Of a stretch of DNA of 64,000 nt, positions 1 to 64,000 are shown one piece after another. Location of the stretch: NCBI RefSeq assembly GCF_014211915.1, contig NZ_CP060039.1, positions 1,550,001-1,614,000 on the forward strand, read 5' to 3'. This DNA is from Burkholderia cenocepacia. GTDB lineage: Bacteria; Pseudomonadota; Gammaproteobacteria; Burkholderiales; Burkholderiaceae. Position numbers and translations under genes: made by a program. The notes beneath the pieces were generated by a model that was given only the letters and a program-made list of their open reading frames with translations, did not search any database and was not told the origin of the DNA. Position 1 is the stretch's first letter. Each line of letters opens with the position of its first letter.

Positions 1-402
1 GGAGAACGCGAATTCGCTCATGTTGGTGCGGCCGACCAGTACCGCGCCCGCCCGCTTGAGCCGTGCGACGGCGACCGCATCGGTGCGCGCGGCCGGTGCG
101 CCGTCGAGCACGCGCGACCCCGCGCGCGTGACCTGGCCCGCGACGTCGAACAGGTCCTTGACCGACACCGGAATGCCCGCGAGCGGCGACAGCACGGTGC
201 CCGCGGCGCGCAGCCGGTCGTGTGCGTCGGCGGCCGCGCGGGCATTGTCCGCATCGACTTTGGTGAAGACGACGGCGCCCTGGCCAGACGGATCGGCGAT
301 CCGGTCGAGCGCGGTGTCGACGAGCGCGCGGCTCGTGGTCCGGCCGGCGGCGAGGTCGGCGGCGAGCTGGGCGAGCGGGGGAAACGGCGTGAAAGTGGTC
401 AT
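1..402 (-). CDS. Amidase signature family protein, N-terminal part (runs off window)
   Basis: Only the first 134 codons lie in the window; the rest continues past base 1. The protein opens MTTFTPFPPLAQLAADLAAG and contains GIPVSVKDLFDVAG, which carries the lysine of the Ser-cisSer-Lys catalytic triad of amidase-signature enzymes (GatA, indoleacetamide hydrolase and similar), followed by TDAVAVARLKRAGAVLVGRT and NMSEFAFS, the usual next conserved block. These enzymes hydrolyse C-N amide bonds; the substrate cannot be told from this fragment. The start lies 6 bases after the stop of the upstream GntR-type regulator on the same strand, so the two probably form one transcript and the regulator may respond to the amidase substrate (inference). 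The Ser residues and glycine-rich block are outside the window. Confidence 0.85.
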   Translation of the reverse strand, partial: MTTFTPFPPLAQLAADLAAGRTTSRALVDTALDRIADPSGQGAVVFTKVDADNARAAADAHDRLRAAGTVLSPLAGIPVSVKDLFDVAGQVTRAGSRVLDGAPAARTDAVAVARLKRAGAVLVGRTNMSEFAFS

Positions 403-408
403 GGCGGC

Positions 409-1089
409 TCAGGGGCGAAGATGTTGAAGAAGCGTGGAGCGGAACGAATCGATATGGCTTTCGACGGCCGCGCGCGCGCCGGCGGCGTCGCGGGCGGACA
501 GCCGGTCGAACAGCGCGCGATGCTCGTGCTGGACGTCGGCGAGATGGTGCGGTTCGGACAGCGTGACGAACCAGAAGCGCAGCGAGCGCTCGTGCAGCGC
601 CCGCAGGATGTCGGCGAGCACCGCGTTGCGCGCGGCCGCGGCGATCGTCTGATGAAACGCGCGGTCGAGTTCCATCATGCCCTCGACGTCGTGCGTGTCG
701 ACGCAGGCCTGCCCGTCGTCGAGCAGCGCGGCCAGGCGCGCGAGATCGTCGGGCGTCGCATGGCGCGCGGCGAGTTCGGCGCAGTGCGCTTCGTTGATGC
801 GCCGTACGTCGATCACCGCGACGATGTCGTCGAGCGAGAGCGGCTGCACCATCAAGCCCTTGCGCGGTATCACGGACAGCAGCCCTTCGAGCACGAGCCG
901 ATGCACGGCCTGGTGCACCGGCGTGCGGCCGATTCCGGTGCGTGCAACGAGGTCGGCTTCGTTGAGCGCGGCGCCCGGCTTCAGGCGCATCGTGATGATG
1001 TCCCGCTGGATCAGCGCGTACGCGCGGTCGGCGAGGCTGCCCGGCGATGCGGCGGGGCGGTCTCGGGTGACGTCGGTCAGGGTGCTCAT
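409..1089 (-). CDS. GntR family transcriptional regulator, FCD (FadR/VanR) subfamily
   Basis: 226 residues, normal for FadR-type GntR regulators. Residues about 18-85 form the winged helix-turn-helix: LADRAYALIQRDIITMRLKPG, then LVARTGIGRTPVHQAVHRL and the wing GLLSVIPRKGLMV. Residues about 95-220 are an all-helical FCD ligand domain with the metal/ligand positions expected of the family (MELDRAFHQTIAAAA, HEHRALFDRLSARD, VESHIDSF). It should be a dimeric cytoplasmic repressor or activator responding to a small carboxylate. It stands directly upstream of the amidase gene (6-base gap, same strand). A 12-bp perfect palindrome about 85 bases before its start codon could be its own operator. The effector is not identifiable. 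Confidence 0.9.
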   Translation of the reverse strand: MSTLTDVTRDRPAASPGSLADRAYALIQRDIITMRLKPGAALNEADLVARTGIGRTPVHQAVHRLVLEGLLSVIPRKGLMVQPLSLDDIVAVIDVRRINEAHCAELAARHATPDDLARLAALLDDGQACVDTHDVEGMMELDRAFHQTIAAAARNAVLADILRALHERSLRFWFVTLSEPHHLADVQHEHRALFDRLSARDAAGARAAVESHIDSFRSTLLQHLRP

Positions 1090-1172
1090 GGCGATTGCGG
1101 CATCGGGGTCGGAAGGGGCGCGATCATGGCGCGGATGCTCGGGAAGCGTGGGGGCGATCCCTGGATATTATT

Positions 1173-1184
1173 GTGATATATCAC
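1173..1184. promoter_or_regulatory. Candidate GntR operator palindrome
   Basis: GTGATATATCAC is a perfect 12-bp palindrome in an AT-richer patch upstream of the GntR/FCD regulator gene. Its position fits autoregulation, but it also lies about 190 bases before the divergent amidotransferase-like gene. Assignment is inference. Confidence 0.4.
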
Positions 1185-1371
1185 TGGTGTCCAGCGCGGC
1201 TGACGTCAGACGGGCAGCGCCGGTGCGTGAGGCAGCCCGCTCTTCGGCGCGGCTTCCCACCGACTTGCAACAAAATCGACAGGATGTTGCAGGTTTGCCG
1301 CGCGATCATGCACTGAAGCATAATGAATCCTCGTCTATCCCTACGCGCGAGCGACGCACCAGACCATCGTC

Positions 1372-2562
1372 ATGAGCGAAAACACGCCTTCTTCGGCCGG
1401 TCTGCCCGGCACCTCTTCCGCTTCTTCCGATTCCCCCCGTCCCGATCCGGCGAAAACACCCGATGCGCCGGCCCCGCAGGCAGCCGCGCAGAACGTCGCC
1501 GATGACGGCGCGTCGCCCGTCACGGCCGCATCCGAGCCGGGTGCGCCCGGTGCGGCAGGCGCCGTCGGTGATGGCGCTGCGACGGCCGCGCCGCTGAAGC
1601 CGGGGGCACCGCCGCCCGGCTTCGGCGCGCCGCCCGATTTCGACACGCCGCGGCCGCCGCCCGCGAGCGCACAGAATGCGCCGCCGGCCTACCTGAAGCA
1701 GAGCGACACACCGTGGTCGGTGTTCGGCCGGATCGTCGCGGCGCGAGCGCGGCGGCTGTTCGATCGCGCTGGCCAGCGCATCACCCAGCGCACGTTGCGC
1801 ATCGGCGTGTCGGCGCGGATCTTCCATCCGGAGCCGGGCGCGAAGGGGCTGCGCGGCAAGACGCTGCAGTATCTCGAGGAATCGATCGCCCACTGGGTGA
1901 TGTCGCGCGACGTGCTCGTGTTCATGATTCCGACCGTCGGCCATCAAGGCATGATCCATCCGAGCAATATCCGCCTGCGCGATTACGCGAAGCATCTCGA
2001 TGGCCTTCTGCTGCAAGGTGGCGCCGACGTATCGCCGCAGACCTACGCGGCGTCGGATGCGCGTCCCGAATGGCCGGGCGATCGCGTGCGCGACATGTAC
2101 GAGCTCGAGCTGCTGCACGAATTCGTCGAGTCCGGCAAACCCGTGCTCGGCGTGTGTCGCGGCTGCCAGCTGATCAACGTCGCGTTCGGCGGCTCGCTGT
2201 ACCAGGACATCGCCACCGACGTGCCGACCGCGAATGCGCACGTGAGCGAGCATTACGACCAGCATCGTCACGCGATCCGCTTTCCCGATTCGTCGACGCT
2301 CGCGAGCATGTTCCCGGGGCGCAGCGAGGCGATCGTCAACTCGATTCACCACCAGGCGATCCGCGATCTCGGCCGCGATCTGAACATCGAGGCCGTGTCG
2401 GCGGGCGACGGGATCATCGAAGGCATTCGCCATCGGCGTTCGCCGTTCGTCGTCGGCGTGCAGTGGCATCCGGAGTTCCACCGCGCAGGCGGCTCGGAAC
2501 TGCTCGACTGCACGCCGCTGCTCGATGCGTTCCTGCGCGCGGCGCGCGAAACGCGCCTGTAG
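1372..2562 (+). CDS. Gamma-glutamyl-gamma-aminobutyrate hydrolase (PuuD)-like class I glutamine amidotransferase
   Basis: 396 residues. The C-terminal part (about 135-390) is a peptidase C26/PuuD-like class I glutamine amidotransferase fold: LDGLLLQGGADVSPQTY, the nucleophile elbow GVCRGCQLINVAFGG (catalytic Cys), SIHHQAI, and GVQWHPEF with the catalytic His and Glu. PuuD relatives cleave gamma-glutamyl-GABA in putrescine catabolism, in the cytoplasm. No puuABC neighbours are present, so substrate is uncertain. Residues 1 to about 110 are a low-complexity Pro/Ala/Ser-rich stretch not found in E. coli PuuD (254 aa); it probably is disordered. The ATG at 1372 is chosen because coding-like codon use runs through the extension, but an internal start would give a normal-length enzyme. 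Confidence 0.85.
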   Translation: MSENTPSSAGLPGTSSASSDSPRPDPAKTPDAPAPQAAAQNVADDGASPVTAASEPGAPGAAGAVGDGAATAAPLKPGAPPPGFGAPPDFDTPRPPPASAQNAPPAYLKQSDTPWSVFGRIVAARARRLFDRAGQRITQRTLRIGVSARIFHPEPGAKGLRGKTLQYLEESIAHWVMSRDVLVFMIPTVGHQGMIHPSNIRLRDYAKHLDGLLLQGGADVSPQTYAASDARPEWPGDRVRDMYELELLHEFVESGKPVLGVCRGCQLINVAFGGSLYQDIATDVPTANAHVSEHYDQHRHAIRFPDSSTLASMFPGRSEAIVNSIHHQAIRDLGRDLNIEAVSAGDGIIEGIRHRRSPFVVGVQWHPEFHRAGGSELLDCTPLLDAFLRAARETRL

Positions 2563-2677
2563 CACGCCGAATTTTCCGTGTTGGATGAAGGCCGGCCGCG
2601 TCCCGATAAATTCGAGATGCGGCCGTTTCGTTTTGAACGATAATCGCGAGTTCCGATTCGTTCGCCGGAGTCTGACG

Positions 2678-3376
2678 TTGGCTTTCCGAAACTTTTCCCC
2701 TGCACGATGCGCAACGTGGATCGTTGCACTGGTTGCCTGCGCGCAAGCGGGCGCGGCCTGGTCCGCCGAGGCGACCGCCCCCGTCGCCGGTACGCGTCCG
2801 GCGGTCACGAGCCTGAGCGGCAGCGCGTCGCCGGCGGCATCGGCCGCGGCCGAGACGGACGCCGCTGCGCAAGGCAACGTCGCCGAGCTGACGCAGATGC
2901 TGCACGACGGCCGGATCGTCGAGATGCGGACGACGTACAACGGCAGCTACGGCGCGAGCCTGATGTTCGATCCGCGCGAGATGACGTATTACGTCGCGCT
3001 GTTCCAGGACAAGAACCTGTGGCGCGTGATCCGTTCGCAGGAAAAGAATCGCGCGGAGATGGTGTACGCGAACTTCGTCCAGCAGACCGCGCAGCTCGCC
3101 GATATCGAGATCCGCCGGACCGAGCTGCAGGCGCAGAAGGCGTTTCTCGAACGCGTGATCGCACTGCAGGCGAATCGCGCGCAGCAGTTGCAGGCCGACC
3201 TGAGCGTCGCGCGCAGCCAGCAGGCCGAAGTCGCGCAGCGGCAGCGGTCGGCGCAGGAACAGGCCCAGGCGCTGCAGGTCGAGAAGCGGGCTGCGCAGTT
3301 GCAGTTGCGCGATCTGCAGGAGCAGGTGCGGCAACTCGAGAGACAGAACGAGACGGGGCTGCCCGCGCACAAGTAA
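2678..3376 (+). CDS. DUF2968 family exported coiled-coil protein
   Basis: 232 residues from a TTG start at 2678. This start is preferred because GGAG lies 7 bases upstream and it gives a clean signal peptide (MAFRNFSPARCATWIVALVA ending near AWSA-EA). The mature protein has a low-complexity linker, then a conserved block around GRIVEMRTTYNGSYGASLMF and YYVALFQDKNLWRVI (about 75-120), followed by a long Gln/Ala/Leu/Arg-rich coiled coil to the C-terminus. This matches the DUF2968 family common in Burkholderia; its function is unknown. It is presumably periplasmic. It follows the amidotransferase-like gene on the same strand and ends at a strong terminator, so the two could be cotranscribed. Confidence 0.8.
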   Translation: MAFRNFSPARCATWIVALVACAQAGAAWSAEATAPVAGTRPAVTSLSGSASPAASAAAETDAAAQGNVAELTQMLHDGRIVEMRTTYNGSYGASLMFDPREMTYYVALFQDKNLWRVIRSQEKNRAEMVYANFVQQTAQLADIEIRRTELQAQKAFLERVIALQANRAQQLQADLSVARSQQAEVAQRQRSAQEQAQALQVEKRAAQLQLRDLQEQVRQLERQNETGLPAHK

Positions 3377-3410
3377 CGATTCGTCGAACGGACGGAGCGA
3401 GACGAACGAA

Positions 3411-3441
3411 AACCCGGCGAAGCGATCTTCGCCGGGTTTTT
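3411..3441 (+). terminator. Rho-independent terminator
   Basis: AACCCGGCGAAG-CGAT-CTTCGCCGGGTT, a 12-bp perfect stem with tetraloop followed by a T run, 35 bases after the DUF2968 gene. It also lies just beyond the 3' end of the convergent membrane protein gene. Confidence 0.93.
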
Positions 3442-3454
3442 TATTGCGCGGGCG

Positions 3455-4489
3455 TCAGTGCGCGAACGCGTCCGGCACGTCGGTCACGCGGCGGTGCGAC
3501 AGTTGCGACGTCCAGTCGAAACCAGCCGCGCTCGGGTGCGCCGGGCGGGCCGGCTGCGTGGCGCGCAGCGCGTTCGCCATGGCGATCAGCGTGGCCGGAT
3601 CGTCGAGCGAGTCGCGTGTATCGCGCGTGTCTGCCGTGCGCGGCGGTGGAGCGAGCCGATCGTGTGTGTCGGTGTTGGTCGCAGCGCGCTGGAGCGGCGC
3701 ACGCTGGGTCGGCGGATGTGCGGCGAGTCGCGGCACGACCGGTGTGTGGGACGGTGCCGGCATCGTGCGCTGGCCGGTTGCCCGACGGGGCGACGCAGGC
3801 GCGGCGTGCCGCATGGCGGACGCCGTTTGCGGATGAAGCGATGCGGGGCGAAGCGGGGCGCGGTGCGTGGCGGGCGGCGTTTTCATCGTGTTCGCGGCAG
3901 GTGCCGCAACCTTGCGCTGCGGCACGGCGTTCGTCGAGGTGGCCGGGTGAGTCGCGGCCATATGTATGGTGCCGGTCGACGTCGTGAGGTCATCGGCCAC
4001 ACCGCCGGTCGCTTGAATCGCATACGCGGGACCGAAGCCCGCGGGCGGGTCGTACGTGCCGATCAGCCAGCCGATGATGCCGAGTGCGCCGATGCTCCAG
4101 TAGAGCGCGTACATCGCGCGCCGATCACGAGGGCGGCGATGGCGCAAGCGCCGACCGCTGGCCGCAGCCGGCGGGGCAGGCAGCCCGCCCGAAGCCGGCA
4201 GCGCGGTCGCCGGCAGCGGTTGCCACCGGCATGCGGAGTGCGGCCAGTCGACGTCGATGCAGGACGTCGTCAGTGTCGCGAGGCAGTTCTTGCTGGACCG
4301 TGCACCGGGGGCACCGAGAAATCGCCATTCGCGACCGAACGGCGGGACCTGATCGAGCGGGTTGATGCGAGGGCGGGCGAGCGCGCCTTCGACCGGGACG
4401 AGGGGCGATGGGATCATGAAAGGGGTACGTCGTGCGACACGGGCGACCGTGCCGGCGCGGCGCGGAAATGTCGTCGCAAATCGTGACAT
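3455..4489 (-). CDS. Hypothetical low-complexity protein with one membrane segment
   Basis: 344 residues from the most upstream ATG; an alternative ATG at 4415-4417 (MIPSPLVPVEGALARPRINP) would remove 24 residues, and neither has a strong ribosome binding site. Near residues 126-146 is a single hydrophobic segment (YWSIGALGIIGWLIGTY) flanked on the N side by Arg-rich RRLRHRRPRDRR, suggesting a cytoplasmic N-terminus. The remainder, about 190 residues, is rich in Ala, Pro, Thr, His and Arg with no recognisable domain, closing with GFDWTSQLSHRRVTDVPDAF. No family is recognised. The complementary strand is also open for almost the same span, which is common in high-GC DNA; the minus-strand reading is preferred for its membrane segment and its position tail-to-tail with the terminator at 3411-3441. 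Confidence 0.55.
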   Translation of the reverse strand: MSRFATTFPRRAGTVARVARRTPFMIPSPLVPVEGALARPRINPLDQVPPFGREWRFLGAPGARSSKNCLATLTTSCIDVDWPHSACRWQPLPATALPASGGLPAPPAAASGRRLRHRRPRDRRAMYALYWSIGALGIIGWLIGTYDPPAGFGPAYAIQATGGVADDLTTSTGTIHMAATHPATSTNAVPQRKVAAPAANTMKTPPATHRAPLRPASLHPQTASAMRHAAPASPRRATGQRTMPAPSHTPVVPRLAAHPPTQRAPLQRAATNTDTHDRLAPPPRTADTRDTRDSLDDPATLIAMANALRATQPARPAHPSAAGFDWTSQLSHRRVTDVPDAFAH

Positions 4490-4785
4490 TGTGGTCAGCC
4501 GGCGAAGGCAGGTCGATTAGATCAATCTGATTCTTGTGCCTTTTTGGGGGCGACTTGTACGAGGCGGATGCCGCGACGGCCGTGACAGGGGGCGCCAAGG
4601 GGCACCACAAGGCAAATGTCGGCCTGGCGTGGCATGATTCGCGAATCATGCCGGCGGCGCGCCGTTACGCGCCGTGCCGCCGGCGGGCAGCGATGCCCGG
4701 GCGCGCGGACTCACCCTGCGCGTCGCGCATCGTCGGATTCATGCGGCGGCGCGGTATTCGCGCCGCCCGAGCTGAGCGAGAAAAC
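4490..4785. other. Divergent intergenic region before the MFS transporter
   Basis: 296 bases between two divergently oriented genes. Besides the 22-bp palindrome, the part around 4515-4550 is AT-richer and may hold promoters, but no well-spaced -35/-10 pair stands out. No coding potential is supported. Confidence 0.5.
4631..4652. repeat. 22-bp perfect palindrome, possible operator
   Basis: GGCATGATTCG followed directly by its exact reverse complement. It is centred 144 bases before the MFS transporter start, has no loop and no T run, and so looks like a protein-binding site rather than a terminator. Confidence 0.6.
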
Positions 4786-6081
4786 ATGTCCACAGCGTCC
4801 CCTGCCATCGCGCAGGAATCGAAAGTCCGCACCGTCTTCCGGGTCGTCAGCGGCAACTTCCTGGAAATGTACGACTTCATGGTCTACGGGTATTACGCGT
4901 CGGCCATCGCGAAAACATACTTTCCGAGCGGCAACGCGTTCGCGTCGCTGATGCTGTCGCTGTCGGTATTCGGCGCGGGTTTCCTGATGCGCCCGGTCGG
5001 TGCGATCGTGCTCGGCGCGTACATCGATCATCACGGCCGCCGCAAGGGCCTGATCCTGACGCTCGGGCTGATGGCGATCGGCACGCTCACCGTGGCCGCG
5101 ATCCCGGGCTACGCGACGATCGGCGTGCTCGCACCGGTGCTCGTGCTGCTCGGCCGGCTGTTGCAGGGCTTCTCGGCGGGCGTCGAGCTCGGCGGCGTGT
5201 CGGTCTACCTGTCGGAGATCGCGACGAAGGGCCGCAAGGGGTTCTATACGTCGTGGCAGTCGGGCAGCCAGCAGGTGGCCGTCGTGTTCGCCGCGTTCGT
5301 CGGTGTCGTGCTGAACCGCGCGCTGCCGGTCGAGGAAATGACCGCGTGGGGCTGGCGCATTCCGTTCCTGATCGGCTGCCTGATCGTGCCGTTCCTGTTC
5401 CTGATCCGCCGGTCGCTGAAGGAGACCGACGAGTTTCTTGCGAAGCGTCACCGGCCGACGATGGGCGAGATCATGCGCTCGATGCTCGACAACTGGGGTG
5501 TCGTGGTGGCCGGCATGGGGATGGTGATCATGACGACGGTGTCGTTCTACATGATTACCGCGTACACGCCGACCTTCGGCAAGGAAGTGCTGCACCTGTC
5601 GTCGCTCGACGCGCTCGTCGTGACCGTTTGCGTCGGGATCTCGAATCTCGTGTGGCTGCCGCTGTCCGGCGCGCTGTCCGACCGCATCGGTCGCCGCCCG
5701 GTGCTGATCGCCTTCACCGTGCTGACGCTGGTGTCGGCTTATCCGGCCGTGCTGTGGCTCGTCGGCGATCCGTCGTTCCTGCGGCTGCTCGCGGTCGAGC
5801 TGTGGCTGTCGTTCCTGTACGCGTCGTACAACGGCGCGATGGTCGTCGCGCTGACCGAAGTGATGCCGGCCGACGTGCGGACGGCCGGCTTCTCGCTCGC
5901 GTACAGCCTGGCCACGACGATCGGCGGTTTCACGCCAGCGATCTCGACGCTGCTGATCCACCAGACGGGCAACAAGGCGGCGCCGGGGCTGTGGCTGAGC
6001 GTGGCCGCGATCTGCGGCCTGATCGCGACGCTCGTGCTGTATCGCACGGCCGATGCGCGCAACCAGTACAAGTCAGCCTGA
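4786..6081 (+). CDS. MFS transporter, metabolite:H+ symporter family (citrate/tricarballylate type)
   Basis: 431 residues, twelve predicted membrane segments. The opening [19 protein letters not shown] is characteristic of the metabolite:H+ symporter group of the major facilitator superfamily, and closest in feel to citrate and tricarballylate transporters (TcuC/CitA type). Further family marks are [22 protein letters not shown] (loop 2-3 motif), [20 protein letters not shown] in segment 5, and [15 protein letters not shown] in the loop between segments 8 and 9. It should import a tri- or dicarboxylate with protons across the inner membrane. The ATG at 4786 is chosen because the family begins about 20 residues before FLEMYDF; the upstream in-frame extension is Arg-rich and non-family. 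No catabolic genes are adjacent, so the exact substrate is inferred. It ends at a terminator. Confidence 0.88.
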
Positions 6082-6124
6082 CGGCGGCCGCTATATCGCG
6101 CGGTGTCGGCCGCGCATCACATCG

Positions 6125-6152
6125 AAAGGGAGCGCGATGCGCTCCCTTTTTC
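6125..6152 (+). terminator. Rho-independent terminator
   Basis: AAAGGGAGCGC-GAT-GCGCTCCCTTTTT, a strong stem with T run after the MFS gene. It lies 9 bases past the stop of the convergent TPR gene and may serve both strands. Confidence 0.9.
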
Positions 6153-6160
6153 GCTTGCGG

Positions 6161-7996
6161 TCATGCGTCGCGCAGCATGTCGGCCACCGAGGCCGCCACG
6201 TCGCGCCACGTGCCCGGGGCCGGCTGGCGGGCGATTCTGGCTCGCGGATACCACGGACAGTCGTCGCCGGTGAACCAGCGCCAGTCGGCCGCGAACGGCA
6301 GCATGACCCACAGCGGCTTGCCGAGCGCGCCCGCGAGGTGCGCGACCGCCGTGTCGATCGTGACGACGCCGTCCAGGCGCTCGATCAGCGCGGCCGTATC
6401 GGCAAAGTCGTTCAGCCGGCCGTCGAGACGATGCACGCGCGGATGCGCGTCGACGCGCGCCCGTTCGTCTTCGTCGAGCGCGGGCTGCAGCACGATCCAG
6501 TCGATGTCCGGCAGCGCGAGGAGCGGCGCGAGCGCGTCGAACGGCATCGAGCGGTTTTCCTGCGCCTGCCGGCGCCCCGACCATGCCAGGCCGAACTTGC
6601 GCTTCGATTGCCCGCCGAGCGAACCGCGAAAGCGTCGCCGGGCGCCGTCGGGTGCGTCGAGGTAGCGCGAGCCGACGATGTCGTCCGGCTGCAGCCCGAG
6701 CAGGAACGGCAGGCTCATCAGCGTGCACGCGACGTCCGCGGCAGGCGGCTTCGCGGCGCCTTGCGGGACGAGCGTCACGCGCCAGCGCGACGCGGCCGGC
6801 GTCAGCAGCGCGACGAGTTCCGGCTGGACTTCGAGCACCACGCGCGCGCAGCGTGCGCGGACCAGCGGCACGAAGCGGACGAACTGCAGCGTGTCGCCGA
6901 ACCCCTGTTCCGCGCGGATCAGCAGCGTGCGCGACGCGATCGGCTCGCCGTGCCAGCGCGGCAGCGCGCCGAGCGGCGTCGCGCCGGGCGTCTCGTGGCG
7001 CGCTTCGTAGGCGGGCAGGCCGCGCGTGAAGTCGCGCAGCGTCAGCAGCGTGACCGCGCGGTGCAGCCGTGCGAGCGTGAGATCGGGCGCGACCCGCAGC
7101 GCCTGGTCGAATGCGCGCAGCGCCATCTCGTGCGCACCGAGCGCGTGATGCGCGTTGCCGAGATTCAGCCATGCGAGCCCGAACGACGGATCGAGCCCGA
7201 CGGCGCGCTCGTAGTAGGGCAGCGCGTCGCGGTGGCGCGCCTGCGCGCAGAGCGCATTCGCGAGCCCGAACAGCGCGAGCGGAAACGGCGGGTGCAGCGC
7301 GAGCGCGGCTTCGAATGCCGCGGCTGCCTCGGCATGCCGGCCGACCGCGTCGAGCGTGTTGCCGAGATTGAAATGCGCGGCGACGAACCGCGGTTGCGCG
7401 GCGGTCGCGGCCTGGAAGTGCGCGATCGCCTCGTCGGCGCGACCCATCGCGCTCAGCGCCATCGCGAGGTTGTTGTGCGCGCCCGCATGCCCGGGCCGGA
7501 GCTCGAGCGCGCGACCGAAAGCGGCGAGCGCGTCGTCGTGGCGGCCGAGCGCGTTCAGCGCGTTGCCGAGATTGTTGTGGATCGACGCGTCGTCGGGCGT
7601 GAGCCGCAGCGCACGGCCGAAGGCGTCGATCGCATCGTCGTGACGCTGCAGTGCCGCATACGCGTTGCCGAGGTTGTAGTGCGCGAGCGGAAATTCGGGC
7701 GCGAGCGTCAGCGCGTTGCGAAAGCGGTCGATCGCTTCGTCGAGTCGGCCGAGCGCTTTCAGCGCGTTGCCGAGATTGAGCTGCAGCGCGGCATCGTCCG
7801 GACGCAGCGCGACGGCGCGGCCGACGAGATCGGCCGCCTCGGCGTGCTGGCCCTGCTGGTGCCGCAGCACGCCGAACAGGTGCAGCGCGTCGGCATCGGC
7901 GGGGTTGGAGGCGAGCGCGTTGCGATAGCCGTGCTCGGCCTCGGCGAGGCGGCCGGCACGGTGCGCGGCGTACGCCTGGTCGAATGCGGAATCCAT
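6161..7996 (-). CDS. TPR repeat protein with C-terminal glycosyltransferase-like domain
   Basis: 611 residues from ATG at 7994-7996 (MDSAFDQAYAAHRAGRLAEA). Residues about 5-310 are roughly nine consecutive tetratricopeptide repeats, visible as recurrent LHNNLGNAL..LGR.DDALAAFGRAL.L.P units with 34-residue period. Residues about 340-611 carry RAEQGFGDTLQFVRFVPLV, KFGLAWSG and GVVTIDTAVAHLAGALGKPL, which resemble the nucleotide-sugar-binding half of GT-B glycosyltransferases (GT9/GT41-like proteins fused to TPRs). The protein may glycosylate proteins or act as a scaffold; it is likely cytoplasmic, as no signal peptide is seen. A more upstream start would overlap the divergent monooxygenase gene and is rejected. 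Substrate unknown. Confidence 0.85.
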   Translation of the reverse strand: MDSAFDQAYAAHRAGRLAEAEHGYRNALASNPADADALHLFGVLRHQQGQHAEAADLVGRAVALRPDDAALQLNLGNALKALGRLDEAIDRFRNALTLAPEFPLAHYNLGNAYAALQRHDDAIDAFGRALRLTPDDASIHNNLGNALNALGRHDDALAAFGRALELRPGHAGAHNNLAMALSAMGRADEAIAHFQAATAAQPRFVAAHFNLGNTLDAVGRHAEAAAAFEAALALHPPFPLALFGLANALCAQARHRDALPYYERAVGLDPSFGLAWLNLGNAHHALGAHEMALRAFDQALRVAPDLTLARLHRAVTLLTLRDFTRGLPAYEARHETPGATPLGALPRWHGEPIASRTLLIRAEQGFGDTLQFVRFVPLVRARCARVVLEVQPELVALLTPAASRWRVTLVPQGAAKPPAADVACTLMSLPFLLGLQPDDIVGSRYLDAPDGARRRFRGSLGGQSKRKFGLAWSGRRQAQENRSMPFDALAPLLALPDIDWIVLQPALDEDERARVDAHPRVHRLDGRLNDFADTAALIERLDGVVTIDTAVAHLAGALGKPLWVMLPFAADWRWFTGDDCPWYPRARIARQPAPGTWRDVAASVADMLRDA

Positions 7997-8126
7997 GACG
8001 CGAAAACTGGCGGAAAGCGCGTATTTTCCCACACCGCGCGGCGGGGCCGCGTATCGGCCGGTCGGCATATGGCCCCGTGACGCGGAGCGGCGTAGACTTG
8101 CAGAGTCGCGTGTCATCGAGGTTCTC

Positions 8127-9779
8127 ATGGCTGACACACTGCCTGATATCCCGCCCGTGCTGATCGTCGGCGCGGGGCCCACCGGTCTCGCCGCGGCGAT
8201 GAGCCTCGCACGGGCCCGCGTGCCGGTGCGCATCATCGATCGTCTCGTCGCGCCCGCGCCGTTTTCGCGTGCGATCGGCATCCAGGCGCGCACGCTCGAA
8301 CTGCTGGAGCAGCATCGCGCGGTCGAGCCGTTTCTCGCGCTCGGTCATCGCGCGCATGCGGCCGAGCTGCATGCCGACGGCCGTGTGATCGCACGGCTCG
8401 ATTTCGATCCGCTGCAAACGCGCTATCCGTATCTGATGTTTCTCGACCAGAGCATCACCGAGCGGCTGCTCGCCGAGCACCTGGCCGGCATGGGCGTGAG
8501 CGTCGAACGCGGGACGGTGCTGACCGCCTGCGATGCGGGCGGCACGTCGCTCGACGTGACGCTGCGCCGCGCCGACGGCCGCGACGAATCGTTCGCCCCG
8601 TCGTACCTGATTGCCGCCGACGGCGCGCACAGCACGGTGAGGCATCTGCTCGGCCTGGGCTTTGCCGGGCATGCGTTCGAACAGACTTTCCTGCTGGCCG
8701 ATTTCGCGGCGATACCCGACTGGCCGGACGAAGAGATTCACCTGTTCACGACACCTGCCGGCATCGCGGGCCTGTTTCCGATGGGAGGCGGCCGTTACCG
8801 GCTCGTCGCGGACCGGCCGCCCCGCGGCGACGCGTCGCGCGACGCGCCGGCGCCGGCGCCGTCGCTCGACGAATGCGATGCGATCATCCGCGCGCGCGTC
8901 GGCGCATCGATCTCGCCGAGCGATCTCGCGTGGTCGTCCTATTTCCACCTGCACAGCCGGATGGTCGACCGGCTCCGTCACGGCCGCGTGTTCTTCGCGG
9001 GCGATGCGGCGCACGTCCACAGCCCGGCCGGCGCGCAGGGCATGAACACCGGCATCCAGGAGGCGTTCAACCTGGGCTGGAAGCTCGCCCGCGTCCTCGG
9101 CGCAGGCGCGCCCGAGCGATTGCTCGACACGTATCACGCGGAGCGCCACCCGATCGAGCGGGACGTATTGCGGCAGACCGGTTTCGTCACGCAGATCGTC
9201 GAAGCCGAGCGCGGCGCGATGAAGCTGCTGCGTGATCACGTCGTGCCGCTGCTGGCGTCGTTCGGGCCGATGCGCGACGCGGTCAGGCGCACGGTCAGCG
9301 AGCTCGGCGTGCAATACCGGAAGAGTCCACTCACGCTCGAGCGCGTGCTCGACGGCGGCCCGCGCGCGGGCGAGCGGGCGCCCGACGCACTCGTACACGT
9401 GCTCGACGGGCCGCTCGGTCGCGCGCCCGGTACGGCGCGGCTATACGATCTTCACGATCCGGCCTGCTTCACGCTGTTGCTGCTGGAAGAGCCGATGAAT
9501 GCCGACGCCGGCGAGGTGCCGCCGATCCCGGCCGATGCGCAGGCGCTCGTGCAGGGGCTCGAGCGGATCATGCCGGAAGCGGTGCGCGTGTGGCGTGTCG
9601 CCGATGCCGAAGGCGATGGTACGGCCGGGCTCGCGCAGGAATACGGCCGCTCGCGCCCGTCGTTCTATCTGCTGCGGCCCGACGGCTACGTTGCCGCGCG
9701 CGGGCGCACGGCGACCGACGCGAACGCGCTGCTGCGCCACTGCGAAAGCTGGTTCGCGGGCATGTCGGTATCCGCGTAG
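8127..9779 (+). CDS. FAD-dependent aromatic-ring monooxygenase (PheA/TfdB family)
   Basis: 550 residues. The N-terminal dinucleotide fold shows PVLIVGAGPTGLAAAMSLARARVPV (residues about 8-32). The second FAD motif is YLIAADGAHSTVRHLLG near 165-185, and the third is VFFAGDAAHVHSPAGAQGMN followed by TGIQEAFNLGWKLA near 290-325. A C-terminal thioredoxin-like dimerisation domain is expected in the last 150 residues. Enzymes of this family use NAD(P)H and oxygen to hydroxylate phenolic compounds. The ATG at 8127 puts the Rossmann fold at the very N-terminus as is normal. It is divergent from the TPR gene and no ring-cleavage genes are adjacent, so substrate is unknown. The end is only 8 bases from the convergent fdsD gene. 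Confidence 0.88.
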   Translation: MADTLPDIPPVLIVGAGPTGLAAAMSLARARVPVRIIDRLVAPAPFSRAIGIQARTLELLEQHRAVEPFLALGHRAHAAELHADGRVIARLDFDPLQTRYPYLMFLDQSITERLLAEHLAGMGVSVERGTVLTACDAGGTSLDVTLRRADGRDESFAPSYLIAADGAHSTVRHLLGLGFAGHAFEQTFLLADFAAIPDWPDEEIHLFTTPAGIAGLFPMGGGRYRLVADRPPRGDASRDAPAPAPSLDECDAIIRARVGASISPSDLAWSSYFHLHSRMVDRLRHGRVFFAGDAAHVHSPAGAQGMNTGIQEAFNLGWKLARVLGAGAPERLLDTYHAERHPIERDVLRQTGFVTQIVEAERGAMKLLRDHVVPLLASFGPMRDAVRRTVSELGVQYRKSPLTLERVLDGGPRAGERAPDALVHVLDGPLGRAPGTARLYDLHDPACFTLLLLEEPMNADAGEVPPIPADAQALVQGLERIMPEAVRVWRVADAEGDGTAGLAQEYGRSRPSFYLLRPDGYVAARGRTATDANALLRHCESWFAGMSVSA

Positions 9780-9787
9780 CCGCGCGG

Positions 9788-10039
9788 TCAGGCGGGCGCC
9801 GCGGCGGGGACGAGCGACGCGCGATGCGCGGCGATCGCATCGCGCACGATCGGCGTCGCGCGTTGCCCGGCTTCGCGCGACGGATCGTCGAGCGCGACCA
9901 GCAACGCACGGCGCATCCGCGGCTCCCAGAAACGCCGGATATGCTCGGCGATCCCGGTCAGCGCTTCGTCGCGGTCGGGCATCGATTCGAAGAATGCGCC
10001 GATCTGGTTGGCCATGTCGATCAGGTGTTCGCTGTTCAT
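9788..10039 (-). CDS. fdsD: Formate dehydrogenase subunit delta (FdsD)
   Basis: 83 residues, usual size for FdsD. The signature MANQIGAFFESMPDRDEALT followed by GIAEHIRRFWEPRMRRAL is well conserved in the small delta subunit of soluble NAD-dependent formate dehydrogenases. FdsD is needed for activity, apparently in maturation or assembly of the molybdenum enzyme. It lies 7 bases downstream of fdsA on the same strand, the last gene of the fds operon. In Cupriavidus necator an fdsC gene (FdhD-type sulfurtransferase) separates fdsA and fdsD; here it is missing. Confidence 0.92.
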   Translation of the reverse strand: MNSEHLIDMANQIGAFFESMPDRDEALTGIAEHIRRFWEPRMRRALLVALDDPSREAGQRATPIVRDAIAAHRASLVPAAAPA

Positions 10040-10046
10040 CGCAGTC

Positions 10047-12998
10047 TCACTTGCCCGTCGTCACGGCGGCCGGCTCGGCGGCGCGGCGCTCGAGCAGGTC
10101 GAGCTGCTCCGAGTTGAAGCGCGCATACGCTTGTTGCCAGTCGGACGGTTGCGCAACCGGCAGCACCTGAACGGCCGTCACCTTGTATTCCGGGCAGTTC
10201 GTCGCCCAGTCGGAGCTTTCCGTCGTGATCACGTTCGCACCCGATTCGGGGAAGTGGAACGTCGTGTAGACGACGCCCGGCTGCATGCGCTCGGACACCA
10301 GCGCGCGCAACACCGTCTGACCGGCACGCGACTCGATGCCGACCCAGTCGCCCGTCCGGATTCCGCGATCTTCCGCGTCGTGCGGATGGATCTCCAGGCG
10401 ATCCTCTTCGTGCCACCGGACATTCTCGGTCCGGCGCGTCTGCGCGCCGACGTTGTATTGCGACAGGATGCGGCCCGTCGTCAGGATCAGCGGATAGCGC
10501 TGCGTGACTTTCTCAGGCGTCGGAATGAACTTGGTGATCACGAACCGGCCCTTGCCGCGCACGAACGTGTCGATGTGCATGGTCGGCGTGCCTTCCGGCG
10601 CGTGTTCGTTGCACGGCCACTGGATGCTGCCGAGCGCGTCGAGCTTCGCGTACGACACGCCCGAGAAGGTCGGCGTGAGCCGCGCGATCTCGTCCATGAT
10701 TTCCGACGGATGCGTGTAGTGCATGTCGTAGCCGAGCGCCTGCGACAGCAGCAGCGTCACTTCCCAGTCCGCGTAGCCCGCGAGCGGCGGCATCACCTTG
10801 CGCACGCGCGAGATGCGGCGCTCCGCGTTCGTGAACGTGCCGTCCTTCTCGAGGAACGTCGAGCCCGGCAGCAGCACGTGCGCGTATTTCGCGGTTTCGT
10901 TCAGGAAGATGTCCTGCACGACGATGCATTCCATCGCCGACAGCGCGGCCGCGACGTGCTGCGTATTCGGGTCCGACTGGACGATGTCCTCGCCCTGGCA
11001 GTAGAGCCCCTTGAAGCTGCCGTCGAGCGCCGCGTCGAACATGTTCGGGATGCGCAGGCCGGGCTCCGGCTGGAGCGTGGCCGACCAGGCTTCTTCGAAC
11101 TGCGTGCGCACGACCGTGTCGCTGATGTGCCGGTAGCCGGGCAGTTCGTGCGGGAACGAGCCCATGTCGCACGAACCCTGCACGTTGTTCTGGCCGCGCA
11201 GCGGATTGACGCCGACGCCTTCGCGGCCGACGTTGCCGGTCGCCATCGCGAGGTTCGCGATGCCCATCACCGTGGTCGAGCCCTGTGCGTGTTCGGTCAC
11301 GCCCAGGCCGTAATAGATCGCGGCGTTGCCGCCCGTCGCGTAGAGGCGCGCGGCCTCGCGCACCAGTTCGGCCGGCACGCCCGTCACGTCGGCGGTGGCC
11401 TCGGGCGAATTGTCGGCCTGCGCGACGAAGTCGCGCCATTGCTCGAACGCACGCGTGTCGCAGCGCTCGGCGACGAATGCATCGGCCACCAGCCCTTCGG
11501 TGACGATCACGTGCGCCAGCGCATTGACGATCGCGACGTTGGTGCCCGGGCGCAACTGCAGGTGGTGCGTGGCCTTCACGTGCGGGCCGTCGACGACGTC
11601 GATGCGGCGCGGGTCGATCACGATCAGCTTCGCGCCTTCGCGCACGCGCCGCTTCAGCCGCGAGCCGAACACCGGATGGCCGTCGGTCGGGTTCGCGCCC
11701 ATCACGATGATCACGTCGGCCTGGCCGACCGAGGCGAACGTCTGCGTGCCGGCCGATTCGCCGAGCGTCGTCTTGAGGCCATAGCCGGTCGGCGAGTGGC
11801 ACACGCGTGCGCAGGTATCGACGTTGTTGTTGCCGAACGCGGCGCGCACGAGCTTCTGCACGAGATAGGTTTCCTCGTTCGTGCAGCGCGACGACGTGAT
11901 GCCGCCGATCGAATCGCGGCCGTACTTCTGCTGCAGCTTGCGGAACTGCGTCGCCGCGTAGGTGAGCGCCTCTTCCCAACTGACTTCGCGCCACGGGTCG
12001 GTGATCTTCTCGCGGATCATCGGCTTCGTGATGCGGTCCTTGTGCGTCGCGTAGCCCCACGCGAAGCGTCCCTTCACGCACGCGTGGCCTTCGTTCGCGA
12101 GCCCGTTCTTGTGCGGCGTCATGCGCACGACCTGCGTGCCCTTCATCTCGGCCTTGAACGAGCAGCCGACGCCGCAGTACGCGCAGGTCGTGACGACCGA
12201 GTGCTCGGCCTGCCCGAGCTGCACGACGGATTTTTCCTGCAGCGTGGCCGTCGGGCAGGCGGCGACGCACGCGCCGCACGACACGCATTCCGACGCCATG
12301 AACGATTCGCTTTCGCCGGCGGCGACGCGCGATTCGAAGCCGCGCGCGGCGATCGTCAGCGCGAACGTGCCCTGTGTTTCCTCGCACGCGCGCACGCAGC
12401 GGTTGCAGACGATGCACTTCGACGGGTCGTACGTGAAGTACGGGTTCGATTCGTCCTTCGTGTCCTTCAGGTGATTCGCGCCGTCGAAGCCGTAGCGCAC
12501 TTCGCGCAGGCCGACCACGCCGGCCATGTCCTGCAGCTCGCAGTCGCCGTTGGCCGGGCAGGTGAGGCAGTCGAGCGGGTGGTCGGAGATGTACAGCTCC
12601 ATCACGTTGCGGCGCAGCGACTGCAGCCGGTCCGACTGCGTGCGCACCTTCATGCCGGCTTCGGCGGGCGTTGTGCACGACGCCGGATAACCGCGCCGGC
12701 CCTCGATCTCGACGAGGCATAGCCGGCACGAGCCGAACGGTTCGAGCGAATCGGTCGCGCAGAGCTTCGGGACGTTGACGCCGGCTTCGATCGCCGCGCG
12801 CATCACCGACGTGCCGGCCGGCACCGTGACCGGCTGGCCGTCGATTTCGAGCGTGACGTCGGTGTCGGCATGCCGTTGCGGCGTGCCGTAGTCGGTGTCG
12901 TCGAACGGATCGAATGCGCGCGCCTGTGCGGCGCTCTTGCACGCGCATTGGCCCGAGCCGCAGCCGCCTTGGCGGACGTTGTTCGTGTCGAGGGACAT
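10047..12998 (-). CDS. fdsA: NAD-dependent formate dehydrogenase, molybdenum catalytic subunit alpha
   Basis: 983 residues. It oxidises formate to CO2 at a bis-MGD molybdenum centre and passes electrons through Fe-S clusters to FdsBG. Visible in order: a Cys-rich N-terminal tail (GGCGSGQCACK); a [2Fe-2S] ferredoxin domain with C80, C91, C94, C108; a His-Cys3 cluster site H140, C144, C147, C153; two [4Fe-4S] sites C195/198/201/205 and C238/241/244/248; the catalytic-domain cluster C272, C275, C279, C307; and the Mo ligand C400 in CARVCHSPTGYG, the place of selenocysteine in E. coli FdhF. The start ATG at 12996-12998 has GGAG upstream and follows fdsB by 17 bases. Cytoplasmic. The whole set of ligands is intact. 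Confidence 0.97.
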   Translation of the reverse strand: MSLDTNNVRQGGCGSGQCACKSAAQARAFDPFDDTDYGTPQRHADTDVTLEIDGQPVTVPAGTSVMRAAIEAGVNVPKLCATDSLEPFGSCRLCLVEIEGRRGYPASCTTPAEAGMKVRTQSDRLQSLRRNVMELYISDHPLDCLTCPANGDCELQDMAGVVGLREVRYGFDGANHLKDTKDESNPYFTYDPSKCIVCNRCVRACEETQGTFALTIAARGFESRVAAGESESFMASECVSCGACVAACPTATLQEKSVVQLGQAEHSVVTTCAYCGVGCSFKAEMKGTQVVRMTPHKNGLANEGHACVKGRFAWGYATHKDRITKPMIREKITDPWREVSWEEALTYAATQFRKLQQKYGRDSIGGITSSRCTNEETYLVQKLVRAAFGNNNVDTCARVCHSPTGYGLKTTLGESAGTQTFASVGQADVIIVMGANPTDGHPVFGSRLKRRVREGAKLIVIDPRRIDVVDGPHVKATHHLQLRPGTNVAIVNALAHVIVTEGLVADAFVAERCDTRAFEQWRDFVAQADNSPEATADVTGVPAELVREAARLYATGGNAAIYYGLGVTEHAQGSTTVMGIANLAMATGNVGREGVGVNPLRGQNNVQGSCDMGSFPHELPGYRHISDTVVRTQFEEAWSATLQPEPGLRIPNMFDAALDGSFKGLYCQGEDIVQSDPNTQHVAAALSAMECIVVQDIFLNETAKYAHVLLPGSTFLEKDGTFTNAERRISRVRKVMPPLAGYADWEVTLLLSQALGYDMHYTHPSEIMDEIARLTPTFSGVSYAKLDALGSIQWPCNEHAPEGTPTMHIDTFVRGKGRFVITKFIPTPEKVTQRYPLILTTGRILSQYNVGAQTRRTENVRWHEEDRLEIHPHDAEDRGIRTGDWVGIESRAGQTVLRALVSERMQPGVVYTTFHFPESGANVITTESSDWATNCPEYKVTAVQVLPVAQPSDWQQAYARFNSEQLDLLERRAAEPAAVTTGK

Positions 12999-13015
12999 AC
13001 AGGGCTCCTTCTGGG

Positions 13016-14593
13016 TCAGGCCGCAGCCTTGACCGGACCCGACGCGGCATCCTTGCCGGCAGCGAGCCCGAAATCTTCGGGGAAATGGTCGAGCGCGGAC
13101 AGCACCGGGTACGGGGTCATGCCACCCATCGCGCACAGCGAGCCGGCGAGCATCGTGTCGCACAGGTCGCGCAACAGCGTGACCTGCCGCTCCGACGTAT
13201 CGCCGTGGCGAATCCGCGCGATCGTCTCGACGCCGCGCGTCGAACCGATCCGGCACGGCGTGCACTTGCCGCACGATTCGATCGCGCAGAACTTCATCGC
13301 GTATTCGGCCAGCTCGGCGAGATTCGACGTGTCGTCGTGCAGTACGATGCCGCCGTGGCCGACGACCGCGCCGATCGCCGTGTATGCCTCGTAGTCGAGC
13401 GGCACGTCCCACTGGTGGTCGGGCAGATAGGTGCCGAGCGGGCCGCCGACCTGCGCGGCGCGCGCCGGCCGGCCGCTGGCCGTGCCGCCGCCGAAGTCGA
13501 ACAGTAGCTCGCGCAGCGTGACGCCGAATGCGAGTTCGACGAGGCCGCCGTGACGGATGTTGCCGGCAAGCTGGAACGGCAGCGTGCCGCGCGAGCGGCC
13601 CATCCCGTAGTCGCGATAGAACGCGGCGCCGCGCGCGAAGATCACGGGCGCGGTCGCGAGCGTGATCACGTTGTTGATCACGGTCGGCTGGCCGAACAGG
13701 CCCGCGAGCGCGGGCAGCGGCGGCTTCGCGCGCACGACGCCGCGCTTGCCCTCGAGCGATTCGAGCAGCGCCGTTTCCTCGCCGCATACGTACGAGCCAG
13801 CGCCTTTCGCGACGTGCAGCTCGAACGCATGCGCGGAGCCGAGCACGTGCTCGCCGAGCCAGCCGGCTTCACGCGCGCGGACGATCGCGGCTTCGAGCGT
13901 CGCGATCGCGTGCGGGTATTCGCTGCGCACGTAGATGTAGCCGACCGTCGCGCCGGTGGCGACGCCCGCGATGATCATTCCTTCGATCAGGCAGTACGGA
14001 TCGCATTCCATCAGCAGGCGGTCGGAGAACGTGCCCGAATCGCCTTCGTCCGCGTTGCAGACGATGTATTTCTGCGCGGCGCGTGCTTGCCGTACGGTAC
14101 GCCACTTGATGCCGGCCGGGAACGCCGCGCCGCCGCGGCCGCGCAGCCCCGATTCGATCAGCGTCTCGCATGCGGCATCGCCGTCGAGCGCCAGTGCGTT
14201 CTTCAGGCCGGCGAGGCCGCCGTGTTGCAGATAGTCGTCGATCGACAGCGGATCGGTCAGGCCGATCCGCGCGAACGTGAGCCGCTGCTGACGGGCGAGG
14301 TAGGGCAGCGCGTCGACGAGGCCGACGCCGCTCGGATGCGTGCCGCCTTCGAGCCAGCCGGCGTCGAACAGGGCCGGCACGTCGGCGGCCGACAGGTTCG
14401 CATAGCCGACGCGGCCCGCGGCCGTCCCGACCTCGACGAGCGGCTCGAGCCACAGCAGCCCGCGCGAACCGTTGCGGATCAGTTCGACCGCGACGCCGCG
14501 CCGTTCGGCTTCGGCCACGATCGCGGCGGCGAGCGCGTCGGCGCCGAGCGCCAGCGCGGACGAATCGCGCGGAACGTAGATGCGGGTCGTCAT
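13016..14593 (-). CDS. fdsB: Formate dehydrogenase beta subunit (FMN/NAD-binding, NuoF-like)
   Basis: 525 residues. An N-terminal thioredoxin-like region (about 1-110) precedes the NuoF-like core. GLRGRGGAAFPAGIKW and GAGSYVCGEETALLESLEGK mark the FMN and NADH sites, and ESCGKCTPCRIGSTRG near the C-terminus provides [4Fe-4S] ligands. It takes electrons from FdsA and reduces NAD+ to NADH. Its ATG overlaps the fdsG stop by 4 bases (ATGA), a sign of translational coupling, and it leads into fdsA. The MTTRIYVPRDSSALALGADA start fits family members. Confidence 0.96.
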   Translation of the reverse strand: MTTRIYVPRDSSALALGADALAAAIVAEAERRGVAVELIRNGSRGLLWLEPLVEVGTAAGRVGYANLSAADVPALFDAGWLEGGTHPSGVGLVDALPYLARQQRLTFARIGLTDPLSIDDYLQHGGLAGLKNALALDGDAACETLIESGLRGRGGAAFPAGIKWRTVRQARAAQKYIVCNADEGDSGTFSDRLLMECDPYCLIEGMIIAGVATGATVGYIYVRSEYPHAIATLEAAIVRAREAGWLGEHVLGSAHAFELHVAKGAGSYVCGEETALLESLEGKRGVVRAKPPLPALAGLFGQPTVINNVITLATAPVIFARGAAFYRDYGMGRSRGTLPFQLAGNIRHGGLVELAFGVTLRELLFDFGGGTASGRPARAAQVGGPLGTYLPDHQWDVPLDYEAYTAIGAVVGHGGIVLHDDTSNLAELAEYAMKFCAIESCGKCTPCRIGSTRGVETIARIRHGDTSERQVTLLRDLCDTMLAGSLCAMGGMTPYPVLSALDHFPEDFGLAAGKDAASGPVKAAA

Positions 14594-15090
14594 GCGGCCT
14601 CCGGCGTGTGGGCGACCGCGTCGGCCAGCAGCGCGTCGAACTTCTCCGGCGTGACCTTGGCGTGGAGCTCGCCGTTGACCGTCATCGACGGCGATTGTGC
14701 GCACAGTCCGAGGCAATAGACCGATTCGAGCGCGATGTCGTCCGGCGTACGGGGCGCGACGGCATCGCCGTGCGCGGCATCGAACCGGCAGCCGGTGCGG
14801 GCTTCCGCGTGGGCGGCGAGCGTTTCGCAGCCCATGCTGCGGCACGCTTCGGCGCGGCACATCTGGATCGTCACGCGGGCGGGCGGCGTGGTGCGGAAGT
14901 GGTGGTAGTAGGTCAGGACGCCGTGCACTTCCGCGCGCGACAGGTTCAGCGCCTTGGCGAGCGGCGCGACGCAGCCTGGCGGCACGTAGCCCGCGTCGTC
15001 CTGGATCGCGTGCAGGATCGCGACGAGCGACCGGCCGGCGCGCGCATGGCGCTCGACGAGCACGTCGGGCGCAGGGGAATTCGGGGACAT
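14590..15090 (-). CDS. fdsG: Formate dehydrogenase gamma subunit (NuoE-like [2Fe-2S])
   Basis: 166 residues, like NuoE/HoxE/FdsG. The thioredoxin-like [2Fe-2S] domain shows the four ligands in QMCRAEACRSMGC (where the pair of interest is CRAEAC) and YCLGLCAQSPSMTVNGE. The N-terminal helical part has LVAILHAIQDDAGYVPPGCV and LSRAEVHGVLTYYHHF, standard for the family. It forms the diaphorase module with FdsB. First gene of the fds operon; start chosen from GGAGG lying 8 bases upstream. The promoter should lie in the 130-base gap shared with the divergent ModE-like regulator. Confidence 0.95.
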   Translation of the reverse strand: MSPNSPAPDVLVERHARAGRSLVAILHAIQDDAGYVPPGCVAPLAKALNLSRAEVHGVLTYYHHFRTTPPARVTIQMCRAEACRSMGCETLAAHAEARTGCRFDAAHGDAVAPRTPDDIALESVYCLGLCAQSPSMTVNGELHAKVTPEKFDALLADAVAHTPEAA

Positions 15091-15220
15091 CGTTATGCTC
15101 CTCCAAAGCCTCATATGCGCTCGAAATTCATATATGGCGCAGCGGGACTTGGTTCTGATTGATTTTGACCAACGATAAGCGGAAGATTTCGCGGTCGCAA
15201 TAGGAAATCGGAGTGCATAA
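15091..15220. promoter_or_regulatory. Divergent fds operon / regulator control region
   Basis: 130-base AT-richer gap between fdsG and the ModE-like regulator. On the minus strand it holds two copies of GCGC(C)ATAT: CATATGCGC at 15112-15120 and ATATGGCGC at 15132-15140, about two helical turns apart. They could be sites for the adjacent regulator. No clear sigma-70 promoter was found by eye. Confidence 0.45.
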
Positions 15221-16327
15221 TTGATTCGGATCGAATGCGACGCGTATCTGACCGTACGCGACACGGAAGGCCGCTCGGCCAGTCTGTCCGACGTCGCTCC
15301 GCTGCTGGAGCTCGTGGCGGAGACGGGCAGCATCGCGCAGGCCGCGCAAGCCAAGGGGCTGTCGTACCGGCACGCGTGGGGCATGCTCCGCGCGCTGGAA
15401 TCGTGCATCGGCGGGGAGTTGATCGAAACCGCGCGCGGCAAGGGTTCGACGTTGTCGGCGCTGGGGCAGGCCGTCGTCGATGCGCAGCGTCTGGCACGCA
15501 GCCGCCTCGACGGGAATCTGCGCACGCTCGCGGCCGAGGTGGCCAGTGAGCTGAACCGGCGGCTCGCGCAGCGCGACGGCGCCGTGCGCATTCATGCGTC
15601 GCATGGTTATGCGGTCGCGACGCTGGTCTCCGCGCTCGTCGATGCGCAGGCGGCCGTCGACATCAAATATCGCGAGAGCGTCGAGGCCGTGCAGGCGCTC
15701 GCGCGCGGCGAATGCGACCTCGCAGGCTTCCATTTGCCGCGCGGCGCGTTTCGCGCGCAGTGCGCGCAAATCTACCGGCCCTGGTTCGACGACACACGCC
15801 ACGTGCTGATCCACCTGACGCGCCGCCAGCAGGGGCTGTTCGTGCCGCGCGGCAATCCGAAGCAAGTGCGCGGGCTGGCGGATCTGGCGCGCAGCGACAT
15901 CCGCTTCGTCAATCGCCAGCCGGGGTCGGGCACGCGCATGCTGCTGGATCTCGCATTGCGCGCGATCGGCATCGATCCGGAGCGTATCGACGGCTATGCG
16001 TCGGCCGAACTCACGCATTCGGCGATCGCGGCGTTCGTCGCGAGCGGCATGGCCGATCTCGGTTTCGGCGTCGAGCCGGCCGCCCGTCACTTCGGGCTCG
16101 ACTTCATCCCGGTCGTCGACGAGGATTACTACTTCGCGTGCGAACGTGCGCGGCTCGATGTGCGGCCGCTCGCCGATGTGCTGGCGCTGCTGCGCGACGC
16201 GCGGTTCGTCGAGCGCGTCGCGCATCTCGACGGCTACGATCCGGCCGCGTGCGGCGCGCTGGAACCCATCGCGACAGGGCTTGCCGGCAGCGACGGCACG
16301 AGCGTGCCGGACCGCAATTCTCCGTAA
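15221..16327 (+). CDS. ModE-like HTH regulator with periplasmic-binding-like domain (FdsR position)
   Basis: 368 residues from a TTG start with GGAG 8 bases upstream. Residues about 20-90 are a ModE/LysR-type winged helix: LLELVAETGSIAQAAQAKGL, SYRHAWGMLRALE, GKGSTLSALGQAVV, closely patterned on the molybdate regulator ModE. Residues about 125-350 resemble a type 2 periplasmic-binding fold (VRIHASHGYAVATLVSALVD, LAGFHLPRG, FVNRQPGSGTRMLLDLAL, LGFGVEPAARHFGLDF), as in one-component regulators with molybdate/tungstate-binding-like effector domains. It is divergent from the molybdenum-dependent fds operon, the place occupied by fdsR in Cupriavidus, so it likely regulates formate dehydrogenase, perhaps sensing formate or oxyanion (inference). 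Confidence 0.85.
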   Translation: MIRIECDAYLTVRDTEGRSASLSDVAPLLELVAETGSIAQAAQAKGLSYRHAWGMLRALESCIGGELIETARGKGSTLSALGQAVVDAQRLARSRLDGNLRTLAAEVASELNRRLAQRDGAVRIHASHGYAVATLVSALVDAQAAVDIKYRESVEAVQALARGECDLAGFHLPRGAFRAQCAQIYRPWFDDTRHVLIHLTRRQQGLFVPRGNPKQVRGLADLARSDIRFVNRQPGSGTRMLLDLALRAIGIDPERIDGYASAELTHSAIAAFVASGMADLGFGVEPAARHFGLDFIPVVDEDYYFACERARLDVRPLADVLALLRDARFVERVAHLDGYDPAACGALEPIATGLAGSDGTSVPDRNSP

Positions 16328-16428
16328 CGAGAACGCGACCGGACCGCGCTGCAGCAGTGGGGGATTTGCGCTACGCTTGCCGCTTGATCAACGTTCCAAC
16401 AAGCACGCCGTTCAGGCGTCATCCCGCC

Positions 16429-16698
16429 ATGAAATTTTCCGTTCCCCTTTCTGCGGCAGCGTTGACCGCAGGGCTGCTGGTCGTCGCTTCGCCGCTTGCG
16501 TTCGCGCAGAATTCCCCGGGTGTGCCCGGCGGGATCCTGAGCGAACAGTTCCGCCTGAACGAACATCCGCAGATGCCGTTCGCGGCGTCGGCGCCGTCCG
16601 AGAAATACCAGAGCGGCAAGAAGTCGGCATTGCGCCGCAAGGGTGACCTGGGCGACCCGAACGGCTGCAACCTGAAGTGCCCGATGGATACCCGGTAA
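16429..16698 (+). CDS. Small exported protein of unknown function
   Basis: 89 residues. A clear signal peptide (MKFSVPLSAAALTAGLLVVA then SPLAFA-QN) gives a mature protein of about 63 residues with NSPGVPGGILSEQFRLNEHP and a basic, Lys/Arg-rich tail ending GCNLKCPMDTR. The two cysteines four apart (CNLKC) might pair or bind metal. No family recognised. It stands alone between the fds regulator and a terminator at 16802-16836. Start ATG at 16429 is the only one giving a signal peptide; no strong Shine-Dalgarno is visible. Confidence 0.7.
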   Translation: MKFSVPLSAAALTAGLLVVASPLAFAQNSPGVPGGILSEQFRLNEHPQMPFAASAPSEKYQSGKKSALRRKGDLGDPNGCNLKCPMDTR

Positions 16699-17053
16699 CG
16701 CGCAGGCGGCGCGTTTGCGCCTGAACGGGCGCGGTCTTCTGCGCAGCGGCTCGATCGACTGATAGACGGCTGCGCACGTTCCGCCCCGATCCCGCTTTAT
16801 TCGAGCCCCGCGAAGCCCGTCGCCTCGCGGGGCTCGCGCTTTTCGGCGAGCCTTCTCGCAACGCGGGGACGGACGAAGCGGCCGATCGCCCGCGTTGCCG
16901 TTCCGACAGGAATCTAGGGTTAACCCTTAAATCAGGAAGGATGTCTTCCTGAAACCTGCCTTATTCTTAAGCATCCACCTACATAAACTTCGGTTTGTCG
17001 GCGCTGATCAAGGTGTTCACCGCCGAATCAGACAAATCTGGAGGTAGGTCATC
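16699..17053. other. Intergenic region with terminator and two palindromes
   Basis: 355 bases without a gene. After the terminator at 16802 it becomes AT-rich. It holds the palindrome AGGGTTAACCCT (16916-16927) and the inverted repeat TCAGGAAG-N5-CTTCCTGA (16932-16952), both upstream of the DUF4148 gene and probably part of its promoter control. Confidence 0.6.
16802..16842 (+). terminator. Rho-independent terminator
   Basis: CGAGCCCCGCGA and its exact complement TCGCGGGGCTCG separated by 11 bases, followed by CGCTTTT. Lies 104 bases past the small exported protein gene. Confidence 0.75.
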
Positions 17054-17407
17054 ATGAAGTCGTTCGTTCAAGCCGTTGTCGTTGCCGCTGCTCTCGTTGC
17101 CCCGGTCGTGTCGTTCGCCCAGTCGGGTTCGACGCTCACCCGTGCGCAGGTTCGTGCCGAACTGGTTCAACTCCAGCAGGCCGGTTACAACACCGCCCGC
17201 GGCGAAGATCCGCATTATCCGGAAGCGATCCAGGCCGCAACGGCCCGTATCGCGGAGCAGCAGCGCAGCGCGCTGGCGCAAGCGCAAGGCGCCGACGCCA
17301 GCGGCTATGGTGCGCAGGCACAGGGCGCTTCGGCGTCCGGATCGCGCGCCATGGGCGTGCGCCCGGCCAGCGCGGAAGAAATGAAGTCGCTGTATCGCGG
17401 CAGCTAA
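17054..17407 (+). CDS. DUF4148 family small exported protein
   Basis: 117 residues with signal peptide (MKSFVQAVVVAAALVAPVVS then FAQ-SG). The mature part has LTRAQVRAELVQLQQAGYNT followed by ARGEDPHYPEAIQAATARI, the hallmark of DUF4148, a periplasmic family greatly expanded in Burkholderia and relatives. The middle is Ala/Gln/Gly-rich. Function unknown; members are often controlled by two-component systems. GGAGGTAGGTCATC immediately upstream gives a good ribosome binding site for ATG 17054. Codon use is biased to preferred codons, suggesting good expression. Confidence 0.88.
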   Translation: MKSFVQAVVVAAALVAPVVSFAQSGSTLTRAQVRAELVQLQQAGYNTARGEDPHYPEAIQAATARIAEQQRSALAQAQGADASGYGAQAQGASASGSRAMGVRPASAEEMKSLYRGS

Positions 17408-17630
17408 GTCGCACGTTGTCTGGGGTGGGCGAACGCGGGTGCGGCGATGCGTCGTGCCCGACGCCTGCCCCCCCGGGCCGGCCGCCATTCGGCGCAACCG
17501 ATGATGGCGCCGGCGCGGCAGAACATCCGTCACCTCCTGCCGCCACGACACCGGCGGCATTCCGCCCGGCCCGTCGGGGCTGGGCGCTTTTTCGGAGGGT
17601 GCGGGGCGGGTGCGTTTCGCAGGCAAGAAA

Positions 17631-17666
17631 AAAACCCGCGGAGCAACGCTCGGCGGGGTTTTCTTT
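17631..17666. terminator. Probable bidirectional terminator
   Basis: AAAACCCGC-N12-GGCGGGGTTTTC, flanked by A run on one side and T run on the other. It lies between the DUF4148 gene (+) and the 3' end of tmRNA (-) and can end both transcripts. Confidence 0.75.
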
Positions 17667-17696
17667 GCGAAACGTGGTGAACGTTTGGCGGGTATT

Positions 17697-18066
17697 TGGT
17701 GGAGGCGGCGGGAATCGAACCCGCGTCCAGAAGCGCTCCACGACTAGTTCTACATGTTTAGTCCAGTCTTTTGATTTAACCGCAGCGACGCGGACGAACA
17801 CGCTGCACTACGGCGATTCGCTGGATTTTCGACCCTGGCGTCGCGACGCCGACAGGGCTTAACTGACGTAAATGACCTCTGGCGGTATTGCTACCGGTCT
17901 TGCGACACTAGCCCGTCAGTGAACTAGGCAGAGGACGGCGGCCCTTAGGCTGCCAGTGCGAACGTATCGTCGTTTGCAGTTACGATTTTCCCATTGATTA
18001 ACGAGGTGACGGGTCCTCGACATGCCCTAGCCGCTTCACAACCCCTGTCGAAACCAGGTCGCCCCC
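17697..18066 (-). ncRNA. ssrA: Transfer-messenger RNA (tmRNA)
   Basis: About 370 nucleotides. tmRNA rescues stalled ribosomes, charging with alanine and adding a degradation tag. The 5' end GGGGGCG (from 18066) pairs over 7 bp with CGCCTCC next to the 3' ACCA (CCA at 17697-17699), and GGTTCGATTCCCGCC gives the T arm. The tag reading frame starts at GCA 17975-17977 and reads ANDDTFALAA with stop TAA at 17945-17947. A TATAAT box at 18083-18088 on this strand is placed as its -10 element, inside the end of gph. The gene is in one piece, not permuted. Confidence 0.97.
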
Positions 18067-18082
18067 GCGGATAAGATCGACC

Positions 18083-18088
18083 ATTATA
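18083..18088 (-). promoter_or_regulatory. ssrA -10 element
   Basis: Perfect TATAAT on the minus strand, 16 bases before the mature tmRNA 5' end. No good -35 is visible at 17 bp spacing. It overlaps the last codons of gph. Confidence 0.6.
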
Positions 18089-18797
18089 GCCCAACATCGC
18101 GCAGCAGGTGCCGCAGTTCCTGCGTCGTGCCGACGAGGTGCTGGGCCTGCCAGTTGGCCGGCGCGATACCGTCGCCGCAATAGCCGTATGCGGCCGCGAC
18201 CGTAGCCATGCCGGCGGCGCTGCCGGCCTGGATGTCGCGCAGGTCGTCACCCACGTAGACGATACGCTCGGGCGCGAGTGTCAGTTGCTCGGCGGCATGC
18301 AGCAGCGGGGCCGGATGCGGTTTCGAGTGCGGTGTTGTGTCGCCCCCGACGACGCAGGCGGCGCGCGGCGCGAGGCCGAGCAGATCGACGAGCGGTGCGG
18401 TGAGCCGCATCGCCTTGTTCGTGACGATGCCCCAGCGCACGCCGCGCGCATCGAGTTCGTCGAGCACGTCGCCGATGCCGGGGAACAGCGTCGTATGCAC
18501 GCACAGATCGGTCGCGTAGTTGGCCAGGAACTCGTCGCGCATCGCTTCGTAGCCGGGCGTATGAGGATCGATGCCGAACGCGCCGCCGAGCAGGCCGCGT
18601 GCGCCGGCCGAGGCCAGCGGCCGCAACACGTCGAGCGACGTTTCGGGCAGGCCGCGCTCGCGCTGCATCTTGTTGACGGCTGCCGCGAGGTCAGGCGCCG
18701 TGTCGGCGAGCGTGCCATCCAGATCGAACAGAACCGCATCGCAGTGCAACAGGCGCGGTTCGTCTGCGATCCGCGCGGTCGAAAGGGGAGTCGTCAT
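18084..18797 (-). CDS. gph: Phosphoglycolate phosphatase (HAD superfamily)
   Basis: 237 residues from ATG 18795-18797. Hydrolyses 2-phosphoglycolate to glycolate. HAD motif I is AVLFDLDGTLADTAPDLAAA with both catalytic aspartates, motif II is the Thr in WGIVTNKAMRLT, motif III Lys is in GDTTPHSKPHPAP, and motif IV is ERIVYVGDDLRDIQAG. The helical cap lies between motifs I and II. The gene follows ubiG by 13 bases on the same strand, as commonly seen in betaproteobacteria. An earlier ATG would extend into ubiG and is less likely. Its 3' end carries the ssrA promoter. Confidence 0.93.
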   Translation of the reverse strand: MTTPLSTARIADEPRLLHCDAVLFDLDGTLADTAPDLAAAVNKMQRERGLPETSLDVLRPLASAGARGLLGGAFGIDPHTPGYEAMRDEFLANYATDLCVHTTLFPGIGDVLDELDARGVRWGIVTNKAMRLTAPLVDLLGLAPRAACVVGGDTTPHSKPHPAPLLHAAEQLTLAPERIVYVGDDLRDIQAGSAAGMATVAAAYGYCGDGIAPANWQAQHLVGTTQELRHLLRDVGL

Positions 18798-18810
18798 GCC
18801 GGTTGGAGGG

Positions 18811-19509
18811 TCACGCGCCGCGACGGCACGCAACCAGGTAGTTGATATCGGTGTCGTTCGACAGCGCGAAGCGCTTGCCGATCGGGTGGTACGTGATGCC
18901 CTTGATCTCGACGATGTGCAGATCCGTCGCGCGCACGAAGCCGGCCAGTTCCGACGGGCGGATGAACCGCGCGTAATCGTGCGTGCCCTTCGGCAGCATT
19001 TGCGCGATGTATTCCGCGCCGATCACGGCGAACAGGTAGGACTTCAGGTTGCGGTTCAGCGTCGAGAAGAACACCCAGCCGCCCGGTTTCACGAGCGTCG
19101 CGCACGCGGCCACGATGTCGCCGGGAGACGGTACGTGCTCGAGCATTTCCATGCACGTGACGACGTCGTAGGTGCCCGGTTCGCGCGCGGCGATCGCTTC
19201 GGCCGCGATCGCCTCGTACTCGACCGAAATGCCGCTTTCGAGGCTGTGCAGGTCGGCCACGCCGAGCGCTTCGGTCGACAGGTCGATGCCTTTGACCTGG
19301 GCGCCGAGCCCGGCCATCGATTCGGACAGGATGCCGCCGCCGCAGCCGATGTCGAGTGCGCGCTTGCCGGCCAGGTGCGCATGCGCGTCGATCCAGCCGA
19401 GCCGGACCGGGTTCAGGTCGTGCAGCGGTTTGAATTCGGCATTCGGATCCCACCATCGGTGGGCGAGGTCGCTGAATTTCTGGAGTTCGTGCGGATCGGC
19501 GTTGGTCAT
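18811..19509 (-). CDS. ubiG: Ubiquinone biosynthesis O-methyltransferase
   Basis: 232 residues. UbiG performs both O-methylations of ubiquinone synthesis using S-adenosylmethionine. The N-terminal family block is [20 protein letters not shown] and [12 protein letters not shown] motif I is [20 protein letters not shown] at about 50-69; motif II region is [20 protein letters not shown]; later [20 protein letters not shown] matches the family. Length is normal. It lies between ompA (upstream, separated by a terminator) and gph (13-base gap). Confidence 0.96.
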
Positions 19510-19615
19510 GTCGGCAAACGGGCTACGAGAGGAGGGCGGTGCTTCGGTGCGTCAGCCCCGAGTATATAAGCGGGCGGACGACGAGGCCAGCGAGCGCCTG
19601 GACGGGCGTCAATGA

Positions 19616-19641
19616 AAAAGCCCCGCCGGAGCGGGGCTTTG
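19616..19641 (-). terminator. Terminator of ompA
   Basis: On the minus strand AAAGCCCCGC-TCCG-GCGGGGCTTTTT: a 10-bp stem with T run, 20 bases past the ompA stop. It separates ompA from ubiG. Confidence 0.93.
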
Positions 19642-19661
19642 AAGCAGTCGAAAACCGCGGC

Positions 19662-20330
19662 TTAGTTTGCCGGAACGGTCGTCTTCTGCACTTGCTGCGT
19701 ACCAACCACTTCGACTTCCACGCGGCGGTCCGGTGCGAGGCAGGCGATGAGTTGCTTGCGGTTCTTCTGGTTGCAGCCAGTCGTAACCGGGTTGCGCTTG
19801 CCCTTGCCTTCCGTGTAGATCTTGTTGGCCGGCACACCCTTGCTGACCAGGTACGACTTCACGGCTTGCGCACGGCGCAGCGACAGACGGTCGTTGTACT
19901 TGTCCGAACCGATGCGGTCCGTGTAGCCCGTTGCGACGACCACTTCCGTGTTCATGCCTTCGATCTTCGAAGCCAGTTCGTCCAGCTTTTGCTTGCCCAG
20001 CGGCTTGAGCGTTGCCTTGTCGAAGTCGAACAGTGCGTCAGCTTGATACGTGATCTTCTGGCTCGTGATGGCCGGAGCGACCGGAGCGACCGGCGGCTGC
20101 GGTGCCTGGGCGACCAGTGCGCCATCGCACTTCGCGTTGGCGGTGGCCGGCGTCCAGAACGCATCGCGCCAGCAGAGCTCGTTCGTGCCGTTCATCCACA
20201 CCCATTCGCCCGTGCCGTTCACCCAGTTGTCATTGACGGCTTGACGCGACGCCGGCACCGACTGTGCCGAAGCGGATGCAGCCATAACTGCGGTAGCTGC
20301 AATGAACGCGAGCTTTGAAAGTTTATTCAT
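19662..20330 (-). CDS. ompA: OmpA family outer membrane protein
   Basis: 222 residues with a signal peptide (MNKLSKLAFIAATAVMAASA then SAQ). There is no eight-strand barrel domain; instead a short Trp-rich segment (DNWVNGTGEWVWMNGTNELC) and a Pro/Ala/Val hinge precede the C-terminal OmpA peptidoglycan-binding domain (about 105-215): ALFDFDKATLKPLGKQKLDE, ATGYTDRIGSDKYNDRLSLR and RRAQAVKSYLVSKGV. The cysteine pair in GCNQKNRKQLIACLAPDRRV is usual for OmpA-like domains. It anchors the envelope to peptidoglycan. Codon use is highly biased, consistent with an abundant protein. It is divergent from gyrA and ends at its own terminator. Confidence 0.93.
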   Translation of the reverse strand: MNKLSKLAFIAATAVMAASASAQSVPASRQAVNDNWVNGTGEWVWMNGTNELCWRDAFWTPATANAKCDGALVAQAPQPPVAPVAPAITSQKITYQADALFDFDKATLKPLGKQKLDELASKIEGMNTEVVVATGYTDRIGSDKYNDRLSLRRAQAVKSYLVSKGVPANKIYTEGKGKRNPVTTGCNQKNRKQLIACLAPDRRVEVEVVGTQQVQKTTVPAN

Positions 20331-20854
20331 ATTTCTCCTCTCGAAATTGAGATTACCGCAGGTTTACTGCGAGCCTGTTGACGGTGACAAGTCATACATT
20401 GCTCGAAGTATAACATTGGTGCGGCACAAAAAACGCGGCACCGCTCTGTGTAGACTTCGAGCAGCGTCTAACTTTCAGTGCGTTGGCATTTTGCCATATC
20501 GTTCCCTTCCTACGAAAAAAAATCCTCCCCACCCCAAGATCGCTTCAACTTTGTGGTGCATGCGCAACACCGGCCTGCCGTAACTTTTAGAGATTGTCAA
20601 GAGCGGGGCGGCGAAATTGCGTGAATGCATGCAGTTGTTTACTCGTGCGCATGAAACGCGGGGGCGACCGCCTGCGGCGTCGAGGCGCACGCGATTTCGG
20701 CCGATTCGCGGCGACCGCGATTTTTGCTGTTTACATATAGAGGGGGAGGCGGATTGGCGGCTGATGGGCGCATGTTAGAATCTCGCGTTGCGTTGCGCAT
20801 GCAGCGCCCACGCGAAAGGCGTTCGCCGTCTTCGCTCCGAAACGATACGGATAC
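20331..20854. other. Long ompA-gyrA divergent intergenic region
   Basis: 524 bases with lower GC than the genes. On the minus strand TATACT (20407-20412) is a likely ompA -10, preceded at its -35 side by a direct repeat GCGGCAC-N7-GCGGCAC (20421-20441). On the plus strand the gyrA promoter lies at 20754-20781. The central 20460-20700 has no supported gene; a small RNA cannot be excluded. Confidence 0.55.
20754..20781 (+). promoter_or_regulatory. Putative sigma-70 promoter of gyrA
   Basis: TTGGCG at 20754-20759, 16 bases, TAGAAT at 20776-20781. The transcript would begin near 20788 and have a leader of about 65 bases before ATG 20855. Confidence 0.6.
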
Positions 20855-23458
<2,604 letters not shown>

Positions 23459-23541
23459 AGAACGGATGAGACTCTGGCCGCCGCGGGCGAAAAGCGCCGC
23501 GGCCGGCGAGCAACCATTCATATTTCCAAAAGGGAGTGATG

Positions 23542-24141
23542 ATGCAAAAGCAATTCAAGCAACTGGTTCTGCTGGCTGCACTGGTGCCGACGTTCGCGAT
23601 GGCGCAAGCGCTGTCGAATTCCGCACCGGCAGCTCCGGCGGCAGCTGCGCCGATCGACGCCGACAAGAAGGCAGCGATCAAGGATCTGCTCGACGCGATC
23701 GACGCGCCGAAGCTCGTGTCGGCAATCGGCAACAGCGCCGAAATGCAGGCCAAGCAGCTCGTGCCGGCCATCCTGTCGGACGCGCTGTCGGAAAACAAGA
23801 CGCTGAACGACAAGCAGAAGCAGGCTGCCGTTCCGACGCTGCAGAAGAACGCGGTGCCGAAGCTGGTCGACGGCGCAGGCAAGGTGTTCGGTACGCAACA
23901 GTTCCAGAGCGACGCGATGTCGGCTCAGTACGACGCATACGCGAAGTACTACAGCACGTCGGAGATCAAGGATCTGACGACGTTCTACAAGAGCCCGACG
24001 GGCCGCAAGTTCATCCAGGTTCAGGATCAGGTCGGTCGCGACGTGGTCAACGGCCTGATGCAGAAGTACATGCCGCAAGCGATCCAGGCAACGCGTACGC
24101 AGGCTGACAAGGAAGTCGCAGCAGTCAAGCCGGGCAAGTAA
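23542..24141 (+). CDS. DUF2059 domain exported protein
   Basis: 199 residues with signal peptide (MQKQFKQLVLLAALVPTFAM then AQA). The mature protein has an Ala/Pro-rich linker and then a helical domain with KAAIKDLLDAIDAPKLVSAI, VPKLVDGAGKVFGTQQFQSD and YAKYYSTSEIKDLTTFYKSP, which match DUF2059, a periplasmic family of unknown function. AAGGGAG lies upstream; ATG 23539 or 23542 are both possible (GTG ATG ATG run). Located between gyrA and serC, a conserved place in this genus. Preferred-codon use indicates good expression. Confidence 0.85.
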   Translation: MQKQFKQLVLLAALVPTFAMAQALSNSAPAAPAAAAPIDADKKAAIKDLLDAIDAPKLVSAIGNSAEMQAKQLVPAILSDALSENKTLNDKQKQAAVPTLQKNAVPKLVDGAGKVFGTQQFQSDAMSAQYDAYAKYYSTSEIKDLTTFYKSPTGRKFIQVQDQVGRDVVNGLMQKYMPQAIQATRTQADKEVAAVKPGK

Positions 24142-24157
24142 GCTGTCCGGGCGCGCC

Positions 24158-24178
24158 CCCGGCCGTTCGGCCGGGTTT
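24158..24178 (+). terminator. Short GC hairpin with T3, weak terminator
   Basis: CCCGGCC-GTTC-GGCCGGG then TTT, 17 bases after the DUF2059 gene. The T tract is short; the second hairpin at 24205-24244 is a better terminator. Confidence 0.5.
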
Positions 24179-24206
24179 GGCGGGAGCCTGACGACAGTGC
24201 GATAAT
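24177..24206 (+). promoter_or_regulatory. Putative serC promoter
   Basis: TTGGCG (24177-24182), 18 bases, GATAAT (24201-24206). Start near 24213 would give a leader of about 85 bases that has only the inner TGCGC/GCGCA part of the terminator stem, so initiating transcripts would escape it. Confidence 0.5.
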
Positions 24207-24244
24207 GGCCGTTTGCGCGCGAGCGCAAGCGGCCATTTCTTTTC
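24205..24244 (+). terminator. Terminator overlapping serC promoter
   Basis: ATGGCCG-TT-TGCGC-GCGA-GCGCA-AG-CGGCCAT followed by TTTCTTTTC. It would stop readthrough from the DUF2059 gene about 50 bases before serC. Its left arm contains part of a -10-like GATAAT. Confidence 0.7.
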
Positions 24245-24296
24245 TGGCGCGTTTTGCCGGCGGCAAGCCGGTCGCGTCCCTCCCGAGGTTTTCACG

Positions 24297-25379
24297 ATGC
24301 GCGTCTTTAATTTCTCCGCCGGCCCTGCGGCGATGCCCGAGGAAGTGCTGCGGCAGGCCGCCGACGAAATGCTCGACTGGCATGGCAGCGGCATGAGCGT
24401 GATGGAGATGAGCCATCGCGGCAAGGAATTCATGTCGATCCACGAGGCCGCGCTGACCGATCTGCGCGACCTGCTCGGCGTGCCGGCGAGCCACCGGATC
24501 CTGTTCCTGCAGGGCGGCGGCATCGCGGAAAACGCGATCGTGCCGATGAACCTGCTCGGTGCGCGCAAGACGGCCGACTTCGTCGTGACGGGTTCGTGGT
24601 CGCAGAAATCGTTCGGCGAGGCGAAGAAGTTCTGCACGCCGCATCTCGCCGCGAGCGGCAAGACGGAGGCCGGCTTCACGCGTGCGCCCGCGCGCGCCGA
24701 ATGGCAGCTGTCGGACGATCCGGCCTACGTGCACCTGTGCACCAACGAGACGATCGACGGCGTCGAGACGTTCGAGATCCCGGATCTCGGCGACGTGCCG
24801 CTGGTCGCCGATGTCTCGTCGCACATCCTGTCGCGCCCGATGGACGTCGCGAAGTACGGCGTGTTGTTCGGCGGCGCGCAGAAGAACATCGGGATGGCCG
24901 GCGTGACGGTCGTGATCGTGCGCGAGGATCTGCTCGATCGCGCGCTGTCGATCTGCCCATCCGCATTCGAATGGAAGACCATCGCCGCGAACAACTCGCT
25001 GTACAACACGCCGCCCACCTACGCGATCTACATCGCGGGCCTCGTGTTCCAGTGGCTGAAGCGGCAGGGCGGCCTCGAAGCGATCGAGGCCCGCAACATC
25101 GAAAAATCGAAGCTGCTCTACGACACGATCGACGCGAGCAGCTTCTATCTGAACAAGGTCGAGCCGGCAGCACGTTCGCGGATGAACGTGCCGTTTTTCC
25201 TGGCCGACGAAACGCGCAACGAAGACTTCCTTGCCGGCGCAAAGGCGCGCGGGCTGCTGCAGCTGAAGGGCCACAAGTCCGTCGGCGGCATGCGGGCGTC
25301 GATCTACAACGCGGTGCCGCTCGAGGGCGTGAAGGCGCTCGTCGAGTACATGAAGGACTTCGAGCAGCGCGGCGCCTGA
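24297..25379 (+). CDS. serC: Phosphoserine aminotransferase
   Basis: 360 residues, normal. PLP-dependent transamination of 3-phosphohydroxypyruvate to phosphoserine, and also a step of PLP synthesis (PdxF role). [20 protein letters not shown] opens the protein exactly as in the family; [18 protein letters not shown] is conserved; the PLP lysine is in [20 protein letters not shown], near residue 199; the C-terminus has [20 protein letters not shown]. First gene of the serC-pheA-tyrA-aroA-cmk-rpsA-ihfB array; pheA begins 33 bases after its stop. Confidence 0.97.
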
Positions 25380-25412
25380 CGGCGGCGCTGTTCAAACAGC
25401 ACGGCAAAACGC

Positions 25413-26495
25413 ATGGACGACGAACTGAATTCCCGCCTGAAACCGCTGCGCGACCGCATCGACGCGATCGACGCGCAGCTGATCGCGCTCCTGAACCAGC
25501 GCGCCGCGGTGGCGCTCGAGGTGGGCGAGGTCAAGAAGCATTTCAACGCGCCGGTGTTCCGGCCGGAGCGCGAGCTGCAGGTGATCGCGCGGCTGCAGGA
25601 CATGAGCGCCGGGCCGCTCGCGAGCGAGCACATCAGCGCCATCTGGCGCGAGATCATGGCCGCGAGCCGCGCGCTCGAGCAGACGATCCACGTCGCGTTC
25701 CTCGGGCCGGTCGGCACGTATAGCGAACAGGCGATGTTCGAGTATTTCGGCCAGTCGATCGAAGGGCTGCCCTGCCCGTCGATCGACGAGGTGTTCCGCT
25801 CGGTCGAGGCCGGTGCGTCGGCATTCGGCATCGCGCCGGTCGAGAATTCGACCGAAGGCGCCGTATCGCGCACGCTCGACCTGCTGCTGCAGACCCAGCT
25901 GCTGATCAGCGGCGAGCTCGCGCTGCCGATTCATCACAACCTGCTCACGCAGAGCGGCACGCTCGACGGCGTGAAGCGTGTCTGCGCGCATGCGCAGGCG
26001 CTTGCGCAATGCCAGCAGTGGCTCGCGGCGAATGCGCCGCAGCTCGAGCGGCAGGCCGTGGCGAGCAACGCGGAGGCCGCGCGCCTCGCAGCGGCCGATC
26101 CGACCGTCGCCGCGATCGCGGGCGACCGCGCAGCCGCGCATTACGGCCTGCAGATCGCGTTCTCGCTGATCCAGGACGATCCGCACAACCGCACGCGCTT
26201 CGTGATCGTCGGCAAGCAGCCGGCCGGCCAGAGCGGTCACGACCAGACGTCGCTGATCGTGTCGGTGAAGAACGAGCCGGGCGCCGTGTTCAAGCTGCTC
26301 GAGCCGCTCGCGCGGCACGGCGTGTCGATGACCCGCTTCGAGTCGCGTCCGGCGCGCGTCGGCACGTGGGAGTACTACTTCTACATCGACATCGAAGGGC
26401 ACCGCGACGATGCGGCGGTGGCGGCCGCGCTGGCGGAACTCGGCCAGAAGGCCGCGTTCCTGAAGGTACTCGGTTCGTATCCGCGCGCACGCTGA
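25413..26495 (+). CDS. pheA: Bifunctional chorismate mutase / prephenate dehydratase (P-protein)
   Basis: 360 residues. It converts chorismate to prephenate and then phenylpyruvate in phenylalanine synthesis. Residues about 5-90 are an AroQ chorismate mutase (LRDRIDAIDAQLIALLNQRA, VFRPERELQVI). Residues about 95-275 are prephenate dehydratase (VAFLGPVGTYSEQAMFEYFG, FGIAPVENSTEGAVSRTLDL, DDPHNRTRFVIVG with the catalytic Thr-Arg-Phe). Residues about 285-360 are the ACT regulatory domain with MTRFESRPARVGTWEYYFYI, the ESRP phenylalanine-binding motif, so feedback inhibition is expected. Cytoplasmic. The next gene, tyrA, follows after a 187-base gap. Confidence 0.97.
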   Translation: MDDELNSRLKPLRDRIDAIDAQLIALLNQRAAVALEVGEVKKHFNAPVFRPERELQVIARLQDMSAGPLASEHISAIWREIMAASRALEQTIHVAFLGPVGTYSEQAMFEYFGQSIEGLPCPSIDEVFRSVEAGASAFGIAPVENSTEGAVSRTLDLLLQTQLLISGELALPIHHNLLTQSGTLDGVKRVCAHAQALAQCQQWLAANAPQLERQAVASNAEAARLAAADPTVAAIAGDRAAAHYGLQIAFSLIQDDPHNRTRFVIVGKQPAGQSGHDQTSLIVSVKNEPGAVFKLLEPLARHGVSMTRFESRPARVGTWEYYFYIDIEGHRDDAAVAAALAELGQKAAFLKVLGSYPRAR

Positions 26496-26682
26496 TACGC
26501 GGCGGCCCGTCGCCTGCTTGGGACAGGCGTCGTGGCCGGGCGGGCAGGGCAGGCCGGTCGGCGCTGCCGAAGGCGGGTTCGGGCGGTATCCGGTGCAGGT
26601 TGCGCCGGGTGCGCGCCCGTTGCCCGGAATCTGGAATTCCGCGTGCGGGGCGTCGTTTCGCGCGCGTAACTTGGCTCTTGTC

Positions 26683-27609
26683 GTGTCAGGCTTTGCATTC
26701 AACAAACTGGTCATCTTCGGCGTCGGCCTGATCGGCGGATCGCTGGCCCGCGCGCTGCGCGAGCGCGCGCCGGGCGGCGCGGGCGAGATCGTCGGCGTGG
26801 GCCGTTCGCGCGCGTCGGTCGAGCGCGCGCTGTCGCTCGGCGTGATCGATCGCGCGGCGGCGCTCGACGACGACGCGCAGTTGCGCGACGCGCTCGCCAG
26901 CGCCGATCTCGTCTTGCTGGCCGCGCCCGTCGCGCAGACGGGTCCGTTGCTCGCGCGCATCGCGCCGTGGCTCGACGGCGCGACGATCGTCACCGATGCG
27001 GGCAGCACCAAGTCAGATGTCGTCGCGGCCGCGCGCGACGCGCTGGGCGTGCGGATCGCGCAGTTCGTGCCGGGTCATCCGATCGCGGGGCGCGAGTCGA
27101 GCGGCGTCGAGGCGGCGTTGCCGGACCTCTACGTCGGCCGCAACGTCGTGCTGTGCCCGCTGCCGGAGAACGCGCCCGACGCGGTCGCCCGGATCGACGC
27201 GATGTGGCGCGCGACCGGCGCCGACGTGCGCACGATGAGCACCGAACAGCACGATCGCGTATTCGCGTCGATCAGCCATCTGCCGCACGTGCTGTCGTTC
27301 GCGCTCGTCGAGCAGATTCTCGGCGAGGCCGACGCGGAACTGAAATTCTCGTACGCGGCCGGCGGTTTCCGCGATTTCACGCGCATCGCGGCGTCGAACC
27401 CGGAAATGTGGCGCGACGTGTGCGTCGCCAACCGTGCGGCGCTGCTCGACGAACTCGACGGCTACACGCGCGTGCTCACGCGCCTGCGCGCGGCGATCGA
27501 CGCCGGTGACGGAGCGGCGCTCGAAGCCGTATTCACGCGCTCGCGCGCCGCGCGCAAGGCATGGCAGGAACGCGGCGGCACGCCCGCTGCCGAACCGGTC
27601 AAGAAATAA
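26683..27609 (+). CDS. tyrA: Prephenate dehydrogenase
   Basis: 308 residues from a GTG at 26683, which places the Rossmann motif [20 protein letters not shown] at the N-terminus as expected; more upstream starts would add about 55 residues of G-rich, non-family sequence. The enzyme oxidatively decarboxylates prephenate to 4-hydroxyphenylpyruvate for tyrosine. Further marks are [12 protein letters not shown], the catalytic-region [18 protein letters not shown], and [20 protein letters not shown]. No chorismate mutase or ACT domain is fused. It runs into aroA with 13 bases between stop and start. Confidence 0.92.
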
Positions 27610-27622
27610 CAGGACGATTCCC

Positions 27623-28927
27623 ATGGACTACCTCGATCTCGGCCCGTACTCCAGCGCATCGGGCACCGTGCGCCTGCCCGGCTCGAAGAGCATTTCGAAC
27701 CGTGTGCTGCTGCTCGCGGCGCTCGCCGAAGGCGAAACGACGATCACCAACCTGCTCGACTCCGACGACACACGTGTGATGCTCGACGCACTCGGCAAGC
27801 TCGGCGTGAAGCTCGCGCGCGATGGCGACACCTGTGTCGTCACCGGCACGCGCGGCGCGTTCACCGCGAAGACGGCCGACCTGTTCCTCGGCAACGCGGG
27901 CACGGCCGTGCGGCCGCTGACCGCCGCACTCGCGGTGAACGGCGGCGACTACCGCGTGCACGGCGTGCCGCGCATGCACGAGCGGCCGATCGGCGATCTC
28001 GTCGACGGCCTGCGCCAGATCGGCGCGCAGATCGACTACGAGCTGAACGAAGGCTACCCGCCGCTGCGGATCAAGCCTGCGACGATTTCGGTCGATGCGC
28101 CGATCCGCGTGCGCGGTGACGTGTCGAGCCAGTTCCTCACCGCACTCCTGATGACGCTGCCGCTCGTGAAGGCGAAGGATGGCCGGACCGTCGTCGAAGT
28201 CGACGGCGAGCTGATCTCGAAGCCGTACATCGACATCACGATCCGGCTGATGGCGCGCTTCGGCGTGACCGTCGAGCGCGACGGCTGGCAGCGCTTCGTC
28301 GTGCCGGCCGGCGTCCGCTACCGCTCGCCGGGGCGAATCATGGTCGAGGGCGACGCGTCGTCCGCGTCGTATTTCCTCGCGGCCGGCGCGCTCGGCGGCG
28401 GCCCGCTGCGGGTCGAGGGCGTGGGGCGGGCGAGTATCCAGGGTGACGTCGGTTTCGCGAATGCGCTGATGCAGATGGGCGCGAACGTGACGATGGGCGA
28501 CGACTGGATCGACGTGCGTGGCATTGGCCACGATCACGGCAAGCTCGAGCCGATCGACATGGACTTCAACCTGATTCCCGACGCGGCGATGACCATCGCG
28601 GTCGCGGCGTTGTTCGCGAACGGCACGAGCACGCTGCGCAATATCGCGAGCTGGCGCGTGAAGGAGACCGACCGCATCGCCGCGATGGCGACCGAGTTGC
28701 GCAAGGTCGGCGCGATCGTCGAGGAAGGCCCCGACTATCTCGTCGTCACGCCGCCGGAAAAGCTCACGCCGAACGCGGCGATCGATACGTACGACGATCA
28801 CCGGATGGCGATGTGCTTCTCGCTCGTCAGCCTGGGCGGCGTGCCCGTGCGGATCAACGATCCGAAGTGCGTCGGCAAGACGTTCCCCGACTATTTCGAC
28901 CGCTTCGCCGCGCTCGCCAAGGCCTGA
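27623..28927 (+). CDS. aroA: 3-phosphoshikimate 1-carboxyvinyltransferase (EPSP synthase)
   Basis: 434 residues, normal. It joins shikimate-3-phosphate and phosphoenolpyruvate, the sixth step to chorismate. [20 protein letters not shown] is the N-terminal signature, [20 protein letters not shown] is the PEP-binding class I-type loop, and [16 protein letters not shown] and [11 protein letters not shown] close the C-terminal domain. The ATG at 27623 fits all relatives. cmk follows 13 bases after its stop, so the genes are cotranscribed. Confidence 0.97.
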
Positions 28928-28940
28928 CCCGACTGTTCCG

Positions 28941-29627
28941 ATGAAATCGACCCGACCCTTTCACCCGACTCCCGTCATCACGATCGACGGCCCGACCGCA
29001 TCCGGCAAGGGCACCGTCGCGGCGCTCGTCGCCGCGCACCTCGGCTTTCACCTGCTCGACAGCGGCGCGCTGTACCGGCTCGCGGCGCTCGCGAGCGTGC
29101 GCTACGGCATCGCCGCGGAAGACATCGACGCGCTGGTGAAGCTGATCGACGATCTGCACATCACGTTCCGCGAAGGTTGCGCGCAGCTCGACGGCGTCGA
29201 CGTGTCGAACGACATTCGTGCCGAAGCGGTCGGCAACCGTGCGTCGGCGATTGCCGTGCACGGCCCCGTGCGCACCGCGCTCGTCGCGCGCCAGCGGGCG
29301 TTCCGCAAGACGCCGGGCCTCGTGGCGGACGGCCGCGACATGGGCACGGTGATCTTCCCGGACGCCGTGTTGAAGGTGTTCCTGACGGCCAGCGCCGAGG
29401 CACGCGCGACGAGGCGGCATAAGCAATTGATGCAAAAAGGTTTTTCTGCTAATATAGATGACTTGCTCCGGGATCTTCGTGAACGTGACGCGCGCGACAG
29501 CAATCGCGCGGCCGCGCCGCTGAAGCCTGCGGCAGATGCCAAGCTGCTCGATACGTCGGCACTTTCGGTCGATGAAGCCGTCGACCAGGTGCTGCAGTGG
29601 TACCGGGCACTCGGCCAGCCCGCCTGA
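28941..29627 (+). CDS. cmk: Cytidylate kinase
   Basis: 228 residues, normal. It phosphorylates CMP and dCMP using ATP. The P-loop is [40 protein letters not shown] and [20 protein letters not shown] are family blocks for nucleotide and monophosphate binding. Around codons 162-175 the DNA becomes conspicuously AT-rich, and this stretch contains a promoter for rpsA. The stop TGA sits in the loop of a 7-bp perfect hairpin (29618-29637). Confidence 0.96.
29427..29455 (+). promoter_or_regulatory. Internal promoter in cmk driving rpsA
   Basis: TTGATG (29427-29432), 17 bases, TAATAT (29450-29455), with the TGC of an extended -10 just before. The local composition is strikingly AT-rich for a coding region. 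E. coli also has rpsA promoters within cmk. Confidence 0.7.
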
Positions 29628-29670
29628 GAAGGCGGGCAGCGGTAGGTGCTCCGCGTCGCAAGCGCGGAGC
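29618..29670 (+). promoter_or_regulatory. Two leader hairpins upstream of rpsA
   Basis: GCCCGCC-TGAGAA-GGCGGGC (29618-29637) and GCTCCGCG-N7-CGCGGAGC (29648-29670), both perfect, without T runs, 100 to 150 bases before the S1 start. They could stabilise the mRNA or serve S1 autoregulation. Confidence 0.55.
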
Positions 29671-29769
29671 GTGTTTCGAACCCTTAACCCCGTGTGGTCT
29701 TCGATCTGGCCCTTTCAGCCTGCCATTCCGGCCGGCGTGGCACAGCGAGCCATGCACAATCAGATTTTT

Positions 29770-31482
29770 ATGTCCGACCTGCAAACCTCCACCCCGAATA
29801 CCGAATCCTTTGCGGCTCTGTTCGAAGAGTCGCTGACCCGCCAAGACATGCGCGCCGGCGAAGTGATTTCCGCCGAAGTCGTGCGCGTCGACCACAACTT
29901 CGTGGTCGTCAATGCAGGCCTGAAGTCCGAGGCTTACATTCCGATCGAGGAATTCCTGAACGATCAGGGCGAGGTTGAGGTGCAGTCGGGCGATTTCGTG
30001 TCCGTCGCGATCGACGCACTTGAAAACGGCTACGGCGACACGATCCTGTCGCGCGATAAGGCGAAGCGCCTTGCATCGTGGCTGTCGCTGGAAAAGGCGC
30101 TCGACAACAACGAGCTCGTCACCGGCACGATCACCGGCAAGGTGAAGGGCGGCATGACCGTGATGGTCAACGGCATCCGCGCGTTCCTGCCGGGTTCGCT
30201 GGTCGACACGCGTCCGGTCAAGGACACCACCCCCTACGAAGGCAAGACGCTCGAGTTCCGCGTGATCAAGCTCGATCGCAAGCGTAACAACGTCGTGCTG
30301 TCGCGTCGTGCAGTGATCGAAGCAACGCAAGGCGAAGAGCGCGCGAAGCTGCTCGAGACGCTGAAGGAAGGCGCGATCGTCAACGGCGTGGTCAAGAACA
30401 TCACCGACTACGGCGCGTTCGTCGACCTCGGCGGTATCGACGGCCTGCTGCACATCACCGACATCGCATGGCGTCGTGTGCGTCACCCGAGCGAAGTCCT
30501 GTCGGTTGGCCAGGAAGTCACCGCGAAGATCCTCAAGTTCGACCAAGAGAAGAACCGCGTCTCGCTGGGCATCAAGCAACTGGGCGACGATCCGTGGGAA
30601 GGCATCTCGCGCCGTTACCCGTCGGGCACGCGCCTGTTCGGCAAGGTCACGAACATCACCGACTACGGCGCATTCGTCGAAGTGGAATCGGGCATCGAAG
30701 GCCTCGTCCACGTGTCGGAAATGGACTGGACCAACAAGAACGTTGCGCCGTCGAAGGTTGTCCAGCTGGGCGACGAAGTCGAAGTCATGGTCCTCGAGAT
30801 CGACGAAGACCGTCGTCGTATCAGCCTCGGCATGAAGCAGTGCAAGCCGAATCCGTGGGATGACTTCAGCCGCAACTTCAAGAAGGGCGACAAGATCACG
30901 GGCGCAATCAAGTCGATCACCGACTTCGGCGTGTTCATCGGTCTGCCGGGCGGCATCGACGGCCTGGTTCACCTGTCGGACCTGTCGTGGAGCGAAGCCG
31001 GCGAAGAAGCCGTTCGCAAGTACAAGAAGGGCGACGAAGTCGAAGCAATCGTGCTCGGTATCGACGTCGAGAAGGAGCGCATTTCGCTCGGCATCAAGCA
31101 GCTCGAAGGCGACCCGTTCAGCAACTACGTTGCAATGAACGACAAGGGCTCGATCGTCGACGGCGTCGTGAAGACGGTCGATGCGAAGGGTGCGGTCGTC
31201 ACGCTGACGGGCGACATCGAAGGCTACCTGCGTGCGTCGGAAATCTCGCAGGATCGCGTCGAAGATGCACGCAACGTGCTGAAGGAAGGCGACAAGGTCA
31301 ACGCGATGGTGATCAACATCGATCGCAAGTCGCGCGGCATCAACCTGTCGATCAAGGCGAAGGATTCGGCTGAACAACAGGAAGCGATCCGCGGCCTGCA
31401 GTCGGACTCGAGCGCTGCTGCGACCGGTACGACCAACCTCGGCGCGCTGCTGAAGGCGAAGCTCGACGGCCAGAACCAGTAA
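29770..31482 (+). CDS. rpsA: 30S ribosomal protein S1
   Basis: 570 residues, close to E. coli (557). It binds mRNA on the 30S subunit and unfolds leaders during initiation. Six S1 RNA-binding repeats can be followed at roughly 35-105, 120-185, 205-275, 290-360, 375-450 and 460-530; repeats 3 to 5 carry the classic [20 protein letters not shown] and [20 protein letters not shown] forms. The start [20 protein letters not shown] is chosen over an ATG 18 bases earlier because betaproteobacterial S1 begins so. Codon bias is extreme. ihfB follows after 22 bases. Confidence 0.98.
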
Positions 31483-31504
31483 GCCTTACGAGGTCTGCTG
31501 AAGT

Positions 31505-31828
31505 ATGACCAAATCCGAGTTGGTCGCGCAGCTGGCATCGCGATTTCCGCAACTTGTCCTCAAGGATGCGGATTTCGCGGTGAAAACGATGCTCGATGCG
31601 ATGTCCGACGCCCTGGCGAAAGGGCATCGCATTGAAATTCGGGGTTTCGGCAGCTTTGGCCTCAATCGTCGCCCGGCGCGCGTCGGACGCAACCCGAAGT
31701 CGGGGGAGAAAGTGCAGGTGCCCGAGAAGTTCGTGCCGCACTTCAAACCTGGCAAGGAATTGCGTGAACGCGTCGACGGCCGCGCCGGTGAACCGCTGAA
31801 GGCTGACGATCCGGACGACGACCGTTGA
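31505..31828 (+). CDS. ihfB: Integration host factor subunit beta
   Basis: 107 residues, about 13 longer than E. coli because of an acidic tail ([13 protein letters not shown]). IHF alpha/beta bends DNA at specific sites. [20 protein letters not shown] starts the helical dimer region, and [20 protein letters not shown] plus [20 protein letters not shown] form the DNA-contacting beta arms with the intercalating Pro in RNPKSG. Downstream of rpsA as in enterobacteria; ends in a strong terminator. Confidence 0.97.
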
Positions 31829-31871
31829 GCGTCGTTCGGTGTGCCCGGAACCTGTCCGGCGAAGGCTGAAA

Positions 31872-31902
31872 AGAAAAGCGCCCCTTGCGGGCGCTTTTTT
31901 CA
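31872..31902 (+). terminator. Rho-independent terminator after ihfB
   Basis: AAAAGCGCC-CCTTGCG-GGCGCTTTTTT, strong stem and T run, 45 bases past the ihfB stop. It ends the serC-to-ihfB array. Confidence 0.93.
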
Positions 31903-32037
31903 TTTCCGGCCACCGACGCGCAACGCCGCGCACAGGATGTGCGCAGCCGCGGAAACGCTTCCTTTACAATACGGGTCGATTCGGTGCGACGAAGGGGAGT
32001 CGCGCGCCGCGGCAAACCTCAACAAAGAGAGGGCTTC

Positions 32038-32331
32038 ATGAAGTTTATCGTCTGGCTGATCCGGGTATTGGTGTTCGTCCTCCTGCTGGTGCTTGCGCTG
32101 GCCAATACACAAACCGCGACGCTGAATTTCGTTGCCGGCTACGCATGGCAAGCGCCGCTGATCCTGATCGGCCTGGCATTCTTCGCCGTGGGGCTGCTGG
32201 CCGGCCTGCTGTCCGCGCTGCCTTCGATCTTCCGGCTGCGTCTCGAGAACGGGCGTTTGAAGCGCGATCTGCGTGCGGCGCGCGAAACGCCCGCCGTCAT
32301 CGAGCAGCCGCCGATGCCGCCCGTCATTTAA
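32038..32331 (+). CDS. lapA: LapA family inner-membrane protein (DUF1049)
   Basis: 97 residues. Two membrane segments are clear, about 4-24 (IVWLIRVLVFVLLLVLALAN) and 41-62, separated by the short loop TQTATLNFVAGYAWQAP; the cytoplasmic tail has a short helix RLRLENGRLKRDLRAARE and a proline-rich end. This is the LapA (YciS) layout. It partners LapB in quality control of lipopolysaccharide assembly. AGAGAGG precedes ATG 32038, and TACAAT at 31965-31970 may be its -10. lapB follows 53 bases later. Confidence 0.88.
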   Translation: MKFIVWLIRVLVFVLLLVLALANTQTATLNFVAGYAWQAPLILIGLAFFAVGLLAGLLSALPSIFRLRLENGRLKRDLRAARETPAVIEQPPMPPVI

Positions 32332-32384
32332 CACGGACGCCGCGCGATCATCGCGCGGTTTTCGTCTCTGCTTCGATATTTCGC

Positions 32385-33557
32385 ATGGATCTGGATTTCT
32401 GGTGGTTGCTCGCGATTCCGGTCGCGTTCGCGCTCGGTTGGGCGGCGTCACGCTATGACCTGAAGAATCTCCTGTCGGAGAGTGCCAACCTGCCGCGCTC
32501 GTATTTTCGCGGCCTCAATTTTCTGTTGAACGAACAACCCGACAAGGCGATCGATGCGTTCATCGAGGTGGCCAAGCTCGATCCCGAAACGGTCGAGCTG
32601 CACTTCGCGCTCGGCAACCTGTTTCGCCGTCGTGGCGAGACCGACCGCGCGATCCGCGTGCACCAGAACCTGCTGAGCCGCACCGACCTGCCGGTCAACG
32701 AGCGCGACCACGCGCTGTACGAACTGGGCCAGGATTTCCTGAAAGCCGGCCTGCTGGATCGTGCCGAAGAGGCGTTCCACAAGCTCGCGGACGGCGACTA
32801 CGCACTGGGTGCGCAGCGTGCGCTGCTGACGATCTACGAGATCGAGAAGGACTGGAACAAGTCGATCGATACGGCGAAGCGCATCGAATCGATGAGCGAC
32901 AAGCCGCTCGGCGTCGAAATTGCGCAGTTTCACTGCGAACTCGCGCAGGACGCGCTGCAGCGCAAGAATGCTGCTGCGGCGGCCGAACAGTTGCGCCTCG
33001 CGCTGACCGTGAATCCGCAGAACGTCCGTGCGACGGTGCTGTCCGGCGACGCGGCGGAAGCAGCGGGCGACCACGCGGCCGCGATCAAGCACTGGAAGCG
33101 CGTCGAAGCGCAGAACCCGGCATATCTGCCGCTCGTCGCCGACAAGCTGATGAAGGCGTACGTCGCGCTCGGCAAGAACGCTGAAGGCGCCGAGCTGCTG
33201 ATGGGGTACGTCGATCGTTATCCGTCGAACGACCTGCTCGACATCGCCTATCAGCATATCGCCGGGTTGCGCGGCCAGGATGCGGCGCATACGCTCGCGC
33301 GGACGCAGATGGAAAAGTCGCCGAACCTGTCGGGGATGCTGCACCTGCTCGATGCGCAGATCGCGGCGGCCGAGGAACCGCGTCGTAAGGAACTTGAAAT
33401 GATGCGTGCGCTGATCAAGCAGCGCACGAAAAATCTGCCACGGTATACGTGCCAGAATTGCGGTTTCCGGGCACGGCTCTTCTACTGGCAGTGCCCCGGA
33501 TGCAGCGGCTGGGAAACCTATGCGCCGCGCCGCGTCGAACCTGCGATGCCGGGCTGA
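32385..33557 (+). CDS. lapB: Lipopolysaccharide assembly protein LapB (YciM)
   Basis: 390 residues, as in E. coli (389). It begins with one membrane anchor (MDLDFWWLLAIPVAFALGWA), then about nine TPR-like repeats (from LNFLLNEQPDKAIDAFIEVA to around residue 335), and ends in a rubredoxin-like zinc knuckle YTCQNCGFRARLFYWQCPGC with CxxC pairs. LapB targets LpxC to FtsH and so sets LPS synthesis rate. The neighbours ugd, hldA and hldD make LPS sugars, a meaningful grouping. Its stop TGA sits in the loop of a 7-bp perfect hairpin. Confidence 0.96.
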   Translation: MDLDFWWLLAIPVAFALGWAASRYDLKNLLSESANLPRSYFRGLNFLLNEQPDKAIDAFIEVAKLDPETVELHFALGNLFRRRGETDRAIRVHQNLLSRTDLPVNERDHALYELGQDFLKAGLLDRAEEAFHKLADGDYALGAQRALLTIYEIEKDWNKSIDTAKRIESMSDKPLGVEIAQFHCELAQDALQRKNAAAAAEQLRLALTVNPQNVRATVLSGDAAEAAGDHAAAIKHWKRVEAQNPAYLPLVADKLMKAYVALGKNAEGAELLMGYVDRYPSNDLLDIAYQHIAGLRGQDAAHTLARTQMEKSPNLSGMLHLLDAQIAAAEEPRRKELEMMRALIKQRTKNLPRYTCQNCGFRARLFYWQCPGCSGWETYAPRRVEPAMPG

Positions 33558-33565
33558 TCCCGGCA
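33547..33565 (+). repeat. Hairpin enclosing the lapB stop codon
   Basis: TGCCGGG-CTGAT-CCCGGCA, perfect 7-bp arms; TGA in the loop is the lapB stop. A second perfect inverted repeat, CCGCCGGG-N5-CCCGGCGG, follows at 33590-33610. Neither has a T run. Confidence 0.65.
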
Positions 33566-33647
33566 CGCGGAGCCAACGCGCTGCGGTTGCCGCCGGGCTC
33601 GTCCCGGCGGCCAAGTTAGTCAATTACCGGGAAGTACCGGAACATCT

Positions 33648-35048
33648 ATGAAAATCACCATCATCGGCACCGGCTATGTCGGCCTCGTCACGGGCGCCTG
33701 CCTCGCGGAGATAGGTCACGACGTCTTCTGTCTCGACGTCGATCCGCGCAAGATCGACATCCTGAACAACGGCGGGATGCCGATTCACGAACCGGGGCTG
33801 CTGGACATCATCGCGCGCAACCGCACGGCGGGGCGCCTGCGTTTCTCGACCGACATCGAGGCGAGCGTCGCGCATGGCGAGATCCAGTTCATCGCCGTCG
33901 GCACGCCGCCCGACGAGGACGGCTTGGCCGACCTGCAATACGTGCTCGAGGCCGCGCGCAACATCGGCCGCCACATGACGGGCTTCAAGGTGATCGTCGA
34001 CAAGTCGACGGTGCCGGTCGGCACCGCGCGGCGCGTGCACGGCGTGGTCGACGAGGCGCTTGCCGCACGCGGGCTCGCGGGCAGCGTCGCGCATCGCTTT
34101 TCGGTGGTGTCGAACCCGGAATTCCTGAAGGAAGGCGCGGCGGTCGAGGACTTCATGCGCCCGGACCGGATCATCATCGGCGTCGACGACGACGAAACCG
34201 GCACGATCGCGCGCGAGAAGATGAAGAAGCTCTATGCGCCGTTCAACCGCAACCACGAGCGTACGATCTACATGGACGTGCGTTCGGCGGAATTCGCGAA
34301 GTATGCGGCGAACGCGATGCTCGCGACGCGCATCTCGTTCATGAACGAGATGTCGAATCTCGCCGACAAGGTCGGCGCCGACATCGAGGCCGTGCGCCGC
34401 GGGATCGGCTCCGATCCGCGCATCGGCTATCACTTCCTGTACGCCGGTGTCGGCTACGGCGGCTCGTGCTTCCCCAAGGACGTGCAGGCGCTGATCCGCA
34501 CCGCGGGCGAGAACGGCCAGCCGCTGCGCATTCTGGAGGCTGTCGAGGCCGCCAACCATGCGCAGAAGGACGTGCTGATCGGCAAGATCGAGCAGCGCTT
34601 CGGCACCGACCTGACGGGCCGCGAGTTCGCGGTCTGGGGCCTCGCGTTCAAGCCGAACACCGACGACATGCGCGAGGCGCCGAGCCGTCGCCTGATCGCC
34701 GCGCTGCTCGAACGCGGGGCGACCGTGCGCGCCTACGATCCGGTTGCGGTCGACGAAGCGCGGCGCGTGTTCGCACTGGATTTCGGCGACGCCGCGAAGG
34801 CGCTGGCGCGGCTGCATCTCGTCGACACGCAGGACGCCGCGGTCACGGGCGCGGACGCCCTCGTGATCGTCACCGAATGGAAGGAATTCCGCAGCCCCGA
34901 TTTCACGCGCCTGAAGGCCGAGCTGAAAGCGCCGGTGATCTTCGACGGGCGCAACCTGTACGAGCCGGATGCGATGGCCGAGCTGGGCATCGACTATTAC
35001 GCGATCGGCCGGCCGTATGTCGATCCCCAGTCGTCCTCCCGTGGCTGA
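33648..35048 (+). CDS. ugd: UDP-glucose 6-dehydrogenase
   Basis: 466 residues. It oxidises UDP-glucose twice to UDP-glucuronate, the precursor of 4-amino-4-deoxy-L-arabinose on lipid A and of capsule or exopolysaccharide sugars. The NAD motif is [34 protein letters not shown] and [20 protein letters not shown] are substrate-binding blocks; the catalytic cysteine is Cys274 in [24 protein letters not shown] lies in the C-terminal UDP-binding domain. It ends 7 bases before hldA, so the two are cotranscribed. Ara4N on lipid A underlies polymyxin resistance in this genus (established knowledge). Confidence 0.96.
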
Positions 35049-35055
35049 ACGTACG

Positions 35056-36006
35056 ATGAATACTCTTCGCGAAGTCGTTCCGGTGCCGCGCGAGCAACTC
35101 GCGCGCTCGCGTGTGCTCGTCGTCGGCGACGTGATGCTCGACCGTTACTGGTTCGGCAACGTCGATCGCATTTCGCCTGAAGCGCCGGTGCCGGTGGTGC
35201 ACGTGCAGCGTCAGGAGGAGCGGCTCGGCGGCGCGGCCAACGTCGCGCGCAATGCCGTGACGCTCGGCGGCCAGGCCGGCCTGCTGTGCGTCGTCGGTTG
35301 CGACGAACCGGGCGAGCGGATCGTCGAGCTGCTCGGCAGCAGCGGCGTGACGCCCCATCTCGAGCGCGACCCGGCACTCCCGACCACGATCAAGCTGCGC
35401 GTGCTCGCGCGCCAGCAGCAACTGCTGCGCGTGGACTTCGAGGCGACGCCGACGCACGAGGTGCTGCTCGCGGGGCTCGCGCGCTTCGATGCGCTGCTGC
35501 CGCAGCACGACGTCGTGCTGATGTCGGATTACGCGAAAGGCGGCCTGACGCACGTCACGACGATGATCGAGAAGGCGCGCGCGGCCGGCAAGGCGGTGCT
35601 GGTCGACCCGAAGGGCGACGACTGGGCACGCTATCGCGGCGCATCGCTGATCACGCCGAATCGCGCGGAGTTGCGCGAGGTGGTCGGGCAGTGGAAATCG
35701 GAAGACGACCTGCGCGCGCGCGTCGCGAATCTGCGTGCGGAGCTCGGCATCGACGCGCTGCTGCTCACCCGTTCGGAAGAGGGCATGACGCTCTTTTCCG
35801 CGGGTGGCGAACTGCATGCGCCGGCGCTCGCACGCGAAGTGTTCGACGTGTCGGGCGCGGGCGACACCGTGATCGCGACGGTCGCGACGATGCTCGGCGC
35901 CGGTGTGCCGCTCGTCGACGCCGTGGTGCTCGCGAATCGCGCGGCAGGCATCGTGGTCGGCAAGCTCGGCACGGCCACGGTGGATTACGACGAACTGTTT
36001 CACTGA
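35056..36006 (+). CDS. hldA: D-glycero-beta-D-manno-heptose-7-phosphate kinase
   Basis: 316 residues, matching the separate kinase form rather than the bifunctional HldE (about 477 aa). A PfkB/ribokinase fold: VLVVGDVMLDRYWFGNVDRI, ERLGGAANVARNAVTLGGQA for the sugar site, and FDVSGAGDTVIATVATMLGA with the catalytic Asp. It phosphorylates heptose 7-phosphate at C1 in ADP-heptose synthesis. The HldC-type nucleotidyltransferase is not in the window. Start ATG 35056 chosen; a GTG at 35041 overlapping ugd is possible. Confidence 0.94.
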   Translation: MNTLREVVPVPREQLARSRVLVVGDVMLDRYWFGNVDRISPEAPVPVVHVQRQEERLGGAANVARNAVTLGGQAGLLCVVGCDEPGERIVELLGSSGVTPHLERDPALPTTIKLRVLARQQQLLRVDFEATPTHEVLLAGLARFDALLPQHDVVLMSDYAKGGLTHVTTMIEKARAAGKAVLVDPKGDDWARYRGASLITPNRAELREVVGQWKSEDDLRARVANLRAELGIDALLLTRSEEGMTLFSAGGELHAPALAREVFDVSGAGDTVIATVATMLGAGVPLVDAVVLANRAAGIVVGKLGTATVDYDELFH

Positions 36007-36069
36007 GCGCATTCGGCGGCGCGACGAGCGCGCCGCACGCGTGGCTCGCACTTTTCAGGCAGGACGATC

Positions 36070-37062
36070 ATGACCCTCATCGTCACCGGCGCAGCCGGTT
36101 TTATCGGCGCGAACATCGTCAAGGCGCTCAACGAGCGCGGCGAGACGCGCATCATCGCGGTCGACAACCTGACCCGCGCGGACAAGTTCCGCAATCTCGT
36201 CGACTGCGAGATCGACGACTATCTCGACAAGACCGAATTCGTCGAACGCTTCGCGCGTGGCGATTTCGGCAAGGTGCGCGCGGTATTTCATGAAGGCGCC
36301 TGTTCGGACACGATGGAAACCGACGGCCGCTACATGATGGACAACAACTTCCGCTACAGCCGCGCGGTGCTCGATACCTGCCTCGCGCAGGGCACGCAGT
36401 TCCTGTATGCGTCGTCGGCCGCGATCTACGGCGGCTCGACGCGTTTCGTCGAGGAGCGCGACGTCGAGGCGCCGCTGAACGTGTACGGCTATTCGAAGTT
36501 CCTGTTCGACCAGGTGATCCGTCGCGTGCTGCCGAGCGCGAAGAGCCAGATCGCGGGCTTCCGCTATTTCAACGTGTACGGTCCGCGCGAGACGCACAAG
36601 GGTCGCATGGCGTCGGTCGCGTTCCACAACTTCAACCAGTTCCGCGCGGAAGGCAAGGTGAAGCTGTTCGGCGAGTACAACGGTTATGCGCCGGGCGAGC
36701 AGACGCGCGATTTCGTGTCGGTCGAGGACGTGACCAAGGTTAACCTGTTCTTCTTCGATCATCCGGAGAAGTCGGGCATCTTCAACCTCGGCACGGGCCG
36801 GGCGCAGCCGTTCAACGATATCGCGTCGACGGTCGTGAACACGCTGCGTGCGCTTGACAACCAGGCGCCGCTGACGCTCGCGCAGCAGGTCGAGCAGGGA
36901 TTGATCGAATACGTGCCGTTCCCCGATGCGCTGCGCGGCAAGTACCAGTGCTTCACGCAGGCCGACCAGACGAAACTGCGCGCGGCCGGCTACGACGCAC
37001 CGTTCCTGACCGTGCAGGAAGGCGTCGACCGCTACGTGCGTTGGCTATCCGGCCAGGTTTAA
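36070..37062 (+). CDS. hldD: ADP-L-glycero-D-manno-heptose 6-epimerase
   Basis: 330 residues, normal. Short-chain dehydrogenase/epimerase fold: [20 protein letters not shown] binds [24 protein letters not shown] is the family block, and the catalytic Tyr and Lys are in [15 protein letters not shown]. It inverts C6 of ADP-heptose to give the L,D form used in the LPS inner core. It follows hldA after 63 bases. The end GGTTTAAACC contains the stop at a palindrome. Confidence 0.97.
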
Positions 37063-37136
37063 ACCGAAGCGTTGCATCGATAGACTGGGTCTCACGGTCG
37101 GCAGCCGCCGGCCGTTTTTCTTCGGAGATCCAGCAC

Positions 37137-37484
37137 ATGATCAGGAAATGGTTTGCCGCAGCGGTCATGCTCGGCGCAGTCGCGTCGGCCTGGGCGGCCG
37201 TCGACGTCAACACCGCGAACGAGGATGCGCTCGTCGGCATCAAGGGCATCGGCCCGGCGCGGGCCAAGGCGATTCTCGACGAGCGCGGCGCACGTGGTCC
37301 GTTCAGGAATGCGGACGATCTCGCCACGCGCGTGAAGGGCATGGGCGGGCATACCGTCGAGCGGCTTCAGCAGGAAGGTTTGACGATCGGTGCAGCGGCG
37401 GGTACGAGCGCTACGCCGTCGGCCGCGGCCAAACCGGCGGCAGCGAAGCCTGCCGCCGCACCGGCCCGCACCGCGCAGAAATAA
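37137..37484 (+). CDS. ComEA-like helix-hairpin-helix DNA-binding protein, exported
   Basis: 115 residues with signal peptide (MIRKWFAAAVMLGAVASAWA then AVDVN). The mature part is one (HhH)2 unit: VNTANEDALVGIKGIGPARA followed by KAILDERGARGPFRNADDLA, as in ComEA, the periplasmic DNA receptor of competence. The C-terminus is an Ala/Pro/Lys-rich tail of about 40 residues that may add DNA affinity. It could take part in DNA uptake, though no other competence genes are nearby. A terminator follows at 37539. Confidence 0.85.
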   Translation: MIRKWFAAAVMLGAVASAWAAVDVNTANEDALVGIKGIGPARAKAILDERGARGPFRNADDLATRVKGMGGHTVERLQQEGLTIGAAAGTSATPSAAAKPAAAKPAAAPARTAQK

Positions 37485-37538
37485 CGCGTCAAGCAACCGA
37501 CACAAGTGCTCCTTCAGTCGCCGTCGTTGCGACGGCTT

Positions 37539-37562
37539 CCCGCGGCATGCCGCGGGTTTTTT
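37539..37562 (+). terminator. Rho-independent terminator
   Basis: CCCGCGGCATGCCGCGGG, an 18-bp perfect palindrome (stem with small loop), followed by TTTTTT. 55 bases after the ComEA-like gene. Confidence 0.9.
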
Positions 37563-37659
37563 GCGTGGAGCGGCGGGCTTGCGCGGCGAAACGCGAACCG
37601 CGCGGCACGCGTATTCCATCGTCGCAATGGGGTTGCCGGCGCGGGTGCCGGTGCTGGTT

Positions 37660-37675
37660 TACAATCGATCGATTG
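37660..37675 (+). promoter_or_regulatory. cysM -10 element and adjacent palindrome
   Basis: TACAAT (37660-37665) overlaps a 14-bp perfect palindrome CAATCGATCGATTG (37662-37675), about 30 bases before the cysM start. Suggests a regulated promoter; no convincing -35. Confidence 0.4.
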
Positions 37676-37701
37676 ATCGGCCTCGCACTCACGGTATATC
37701 C

Positions 37702-38604
37702 ATGGCTTACAAAACTATCGAAGACACGATCGGCAATACGCCGCTCGTGCAACTGGTCCGCCTGCCGGACGACGAGATTCGCGCCCGCAACAACGTGCTG
37801 CTCGCGAAGCTCGAGGGCAACAATCCGGCCGGCTCCGTGAAGGATCGTCCGGCGCTGTCGATGATCAGCAAGGCCGAGGCGCGTGGACGCATCAAGCCGG
37901 GCGATACGCTGATCGAGGCAACGAGCGGCAACACGGGCATCGCGCTCGCGATGGCCGCGGCAATCCGCGGCTACAAGATGGTGCTGATCATGCCGGAGGA
38001 TCTGTCGGTCGAGCGCCGCCAGAGCATGGCCGCTTATGGTGCCGAAATCATCCTGACGCCGGTGAAGGGCGGGATGGAACTGGCGCGCGACCTCGCGGAG
38101 CAGATGCAGCGTGAAGGCAAGGGCGTGATCCTCGACCAGTTCGGCAACCCCGACAATCCCGTCGCGCACTACGAAGCAACGGGGCCGGAGATCTGGCGCG
38201 ATACCGAAGGGCGCATCACGCACTTCGTGTCCGCGATGGGCACGACGGGCACCATCATGGGCACATCGCGCTATCTGAAGGAACAGAATCCGGCGATCGA
38301 GATCGTCGGTGCGCAGCCGGAAGACGGCTCGCGTATTCCGGGCATCCGCAAATGGCCGGAAGCATACATGCCGACCATCTTCGATCGCAGCCGTGTCGAC
38401 CGCGTCGAGAGCGTGAGCCAGGCCGCGTCGGAAACGATGACGCGCCGGCTCGCGGCGGTCGAAGGCATTTTCGCGGGCATTTCGTCGGGCGGCGCATGCG
38501 AAGTCGCGATGCGCATCGCGCGTCAGGTCGAGAATGCGACGATCGTGTTCATCGTCTGCGATCGTGGCGACCGCTATCTGTCCACGGGTGTGTTTCCCGC
38601 CTGA
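37702..38604 (+). CDS. cysM: Cysteine synthase B (O-acetylserine sulfhydrylase B)
   Basis: 300 residues, normal. PLP enzyme making cysteine from O-acetylserine and sulfide or thiosulfate. MAYKTIEDTIGNTPLVQLVR opens; the PLP lysine is in EGNNPAGSVKDRPALSMI; the phosphate-loop and substrate-binding piece is IEATSGNTGIALAMAAAIRG; MGTTGTIMGTSRYLKE and GIRKWPEAYMPTIFD are typical of the CysM rather than CysK branch. It ends at a strong terminator. Confidence 0.95.
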   Translation: MAYKTIEDTIGNTPLVQLVRLPDDEIRARNNVLLAKLEGNNPAGSVKDRPALSMISKAEARGRIKPGDTLIEATSGNTGIALAMAAAIRGYKMVLIMPEDLSVERRQSMAAYGAEIILTPVKGGMELARDLAEQMQREGKGVILDQFGNPDNPVAHYEATGPEIWRDTEGRITHFVSAMGTTGTIMGTSRYLKEQNPAIEIVGAQPEDGSRIPGIRKWPEAYMPTIFDRSRVDRVESVSQAASETMTRRLAAVEGIFAGISSGGACEVAMRIARQVENATIVFIVCDRGDRYLSTGVFPA

Positions 38605-38633
38605 GCGAGATCGGTGCGCGATGCGCGCATCGA

Positions 38634-38664
38634 TAAAAAAGCGCCGCAGAAGCGGCGCTTTTTC
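38634..38664. terminator. Terminator between cysM and mltB
   Basis: AAAAAAGCGCCGC-AGAA-GCGGCGCTTTTTC, T/A runs on both sides, placed between convergent genes and likely working in both directions. Confidence 0.92.
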
Positions 38665-38680
38665 TTTGGGCGGCCGGTGA

Positions 38681-39898
38681 TTACTGCGGCTGCGCGTCGT
38701 CAGCGGCGGGTTGCAGCGCGCCGCTCGCTTCCATCTGTGCTTTCACGGCTTCGCCGAGCTGGTACACGGTAAGCGCGTAGAAGAAGCTGCGGTTGTAGCG
38801 CGTCAACACATAGAAATTCTTCAGGCCGAGCATGTATTCGGTCGCGCGCCCCGGCGTCGGCAGGTCGACCACCGTCACCGGCGTGCCGGCTTCGGTCGTG
38901 ATGTCGACCGTCGGCTCGTTCAGCGTCATGCCGGCGCGCAGCAGTTGCGACAGCGCCCAGTGCGGTTCGGGCTGGCCGTCGGCGGCGGCCTGTGCGATGC
39001 CCAGGCTGCCCGTGTCCGGCGTGATCTGCCAGACCACCGGTCGATCGGTTTCCCAGCCGTGCTGCTTCAGGTAGTTCGCGACGCTGCCGATCGCATCGAC
39101 AGGACTGCTGCGCAGATCGACGTGGCCCGTGCCGTCGAAGTCGACCGCATATTCGCGGATGCTGCTCGGCAGGAACTGCGGAATCCCGATCGCACCGGTG
39201 TACGAACCGAGCACGGTGGTCGGGTCGAGCTGGTTGTCGCGGGTCCAGACCAGGAAGTCTTCGAGGTTCTTGCGGAAGGTGGCCTGGCGGCTGTCGCGAT
39301 TCGGCGTGTCCGGGTAGTCGAACGTGAGCGTCGTCAGCGCGTCCAGCACGCGGAAATTGCCCATGTAGCGGCCATAGATGGTTTCGACGCCGATGATGCC
39401 GACGATCACCTCGGGCGGCACGCCGAACTGTTCGGACGCGCGCTGCAGCGTCGCCCGGTTCGCCTTCCAGAACTTCACGCCCGCGTTGATGCGGATCGGC
39501 TCGATGAAGCGCGAGCGATAGACGCGCCAGTTTTTGACCGAGGGCGTCGGGGCCGGCCTCACGAGCTTGACGGCCGTCGCCGAGTAGCTGATGCGCGAGA
39601 ACAGCGCATGCAGGCTCGCCGAATCGAAGCCGTTGCGGCTCACCATCTCGTCGATGAACGCATCGACCTTCGCGTTGCTCGCGTAACGCTGTGGAACGAT
39701 TTCCTCTTCGAAGGTCTGGCCTTGCGGCGTCGGCTGCTGCGGCTGGGCCTGGGCGACGAGCGTGCCCGCAGGTTTCGCCGGCTGCGTCTGTGCGACGGCA
39801 GGCGCGGTGCCGAGGGCCGCGGCGATGGCAGCGACGACGAGCGGAGCGCGAACACGGAACAGCGCGGAAAGAAGGGCGGCGGGCTTGCTGGAATTCAT
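38681..39898 (-). CDS. mltB: Lytic murein transglycosylase B
   Basis: 405 residues from ATG 39896-39898. A signal peptide is followed by a Gln/Pro linker. The catalytic domain (about 95-380) has the glutamate in EVIVGIIGVETIYGRYMGNF and the motif YTGAIGIPQFLPSSIREYAV, standard for family 3 lytic transglycosylases (MltB). It cleaves the MurNAc-GlcNAc bond in peptidoglycan, forming anhydro ends. There is no lipobox cysteine after the signal peptide, so it may be soluble in the periplasm rather than a lipoprotein. It is divergent from the HDAC-like gene. Confidence 0.92.
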   Translation of the reverse strand: MNSSKPAALLSALFRVRAPLVVAAIAAALGTAPAVAQTQPAKPAGTLVAQAQPQQPTPQGQTFEEEIVPQRYASNAKVDAFIDEMVSRNGFDSASLHALFSRISYSATAVKLVRPAPTPSVKNWRVYRSRFIEPIRINAGVKFWKANRATLQRASEQFGVPPEVIVGIIGVETIYGRYMGNFRVLDALTTLTFDYPDTPNRDSRQATFRKNLEDFLVWTRDNQLDPTTVLGSYTGAIGIPQFLPSSIREYAVDFDGTGHVDLRSSPVDAIGSVANYLKQHGWETDRPVVWQITPDTGSLGIAQAAADGQPEPHWALSQLLRAGMTLNEPTVDITTEAGTPVTVVDLPTPGRATEYMLGLKNFYVLTRYNRSFFYALTVYQLGEAVKAQMEASGALQPAADDAQPQ

Positions 39899-40067
39899 GT
39901 CGAAGCGGGCGGACAGGGCGATTGTGTTCGGCGCAGTATACCCGACGCATCCGGCGCCCCGGGCCGAAGCCGGCCCCCGTTGTGGTAAGTTAGCGGCGAA
40001 TTCGCGGCAGACGATGGACATCATTGACGGAGACCTGCGGCGCACCGTGCGCCGCGGACGACAGCTT

Positions 40068-40991
40068 ATGGCAACCGCTTTCTACACGCACCCCGACTGC
40101 ATGCTGCACGAGATGGGGGAATGGCATCCGGAATGCCCGGCCCGCCTGTCGGCGATCCAGGATCAACTGATTGCGAGCCGCATCGACGACCTGATCGTGC
40201 ACGAAACCGCGCCATTCGCGAGCGAGGTCGCGCTGGGTCGCGTGCATACGCAGGCGCACATCGACTACATCCGGAGCATGACGCCGGTCGACGGTCACGT
40301 CGAGATCGATCCCGATACGCTGATGAATCGCGACACGTGGCGCGCGGCGCTGCGCGCGGCCGGCGCCGCGATCGCGGCGACCGACGCGGTGATCGAAGGC
40401 CGCTATGCGAATGCGTTCTGCGGCGTCCGTCCACCCGGTCACCATGCGGAACCCGCGCGCGCGATGGGCTTTTGCTTCTTCAACAATGTCGCGATCGCCG
40501 CGCGGCATGCACTCGACGTACACGGCATCGAGCGTGTCGCGATCATCGATTTCGACGTGCACCACGGCAACGGCACCGAGGCGGCGTTCGCGAACGACGA
40601 GCGCGTGCTGATGTGCAGCTTCTTTCAGCATCCGCTGTATCCATTCTCGGGCGTCGATCATCAGGCGCCGAACATGGTCAACCTGTCGATGCCCGCGCGC
40701 AGCAACGGGATGGCGATCCGCGAAGCCGTCGACATGTTCTGGCTGCCGCGCCTCGATGCGTTCAAGCCGCAGATGCTGTTCGTGTCGGCCGGGTTCGATG
40801 CGCATCGCGAGGACGACATCGGCAATCTCGGCCTCGTCGAGGCCGACTTCGAATGGCTGACCGCACAGATCGTCGACGTGGCGCGCCGACATGCGCAGGG
40901 CCGTATCGTCAGCTGCCTCGAGGGCGGCTACAACCTCTCCGCGCTCGGGCGCAGCGTCGTCGCGCACCTGCGCGTGCTGGCCGGGATCTGA
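40068..40991 (+). CDS. Histone deacetylase superfamily hydrolase
   Basis: 307 residues. The zinc deacetylase fold is clear: FCGVRPPGHHAEPARAMGFC (tandem active-site His), AIIDFDVHHGNGTEAAFAND (Zn ligands Asp and His) and FVSAGFDAHREDDIGNLGLV (third ligand Asp). Bacterial members act on acetylpolyamines, acetoin or other acyl amides, not histones. Start ATG 40068 (MATAFYTHPDCMLHEMGEWH) matches family starts. It stands alone; its stop lies inside an imperfect hairpin and is 37 bases from the convergent alpha/beta hydrolase. Exact substrate unknown. Confidence 0.93.
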   Translation: MATAFYTHPDCMLHEMGEWHPECPARLSAIQDQLIASRIDDLIVHETAPFASEVALGRVHTQAHIDYIRSMTPVDGHVEIDPDTLMNRDTWRAALRAAGAAIAATDAVIEGRYANAFCGVRPPGHHAEPARAMGFCFFNNVAIAARHALDVHGIERVAIIDFDVHHGNGTEAAFANDERVLMCSFFQHPLYPFSGVDHQAPNMVNLSMPARSNGMAIREAVDMFWLPRLDAFKPQMLFVSAGFDAHREDDIGNLGLVEADFEWLTAQIVDVARRHAQGRIVSCLEGGYNLSALGRSVVAHLRVLAGI

Positions 40992-41040
40992 TTCCCGGTT
41001 GGCCGGCCCGGGCCGCGACCCGGCGCGCTCAGCGCGCCGG
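40981..41040. repeat. Two stop-codon hairpins in the convergent gap
   Basis: CCGGGA-TCTGAT-TCCCGG (40981-40998) has the HDAC-like stop TGA in its loop. CCGGCGCGC-TCA-GCGCGCCGG (41020-41040) has the hydrolase stop, read on the minus strand, as its whole loop. Neither carries a T run. Confidence 0.7.
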
Positions 41041-41937
41041 CACGCGCGCGTGAATCCACGCGATGAGCGCGTCGATTACGCGGTCGCGTTCGAGATCGTT
41101 CATCGTTTCGTGGAAGCCGCCGTCGTACAGCGTCAGCGTACGGTCGGGCGAGCCGACACGCGCGCCGAACGCGCGGCTGCCGTCGGGTTCGGTGAGCTTG
41201 TCCTCGGTGCCGTGATAGACGAGTACCGGCACGCGCAGCGCGCCGCGGCCGTTTTCGATGCGCGTCATCGCGTCGAGAATCTCCGCGCCGGTGCGTGCGG
41301 GCACCGCGCCGTGATGCACGAGCGGATCGGCGCGATTGGCCGCGACGATGGCTGGATCGCGCGACAGCAGGGCCGCATCGATCCTGATCGCGGGGAAAGT
41401 GGGCCACACACGGCTGATGATGCGGCTGACCGCGAGCATCCAGCGCGGCACGTCGCGCCCGGGTGCCAGCGCCGGACTCGACAGCACGAGGCCCGCCAGC
41501 GCGTGGCCGCGAGCCGGCGCGCGTTCGATCGCGTAGAGCGCCGCGACCGCGCCGCCCATGCTGTGCCCCATCAGGAAGAGCGGCGCCGCGCCGCGCGCGG
41601 CTTCGGCGACCAGCGCATCCGCATCGTTCAGGTAGTCGTCGAAACGCTCGAGCCACACGCGCTTGCCGGGCGACTGGCCATGCCCGCGCAGATCGACCGC
41701 CAGCACGTCGATGCCGGCCGCGTTCAGCCGGCCGGCGAGCGTGGCATAGCGGCCCGCGTGCTCGGCGAGGCCGTGCACCAGCGCGATCGTCGCGCGCGGC
41801 GGTACGGTGCCGTCGCTTGCCGGCCAGCGGTACGACGCCAGTTCGAGCCCGTCCGCGGTACGCAACCGACCCATCCGCGGCGCGGGCGCCGATCCGGCGG
41901 TGGCGGGCACGGCGGCCGGTGTGGTGGTGGCGCTCAT
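41029..41937 (-). CDS. Alpha/beta hydrolase, monoacylglycerol lipase/lysophospholipase-like
   Basis: 302 residues. ATIALVHGLAEHAGRYATLA gives the oxyanion region, VDLRGHGQSPGKRVWLERFD precedes the lid, the nucleophile serine is in LFLMGHSMGGAVAALYAIER, and the acid and His are in VYHGTEDKLTEPDGS and LYDGGFHETMNDLERDRV. This is the serine aminopeptidase S33/PldB-like group that hydrolyses monoglycerides or lysophospholipids. No signal peptide. The Pro/Ala/Thr-rich first 20 residues may be an extended start. It is divergent from metN. Confidence 0.88.
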   Translation of the reverse strand: MSATTTPAAVPATAGSAPAPRMGRLRTADGLELASYRWPASDGTVPPRATIALVHGLAEHAGRYATLAGRLNAAGIDVLAVDLRGHGQSPGKRVWLERFDDYLNDADALVAEAARGAAPLFLMGHSMGGAVAALYAIERAPARGHALAGLVLSSPALAPGRDVPRWMLAVSRIISRVWPTFPAIRIDAALLSRDPAIVAANRADPLVHHGAVPARTGAEILDAMTRIENGRGALRVPVLVYHGTEDKLTEPDGSRAFGARVGSPDRTLTLYDGGFHETMNDLERDRVIDALIAWIHARVPAR

Positions 41938-42052
41938 CTGGCGGGTCTCCTGTTCGTTGGTCTGCGTTTCGCGATCATAGTCGCGCCCTCCCGCGCGGGC
42001 TCAGCAGTGCCCCTCTAATTTCGTCTGGTTATGAAAAGATCGAAATCGATTA

Positions 42053-42082
42053 TTAAGGGGAATGAGGGGTTTGCGGTAAAAT
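42053..42082 (+). promoter_or_regulatory. Putative metNIQ promoter
   Basis: TTAAGG (42053-42058), 18 bases, TAAAAT (42077-42082), about 72 bases before metN. An inverted repeat ATCGA-AA-TCGAT lies just upstream (42039-42050). No methionine riboswitch is recognised by eye. Confidence 0.45.
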
Positions 42083-42153
42083 CGCCGGCTATTCCAGATG
42101 CATCGGCGGCCGACTGGCGGGCCATCTCGCCGGCCGGCCGCCGTTTTGTTTAC

Positions 42154-43188
42154 ATGATCGAATTACGCAATCTCTCGCAGCGTTTCCCCGGCCCGGGCGG
42201 TTGGGTTGAGGCGCTGCACAACGTCAACCTGACGATCCCGCAAGGCGAGGTGTTCGGCATCATCGGCCGAAGCGGCGCCGGCAAGAGCACGCTCGTGCGC
42301 ACCATCAACCTGCTCACGCGGCCGACCGAAGGCAATGTCGTCGTCGGCGGGCGTGATCTGACGCTGCTGTCGGCCGGCGCGCTGCGCGAAGCGCGCCGCG
42401 AGATCGGCATGATCTTCCAGCACTTCAACCTGCTGTCGTCGCGCACGGTGTTCGACAACGTCGCGCTGCCGCTGGAGCTGGCCGGCGCGAGCCGTGCCGA
42501 CATCGAGGCCGCCGTGCTGCCGCTGCTCGACCTGGTCGGGCTGTCCGCGCAGAAGGATCGCTATCCGTCGCAGATCAGCGGCGGGCAGAAGCAGCGCGTC
42601 GGCATCGCCCGCGCGCTGGCGAGCCAGCCGAAGGTGCTGCTGTCGGACGAAGCGACGTCCGCGCTCGATCCCGAAACCACGCGTTCGATTCTCGACCTGC
42701 TGAAACGCATCAATCGCGAGCTCGGCCTGACGATCGTGCTGATCACGCACCAGATGGAAGTGATCAAGCAGGTCTGCGACCGCGTCGCGGTGCTCGACGC
42801 GGGGCGCGTGGTCGAGGAAGGCCGCGTGATCGACGTGTTCCTGCAGCCGCATCACGAAGTGACGCGTGCGCTGATCGGCGACGTGATCGCGCAGGAACTG
42901 CCGCCCGCGCTGAAGGCGCGCGTGGCCGAGCGGTTGAAGACGGGCCGCGGGCATCTGCTGCGGCTCGCGTTCACGGGCTCGGGGGTTGACCAGCCGATCC
43001 TGTCGGAGACGATCCGCCGGTACGAACTCGATTTCAACATCCTGCATGGCCAGATCGACGAGATCCAGGGGCAGGCATTCGGTTCGCTCGCGGTGCTCGC
43101 GGGCGGCGAGCCGGGCAAGGTCGGGCAGGCGCTCGCGTTCCTGCGCGAGCAAGGTGTGGTGGTAGAGGAGCTTTCGTATGTTGAGTGA
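42154..43188 (+). CDS. metN: Methionine ABC transporter ATP-binding protein
   Basis: 344 residues, normal. Walker A is [20 protein letters not shown]; the signature is [20 protein letters not shown]; Walker B is [16 protein letters not shown]; the switch His is in [13 protein letters not shown]. The last 80 or so residues form the NIL/ACT-like domain, which binds methionine and inhibits transport. The start ATG 42154 ([20 protein letters not shown]) matches the family; the ATG 123 bases upstream would add non-family residues. It overlaps metI by 11 bases. Confidence 0.97.
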
Positions 43189-43831
43189 GATGTTCGATAT
43201 GTTCGTGCAGTCGTTCTGGGAGACGCTGATCATGGTCGGCATCTCCGGGGCGGTCGGCGCGCTCGTCGGCCTGCCGCTCGGCGTGCTGCTCTACCTGACC
43301 GATCGCCAGGGCGTGCTGCAGAACCTCGCGGTGAATCGCGTGCTCGGCGGCATCGTGAACGCGGTCCGCTCGACGCCGTTCATCATCCTGCTGGTCGCGG
43401 TGATCCCGTTCACGCGGCTCGTCACCGGTTCGTCGATCGGCACGGCCGCGGCGGTCGTGCCGCTGACGCTCGCGTCCGCGCCGTTCATCGCGCGTCTCGT
43501 CGAAACGGCGCTGCGCGAGGTCGACCGCGGATTGATCGAGGCCGCGCAATCGATGGGCGCGACCACGTCGCAGATCGTCTTCAAGGTGTTGTTGCCCGAA
43601 TCGCTGCCGGGCATCGTCGCGGGCCTGACGATCACGTTCGTGTCGCTGGTCGGCTATTCGGCGATGGCGGGCGCGATCGGCGGCGGCGGGCTTGGCGATC
43701 TCGGTATCCGTTACGGTTACCAGCGCTATCTGCCGGAAGTGATGTGGACGGTCGTCGCGATCCTGATCGTGTTCGTGCAGATCGTGCAATCGTTCGGCGA
43801 CTGGCTGGTGCGCCGGTTGAGCCACAAATAA
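43178..43831 (+). CDS. metI: Methionine ABC transporter permease
   Basis: 217 residues, normal. Five membrane segments in the MetI fold; the cytoplasmic EAA loop reads [20 protein letters not shown], which couples to Met[21 protein letters not shown] and [20 protein letters not shown] are conserved. The start is inside the end of metN, indicating translational coupling; metQ follows by 28 bases. Confidence 0.97.
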
Positions 43832-43859
43832 GACCAACCGATCCGACAGGGGAGAAACG

Positions 43860-44654
43860 ATGCAACGACGCTTCATGCTGAAATTCGCGGCGGCGCTGGG
43901 TGCGGCCGTGCTGTTCGCGGGCGCGCAGGCCCACGCCGAAACCATCAAGGTCGGCGTGACGGGCGGCCCGCACGCGCAGATCATGGAAGTGGTGAAGAAG
44001 GTCGCGTCGAAGGACGGCCTGGAGATTCGCATCGTCGAATTCTCCGATTACGTGCAGCCGAATGCCGCGCTCGCGTCGGGCGACCTCGACGCGAACAGCT
44101 ACCAGCACGATCCGTATCTGCAGGCGCAGGTGAAGGATCGCGGCTACAAGCTGATCAAGGTCGCCGATACCGTCACGTTCCCGATGGGCATCTACTCGAA
44201 GCGCGTGAAGTCGCTGGCCGAACTGAAGCCGGGCGCGCGCATCGCGGTCCCGAACGATCCGACCAACGGCGGCCGCGCGCTGCTGTTGCTGCAGAAGCAG
44301 GGGCTGCTGAAGCTGCGCGCGGATGCGGGGCTGAAAGCGACGCCGCTCGATATCGTCGACAATCCGCGCAAGCTGAAGATCGTCGAACTCGACGCGGCGC
44401 AGATTCCGCGCTCGCTCGGCGACGTCGACGCGGCCGCGATCAATACCAATTACGCGATGGAAGCGGGGTTGAAACCGAAGCAGGACGCGATCGCGATCGA
44501 GGGCCCGAGCGGCCCGTACGCGAACATCCTTGCGATCCGTGAGGGGGACCGGAACAAGCCGTGGGTCGCCAAGCTGATTGCGGCGTATCACTCGGCCGAC
44601 GTGAAGCAGTTCATCGAAGGCAAGTTCGGCGGCGCGGTCATCGCCGCCTGGTAA
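43860..44654 (+). CDS. metQ: Methionine ABC transporter substrate-binding protein
   Basis: 264 residues. Periplasmic NlpA/MetQ receptor that gives methionine to MetNI. The signal peptide (MQRRFMLKFAAALGAAVLFA ending AQAHA-ET) is a signal peptidase I type with no lipobox Cys, unlike E. coli MetQ which is a lipoprotein. ETIKVGVTGGPHAQIMEVVK, SYQHDPYLQAQVKDRGYKL and VPNDPTNGGRALLLLQKQGL are family marks. GGAG precedes the start. A terminator follows. Confidence 0.96.
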   Translation: MQRRFMLKFAAALGAAVLFAGAQAHAETIKVGVTGGPHAQIMEVVKKVASKDGLEIRIVEFSDYVQPNAALASGDLDANSYQHDPYLQAQVKDRGYKLIKVADTVTFPMGIYSKRVKSLAELKPGARIAVPNDPTNGGRALLLLQKQGLLKLRADAGLKATPLDIVDNPRKLKIVELDAAQIPRSLGDVDAAAINTNYAMEAGLKPKQDAIAIEGPSGPYANILAIREGDRNKPWVAKLIAAYHSADVKQFIEGKFGGAVIAAW

Positions 44655-44699
44655 CGGGGCGGAGCACGGGACGCCCGGCGGGATTAGAGTCGATGATCG

Positions 44700-44731
44700 A
44701 AAACCCGGGCTTTGCGTCCGGGTTTTTTCTC
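44700..44731 (+). terminator. Terminator of metNIQ
   Basis: AAAACCCGG-N9-CCGGGTTTTTTCT, strong stem and T run, 45 bases beyond metQ. Confidence 0.92.
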
Positions 44732-44732
44732 T

Positions 44733-44761
44733 TTTAAAATAGAACGACCGTTCGCTATCAT
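44733..44761 (+). promoter_or_regulatory. Putative etfBA promoter with embedded operator
   Basis: TTTAAA (44733-44738), 17 bases, TATCAT (44756-44761). The spacer contains GAACG-AC-CGTTC (44742-44753), a typical TetR-family half-site arrangement. A second -10-like TATAAA lies at 44840-44845 flanked by GAGGCC and GGCCTC. Confidence 0.5.
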
Positions 44762-44883
44762 TGGCGCGTCGCCAAGAAGCGGTATCCTCGACAACCATCA
44801 TGGTTGGGTCCGCCTGGCCGCGCAGTCATGAGGCCTCGCTATAAAATGGCCTCTGGTCGTATTCGTAACTTTGGAGCGTGTGC

Positions 44884-45633
44884 ATGAAAATCCTGGTGCC
44901 AGTGAAAAGAGTGGTCGATTACAACGTGAAGGTCCGCGTGAAGTCGGACAACACGGGCGTCGACATCGCGAACGTGAAGATGTCGATGAACCCGTTCGAC
45001 GAAATCGCGGTGGAAGAAGCGGTGCGCCTCAAGGAAGCAGGCGTCGCGACCGAAGTGATCGCGGTGTCGGTGGGCGTCACGCAAGCGCAGGAAACGCTGC
45101 GCACGGCGCTGGCGATTGGCGCGGATCGCGCGATCCTCGTCGAGTCGAACGACAGCGTCGAGCCGCTGGCCGTCGCGAAGATCCTGAAAGCGCTGGTCGA
45201 CAAGGAACAGCCGCAGCTGGTGATCCTCGGCAAGCAGGCGATCGACGACGATTCGAACCAGACGGGCCAGATGCTGGCTGCGCTGGCAGGTCTGCCGCAA
45301 GCGACGTTCGCGTCGAAGGTGACGGTGGCCGACGGCAAGGCAACGGTCGCACGCGAAGTCGACGGCGGCGCGGAAACGCTGTCGCTGACGCTGCCGGCGG
45401 TCGTGACGACCGACCTGCGCCTGAACGAGCCGCGCTACGTGACGCTGCCGAACATCATGAAGGCAAAGAAGAAGCCGCTGGAAACCGTGAAGCCGGAAGA
45501 CCTCGGTGTGGACGTCGCACCGCGTCTGAAGACGCTGAAGGTGGTCGAGCCGCCGAAGCGCGCAGCCGGCGTGAAGGTGCCGGACGTGAAGACGCTGGTC
45601 GAGAAGCTGAAGACCGAAGCCAAGGTGCTGTAA
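44884..45633 (+). CDS. etfB: Electron transfer flavoprotein subunit beta
   Basis: 249 residues, normal. With EtfA it carries electrons from acyl-CoA dehydrogenases to ETF-quinone oxidoreductase. [20 protein letters not shown] is the family opening, [16 protein letters not shown] and LVIQ-like [20 protein letters not shown] follow (AMP-binding region), and [20 protein letters not shown] precedes the tail that wraps EtfA. The codons show strong bias. etfA starts 17 bases later. Confidence 0.97.
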
Positions 45634-45649
45634 GAGGGAGCGGAAAGAA

Positions 45650-46585
45650 ATGACGATTCTGGTGATTGCAGAACACGACAACGCGTCGATCAAGGCCGCG
45701 ACGTTGAACACGGTGGCGGCGGCCGCGAAGATTGGCGGCGACATCCACGTGCTGGTCGCGGGCCACAACGCGCAAGCGGCTGCCGACGCGGCAGCGAAGA
45801 TCGCAGGGGTGTCGAAGGTGCTGCTGGCCGACGCGCCGCAGCTGGCCGAAGGCCTGGCGGAAAACGTCGAGGCGACCGCGCTGAACATCGCGAAGGACTA
45901 CTCGCACATCCTCGCGCCGGCCACGGCCTACGGCAAGAACATCGCGCCGCGCATCGCCGCGAAGCTGGACGTCGCGCAGATCTCGGACATCACGGCAGTC
46001 GATTCGGCCGACACGTTCGAGCGCCCGATCTACGCGGGCAACGCGATCGCGACGGTGCAGTCGAGCGACCCGATCAAGGTCATCACGGTGCGTGCGACGG
46101 GTTTCGATTCGGTGGCAGCGGAAGGCGGCAGCGCATCGGTCGACAAGATCGAAGCAGCGGCAGACGCCGGCAAGTCGCAGTTCGTGAGCCGTGAGGTAAC
46201 GAAGCTGGACCGTCCGGAACTGACGTCGGCGAGCATCATCGTGTCGGGCGGCCGCGGTCTGGGCAGCGGTGAAAACTACACGAAGGTGCTGGAGCCGCTG
46301 GCCGACAAGTTGTCGGCAGCGCTCGGCGCATCGCGCGCGGCAGTCGACGCCGGCTACGTGCCGAACGACTACCAGGTCGGCCAGACCGGCAAGATCGTCG
46401 CGCCGCAGCTGTACATCGCGGTCGGCATCTCGGGTGCGATCCAGCATCTGGCCGGCATGAAGGATTCGAAGGTGATCGTCGCGATCAACAAGGATCCGGA
46501 AGCACCGATCTTCAGCGTGGCCGATTACGGCCTCGTCGGCGATCTGTTCTCGCTCGTGCCGGAGCTCGTGACCGAGCTCGGCTGA
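45650..46585 (+). CDS. etfA: Electron transfer flavoprotein subunit alpha
   Basis: 311 residues, normal. The C-terminal FAD domain has [40 protein letters not shown] and [20 protein letters not shown] followed by [20 protein letters not shown], the complete ETF alpha signature. The N-terminal half shares the beta-subunit-like fold. The good ribosome binding site GGAGCGG stands before the ATG. The pair is often next to acyl-CoA dehydrogenases, but here dadA follows instead. Confidence 0.97.
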
Positions 46586-46621
46586 TGCGGCGGGACGCTT
46601 CGGCGGTAAGCATGTAGCACG

Positions 46622-46648
46622 AGGGGCGCGATGAGCGCCCCTTTTTGT
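46622..46648 (+). terminator. Terminator of etfBA
   Basis: AGGGGCGC-GATGA-GCGCCCCTTTTTG, strong stem and T run, 36 bases past etfA. Confidence 0.92.
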
Positions 46649-46841
46649 TGTGTCCTCGCTGAAGAGGTGTGCGCGTCGTTCGCCCGGACGATCCGCGATT
46701 GCCCGGTGCCGAGCGGAACGCATCGTTGTGCACGTACGTCCGTCCGGCAGCGTCGATTCGCTCGACGCGCGACAAGCGTCCTGCACGCGTCGACCGAAGC
46801 CTCGTGCCGAGCGGGCGCTCGCACGCGCAGTGGCCGAAACG

Positions 46842-46867
46842 AAAAAAGCGCCCGAGAGCGCCTTTTT
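46842..46867 (-). terminator. Terminator of dadA
   Basis: On the minus strand AAAAAGGCGC-TCTCGG-GCGCTTTTTT, one bulged base in the stem, with T run, 42 bases past the dadA stop. Confidence 0.8.
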
Positions 46868-46908
46868 CGCTGATGCAACGAGCCCGCATCGCCGCGGGCC
46901 GTTCCGAT

Positions 46909-48195
46909 TTACGCGTAGGCCGGGCGCGTCTGGCCCGGCGCGTCCTTCAGGTAACGATGCACCGACAGGTCGTCGGCCTGGATTGCCGGCTTCTTCCCGG
47001 AGATCAGGTCGGCGAGCAGTTGGCCCGAGCCGCACGACATCGTCCAGCCGAGCGTGCCGTGGCCGGTGTTCAGGAACAGGTTCGACACCGGCGTGCGGCC
47101 GACGATCGGCGTGCCGTCCGGGGTCATCGGGCGCAGGCCCGTCCAGAACGTGGCCTTCGACGTGTCGCCGCCGCCCGGGAAGAGGTCGTTTACGCACATC
47201 TCGAGTGTCTCGCGGCGCGCCGCGCGCAGCGTCTTGTCGAAGCCGACGATTTCCGCCATGCCGCCGACGCGGATGCGCTGGTCGAAGCGCGTGATCGCGA
47301 TCTTGTAGGTCTCGTCGAGCACTGTGGACACGGGCGCGGCCGCTGCGTCGACGATCGGCGCGGTGATCGAATAGCCCTTCAGCGGATAGACGGGGATCTT
47401 CATCAGGTTCGAGATGAAGTTCGTCGAGTACGAGCCGAGCGCGACGACATACGCATCCGCGCGCACCGTCTCGCTGCCGCACTGCACGCCGGCGATCTTG
47501 CCGCCCGCGATCGCGAGCGCATCGATCGGCGTGTTGTAGCGGAACTTGACGCCGAGCGATTCGGCGAGCGCGGCGAGGCGCGTCGTGAACAGCTGGCAAT
47601 CGCCCGTTTCGTCGCCCGGCAGGCGCAGGCCGCCCGTCAGCTTGTGCGAGACGGCGGCGAGCGCCGGTTCGGCATGCTTCAGTTCGGCCGGCGACAGCAG
47701 TTCGAACGGCACGTTCGCTTCCTGCAGCACGGCGATGTCCTTCGCCGCGCCGTCGAGCTGCTGCTGCGTGCGGAACAGTTGCAGCGTGCCGCCCGTGCGG
47801 CCTTCGTACTGGATGCCGGTATCGGCGCGCAGCGCCTGCAGGCAGTCGCGGCTGTATTCGGCGAGACGGACCATCCGGCCCTTGTTGACTGCATAGCGCT
47901 CGGCCGTGCAGTTGCGCAGCATCTGAACCATCCACTGGAGCTGGAAGCGCGTGCCGTCGAGGCGGATCGCGAGCGGCGCATGCTTTTCGAACATCCATTT
48001 GACGGCCTTCAGCGGCACGCCGGGTGCGGCCCACGGCGCCGCATAGCCGGGCGAGATCTGGCCTGCGTTCGCGAAACTGGTCTCCAGCGCCGGGCCGGCT
48101 TCCCGGTCGATCACCGTGACTTCATGGCCGGCGCGCGCGAGGTAATACGCGCTTGCCACGCCCACTACACCGCTGCCCAGAATGACGACTCGCAT
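46909..48195 (-). CDS. dadA: D-amino acid dehydrogenase
   Basis: 428 residues, normal. A membrane-associated flavoenzyme that oxidises D-amino acids (mainly D-alanine) to keto acids, reducing quinone. The FAD fold begins [54 protein letters not shown] is the characteristic DadA block; [20 protein letters not shown] and [20 protein letters not shown] complete it. It is divergent from an Lrp-family gene that likely controls it, as alanine and Lrp control dad in other bacteria. The alanine racemase dadX is not adjacent. Confidence 0.95.
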
Positions 48196-48340
48196 AGCTG
48201 CTCCAGATCGAAGGAATCAGGTCGAGGCCGGGCGCACCTGCGGCTCCGTGTAACCTCTAGCTGATCTAGTTTTTTGCGCTATGGTATTGTCGAATGTGCA
48301 GTTTTTGTTATTGTATTTTTCTGGTTTTCAGCATAAACAA
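48196..48340. promoter_or_regulatory. dadA / Lrp-type regulator divergent promoter region
   Basis: 145 bases, strongly AT-rich from 48250. Contains two CTAG tetramers (48257 and 48266 area) and runs of T. It is the natural place for Lrp-type sites, but no 15-bp consensus is certain by eye. Confidence 0.45.
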
Positions 48341-48829
48341 ATGAGAACGCAACGTCAGCCCGTACGCTCGCTCGACAAGCTCGACCGACGCATCCTGAAA
48401 TTGCTCCAGGACGACGGCCGGATGGCGATGAAAGACCTCGCGGAACAGGTCGGCCTGACCGTCACGCCGTGCATCGAGCGCGTGCGGCGCATGGAGCGCG
48501 ACGGCGTGATCACCGGCTATCACGCGCGGGTCGATCCGGGCCAGTTGGGGGCCGCGCTGCTGGTGTTCGTGGAGATCACGCTCGGCCACAAGGGCGGCAA
48601 CATGTTCGAGCAATTCCGCCGGGAAGTGATGAAGATCGACGAGGTGCTCGAATGCCATCTCGTCTCCGGCGATTTCGACTACCTGATCAAGGCGCGGATC
48701 GGCGAGATGGCCGACTACCGGAAACTGCTGGGCGACATCCTGCTGCAGTTGCCGGGCGCCGTGCAGTCGAAGAGCTATGTCGTGATGGAGGAAATCAAGG
48801 AAACGTTGACGATCGCCGTCGGCGAGTGA
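48341..48829 (+). CDS. Lrp/AsnC family transcriptional regulator
   Basis: 162 residues, as E. coli Lrp (164). The helix-turn-helix lies at about 12-60 (LDKLDRRILKLLQDDGRMAM, KDLAEQVGLTVTPCIERVRR) and the RAM effector domain at about 75-155 (LLVFVEITLGHKGGNMFEQF, ECHLVSGDFDYLIKARIGEM). It resembles the Lrp/BkdR subgroup and stands divergent from dadA, suggesting control of D-alanine catabolism with an amino acid as ligand. The ATG 48341 start is chosen since residues before it are T-run translated and non-family. A hairpin GACGGCG-GTT-CGCCGTC follows its stop. Confidence 0.92.
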   Translation: MRTQRQPVRSLDKLDRRILKLLQDDGRMAMKDLAEQVGLTVTPCIERVRRMERDGVITGYHARVDPGQLGAALLVFVEITLGHKGGNMFEQFRREVMKIDEVLECHLVSGDFDYLIKARIGEMADYRKLLGDILLQLPGAVQSKSYVVMEEIKETLTIAVGE

Positions 48830-48867
48830 CGCGACGGCGGTTCGCCGTCGGGCCCTTTATCCCGCCC

Positions 48868-48908
48868 TTGGCATGCTGCACGCAATACTGTATAAATGTA
48901 CAGTATTG
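48868..48908 (+). promoter_or_regulatory. SOS (LexA) box overlapping sigma-70 promoter
   Basis: Promoter TTGGCA (48868-48873), 17 bases, TATAAA (48891-48896). On it lies CAATACTGTA-N6-TACAGTATTG (48883-48908), a perfect 10-bp-arm inverted repeat with core CTG-N10-CAG (48888-48903), the LexA consensus. LexA bound here would cover the -10 and start site. Confidence 0.85.
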
Positions 48909-48919
48909 GGCGCAGGCGA

Positions 48920-50098
48920 ATGGGTGGGCACATGGACGATCGGTCCGACAACGAATTTCCGATAGCGCCGCCCGTGCCCCGCAAGGGGCGCGGTGCGGTC
49001 GACAACCTGCAGGGGCGGTATGAAATCGCGCAGCGCGAGGCCGTGGACGACGGCTGGACGCACGCGTCCGACGATGCCGATTTCCCCGCGCCGCTGCGCA
49101 CGCAGGTATTCGAGGAGCGGGCGAAGAGCATCCTGACGCGTAACCAGTCGCCCGATATTCCGTTCAGCGTGTCGCTCAATCCGTATCGCGGCTGCGAGCA
49201 CGGTTGTATCTACTGCTTTGCGCGGCCGACGCACAGCTACCTCGGGCTGTCGCCGGGGCTCGATTTCGAAAGCCGCATCTATGCGAAGGTGAACGCGGCT
49301 GAACTGCTCGAGCGCGAGATTTCGCGCAAGCGCTACGTGCCGGAACCGATCGCGCTCGGCGTCAATACCGACGCGTACCAGCCGGTCGAGCGCGACCTGC
49401 GCATCACGCGCAGCGTGATCCAGGTGATGCACGATCGCGGGCTGCCGTTCGCGGCGATCACGAAGTCGTCGCTGATCGAGCGCGATCTCGACCTGCTCGC
49501 GCCGATGGCCGAACGCGGGCAGGTGATGGCGGCGGTCACGATCACGACGCTCGATGCCGAGCTCGCGCGCACGCTCGAGCCGCGCGCGGCGACCCCGGCG
49601 CGGCGGTTGCGCACGATCCGCGCACTGCGCGATGCGGGCGTGCCGGTCGGCGTGAGCATCGCACCGGTGATCCCGTTCGTGACCGAGCCCGACATGGAGC
49701 GCGTGCTGGAGGCCTGCGCGGAAGCCGGCGCGACGCATGCGAGCTACATCATCCTGAGGTTGCCGTGGGAGGTCGCGCCGCTGTTCAAGCAGTGGCTTGC
49801 CGCGCATTTTCCCGATCGTGCGGAGCGCGTGATGAACCGCGTGCGCGACATGCGCGGCGGCAAGGATTACGACTCGGATTTCTCGAAACGGATGAAGGGG
49901 GAGGGGATCTGGGCCGACCTGTTGCGGCAGCGCTTCCGTCAGGCGGTCAAGCGGCTCGGGTTGAACGAACGCACGAACGGCATTCTCGATCTGTCGCGGT
50001 TCAGCAGTGCGCCGGCTGCAGGGGGGCCGACGCCGCGTGTCGCGGTTCGTTCAGCGGGCGCGAAGTCGCGCGACGACATGCAGTTGAACCTGTTCTGA
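48920..50098 (+). CDS. PA0069-family radical SAM protein
   Basis: 392 residues from ATG 48920 (an ATG at 48932 is an alternative; the ATG at 48896 lies inside the operator and is rejected). The radical SAM cluster cysteines are in LNPYRGCEHGCIYCFARPTH (CxxxCxxC), with the following aromatic typical of the family. Downstream SPGLDFESRIYAKVNAAELL, YVPEPIALGVNTDAYQPVER and GVPVGVSIAPVIPFVTEPDM belong to the SplB-like/Rv2578c/PA0069 group. Members are thought to act on nucleic acids, and SplB repairs spore photoproduct, but the reaction of this group is unknown. The perfect LexA box before the gene supports a DNA-damage role. Confidence 0.9.
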   Translation: MGGHMDDRSDNEFPIAPPVPRKGRGAVDNLQGRYEIAQREAVDDGWTHASDDADFPAPLRTQVFEERAKSILTRNQSPDIPFSVSLNPYRGCEHGCIYCFARPTHSYLGLSPGLDFESRIYAKVNAAELLEREISRKRYVPEPIALGVNTDAYQPVERDLRITRSVIQVMHDRGLPFAAITKSSLIERDLDLLAPMAERGQVMAAVTITTLDAELARTLEPRAATPARRLRTIRALRDAGVPVGVSIAPVIPFVTEPDMERVLEACAEAGATHASYIILRLPWEVAPLFKQWLAAHFPDRAERVMNRVRDMRGGKDYDSDFSKRMKGEGIWADLLRQRFRQAVKRLGLNERTNGILDLSRFSSAPAAGGPTPRVAVRSAGAKSRDDMQLNLF

Positions 50099-50149
50099 CC
50101 GGCAGGCAACGCAGTTGGCGGCGAGCCGTATCGACCGTATTGGTCGTGC

Positions 50150-50617
50150 TTACTGCGAAATCTGCTTGGCTGCTTCGACCTGCGATTCGAAGTATGTTTG
50201 GAACGACAGCGCGAGCGCGGTCATCAACAGGAACGCGCCGATCAGCAGCGAGAAAATCACGACGAAGATCACCGTCCAGCCCGACTGACTGTGCTTGCCG
50301 GTGTCCGCGTTGAATTGCGCATCCCATTTTTCGTCGGGGCGCAGCCCGTAGACGAGTGCGGCGAGGAACGCCGCCAGCAGCGAGATGGCGCCGGGTACCG
50401 CGAGCCACCAGCCGAGGCCGGCGCTGCGTTGGGTTGCGGCGAGCAGCAGGAAGCCCGGGATGCCGACGATCGTGGCGAGCAAGTGGGCCCAGCCGTACAC
50501 GTCGCGAAAGCCGTACAGATAGAAGCGGTGCGCGCCGATCGACCCGAGCAGGAACGCGAGGGCGGCGGTGAGCGTCTTGGAGCGGAAGCGGCGGGGCGAT
50601 GCGGTGCTGCTGGACAT
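50150..50617 (-). CDS. TM2 domain membrane protein
   Basis: 155 residues. The TM2 motif is clear: ALAFLLGSIGAHRFYLYGFR and DVYGWAHLLATIVGIPGFLL, two helices with a short loop. A third and probably a fourth membrane segment follow (AVPGAISLLAAFLAALVYGL and TVIFVVIFSLLIGAFLLMTA). TM2 proteins are small integral membrane proteins of unknown function. It is convergent with the radical SAM gene (51 bases between stops). No operon partner. Confidence 0.85.
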   Translation of the reverse strand: MSSSTASPRRFRSKTLTAALAFLLGSIGAHRFYLYGFRDVYGWAHLLATIVGIPGFLLLAATQRSAGLGWWLAVPGAISLLAAFLAALVYGLRPDEKWDAQFNADTGKHSQSGWTVIFVVIFSLLIGAFLLMTALALSFQTYFESQVEAAKQISQ

Positions 50618-50728
50618 GGATGGCGGCGTGTTGTCGTTGGCATGGGCGGGGCCGGCAGGCCGGCGCGGGCGCGCGGCCCGGCACGCATTCTACGATGCCC
50701 GGTCGGGCCCGGTCACCCCTCGGCTGCG

Positions 50729-51868
50729 TCAAGGTGCCGCATAAGTCACGCGGTAGATCGCGCCCGCGTAATCGTCGCTGACGAGCAGCGATCCGTCGGG
50801 CAGCGGCAATACATCGGCCGGGCGTCCCCATACCGTGCCGTCGGGCCGCAGCCACCCCGTGACGAACGGTGTCTGCTGAGCGTGGCTGCCGTCCGCCGAG
50901 ACGACCACGCGCATCACGCGGTAGCCGACCTTCGTGCTGCGATTCCACGAGCCGTGTTCGGCAATGAAGACATTATTGCGATACGACGCCGGAAACATCG
51001 GCCCGGTGTAGAAGCGCATCCCGAGCGCCGCGACGTGCGCGCCGAGTTTCAGGACGGGCGGCACATAACGTCGGCAGACGTCGGCGCTGCCGAATTCGGG
51101 GTCGGGCGTATCGCCGCCGTGGCAGTATGGAAAGCCGAAATCGAGGCCGGCGCGCGGCGCGCGGTTCAGCTTGTCGTCCGGTACGTCGTCACCCATCATG
51201 TCGCGCCCGTTGTCGGTGAACCACAGCTCGCCCGACTCCGGGTGCCATGCAAAGCCGACCGTATTGCGTATGCCGCGGGCGACCACTTCGCGCCCGCTGC
51301 CGTCGGCATTCATCCGCGCGATGATCGCGTAGCGATTGCGATCGGGGAGGCAGACATTGCACGGCGCGCCGGTCGGCACGTACAGCTTGCCGTCGGGGCC
51401 GAACGCGATGAATTTCCAGCCGTGATGGTGGTCGGTCGGCAGCGCGTCGGTCACGACGACGGGGGCGGGCGGTTTTGCGAGCCGGTCGTCGATATGATCG
51501 AGGCGCAGGATGCGCGAGACGGCGGATATATAGAGGGCGCCGTCGCGGTAGGCGACGCCGACGGGCAGGTCGAGCCCGGACGCGACGACATAGTGCGCAT
51601 TGATCCGGCCCTCGTGCATGACGAACGCGTGGACGCGGCCGTCCCGCGAGCCGACATACAGGATGCCGCGTGGCGACCACGCCATTTCGCGCGCGGCCGG
51701 GACGGCGTCGGTCAGCACGTCTATATGGAAGCCGGGCGGCACGACGAGTTCGCTCACCGGCAGCGGCGCGGCAAACGCCCGTGCGGACGCGAGGCAGGCA
51801 AGGCCGGCCAGCAGCGCCGCGACTTGGCGCTGGACGCGGTGCATCGGGGTGGCGCGAAGGGGCGGCAT
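50729..51868 (-). CDS. PQQ-type sugar/L-sorbosone dehydrogenase-like secreted beta-propeller
   Basis: 379 residues from ATG 51866-51868 (a GTG at 51890-51892 would add 8 residues). A signal peptide ends near ARAFAAPL. The body is a six-bladed glucose/sorbosone dehydrogenase propeller: ELVVPPGFHIDVLTDAVPAA, ILYVGSRDGRVHAFVMHEGR, LDLPVGVAYRDGALYISAVS, DALPTDHHHGWKFIAFGPDG, IRNTVGFAWHPESGELWFTD and FIAEHGSWNRSTKVGYRVMR. The active-site His and the cysteine pair CNVC are present. It is likely a periplasmic PQQ-dependent oxidase of an aldose or sugar aldehyde; substrate unknown. It is divergent from rpsP. Confidence 0.85.
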   Translation of the reverse strand: MPPLRATPMHRVQRQVAALLAGLACLASARAFAAPLPVSELVVPPGFHIDVLTDAVPAAREMAWSPRGILYVGSRDGRVHAFVMHEGRINAHYVVASGLDLPVGVAYRDGALYISAVSRILRLDHIDDRLAKPPAPVVVTDALPTDHHHGWKFIAFGPDGKLYVPTGAPCNVCLPDRNRYAIIARMNADGSGREVVARGIRNTVGFAWHPESGELWFTDNGRDMMGDDVPDDKLNRAPRAGLDFGFPYCHGGDTPDPEFGSADVCRRYVPPVLKLGAHVAALGMRFYTGPMFPASYRNNVFIAEHGSWNRSTKVGYRVMRVVVSADGSHAQQTPFVTGWLRPDGTVWGRPADVLPLPDGSLLVSDDYAGAIYRVTYAAP

Positions 51869-51945
51869 GACGGTCGGGAACGTCCTGGACACGACGATTG
51901 TATGCCCGGCGGACGGGCCGTCCGCGGTTTTTTACGCGTAAGTGT

Positions 51946-51974
51946 TTGTTGTACCTCTGGTTTCCGGCTATAAT
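51946..51974 (+). promoter_or_regulatory. rpsP operon promoter
   Basis: TTGTTG (51946-51951), 17 bases, TATAAT (51969-51974), a near-consensus sigma-70 promoter 47 bases before rpsP. Confidence 0.85.
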
Positions 51975-52020
51975 CGCGTGTTTCAGTAGTTTCGAACCCG
52001 GTTTTCCCGAAGGACATCAT

Positions 52021-52275
52021 ATGGTTATCATCCGTCTGGCTCGTGGCGGCTCGAAGAAGCGCCCGTTCTACAACATCGTTGCTACCGATTCGCGCAACCG
52101 TCGTGACGGCCGCTTCATCGAGCGCGTCGGCTTCTACAACCCGGTCGCCACGAAGGGCGAATCGCTGCGTATCGCTCAGGATCGCCTGACGTACTGGCAA
52201 GGCGTTGGCGCGCAACTGTCGCCGACCGTCCAGCGTCTCGTGAAGGAAGCGCAAAAGGCGCAACCGGCTGCCTAA
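52021..52275 (+). CDS. rpsP: 30S ribosomal protein S16
   Basis: 84 residues, as in E. coli (82). [32 protein letters not shown] and [11 protein letters not shown] are the family blocks. It is a 30S assembly protein binding 16S rRNA. First gene of rpsP-rimM-trmD-rplS. Extreme codon bias. A strong promoter lies just upstream. Confidence 0.98.
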
Positions 52276-52317
52276 CATGGCACGGTGTGCCGGTCGTGCC
52301 GGCTGTGAGGTGCATTG

Positions 52318-52995
52318 ATGGCGGGTCACGATTCCGGTAATGCAAGGCGCGGGCGTGCGTCATTCGGCGCATTCGTCCGCAAGCCGGTCGAGCGCGACTC
52401 GGTCGCGAACGCCGGTCAGGCTGTCGAACAAGGCAGTCCCGAAGCGACGCAGGCCTGGCCCGACGATGCCGTCGAGGTCGGGGCGGTGGTCGACGCCTAC
52501 GGCCTGAAGGGCTGGGTCAAGGTGGCGACGCATGCCGATGCCGGTCGCGGCGGCGACGCGCTGCTCAACGCGCGTCGCTGGTGGCTGGAACGCGGTGCGG
52601 AGCGGCTTTCCGTCCGCATCATGCAGTCGAAGACGCACAGCGACACTGTCGTTGCGCAACCCGCGGGCGTCAGCGACCGCGATGCTGCGCTGTCCATGCG
52701 CGGTTTTCGCGTGTTCGTGCGCCGGGAAGATTTCCCGGCACTCGCCGCGGACGAATTCTATTGGGTCGACCTGATCGGTCTCGAGGTCGTCAACGAGCAA
52801 TCGGTGGCGCTCGGGAAGGTGAGCGGGATGATCGACAACGGCGTGCATTCGATCATGCGTGTCGAGTATCCGGCAACCGGCAAAGACGGTCAGCCGACCA
52901 CCGACGAGCGGTTGATTCCGTTCGTCGGCGTCTACGTCAAAACGGTGGATCAGGCGGCGCGTCGCATCGTCGTCGACTGGGAAGCCGATTACTGA
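52318..52995 (+). CDS. rimM: Ribosome maturation factor RimM
   Basis: 225 residues, about 40 longer than E. coli (182) because of an N-terminal extension of about 45 residues before [20 protein letters not shown], which is the true RimM start block. The C-terminal PRC-barrel domain has [20 protein letters not shown] and [20 protein letters not shown]. RimM binds S19 and aids 30S maturation. Two codons after its stop overlap the start zone of trmD (1-base spacing). Confidence 0.95.
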
Positions 52996-52996
52996 A

Positions 52997-53791
52997 ATGA
53001 ACCAGGTTACCGAGAGCGCGGTGCAGTTCGACGTCGTCACGCTCTTTCCCGAGATGTTCCGTGCACTGACCGACTGGGGAATCACCAGCCGGGCCGTCAA
53101 GCAGGGGCGCTTCGGGTTGCGCACCTGGAACCCGCGTGATTTCACGACGGACAACTACCGCACGGTCGACGATCGTCCGTACGGCGGTGGTCCGGGCATG
53201 GTGATGCTGGCCAGGCCGCTCGAAGCCGCAATCGACGCCGCGAAAGCGGCGCAGGCGGAGCAGGGTATCGCGAGCACGCGCGTCGTGATGATGTCGCCGC
53301 AAGGCGCGCCGCTCACGCACGATCGCGCGGTGCGGATGGCGCAGGAACCCGGCGTCGTCGTGCTGTGCGGTCGCTACGAGGCGATCGACCAGCGCCTGCT
53401 CGACCGTTGCGTCGACGAGGAAATCAGCCTCGGCGATTTCGTGCTGTCGGGCGGCGAGCTGCCGGCGATGGCGATGATGGATGCAGTCGTGCGGTTGCTG
53501 CCCGGCGTGCTGAACGATTCGTTGTCGGCCGTGCAGGACAGCTTCGCCGATGGCCTGCTCGATTGTCCGCACTACACGCGCCCCGAGGAATACGACGGTG
53601 TACGCGTGCCGGACGTGCTGCTCGGCGGGCATCATGCCGAGATCGAGAAGTGGCGGCGCCAGGAAGCATTGAGGAATACGTTGCGGAAGCGGCCGGACCT
53701 GATCGTCCGGGCGCGCCGCGAAAAGTTGTTGAGCCGGGCCGACGAGGCCTGGCTCGCGAACCTCGCACGCGAAGCGAAGGACGCCTCCTGA
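52997..53791 (+). CDS. trmD: tRNA (guanine37-N1)-methyltransferase
   Basis: 264 residues, normal. It methylates G37 next to the anticodon, preventing frameshifts. The trefoil-knot SAM-binding region holds [20 protein letters not shown] and [20 protein letters not shown] then [20 protein letters not shown]; catalytic Asp is in the [11 protein letters not shown] block. [26 protein letters not shown] is the C-terminal family block. It overlaps closely with rimM and precedes rplS by 133 bases. Confidence 0.97.
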
Positions 53792-53924
53792 GGCGGCTGC
53801 GCGAGCGGGAATTGGCGGTGCCGTACATGCGTGTGCGGCGCCTGATGTGAATCCATCCTCTATCGGGGCCAGGCCTGGAAGCAGGCGGGTGTCAACGCCG
53901 ACACGATGGCATAAGGAGTCAGTA

Positions 53925-54317
53925 ATGAATCTGATCGCAAAACTTGAGCAGGAAGAAATCGAGCGCGCGCTCGCCGGCAAGACCATCCCCGATTTCGCCC
54001 CGGGCGACACGGTGATCGTGAACGTGAACGTGGTTGAAGGTAACCGCAAGCGCGTTCAGGCTTACGAAGGCGTCGTGATCGCGATTCGCAATCGTGGTCT
54101 GAACTCGAACTTCATCGTCCGCAAGATCTCGTCGGGCGAAGGCGTCGAGCGTACGTTCCAGACGTACTCGCCGCTGCTGGCAAGCATCGTCGTGAAGCGT
54201 CGCGGTGATGTGCGTCGTGCGAAGCTGTACTACCTGCGCGAGCGTTCGGGCAAGTCGGCTCGTATCAAGGAAAAGCTGGTGTCGAAGGATCGCGCCGCAG
54301 CAGCTTCCCAAGAGTAA
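53925..54317 (+). CDS. rplS: 50S ribosomal protein L19
   Basis: 130 residues, longer than E. coli (115) by a short C-terminal Lys/Ala-rich tail. [38 protein letters not shown] and [13 protein letters not shown] are the family blocks. L19 sits at the subunit interface. AAGGAG precedes the ATG. The 133-base leader contains GTGTC-AACGCC-GACAC and other short hairpins, of unknown role. A strong terminator ends the operon. Confidence 0.98.
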
Positions 54318-54328
54318 GAGCTGTAAGG

Positions 54329-54357
54329 AAAAAGCACCCACCCGGGTGCTTTTTTCA
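54329..54357 (+). terminator. Terminator of rpsP operon
   Basis: AAAAAGCACCC-ACC-CGGGTGCTTTTTTC, stem with T run, 12 bases past rplS. Confidence 0.93.
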
Positions 54358-54404
54358 TTCTGGCGCGACAATATGCTCGATACGACACGAACCCGAGAGC
54401 CCCA

Positions 54405-55091
54405 TTGAATCGCCGCCCCATCATCGATCCCGAAGTCTTGCCGGTCGAAGGCACCGGTGCCGGCCTGCCTGTCATCGATTCCCGGTTGCTGACGCCGTCC
54501 GGCCTGCGCGAACGTTTCGCACGCACGCTCGAATGGAGCGTCGAGCCCGGCGAGGCGAGGCTGCAGGAGGGCGTCGATCCACGTAGCGCGGCCGTTCTCG
54601 TGCCGCTCGTCGTCCGCGAGTCGGGCCTCACCGTGCTGCTGACGCAGCGCGCCGATCACCTGAACGACCACGCCGGGCAAATCAGTTTTCCCGGCGGCCG
54701 GCGCGAGCCGTTCGACCGCGATGCGACCGCCACCGCACTGCGCGAGGCGAAGGAAGAGATCGGACTGGACGCCGAACGCGTCGAGATTCTCGGTGTGCTG
54801 CCCGACTACCTCACCGGCACGGGTTTCTGCGTGACGCCGGTCGTCGGCCTCGTGCATCCGCCGTTCACGGTGCAGGCCGACACCTTCGAAGTCGCCGAGA
54901 TTTTCGAAGTGCCGCTCGCGTTCGTGATGAATCCCGCGAACCATCAGGTCCGCGTGTTCCGGTGGGAAGGCGGCGAGCGTCGTTTTTTTGCCATGCCCTA
55001 TCCGAACGGCGAGTCGGGCGGGCATTACTTCATCTGGGGCGCAACTGCCGCCATGTTTCGCAATCTGTATCGCTTCTTGGCCGCCGGCTAG
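54405..55091 (+). CDS. Nudix hydrolase, CoA pyrophosphatase-like
   Basis: 228 residues from a TTG start (no upstream ATG in a better place). The Nudix box is GGRREPFDRDATATALREAK EEIGL, fitting GX5EX7REUXEEXGU, at about residues 98-122. LVPLVVRESGLTVLLTQRAD and VEILGVLPDYLTGTGFCVTP match the CoA pyrophosphatase (NudL-like) group, which cleaves CoA or its derivatives to phosphopantetheine and adenosine diphosphate. The gene is followed by a CobD-like gene after 120 bases. Confidence 0.88.
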   Translation: MNRRPIIDPEVLPVEGTGAGLPVIDSRLLTPSGLRERFARTLEWSVEPGEARLQEGVDPRSAAVLVPLVVRESGLTVLLTQRADHLNDHAGQISFPGGRREPFDRDATATALREAKEEIGLDAERVEILGVLPDYLTGTGFCVTPVVGLVHPPFTVQADTFEVAEIFEVPLAFVMNPANHQVRVFRWEGGERRFFAMPYPNGESGGHYFIWGATAAMFRNLYRFLAAG

Positions 55092-55211
55092 GCGGGCGTG
55101 CCGGCTGGCGCGTGCGAGCTGCCGTCGGGCCACTGCACCGGCAGCCATGCGCGGCTGACGCTGTGCTATCGTTATGCAAAAAATGACATAACTCCGAAGA
55201 CGGCGCCACGC

Positions 55212-56150
55212 ATGACTTTCTTTTCGGTTCTCCTCGCTCTCATCATCGAACAGGTCCGCGCGTTGTCGCCGAGCAATCCGGTGTTCGCGCTGTTCCAGTT
55301 TCATGCGGAAACCGTCGCGCATGGCCTCGACGCCGGCAAGCAGAAACACGGGCTTCTCGCATGGCTCGCGGTCGTGCTGCCGTGGGTGCTGATCGTCGCG
55401 CTGATCTATTTCCTGCTGTACAAGGTGAGCTTCGTGCTCGCGTTCCTGTGGAACGTCGCCGTCGTGTATTTCACGCTCGGCTTCCGTCAGTTCAGCCACT
55501 ACTTCACCGATATCCATCTCGCGCTCAACAACGACGACGTACCGCGCGCGCGCGAAATCCTGCACGAGTGGACGGGTATCGACACGGTCGACATGCCGGT
55601 CGGTGAAATCGTCCGCCATACGCTGATCCATGCGGTCGTCGCGTCGCATCGCCACGTCTTCGGCGTGTTCTTCTGGTACGTGCTGCCACTCGGCCCGGCC
55701 GGCGCCGTGCTGTACCGGATTTCCGAATACCTCGCGCGCAGCTGGGCGACGCCGGGCGAGGACCGCACGGTCGCGTTCTCGACGTTCGCGCAGCGCGCGT
55801 TCTTCGTGATCGACTGGATTCCGTCCCGACTGACGGCGCTCGGTTTCGCGATCGTCGGCAATTTCGAGGATGCGATCTACGCGTGGCGCAACCATACGCG
55901 CCAGTGGCCCGACCCGAACGACGGCGTATTGCTGGCCGCCGGCAGCGGGGCGCTCGGCGCGCGTCTCGCGGGGCCGCTCGCGGAACCGTCGAGCCTCGAT
56001 GCGCTGGCGGTCGGCGACAGCGGTCCGTTGACGGTCGGTGACGATTGCACGCCGCGCACGCTGCAGTCGGCGGTTGGTCTCGTATGGCGAGCGGTGATTC
56101 TGTGGATGATCCTGCTGTTGATGCTGACGCTGGCCGTCTGGGTATCGTGA
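55212..56150 (+). CDS. CobD/CbiB family membrane protein
   Basis: 312 residues. MTFFSVLLALIIEQVRALSP opens with a hydrophobic segment; several membrane spans follow (around 55-100, 145-170 and 290-312). The family block is LHEWTGIDTVDMPVGEIVRH TLIHAVVASHRHVFGVFFWY. CobD/CbiB attaches the aminopropanol arm in cobalamin synthesis, but a related subgroup of unknown role is common in betaproteobacteria, next to Nudix/rplS genes. No cobalamin genes are near, so that subgroup is likely. It ends at a terminator. Confidence 0.82.
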   Translation: MTFFSVLLALIIEQVRALSPSNPVFALFQFHAETVAHGLDAGKQKHGLLAWLAVVLPWVLIVALIYFLLYKVSFVLAFLWNVAVVYFTLGFRQFSHYFTDIHLALNNDDVPRAREILHEWTGIDTVDMPVGEIVRHTLIHAVVASHRHVFGVFFWYVLPLGPAGAVLYRISEYLARSWATPGEDRTVAFSTFAQRAFFVIDWIPSRLTALGFAIVGNFEDAIYAWRNHTRQWPDPNDGVLLAAGSGALGARLAGPLAEPSSLDALAVGDSGPLTVGDDCTPRTLQSAVGLVWRAVILWMILLLMLTLAVWVS

Positions 56151-56176
56151 CGCGCTAGCGCAGCGCGCGACGAAAT

Positions 56177-56206
56177 GAAAAGGCCGGCTCGATGCCGGCC
56201 TTTTCG
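56177..56206. terminator. Terminator between convergent genes
   Basis: AAAAGGCCGGC-TCGAT-GCCGGCCTTTTC, about 28 bases after the CobD/CbiB-like gene and 20 bases beyond the DUF2007 stop; likely bidirectional. Confidence 0.9.
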
Positions 56207-56227
56207 CTGTGCGCCAGGAGAGTACGT

Positions 56228-56545
56228 TCAGTCATCGAGCGGGTCGCGCACGGCGCCGCATTGCCAGCACGCGGTGAATTGCGCTTCGAGCGCTTCGCCG
56301 CATTGCCGGCAGCGCCAGGGCGCCGCGCCCGCCGACGGGCCGTGCGACGCGGCATCGAGCAGCCGGCGGGCGAGCGCGTCGTCACGTTCGTCGTCGAGCC
56401 ACAGCTCGGGCGTGCATGCATCGGCGGGCAGGCCGCCGAGCGCGCCGGTCGCGTAGCAGTTGTGCAGCTCGCAACCGATGCCGGCCACCTGAAGCACGTT
56501 GGCCCAATGCTGCGCGGTCGCGAGGTCGGGTGCCTTGAAACGCAT
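56228..56545 (-). CDS. DUF2007-type protein with C-terminal zinc ribbon
   Basis: 105 residues. MRFKAPDLATAQHWANVLQV AGIGCELHNCYATGALGGLP is a ferredoxin-like DUF2007 (signal-transducing/GlnB-like) domain often involved in small-molecule sensing; residues about 80-100 are a zinc ribbon, WRCRQCGEALEAQFTACWQC GAV, with two CxxC pairs. Start ATG 56543-56545 has CAGGAG upstream; a longer upstream reading overlaps rsgA. It is 56 bases downstream of rsgA on the same strand and may share its transcript. Function unknown. Confidence 0.8.
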   Translation of the reverse strand: MRFKAPDLATAQHWANVLQVAGIGCELHNCYATGALGGLPADACTPELWLDDERDDALARRLLDAASHGPSAGAAPWRCRQCGEALEAQFTACWQCGAVRDPLDD

Positions 56546-56601
56546 CGCGGCTCCTGTCGATGAAGGCCTGCCGCCAGCCGGCCGTCGCACACGTCGCGCG
56601 G

Positions 56602-57543
56602 TCAGCGGACGATCTGGCTCGCCTCGTGCACGAGCTGCGCGTAAAGCGCGTGCCGCGACGGCGCGATGCGGCCGTCGGCGACGGCTTCGAGGATCGCGCA
56701 GCCGGGCTCGTGCAGATGATGACAATTATAGAAACGGCAGTCCGCGAGCAGCGGCCGGAATTCCGGAAACGCGCGTTCGAGGCGGCCTTCCGTCAAGTGG
56801 TAGAGGCCGAATTCCTGGAAGCCCGGCGAATCGATCAGCGCACCGCCGCCTTCCAGCGGGTACAGGCGCGTGAACGTCGTCGTGTGACGGCCGCTGTTGA
56901 GCGCGGCCGAAATCTCGCGGGTCGCGGCTTCGGCATCGGGTACGAGCAGGTTCACGAGCGTGGATTTGCCCATCCCGGACTGGCCGAGCAGGATCGTCGA
57001 ATGGCCGGCCAGGTGCGGCATCAACTGCGCGCGTGCATCGTCCGGCGCACCTTTCACCGACAGCTCGAGCGCGTCGTAGCCGAGCGCGCGGTACGGCGCA
57101 AGACGCTCTCGCGCGACCGGCAGCGCGGTCTCGACGTCGATCTTGTTCAGCACGACGAGCGGCTTCAGCTCGTTCGCTTCGGCGGCGATCAGCGCACGGC
57201 CGAGCAGATCCTCGCTGAAATAGGGCTCGGTCGCGAGCACGATCAGCAACTGGTCGAGGTTTGCCGCGAACAGCTTCGACTTGAACTGGTCGGAGCGGTA
57301 CAGCAGGTTACGCCGTTCGCCGATCTCCACGATCACGCCCTGGTCGGCCGACGCGAGTTCGTATGCGACGCGGTCGCCGACCGCGATGTCGCTCTTCTTG
57401 CCGCGCGGGAAGCATTGCAGCATCGGGCCGCCGTCGTCGGGGGCGACGATGTAGTGGCGGCCGTGCGCCGCGATCACGCGGCCTTCGGCCCGTTGCGCGC
57501 CCGATGCGCGCGGGGCCGGCTTGCGGGAAGTCGGCCGGCTCAT
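56602..57543 (-). CDS. rsgA: Ribosome small subunit-dependent GTPase A (RsgA)
   Basis: 313 residues. Circularly permuted GTPase that releases RbfA and checks 30S maturation. An N-terminal OB-fold (about 20-85, [20 protein letters not shown]) precedes the G domain with permuted order: NKID (G4, [15 protein letters not shown]), then G1 in [20 protein letters not shown], and G3 in [19 protein letters not shown]. The C-terminal zinc site is [14 protein letters not shown]. Overlaps the upstream Ste24 gene by 4 bases (ATGA). Confidence 0.96.
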
Positions 57544-58799
57544 GCGTGCTGCAGCAGGCGATCGATCCGCTGCGACGCGGGCGGATGCGAGTAGTAGAAG
57601 GCCGTGTAGACGGGGTCGGGCGTCAGCGTCGATGCGTTGTCCTCGTAGAGCTTCACGAGCGCGCTGACGAGATCCTGCGCGTCGGTCTGGCTGGCCGCGA
57701 ACGCGTCGGCCTCGAATTCATGCTTGCGCGACGTCAGGCTGCTGAACGGCGTCGCGAAGAACAGGAATACCGGAATCGCGAGGAAGAACAGGATGAGCGC
57801 GGCGCCTGCGTTGCTGGTGTCGAGCGATGGCGTGACGCCGAGCCCCGTGTAGAACCACGTGCGTTGCGCGAGCCAGCCGAGCAGCGCGAGCAGCACGAGG
57901 CTCAGCACGAACGACACGAGCATCCGTTTCATCACGTGGCGGCGCTTGAAGTGGCCGAGTTCGTGCGCGAGTACGGCTTCGATCTCCTGGCCGGACAGGC
58001 GCGCGAGCAGCGTGTCGAAGAACACGATCCGCTTCGATGCGCCGAAGCCCGTGAAATACGCGTTGCCGTGCGCGGAGCGGCGGCTGCCGTCCATCACGAA
58101 CAGCCCCTTGGCCGCAAAGCCGCAGCGCTTCATCAGCGACTCGATGCGCGCGCGCAGCGCGTCGTCCTTCAGCGGCTCGAACTTGTTGAAAAGCGGCGCG
58201 ATGAAGGTCGGGTAGATCAGCAGCACGAGCATCTGGAACGCGACCCACACGATCCAGGTCCACAGCCACCACAGGCTGCCGGCCTGGTTCATCAGCCACA
58301 GCACGACGAACAGCAGCGGCAGGCCGAGCACGGCGCCGAGCAGCGAATTCTTCAGCATGTCGGTGAAGAACAGCCGCTTCGTCATCCGGTTGAAGCCGAA
58401 ACGCTGCTCGATGCCGAACTGGCGGTAATACTCGAACGGCACGTCGATCACGCCCGTGATCACGAGCACCGCGGCGACCAGCGCGACCTGCTGCCCGTAG
58501 CCGCGGCCAAGCCAGCCGGTCAGCAGCGTGTCGAGCGCGCCGACGCCGCCGAGCAGCGTGAGGCCGACCAGCACGGCCGCGCTGACGACGATCTCGAGCA
58601 TCGTCAGCCGGGTGCGCTCGACCGTGTAGTCGGCCGCGCGCTGGTGGGCGGTCAGCGGGATGGTGGCGCTGAACTGCGCGGGCACGCCGTTGCGGTGCGC
58701 GGCGACGAAGCGGATCTGCCGCGACGCGAGCCACAGCTTGGTGACGACCATCGCGAGTACGGCGATCGCGAACAGCAGGGTGAACGAAAAGGGTGACAT
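57540..58799 (-). CDS. M48 family Ste24/CAAX-prenyl-protease-like membrane endopeptidase
   Basis: 419 residues. Zinc motif HELGH in [20 protein letters not shown] and the third ligand region [15 protein letters not shown]. Several membrane spans surround it, as in Ste24 ([60 protein letters not shown]). [20 protein letters not shown] and [17 protein letters not shown] are family blocks. It may clear misfolded membrane proteins or process peptides; no prenylated substrate exists in bacteria. Start at [10 protein letters not shown]. Its end overlaps rsgA, implying coupling. Confidence 0.92.
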
Positions 58800-58922
58800 C
58801 GAAGGCGCCAAAGGGTTCTATGCGAGAATTATATGTTCTTGCGGACCGGCCCCGCTGATGCGATGCCGGCCGCCCGGGCGGCGCTGCATCGGCGAGGCCC
58901 GGTCCGCCATTTGCCAGGATGA

Positions 58923-59556
<634 letters not shown>

Positions 59557-59580
59557 ACGCGCACCGCGCTCGGCCAACGC

Positions 59581-60189
59581 TCAGCGCCGCGCGCTTTTCG
59601 GCCGGAACGCCGCGACCACCGCGGCGTCGGTCTCGATATACGGGCCGCCGAGCAGGTCGATGCAGTACGGCACCGCGGCGAAGATGCCGGGCACGGTCGA
59701 CTTGCCGTCGGCATCGCGCAGCCCTTCGAGCGTTTCCCGGATCGACTTCGGCTGGCCGGGCAGGTTGATGATCAGCGCCGCATGGTCGGCCGTTTCGCGG
59801 ATCACCGCGACCTGCCGCGACAGGATCGCGGTCGGCACGAAGTTCAGGCTGATCTGCCGCATCTGCTCGCCGAATCCCGGCATTTCCTTCGTCGCCACGG
59901 CCAGCGTGGCCTCGGGCGTCACGTCGCGGCGCGCGGGGCCGGTGCCGCCCGTCGTCAGTACGAGGTCGCAGCCGGCGACGTCGACGAGTTCGGTCAGCGT
60001 GGCCGAGATCGTCGGCGCATCGTCCTGGATCAGGCGCGTTTCGGCGCGCCACGGCGAAACCAGCGTGCCGGCGAGCCATTCCTGCAGCGCCGGAATGCCC
60101 TTGTCTTCGTAGACCCCCGTACTCGCGCGGTCGCTGATCGACACGAAGCCGACCACGAGCTCGTCCGGATGGTTACGCTTCGTCGTCAT
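59581..60189 (-). CDS. mog: Molybdopterin adenylyltransferase (Mog)
   Basis: 202 residues. It adenylates molybdopterin before molybdate insertion. [20 protein letters not shown] starts the domain; [20 protein letters not shown] is the MoCF signature; [28 protein letters not shown] and [19 protein letters not shown] fit Mog. The product is needed for the formate dehydrogenase encoded 44 kb away. It overlaps the end of darP by 17 bases on the same strand. Confidence 0.94.
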
Positions 60190-60775
60190 GGTCGTCTCCG
60201 GCGTCGTCGGCCGCTTCGTCGTCGCTGTCGGACGCGCCGCCCGCGGCCTTGATCCACTGGAACAGCTCGCGGAAATAGCGCGGCGGCTTGCCTTGCTGCG
60301 CTTCCTTGCGCGCGTTGCGGATCAGCGTGCGGCCTTCCTGGATGTCGGCGTCGGGGTGCTGGCGCAGGAATTCGGTCAGCGCGTCGTCGCTCGCGAGCAG
60401 TTGCTCGCGCGTGCGCTCGATCCAGTGCAGGCGGGCGGTGGCGGCCTTGTTCACGCCGCGTTGCGCGTCGAGCGCGGTGCGCAGCGCGGCCGTTTCGTCG
60501 TCGGTCAGCGAGCGCATCACGCGGCCGACGTACTGAAGCTGGCGGCGCTTGCCTTCGTGATCGGTGATCCGGCGGGCCTCGCGCACGGCGTCCCCGAGAC
60601 TTTCGGGCATCGGCATGCGCTTCAGTGCGTCTTTCGGCAGGTCGACGAGCGCCTGGCCGAGCACCTGCAGCTCGTGCATTTCGCGCTTCAACTGGGATTT
60701 GCTGGGGCGATCGTAGCCGTTGTCGTCTTCTTCGGCGACAGGCTCGATCGGCTGGATTCGGGTTTTGCGTGTCAT
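60173..60775 (-). CDS. darP: Ribosome biogenesis factor DarP (YjgA, DUF615)
   Basis: 200 residues from ATG 60773-60775 (an ATG at 60782-60784 would add 3 residues). [40 protein letters not shown] is the DUF615 block, [15 protein letters not shown] and [12 protein letters not shown] complete it. It binds pre-50S particles. The C-terminal tail is very acidic ([18 protein letters not shown]). Divergent from pmbA, with a promoter region between, and in an overlapping pair with mog. Confidence 0.92.
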
Positions 60776-60902
60776 GGGCGGCATTGTATCGCGGCGCGGA
60801 CACCCCAAGCTTGTCTGTGTCCGGCCCCGGACCTTGCTATGATCGCGGGATACGCAACATTTTGACCATGCGGGCGCCCGCCCGCCACCGGATACCAAGA
60901 CG

Positions 60903-62273
60903 ATGGCAGCCAATCTCGATGTACAAGCGCGCTATTTCCCGCACACGCAGGACCAGCTCAAGGAAATCGCGTCGGACATCCTTCGCCATGCGAAGGCGCT
61001 CGGCGCGACCGACGCCGCGACCGAAATCTCCGAGGGCGACGGCCTGTCGGTGTCGGTGCGCCGCGGCGAAGTCGAAACGATCGAGCACAACCGCGACAAG
61101 ATGGTCGGCGTCACCGTGTTCATCGGCAAGAAGCGCGGCAACGCGAGCACGTCGGACTTCTCGCCGGCCGCGATCAAGGATACCGTCGCGGCCGCGTACA
61201 ACATCGCGCGCTTCACGGCCGAGGACGAAGCGGCCGGCCTCGCCGAGGCCGAGTTGCTCGAAACCGACCCGCGCGACCTCGACCTGTACCACCCGTGGGC
61301 GCTGAGCGCCGACGAGGCCGTCGAGCTCGCCCGCCGCGCGGAAGACGCCGCGTTCGCGGTCAGCCCGCAGATTCGCAATTCGGAAGGCGCGAGCGTGTCG
61401 GCGCAGCACTCGCAGTTCGTGCTGGCGACGTCGCGCGGCTTCCTTGCCGGCTATCCGTACTCGCGCCACTACATCGCATGCGCGCCGATCGCGGGTAGCG
61501 GCCGTCACATGCAGCGCGACGACTGGTATTCGTCGAAGCGCAGCGCGATCGATCTCGCCGCGCCCGAAGCGGTGGGCCGTTACGCGGCCGAACGCGCGCT
61601 TGCGCGGATGGGCGCGCGCCGTCTCGACACGCGCAAGGTGCCCGTGCTGTTCGAGGCGCCGCTCGCGGCCGGCCTGCTCGGCGCATTCGTGCAGGCGGTG
61701 AGCGGCGGCGCGCTGTATCGCAAGACGTCGTTCCTCGTCGACAGCCTCGGCAAGCCGGTGTTCGCGCCGCACATCCAGGTCGTCGAGGATCCGCATGTGC
61801 CGCGCGCGATGGGCAGCGCGCCGTTCGACGAGGAAGGCGTGCGCACGCGGGCGCGCAGCGTCGTGAAGGACGGTGTCGTCGAAGGCTATTTCCTGTCGAC
61901 CTATTCGGCACGCAAGCTCGGCACGCAAACCACCGGCAACGCGGGCGGCTCGCACAACCTCGCGCTGCGCAGCTCGAACACGCAGGCGGGCGACGATTTC
62001 GACGCGATGCTGAAGAAGCTCGGCACGGGCCTGCTGCTGACCGAGCTGATGGGGCAGGGCGTGAACTACGTGACGGGCGACTATTCGCGCGGCGCGGCGG
62101 GCTTCTGGGTGGAGAACGGCGTGATCCAGTATCCGGTCGAGGAAATCACCGTTGCCAGCACGCTGCAGGAGATGTTCCGCCATATCGTCGCGATCGGTGC
62201 GGATTCGCTCGTGCGCGGCACGAAGGAAACCGGCTCGGTGCTGATCGAGCAGATGACGATCGCAGGGCAGTAA
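60903..62273 (+). CDS. pmbA: Metalloprotease PmbA (TldE)
   Basis: 456 residues. With TldD it forms a heterodimeric protease that matures microcin B17 and degrades CcdA in E. coli; its general role is unknown. [33 protein letters not shown] and [17 protein letters not shown] are family blocks, and [20 protein letters not shown] and [20 protein letters not shown] the typical C-terminal ones. TldD is not in the window. It is divergent from darP and ends at a terminator. Confidence 0.95.
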
Positions 62274-62305
62274 GCCGCACGCGGCGCAGGCCGCCAGGAA
62301 ACGAC

Positions 62306-62341
62306 AAAGCCCGACCGGCGCGAGCCGGTCGGGCTTTTTTC
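62306..62341. terminator. Terminator between pmbA and folA
   Basis: AAAGCCCGACCGG-CGCGAG-CCGGTCGGGCTTTTTT, a 13-bp perfect stem with T run, between convergent genes. Confidence 0.95.
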
Positions 62342-62358
62342 ATCGTGCGAAGAAGTCG

Positions 62359-62859
62359 TCAGTCGCGCTTGCGCGTGTAGACGACGAACGCATAGCCGAA
62401 CGTGTTGGGCGCGGCAGCCTGATGCGCGTCGCGCGAGATTTCCTGCCAGTGCGCGGTATCGGGCGCCGGGAACGATGCGTCGCCGTCGAAGTCGGCGTCG
62501 ATCTCGGTGACGATCAGCTTGTCGGCGAGCATGAGACCTTCCGCATAGAGTTGCGCACCGCCGATCAGGAATGCCTCGGGCACCCCGTCGCGCGCGGCGA
62601 GCGCCAGCGCATCGGCGAGCGACGTGACCGTGTCGCAGCCTTCGAAACGGCGCGTGGCGTCGCGCGTGACGACGATGTTGCGGCGGCCCGGCAGCGGACG
62701 GCCGATCGACTCGTGGGTCTTGCGGCCCATCACGATCGGCGCGCCCATCGTCGTGCGCTTGAAGAACGCGAGATCCTCCGGAAGTTTCCAGGGCAACTCG
62801 TTGTCGCGGCCGATGATGCCGTTGCGGGCACGCGCGACGATCAGGGTCAACGTCGTCAT
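62359..62859 (-). CDS. folA: Dihydrofolate reductase
   Basis: 166 residues, as in E. coli (159). NADPH-dependent reduction of dihydrofolate. [40 protein letters not shown] carries the conserved PWxLPEDL (substrate Asp/Glu), then [20 protein letters not shown] and [20 protein letters not shown]. Start ATG 62857-62859 gives the family N-terminus; a longer reading adds 26 non-family residues. Target of trimethoprim; no unusual residue is obvious. The usual neighbour thyA is not in the window. Confidence 0.96.
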
Positions 62860-63155
62860 GAAGGTCGGGGAAGAGGGGAAACGGAATGGGGCCGATTTTA
62901 CCGGAACGGTGGCGCGCACCGGATTTCCCGCATCCACATGGGCGTCGGCGCTTCTTGTGCGATGCGTCGTGCGTCGCGACGCGTGATGTCCTCGCGTCGC
63001 GACGACCGTCCGAATAAAAAGAGTGCCCGCCGGGGACGGAGCACAAAAACGTTTTATGTCGCGAGATCGGCGATACCGGTTCCGCTCGATGGCATCCCGT
63101 TCGACCGGATCGTCAGTTCAATATGTCATCCTGATTGAACTGAGGCGGCGAATAT
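62860..63155. other. folA upstream region
   Basis: 296 bases containing the folA promoter region. CGTCGCGACG (twice near 62973-63003) is a repeated palindrome-like element; otherwise nothing is recognised. Confidence 0.4.
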
Positions 63156-63482
63156 TCAGGGATGCGTATTGCCTCGCGCGTTGCCTTCCAGAGCATGCCG
63201 GATGTCGCCCGATTGCGGCGCCGGTAGCGGCATCGGCAACAGGGGCGGCGGCGGGAGTTCGTCCCACAGCGTCACGGAGGCCTGGGCGGCCGGCAACGGT
63301 TGCGGCGCCGACACGGCCACGATACCGAACCCGTTGCCGTACGCGACGCGCGGCATGCTTTCGGCGAGCAGCGCGGTGCGATCCGGCTGCATGCCTTCAT
63401 CCGCGCATGCCGGTGCAGGCGGGCCGGCGGCCGAGAGCGCGAGCGTCATCGGCACGAAAGAAAGTAAAAGATGTTTTCGCAT
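63156..63482 (-). CDS. Small exported proline-rich protein, unknown
   Basis: 108 residues with signal peptide (MRKHLLLSFVPMTLALSAAG ending near PACA-DE). The mature part has EGMQPDRTALLAESMPRVAY GNGFGIVAVSAPQPLPAAQA and then a Pro/Leu-rich stretch ELPPPPLLPMPLPAP. No family recognised. GGAGACAGTC precedes the ATG at 63480-63482 on this strand. It is isolated, with no operon partner in the window. Confidence 0.6.
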   Translation of the reverse strand: MRKHLLLSFVPMTLALSAAGPPAPACADEGMQPDRTALLAESMPRVAYGNGFGIVAVSAPQPLPAAQASVTLWDELPPPPLLPMPLPAPQSGDIRHALEGNARGNTHP

Positions 63483-63591
63483 GGCGACTGTCTCCGGTCG
63501 TTTCCGTATTCAGCGAAATACATGCCACCGTACCGGGACCATTGCCGTCATTGCGATTCGCGCTCGAGTGTTGCGAATGGTGGCCGAAAAC

Positions 63592-63617
63592 GCCTGAAAA
63601 TGTTTCAGGCCTGAAAC
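63592..63617. repeat. Nested inverted repeats
   Basis: GCCTGAAA-ATG-TTTCAGGC (63592-63610) shares its right arm with the 16-bp perfect palindrome GTTTCAGGCCTGAAAC (63602-63617), so three CCTGAAA half-sites alternate. Confidence 0.65.
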
Positions 63618-63698
63618 GATGGGGCTCGGGAATACTGCTGATTCAATCGACACGCTTCAAGGATGAAAATCGGCGCGTGTGTTGATGACGGAGTCCTT

Positions 63699-63719
63699 CT
63701 GCACATGCGCTATGTGCAG
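63699..63719. repeat. Inverted repeat CTGCACAT-N5-ATGTGCAG
   Basis: Perfect 8-bp arms with a 5-base spacer, shaped like an operator for a dimeric regulator. No T run. Confidence 0.55.
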
Positions 63720-64000
63720 ATGATTGACCTGCGTCGACCTCTCGAGCGATTGGGCCGCATCGCCGTCGGTACTGAAACGGGTTTGTCGTATTCGGTGCCT
63801 ATAACCTAGCTGTCTTGATCAAAATTATTGGACGCGAGATAAGCGCCATCATGCGAGGCCTTGTCGTTGCCGCGCATCGGCATGGCGAATCGAGCCACCT
63901 CTGGCTGACCCGATTCGATCCTTTTGCACGTGATCTACGTGTGCGGCAATCGTTAGACGGTTGATGAACGGGGTGAGGATATGGGAGCCGATCAGCGGCA

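Follow-up and report, generated by a model that had tools for sequence, protein, structure and literature searches.

A predicted LexA-controlled radical SAM protein of Burkholderia cenocepacia carries a putative sliding-clamp-binding motif at its C-terminus

A radical SAM gene of the PA0069 family in Burkholderia cenocepacia is preceded by a LexA box and encodes a protein whose last five residues, QLNLF, form a putative beta-clamp-binding motif that is conserved well above chance in orthologs. The gene was studied within a 64,000-nucleotide stretch of the chromosome, hereafter the window. We consider it reasonably likely that its product is a radical SAM enzyme that is induced in the SOS response, recruited by the clamp and active on DNA, and that it is distinct from spore photoproduct lyase (SPL). 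The parts of this reading, which derives from sequence comparison, are held with differing firmness: the gene is almost certainly under LexA control, the protein very probably binds the clamp, DNA is probably the substrate, and direct reversal of a lesion is given a little less than an even chance. The novelty resides in the clamp motif and not in LexA control itself, which is already known since the operator data agree with a published prediction (PMC3323433).

The gene and its LexA box

Features of the locus are collected in Table 1. The initial annotation placed the product in the PA0069 group of radical SAM proteins, and this identity holds: the PA0069-family profile NF033668 matches it over model positions 1-336 of 348 with 470.8 bits (E 2.3e-141) against a cut-off of 360, and the profile of the sister Rv2578c family, NF038135, gives 240.3 bits against a cut-off of 430. 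Both families resemble the window protein in cluster motif and overall sequence. NF033668 is a hypothetical equivalog with no stated function, and its description does not include the C-terminal motif; the model nonetheless covers it, because in short-linker orthologs such as L142 the match extends through the final codon. The longest open reading frame starts at an ATG at 48896, inside the LexA box, and the starts at 48920 and 48932 are more plausible; database proteins of both corresponding lengths, 392 and 388 residues, occur at 97% identity.

Table 1. Features of the PA0069-family locus (positions within the window)
Feature	Position	Strand	Basis
-35-like hexamer TTGGCA	48868..48873	+	Read by eye
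LexA box CAATACTGTA-N6-TACAGTATTG, core CTGTATAAATGTACAG at 48888-48903	48883..48908	.	Sequence, repeat analysis, kept in orthologs
-10-like hexamer TATAAA, within the LexA box; spacing to the -35 17 bp	48891..48896	+	Read by eye
PA0069-family radical SAM gene, 388 aa	48932..50098	+	Open reading frame and profile match; alternative in-frame start 48920 (392 aa)
CEHGCIYC, radical SAM CxxxCxxC [4Fe-4S] motif, residues 88-95	49193..49216	+	Alignment
Variable linker, predicted disordered, residues 359-383	50006..50080	+	pLDDT and gappy alignment columns
C-terminal QLNLF, putative beta-clamp-binding motif, residues 384-388	50081..50095	+	Motif and ortholog conservation

Residue conservation was assessed in an alignment of 91 rows, consisting of the window protein, 71 of 73 cluster representatives and selected database proteins of the PA0069 (6) and Rv2578c (13) families. 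Two proteins, L185 and L199, were dropped for their long tails, in which the motifs QGDLF and QMDLF are present. All three cluster cysteines occur in every one of the 91 aligned proteins. A PDB sequence search returned eight rows of pentatricopeptide proteins (residues 174-214) and one of a response regulator, which were taken as spurious, and a phage search gave four weak, unannotated matches.

The box is, as first described, an exact inverted repeat with a 6-base spacer: CAATACTGTA (48883-48892) and TACAGTATTG (48899-48908) form perfect 10-bp arms around TAAATG, the full sequence being CAATACTGTATAAATGTACAGTATTG. The repeat extends imperfectly to 17-nt arms (48876-48892 and 48899-48915) of 88% complementarity. 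Both the originally claimed LexA core CTG-N10-CAG and the stricter CTGT-N8-ACAG are present, and of the 20 bases of the classical LexA consensus, TACTGTATATATATACAGTA, the box shares 18. The core CTGT-N8-ACAG by itself is not significant in the 64-kb window, with 1 match against 0.31 expected, and reliance is therefore placed on conservation; the significance of the putative operator rests on its perfect arms, its consensus match and its retention before orthologs. A TTGGCA-N17-TATAAA promoter overlapping the box had also been proposed. Its letters, 17-base gap and overlap are confirmed, but a promoter scan reported no promoters and did not list the pair, which is a match by eye only since the scan requires T at the last base of the -10 hexamer. 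At the level of sequence, the hallmark of an SOS (LexA) regulon member, an operator lying over the promoter and kept in orthologs, is thus found here.

Operators before orthologous genes and elsewhere in the genome

The closest named relatives among the loci compared belong to Burkholderia, with L081 (Burkholderia sp. MS389) showing 98% identity in its best segment. The PA0069 gene is present in 37 of 37 genomes of the genus, counting that of the window. Recurrence of the box before orthologs in Burkholderia and Pseudomonas had been suggested as a check on the initial annotation, and it is borne out: boxes matching 17-19 of 20 consensus bases precede the gene in all 21 same-genus loci retrieved from these 37 genomes, and a Pseudomonas ortholog (L112) is likewise boxed.

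A wider comparison drew on 299 genomes of the phylum, of which 111 carry the gene above the family cut-off; all 111 loci were fetched, 38 from the class of the window and 73 from other classes. The latter are inferred to be mostly alphaproteobacterial from their operators and from the named loci. The sample of 111 omits six genomes with matches only below the cut-off and the secondary matches in G150, and two loci on viral contigs, both cut at the contig end, are excluded from every count. Upstream of the homologous region, some 350 bases were searched for operators (175 bases in the case of L211). CTGT-N8-ACAG precedes 30 of the 38 same-class genes and none of the 73 others, with a shuffle mean of 0.1. 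Conversely, GTTC-N7-GTTC, the alphaproteobacterial SOS box, is found before 66 of the 73 and none of the 38 (shuffle mean 0.7). One same-class genome (L194) has the Xanthomonas-type box TTAGTAATAATACTAA. A recognisable SOS operator is consequently present in 97 of 111 orthologs; the canonical operators are absent from seven other-class and eight same-class loci, the Xanthomonas-type case being one of the eight.

Control patterns were much rarer. Mirrored CTTG-N7-CTTG was seen in 5/73 other-class loci, against its own shuffle mean of 0.5, and in 0/38 same-class loci; TGTC-N8-GACA in 1/73 and 0/38; and the looser GTC-N10-GAC in 12/73, against 6.0 in shuffles, and in 2/38. Since the mirrored pattern and GTC-N10-GAC exceed their shuffle means, the shuffles somewhat underestimate chance. 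A looser operator pattern, CTG-N10-CAG, was rejected in favour of the strict one because, besides 32 of the 38 same-class loci, it also matches 10 of the 73 others (shuffle mean 6.0).

In a second set of 39 mostly named loci, 12 lack any of five operator patterns. Here GTTC-N7-GTTC precedes the gene in Rhizobium, Agrobacterium, Sinorhizobium, Paracoccus and Azospirillum, and boxes also stand before the gammaproteobacterial orthologs of Aeromonas (L141) and the Pseudomonas mentioned above. The actinobacterial pattern GAAC-N4-GTTC lies upstream in two of four records (L133 and L134, not L132 or L135), a sample too small for any claim. Judged by these predicted operators, the same gene recurs under unrelated LexA boxes. 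One ortholog with an alphaproteobacterial SOS box comes from a record titled Mycobacterium sp. KBS0706 (L086), a name that is probably wrong. Irregular gene copies were also encountered: one genome of the genus has a PA0069 gene, an adjoining partial second copy on the opposite strand and a third fragment (G015:C6:159066-161039 and 206689), and two others of the genus carry a second, distant homolog that scores 150 bits and contains an internal TGA (G019:C4:479989 and G025:C2:3209941).

SOS control of a gene called 'splB' was predicted in 2012 for Burkholderia and alphaproteobacteria, where it was interpreted as photoreactivation by spore photoproduct lyase, and the regulation was said to be absent from gammaproteobacteria (PMC3323433). 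The gene and control described in that part of the paper are very probably the same as those studied here. The boxes of Aeromonas and Pseudomonas, in contrast, are gammaproteobacterial and, as predicted operators, extend that work, whose section on splB does not feature a clamp motif. Related entries in the literature are a radical SAM gene in the LexA regulon table of Streptomyces venezuelae (PMC9380542), radical SAM or SplB genes in LexA regulon accounts of Bacteroidetes (PMC8565304) and of Gram-positives and Balneolaeota (PMC7739468), and a RecA-dependent 'DNA repair photolyase' of M. tuberculosis, named in the passage concerned with no locus tag (PMC8151990). PA0069 was reportedly found in the LexA regulon of Pseudomonas aeruginosa, according to the initial annotation; a search of openly licensed papers found none bringing together PA0069 and LexA, and PMC8944484 makes no mention of PA0069.

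The B. cenocepacia genome comprises 7.6 Mb in four contigs and contains 40 CTGT-N8-ACAG places, compared with 29 for the reversed control. Among the 22 that were inspected, lying in 19 stretches, boxes precede lexA (two, matching 15 and 16 of 20 bases), recA (15), dinB (15), imuA (three loci, 16-17), an SRAP gene (15), a UvrA gene (17), a DUF2471 gene (16) and a FAN1-type gene (13, the lowest); none of the 22 reaches 18/20. The DUF2471 and FAN1-type boxes lie at C2:2246253 (L124) and G000:C2:849495 (L122), respectively. The smallest contig, C4 (160 kb), holds two extra imuA genes at about 58.4 kb (L127) and 93.0 kb (L128), each with a LexA box, and a further boxed imuA is on C1 (L113). The 16-mer CTGTAGGCGAAAACAG or its complement occurs six times (C1:543980, C1:806230, C1:1031916, C1:3029770, C2:1878811 and C3:632830) and, because the six copies are identical, probably belongs to some repeated element, which may be the rRNA operons, rather than being an SOS box. 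None of the 16 other radical SAM open reading frames of the genome has a LexA box.

Kinship with spore photoproduct lyase

The product had been called SplB-like, a description upheld by its predicted structure: the nearest fold is that of SPL (PDB 4k9r, 4fhc and others), and the fold comes together with the CxxxCxxC cluster motif. Together with the name splB already in print (PMC3323433), this invites the reading that the protein is a true spore photoproduct lyase, merely SOS-controlled, which counters UV damage in dry soil cells. A tyrosine, Tyr94, corresponding by spacing to SPL Tyr97 and present in 91 of 91 aligned proteins, points the same way. However, sequence identity in the structural match is only 13-14%, and two key residues of the lyase are not kept when positions are mapped by spacing rather than by a residue-level structure alignment. 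Cys141, catalytic in SPL (PMC3742179), falls on Pro137 of the window protein; the corresponding column, the nearest available and one off the exact spacing, contains Cys in 19 of 78 PA0069-type and none of 13 Rv2578c-type proteins, and the 91-protein alignment has no conserved Cys outside the cluster. At the position of the relay residue Tyr99, immediately after the third cluster Cys, the window protein has Phe, as do 57 of the 78 and all 13; the remaining 21 of the 78 have Tyr. Since donor and relay are not conserved, the lesion is probably not spore photoproduct, and we regard a true SPL as improbable. A further difference from SPL is the C-terminal linker bearing QLNLF.

The C-terminal motif, gene neighbourhood and proposed function

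The protein terminates in ...SRDDMQLNLF. The pentapeptide fits the beta-clamp consensus QL[S/D]LF and is identical to residues 357-361 of E. coli UmuC, according to the motif data of PMC3716654. It also occupies the kind of accessible, flexible segment in which such motifs are found, following a linker of low predicted confidence (mean pLDDT 57, 47 and 55 for residues 361-370, 371-380 and 381-388). The residues preceding Gln384 are variable and predicted to be disordered. UmuC, like the gene studied here in our reading, is SOS-induced, but it is a polymerase whose motif is internal, whereas here the motif ends a radical SAM enzyme.

Conservation of the motif in orthologs is far above chance. 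Qxx[LM][FL] is found within the last 15 residues of 101 of the 111 orthologs, compared with a mean of 5.4 and a maximum of 12 on shuffling those residues; the ten others keep QxxL[IW], QxxLD[LF], QLTLPG or an internal copy. Gln384 is retained in 78/78 PA0069-type and 6/13 Rv2578c-type proteins of the alignment, and Leu387 in 77/78 and 13/13. By comparison, the motif is absent from the last 15 residues of all 16 other radical SAM open reading frames of the genome, one of which (L279) lies below the Pfam cut-off. Genome-wide, Q[LF]x[LF]F-stop shows no enrichment at the codon level (6 matches, against 5 and 9 for the pattern reversed): four matches end open frames, of 400 (the PA0069-family gene), 207, 97 and 48 codons, and two end in TGG. 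All 15 orthologs lacking a canonical operator keep the motif, which is therefore tied to the protein rather than to SOS membership alone.

Further afield the motif loosens. A loose form lies in the last 12 residues of 118 of the best 120 homologs of the window protein, and of 87 of the best 120 homologs of the Tsukamurella protein; 33 of the latter 120 lack it, and 27 of the 120 end in ALTLF. Loss of the Gln is thus frequent in Actinobacteria, as the 6/13 count in the alignment also shows. The proteins of Streptomyces, Nonomuraea, Tsukamurella and Arthrobacter end in QLTLL, QLRLL, QESLF and QEPLF. Gemmatirosa has QLSLGI. Among six relatives from Bacillota, three Clostridia end in QLSFF, QQSLFD and QLGF, and three Bacilli lack such a C-terminus.

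The brevity of the motif calls for caution, and a terminal -LF could have another role. QxxLF might be a proteolysis tag or a structural tail of an enzyme that works on RNA or protein and is tied to SOS through its expression alone, and the strict copy is indeed exactly terminal, as C-degrons are, in 86 of 111 orthologs. Yet 15 further strict copies within the last 15 residues are trailed by extra residues and the motifs of L185 and L199 lie deep within longer tails, positions that a C-degron would not tolerate, and the invariant residue is Gln, a hallmark of clamp motifs in the data of PMC3716654. A tag or tail is accordingly judged quite unlikely, and clamp binding is retained as the preferred explanation. 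A search of openly licensed papers found no report of a clamp-binding motif on a radical SAM protein. The nearest parallel is archaeal: SplB-like proteins there, suspected of crosslink repair, are encoded beside NreB, a possible PCNA binder (PMC4929162). As described in that source, the archaeal protein is likewise SplB-like, has no assigned substrate and is tied to a sliding-clamp partner. The difference is that in Archaea the neighbour NreB bears the possible clamp motif, whereas in the present case the radical SAM protein bears its own.

At the window locus an Lrp/AsnC-type regulator gene lies upstream and a TM2-domain gene downstream on the other strand. A survey of 97 loci gave 43 candidate close downstream open reading frames, among them RNase HII (12) and glyoxalase-like proteins (6). 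The RNase HII gene rnhB follows in the same orientation, no more than 1.5 kb downstream, in 30 of the 73 other-class genomes, spread over 10 of 18 families; three more genomes have it convergent and at most 32 bases away. In G064 and G119, outside this count, it lies 4.4 kb upstream on the other strand. For one large group this neighbourhood associates the gene with DNA maintenance, although shared descent can preserve gene order and related genomes are not independent of one another. It also raises the alternative that the SOS enzyme works with RNase HII on ribonucleotides or odd nucleotides of new DNA, for instance by radical conversion in place. The clamp motif would put the enzyme on new DNA, and ribose is accessible to radical SAM chemistry. 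Against such a partnership, comparison by eye showed that none of the 38 same-class genomes, that of the window included, has rnhB on the same contig at a distance of 6 kb or less, and gene order may persist without function; we hold it to be unlikely.

Our preferred reading, a clamp-recruited enzyme acting on DNA lesions, can be set out as follows. From its sequence and conservation, LexA bound at 48883-48908 would cover the -10 region and block transcription until DNA is damaged. Radical SAM enzymes generate a 5'-deoxyadenosyl radical from a [4Fe-4S] cluster and SAM, as is established for the superfamily, and the cluster here would be held by Cys88, Cys92 and Cys95. QLNLF, on its disordered linker, is predicted from motif and conservation to dock in the hydrophobic cleft of the beta sliding clamp, and this docking would therefore bring the enzyme to DNA behind or at stalled forks along with the SOS polymerases. 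So tethered, the enzyme may accumulate on DNA that is newly replicated or stalled, a docking place of these polymerases too, and there reverse or modify a base or crosslink lesion through hydrogen abstraction. The lesion might, at a guess, be a crosslink, either within one strand or between strands, or else a nucleotide of the DNA that has been modified. The initial annotation had foreseen an undescribed DNA-lesion or nucleotide repair activity: a DNA-directed activity other than plain SPL is likely, and repair of the nucleotide pool is less so, because the C-terminal clamp-type motif, which that annotation did not include, points to clamp-bound DNA.

More broadly, there is perhaps an even chance that this is a widespread family of SOS-induced, clamp-recruited enzymes applying radical chemistry to lesions in fork DNA, and with it an undescribed replisome pathway of direct-reversal repair or tolerance, whose substrate would be other than spore photoproduct, namely crosslinks or odd nucleotides, perhaps with RNase HII. 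If true, radical SAM chemistry would be joined to replication-coupled repair and the published photoreactivation reading would be corrected. The near-invariant clamp tag would then reframe an SplB-like SOS protein around two questions: whether it binds DnaN, and which lesion it may meet on clamp-bearing DNA.
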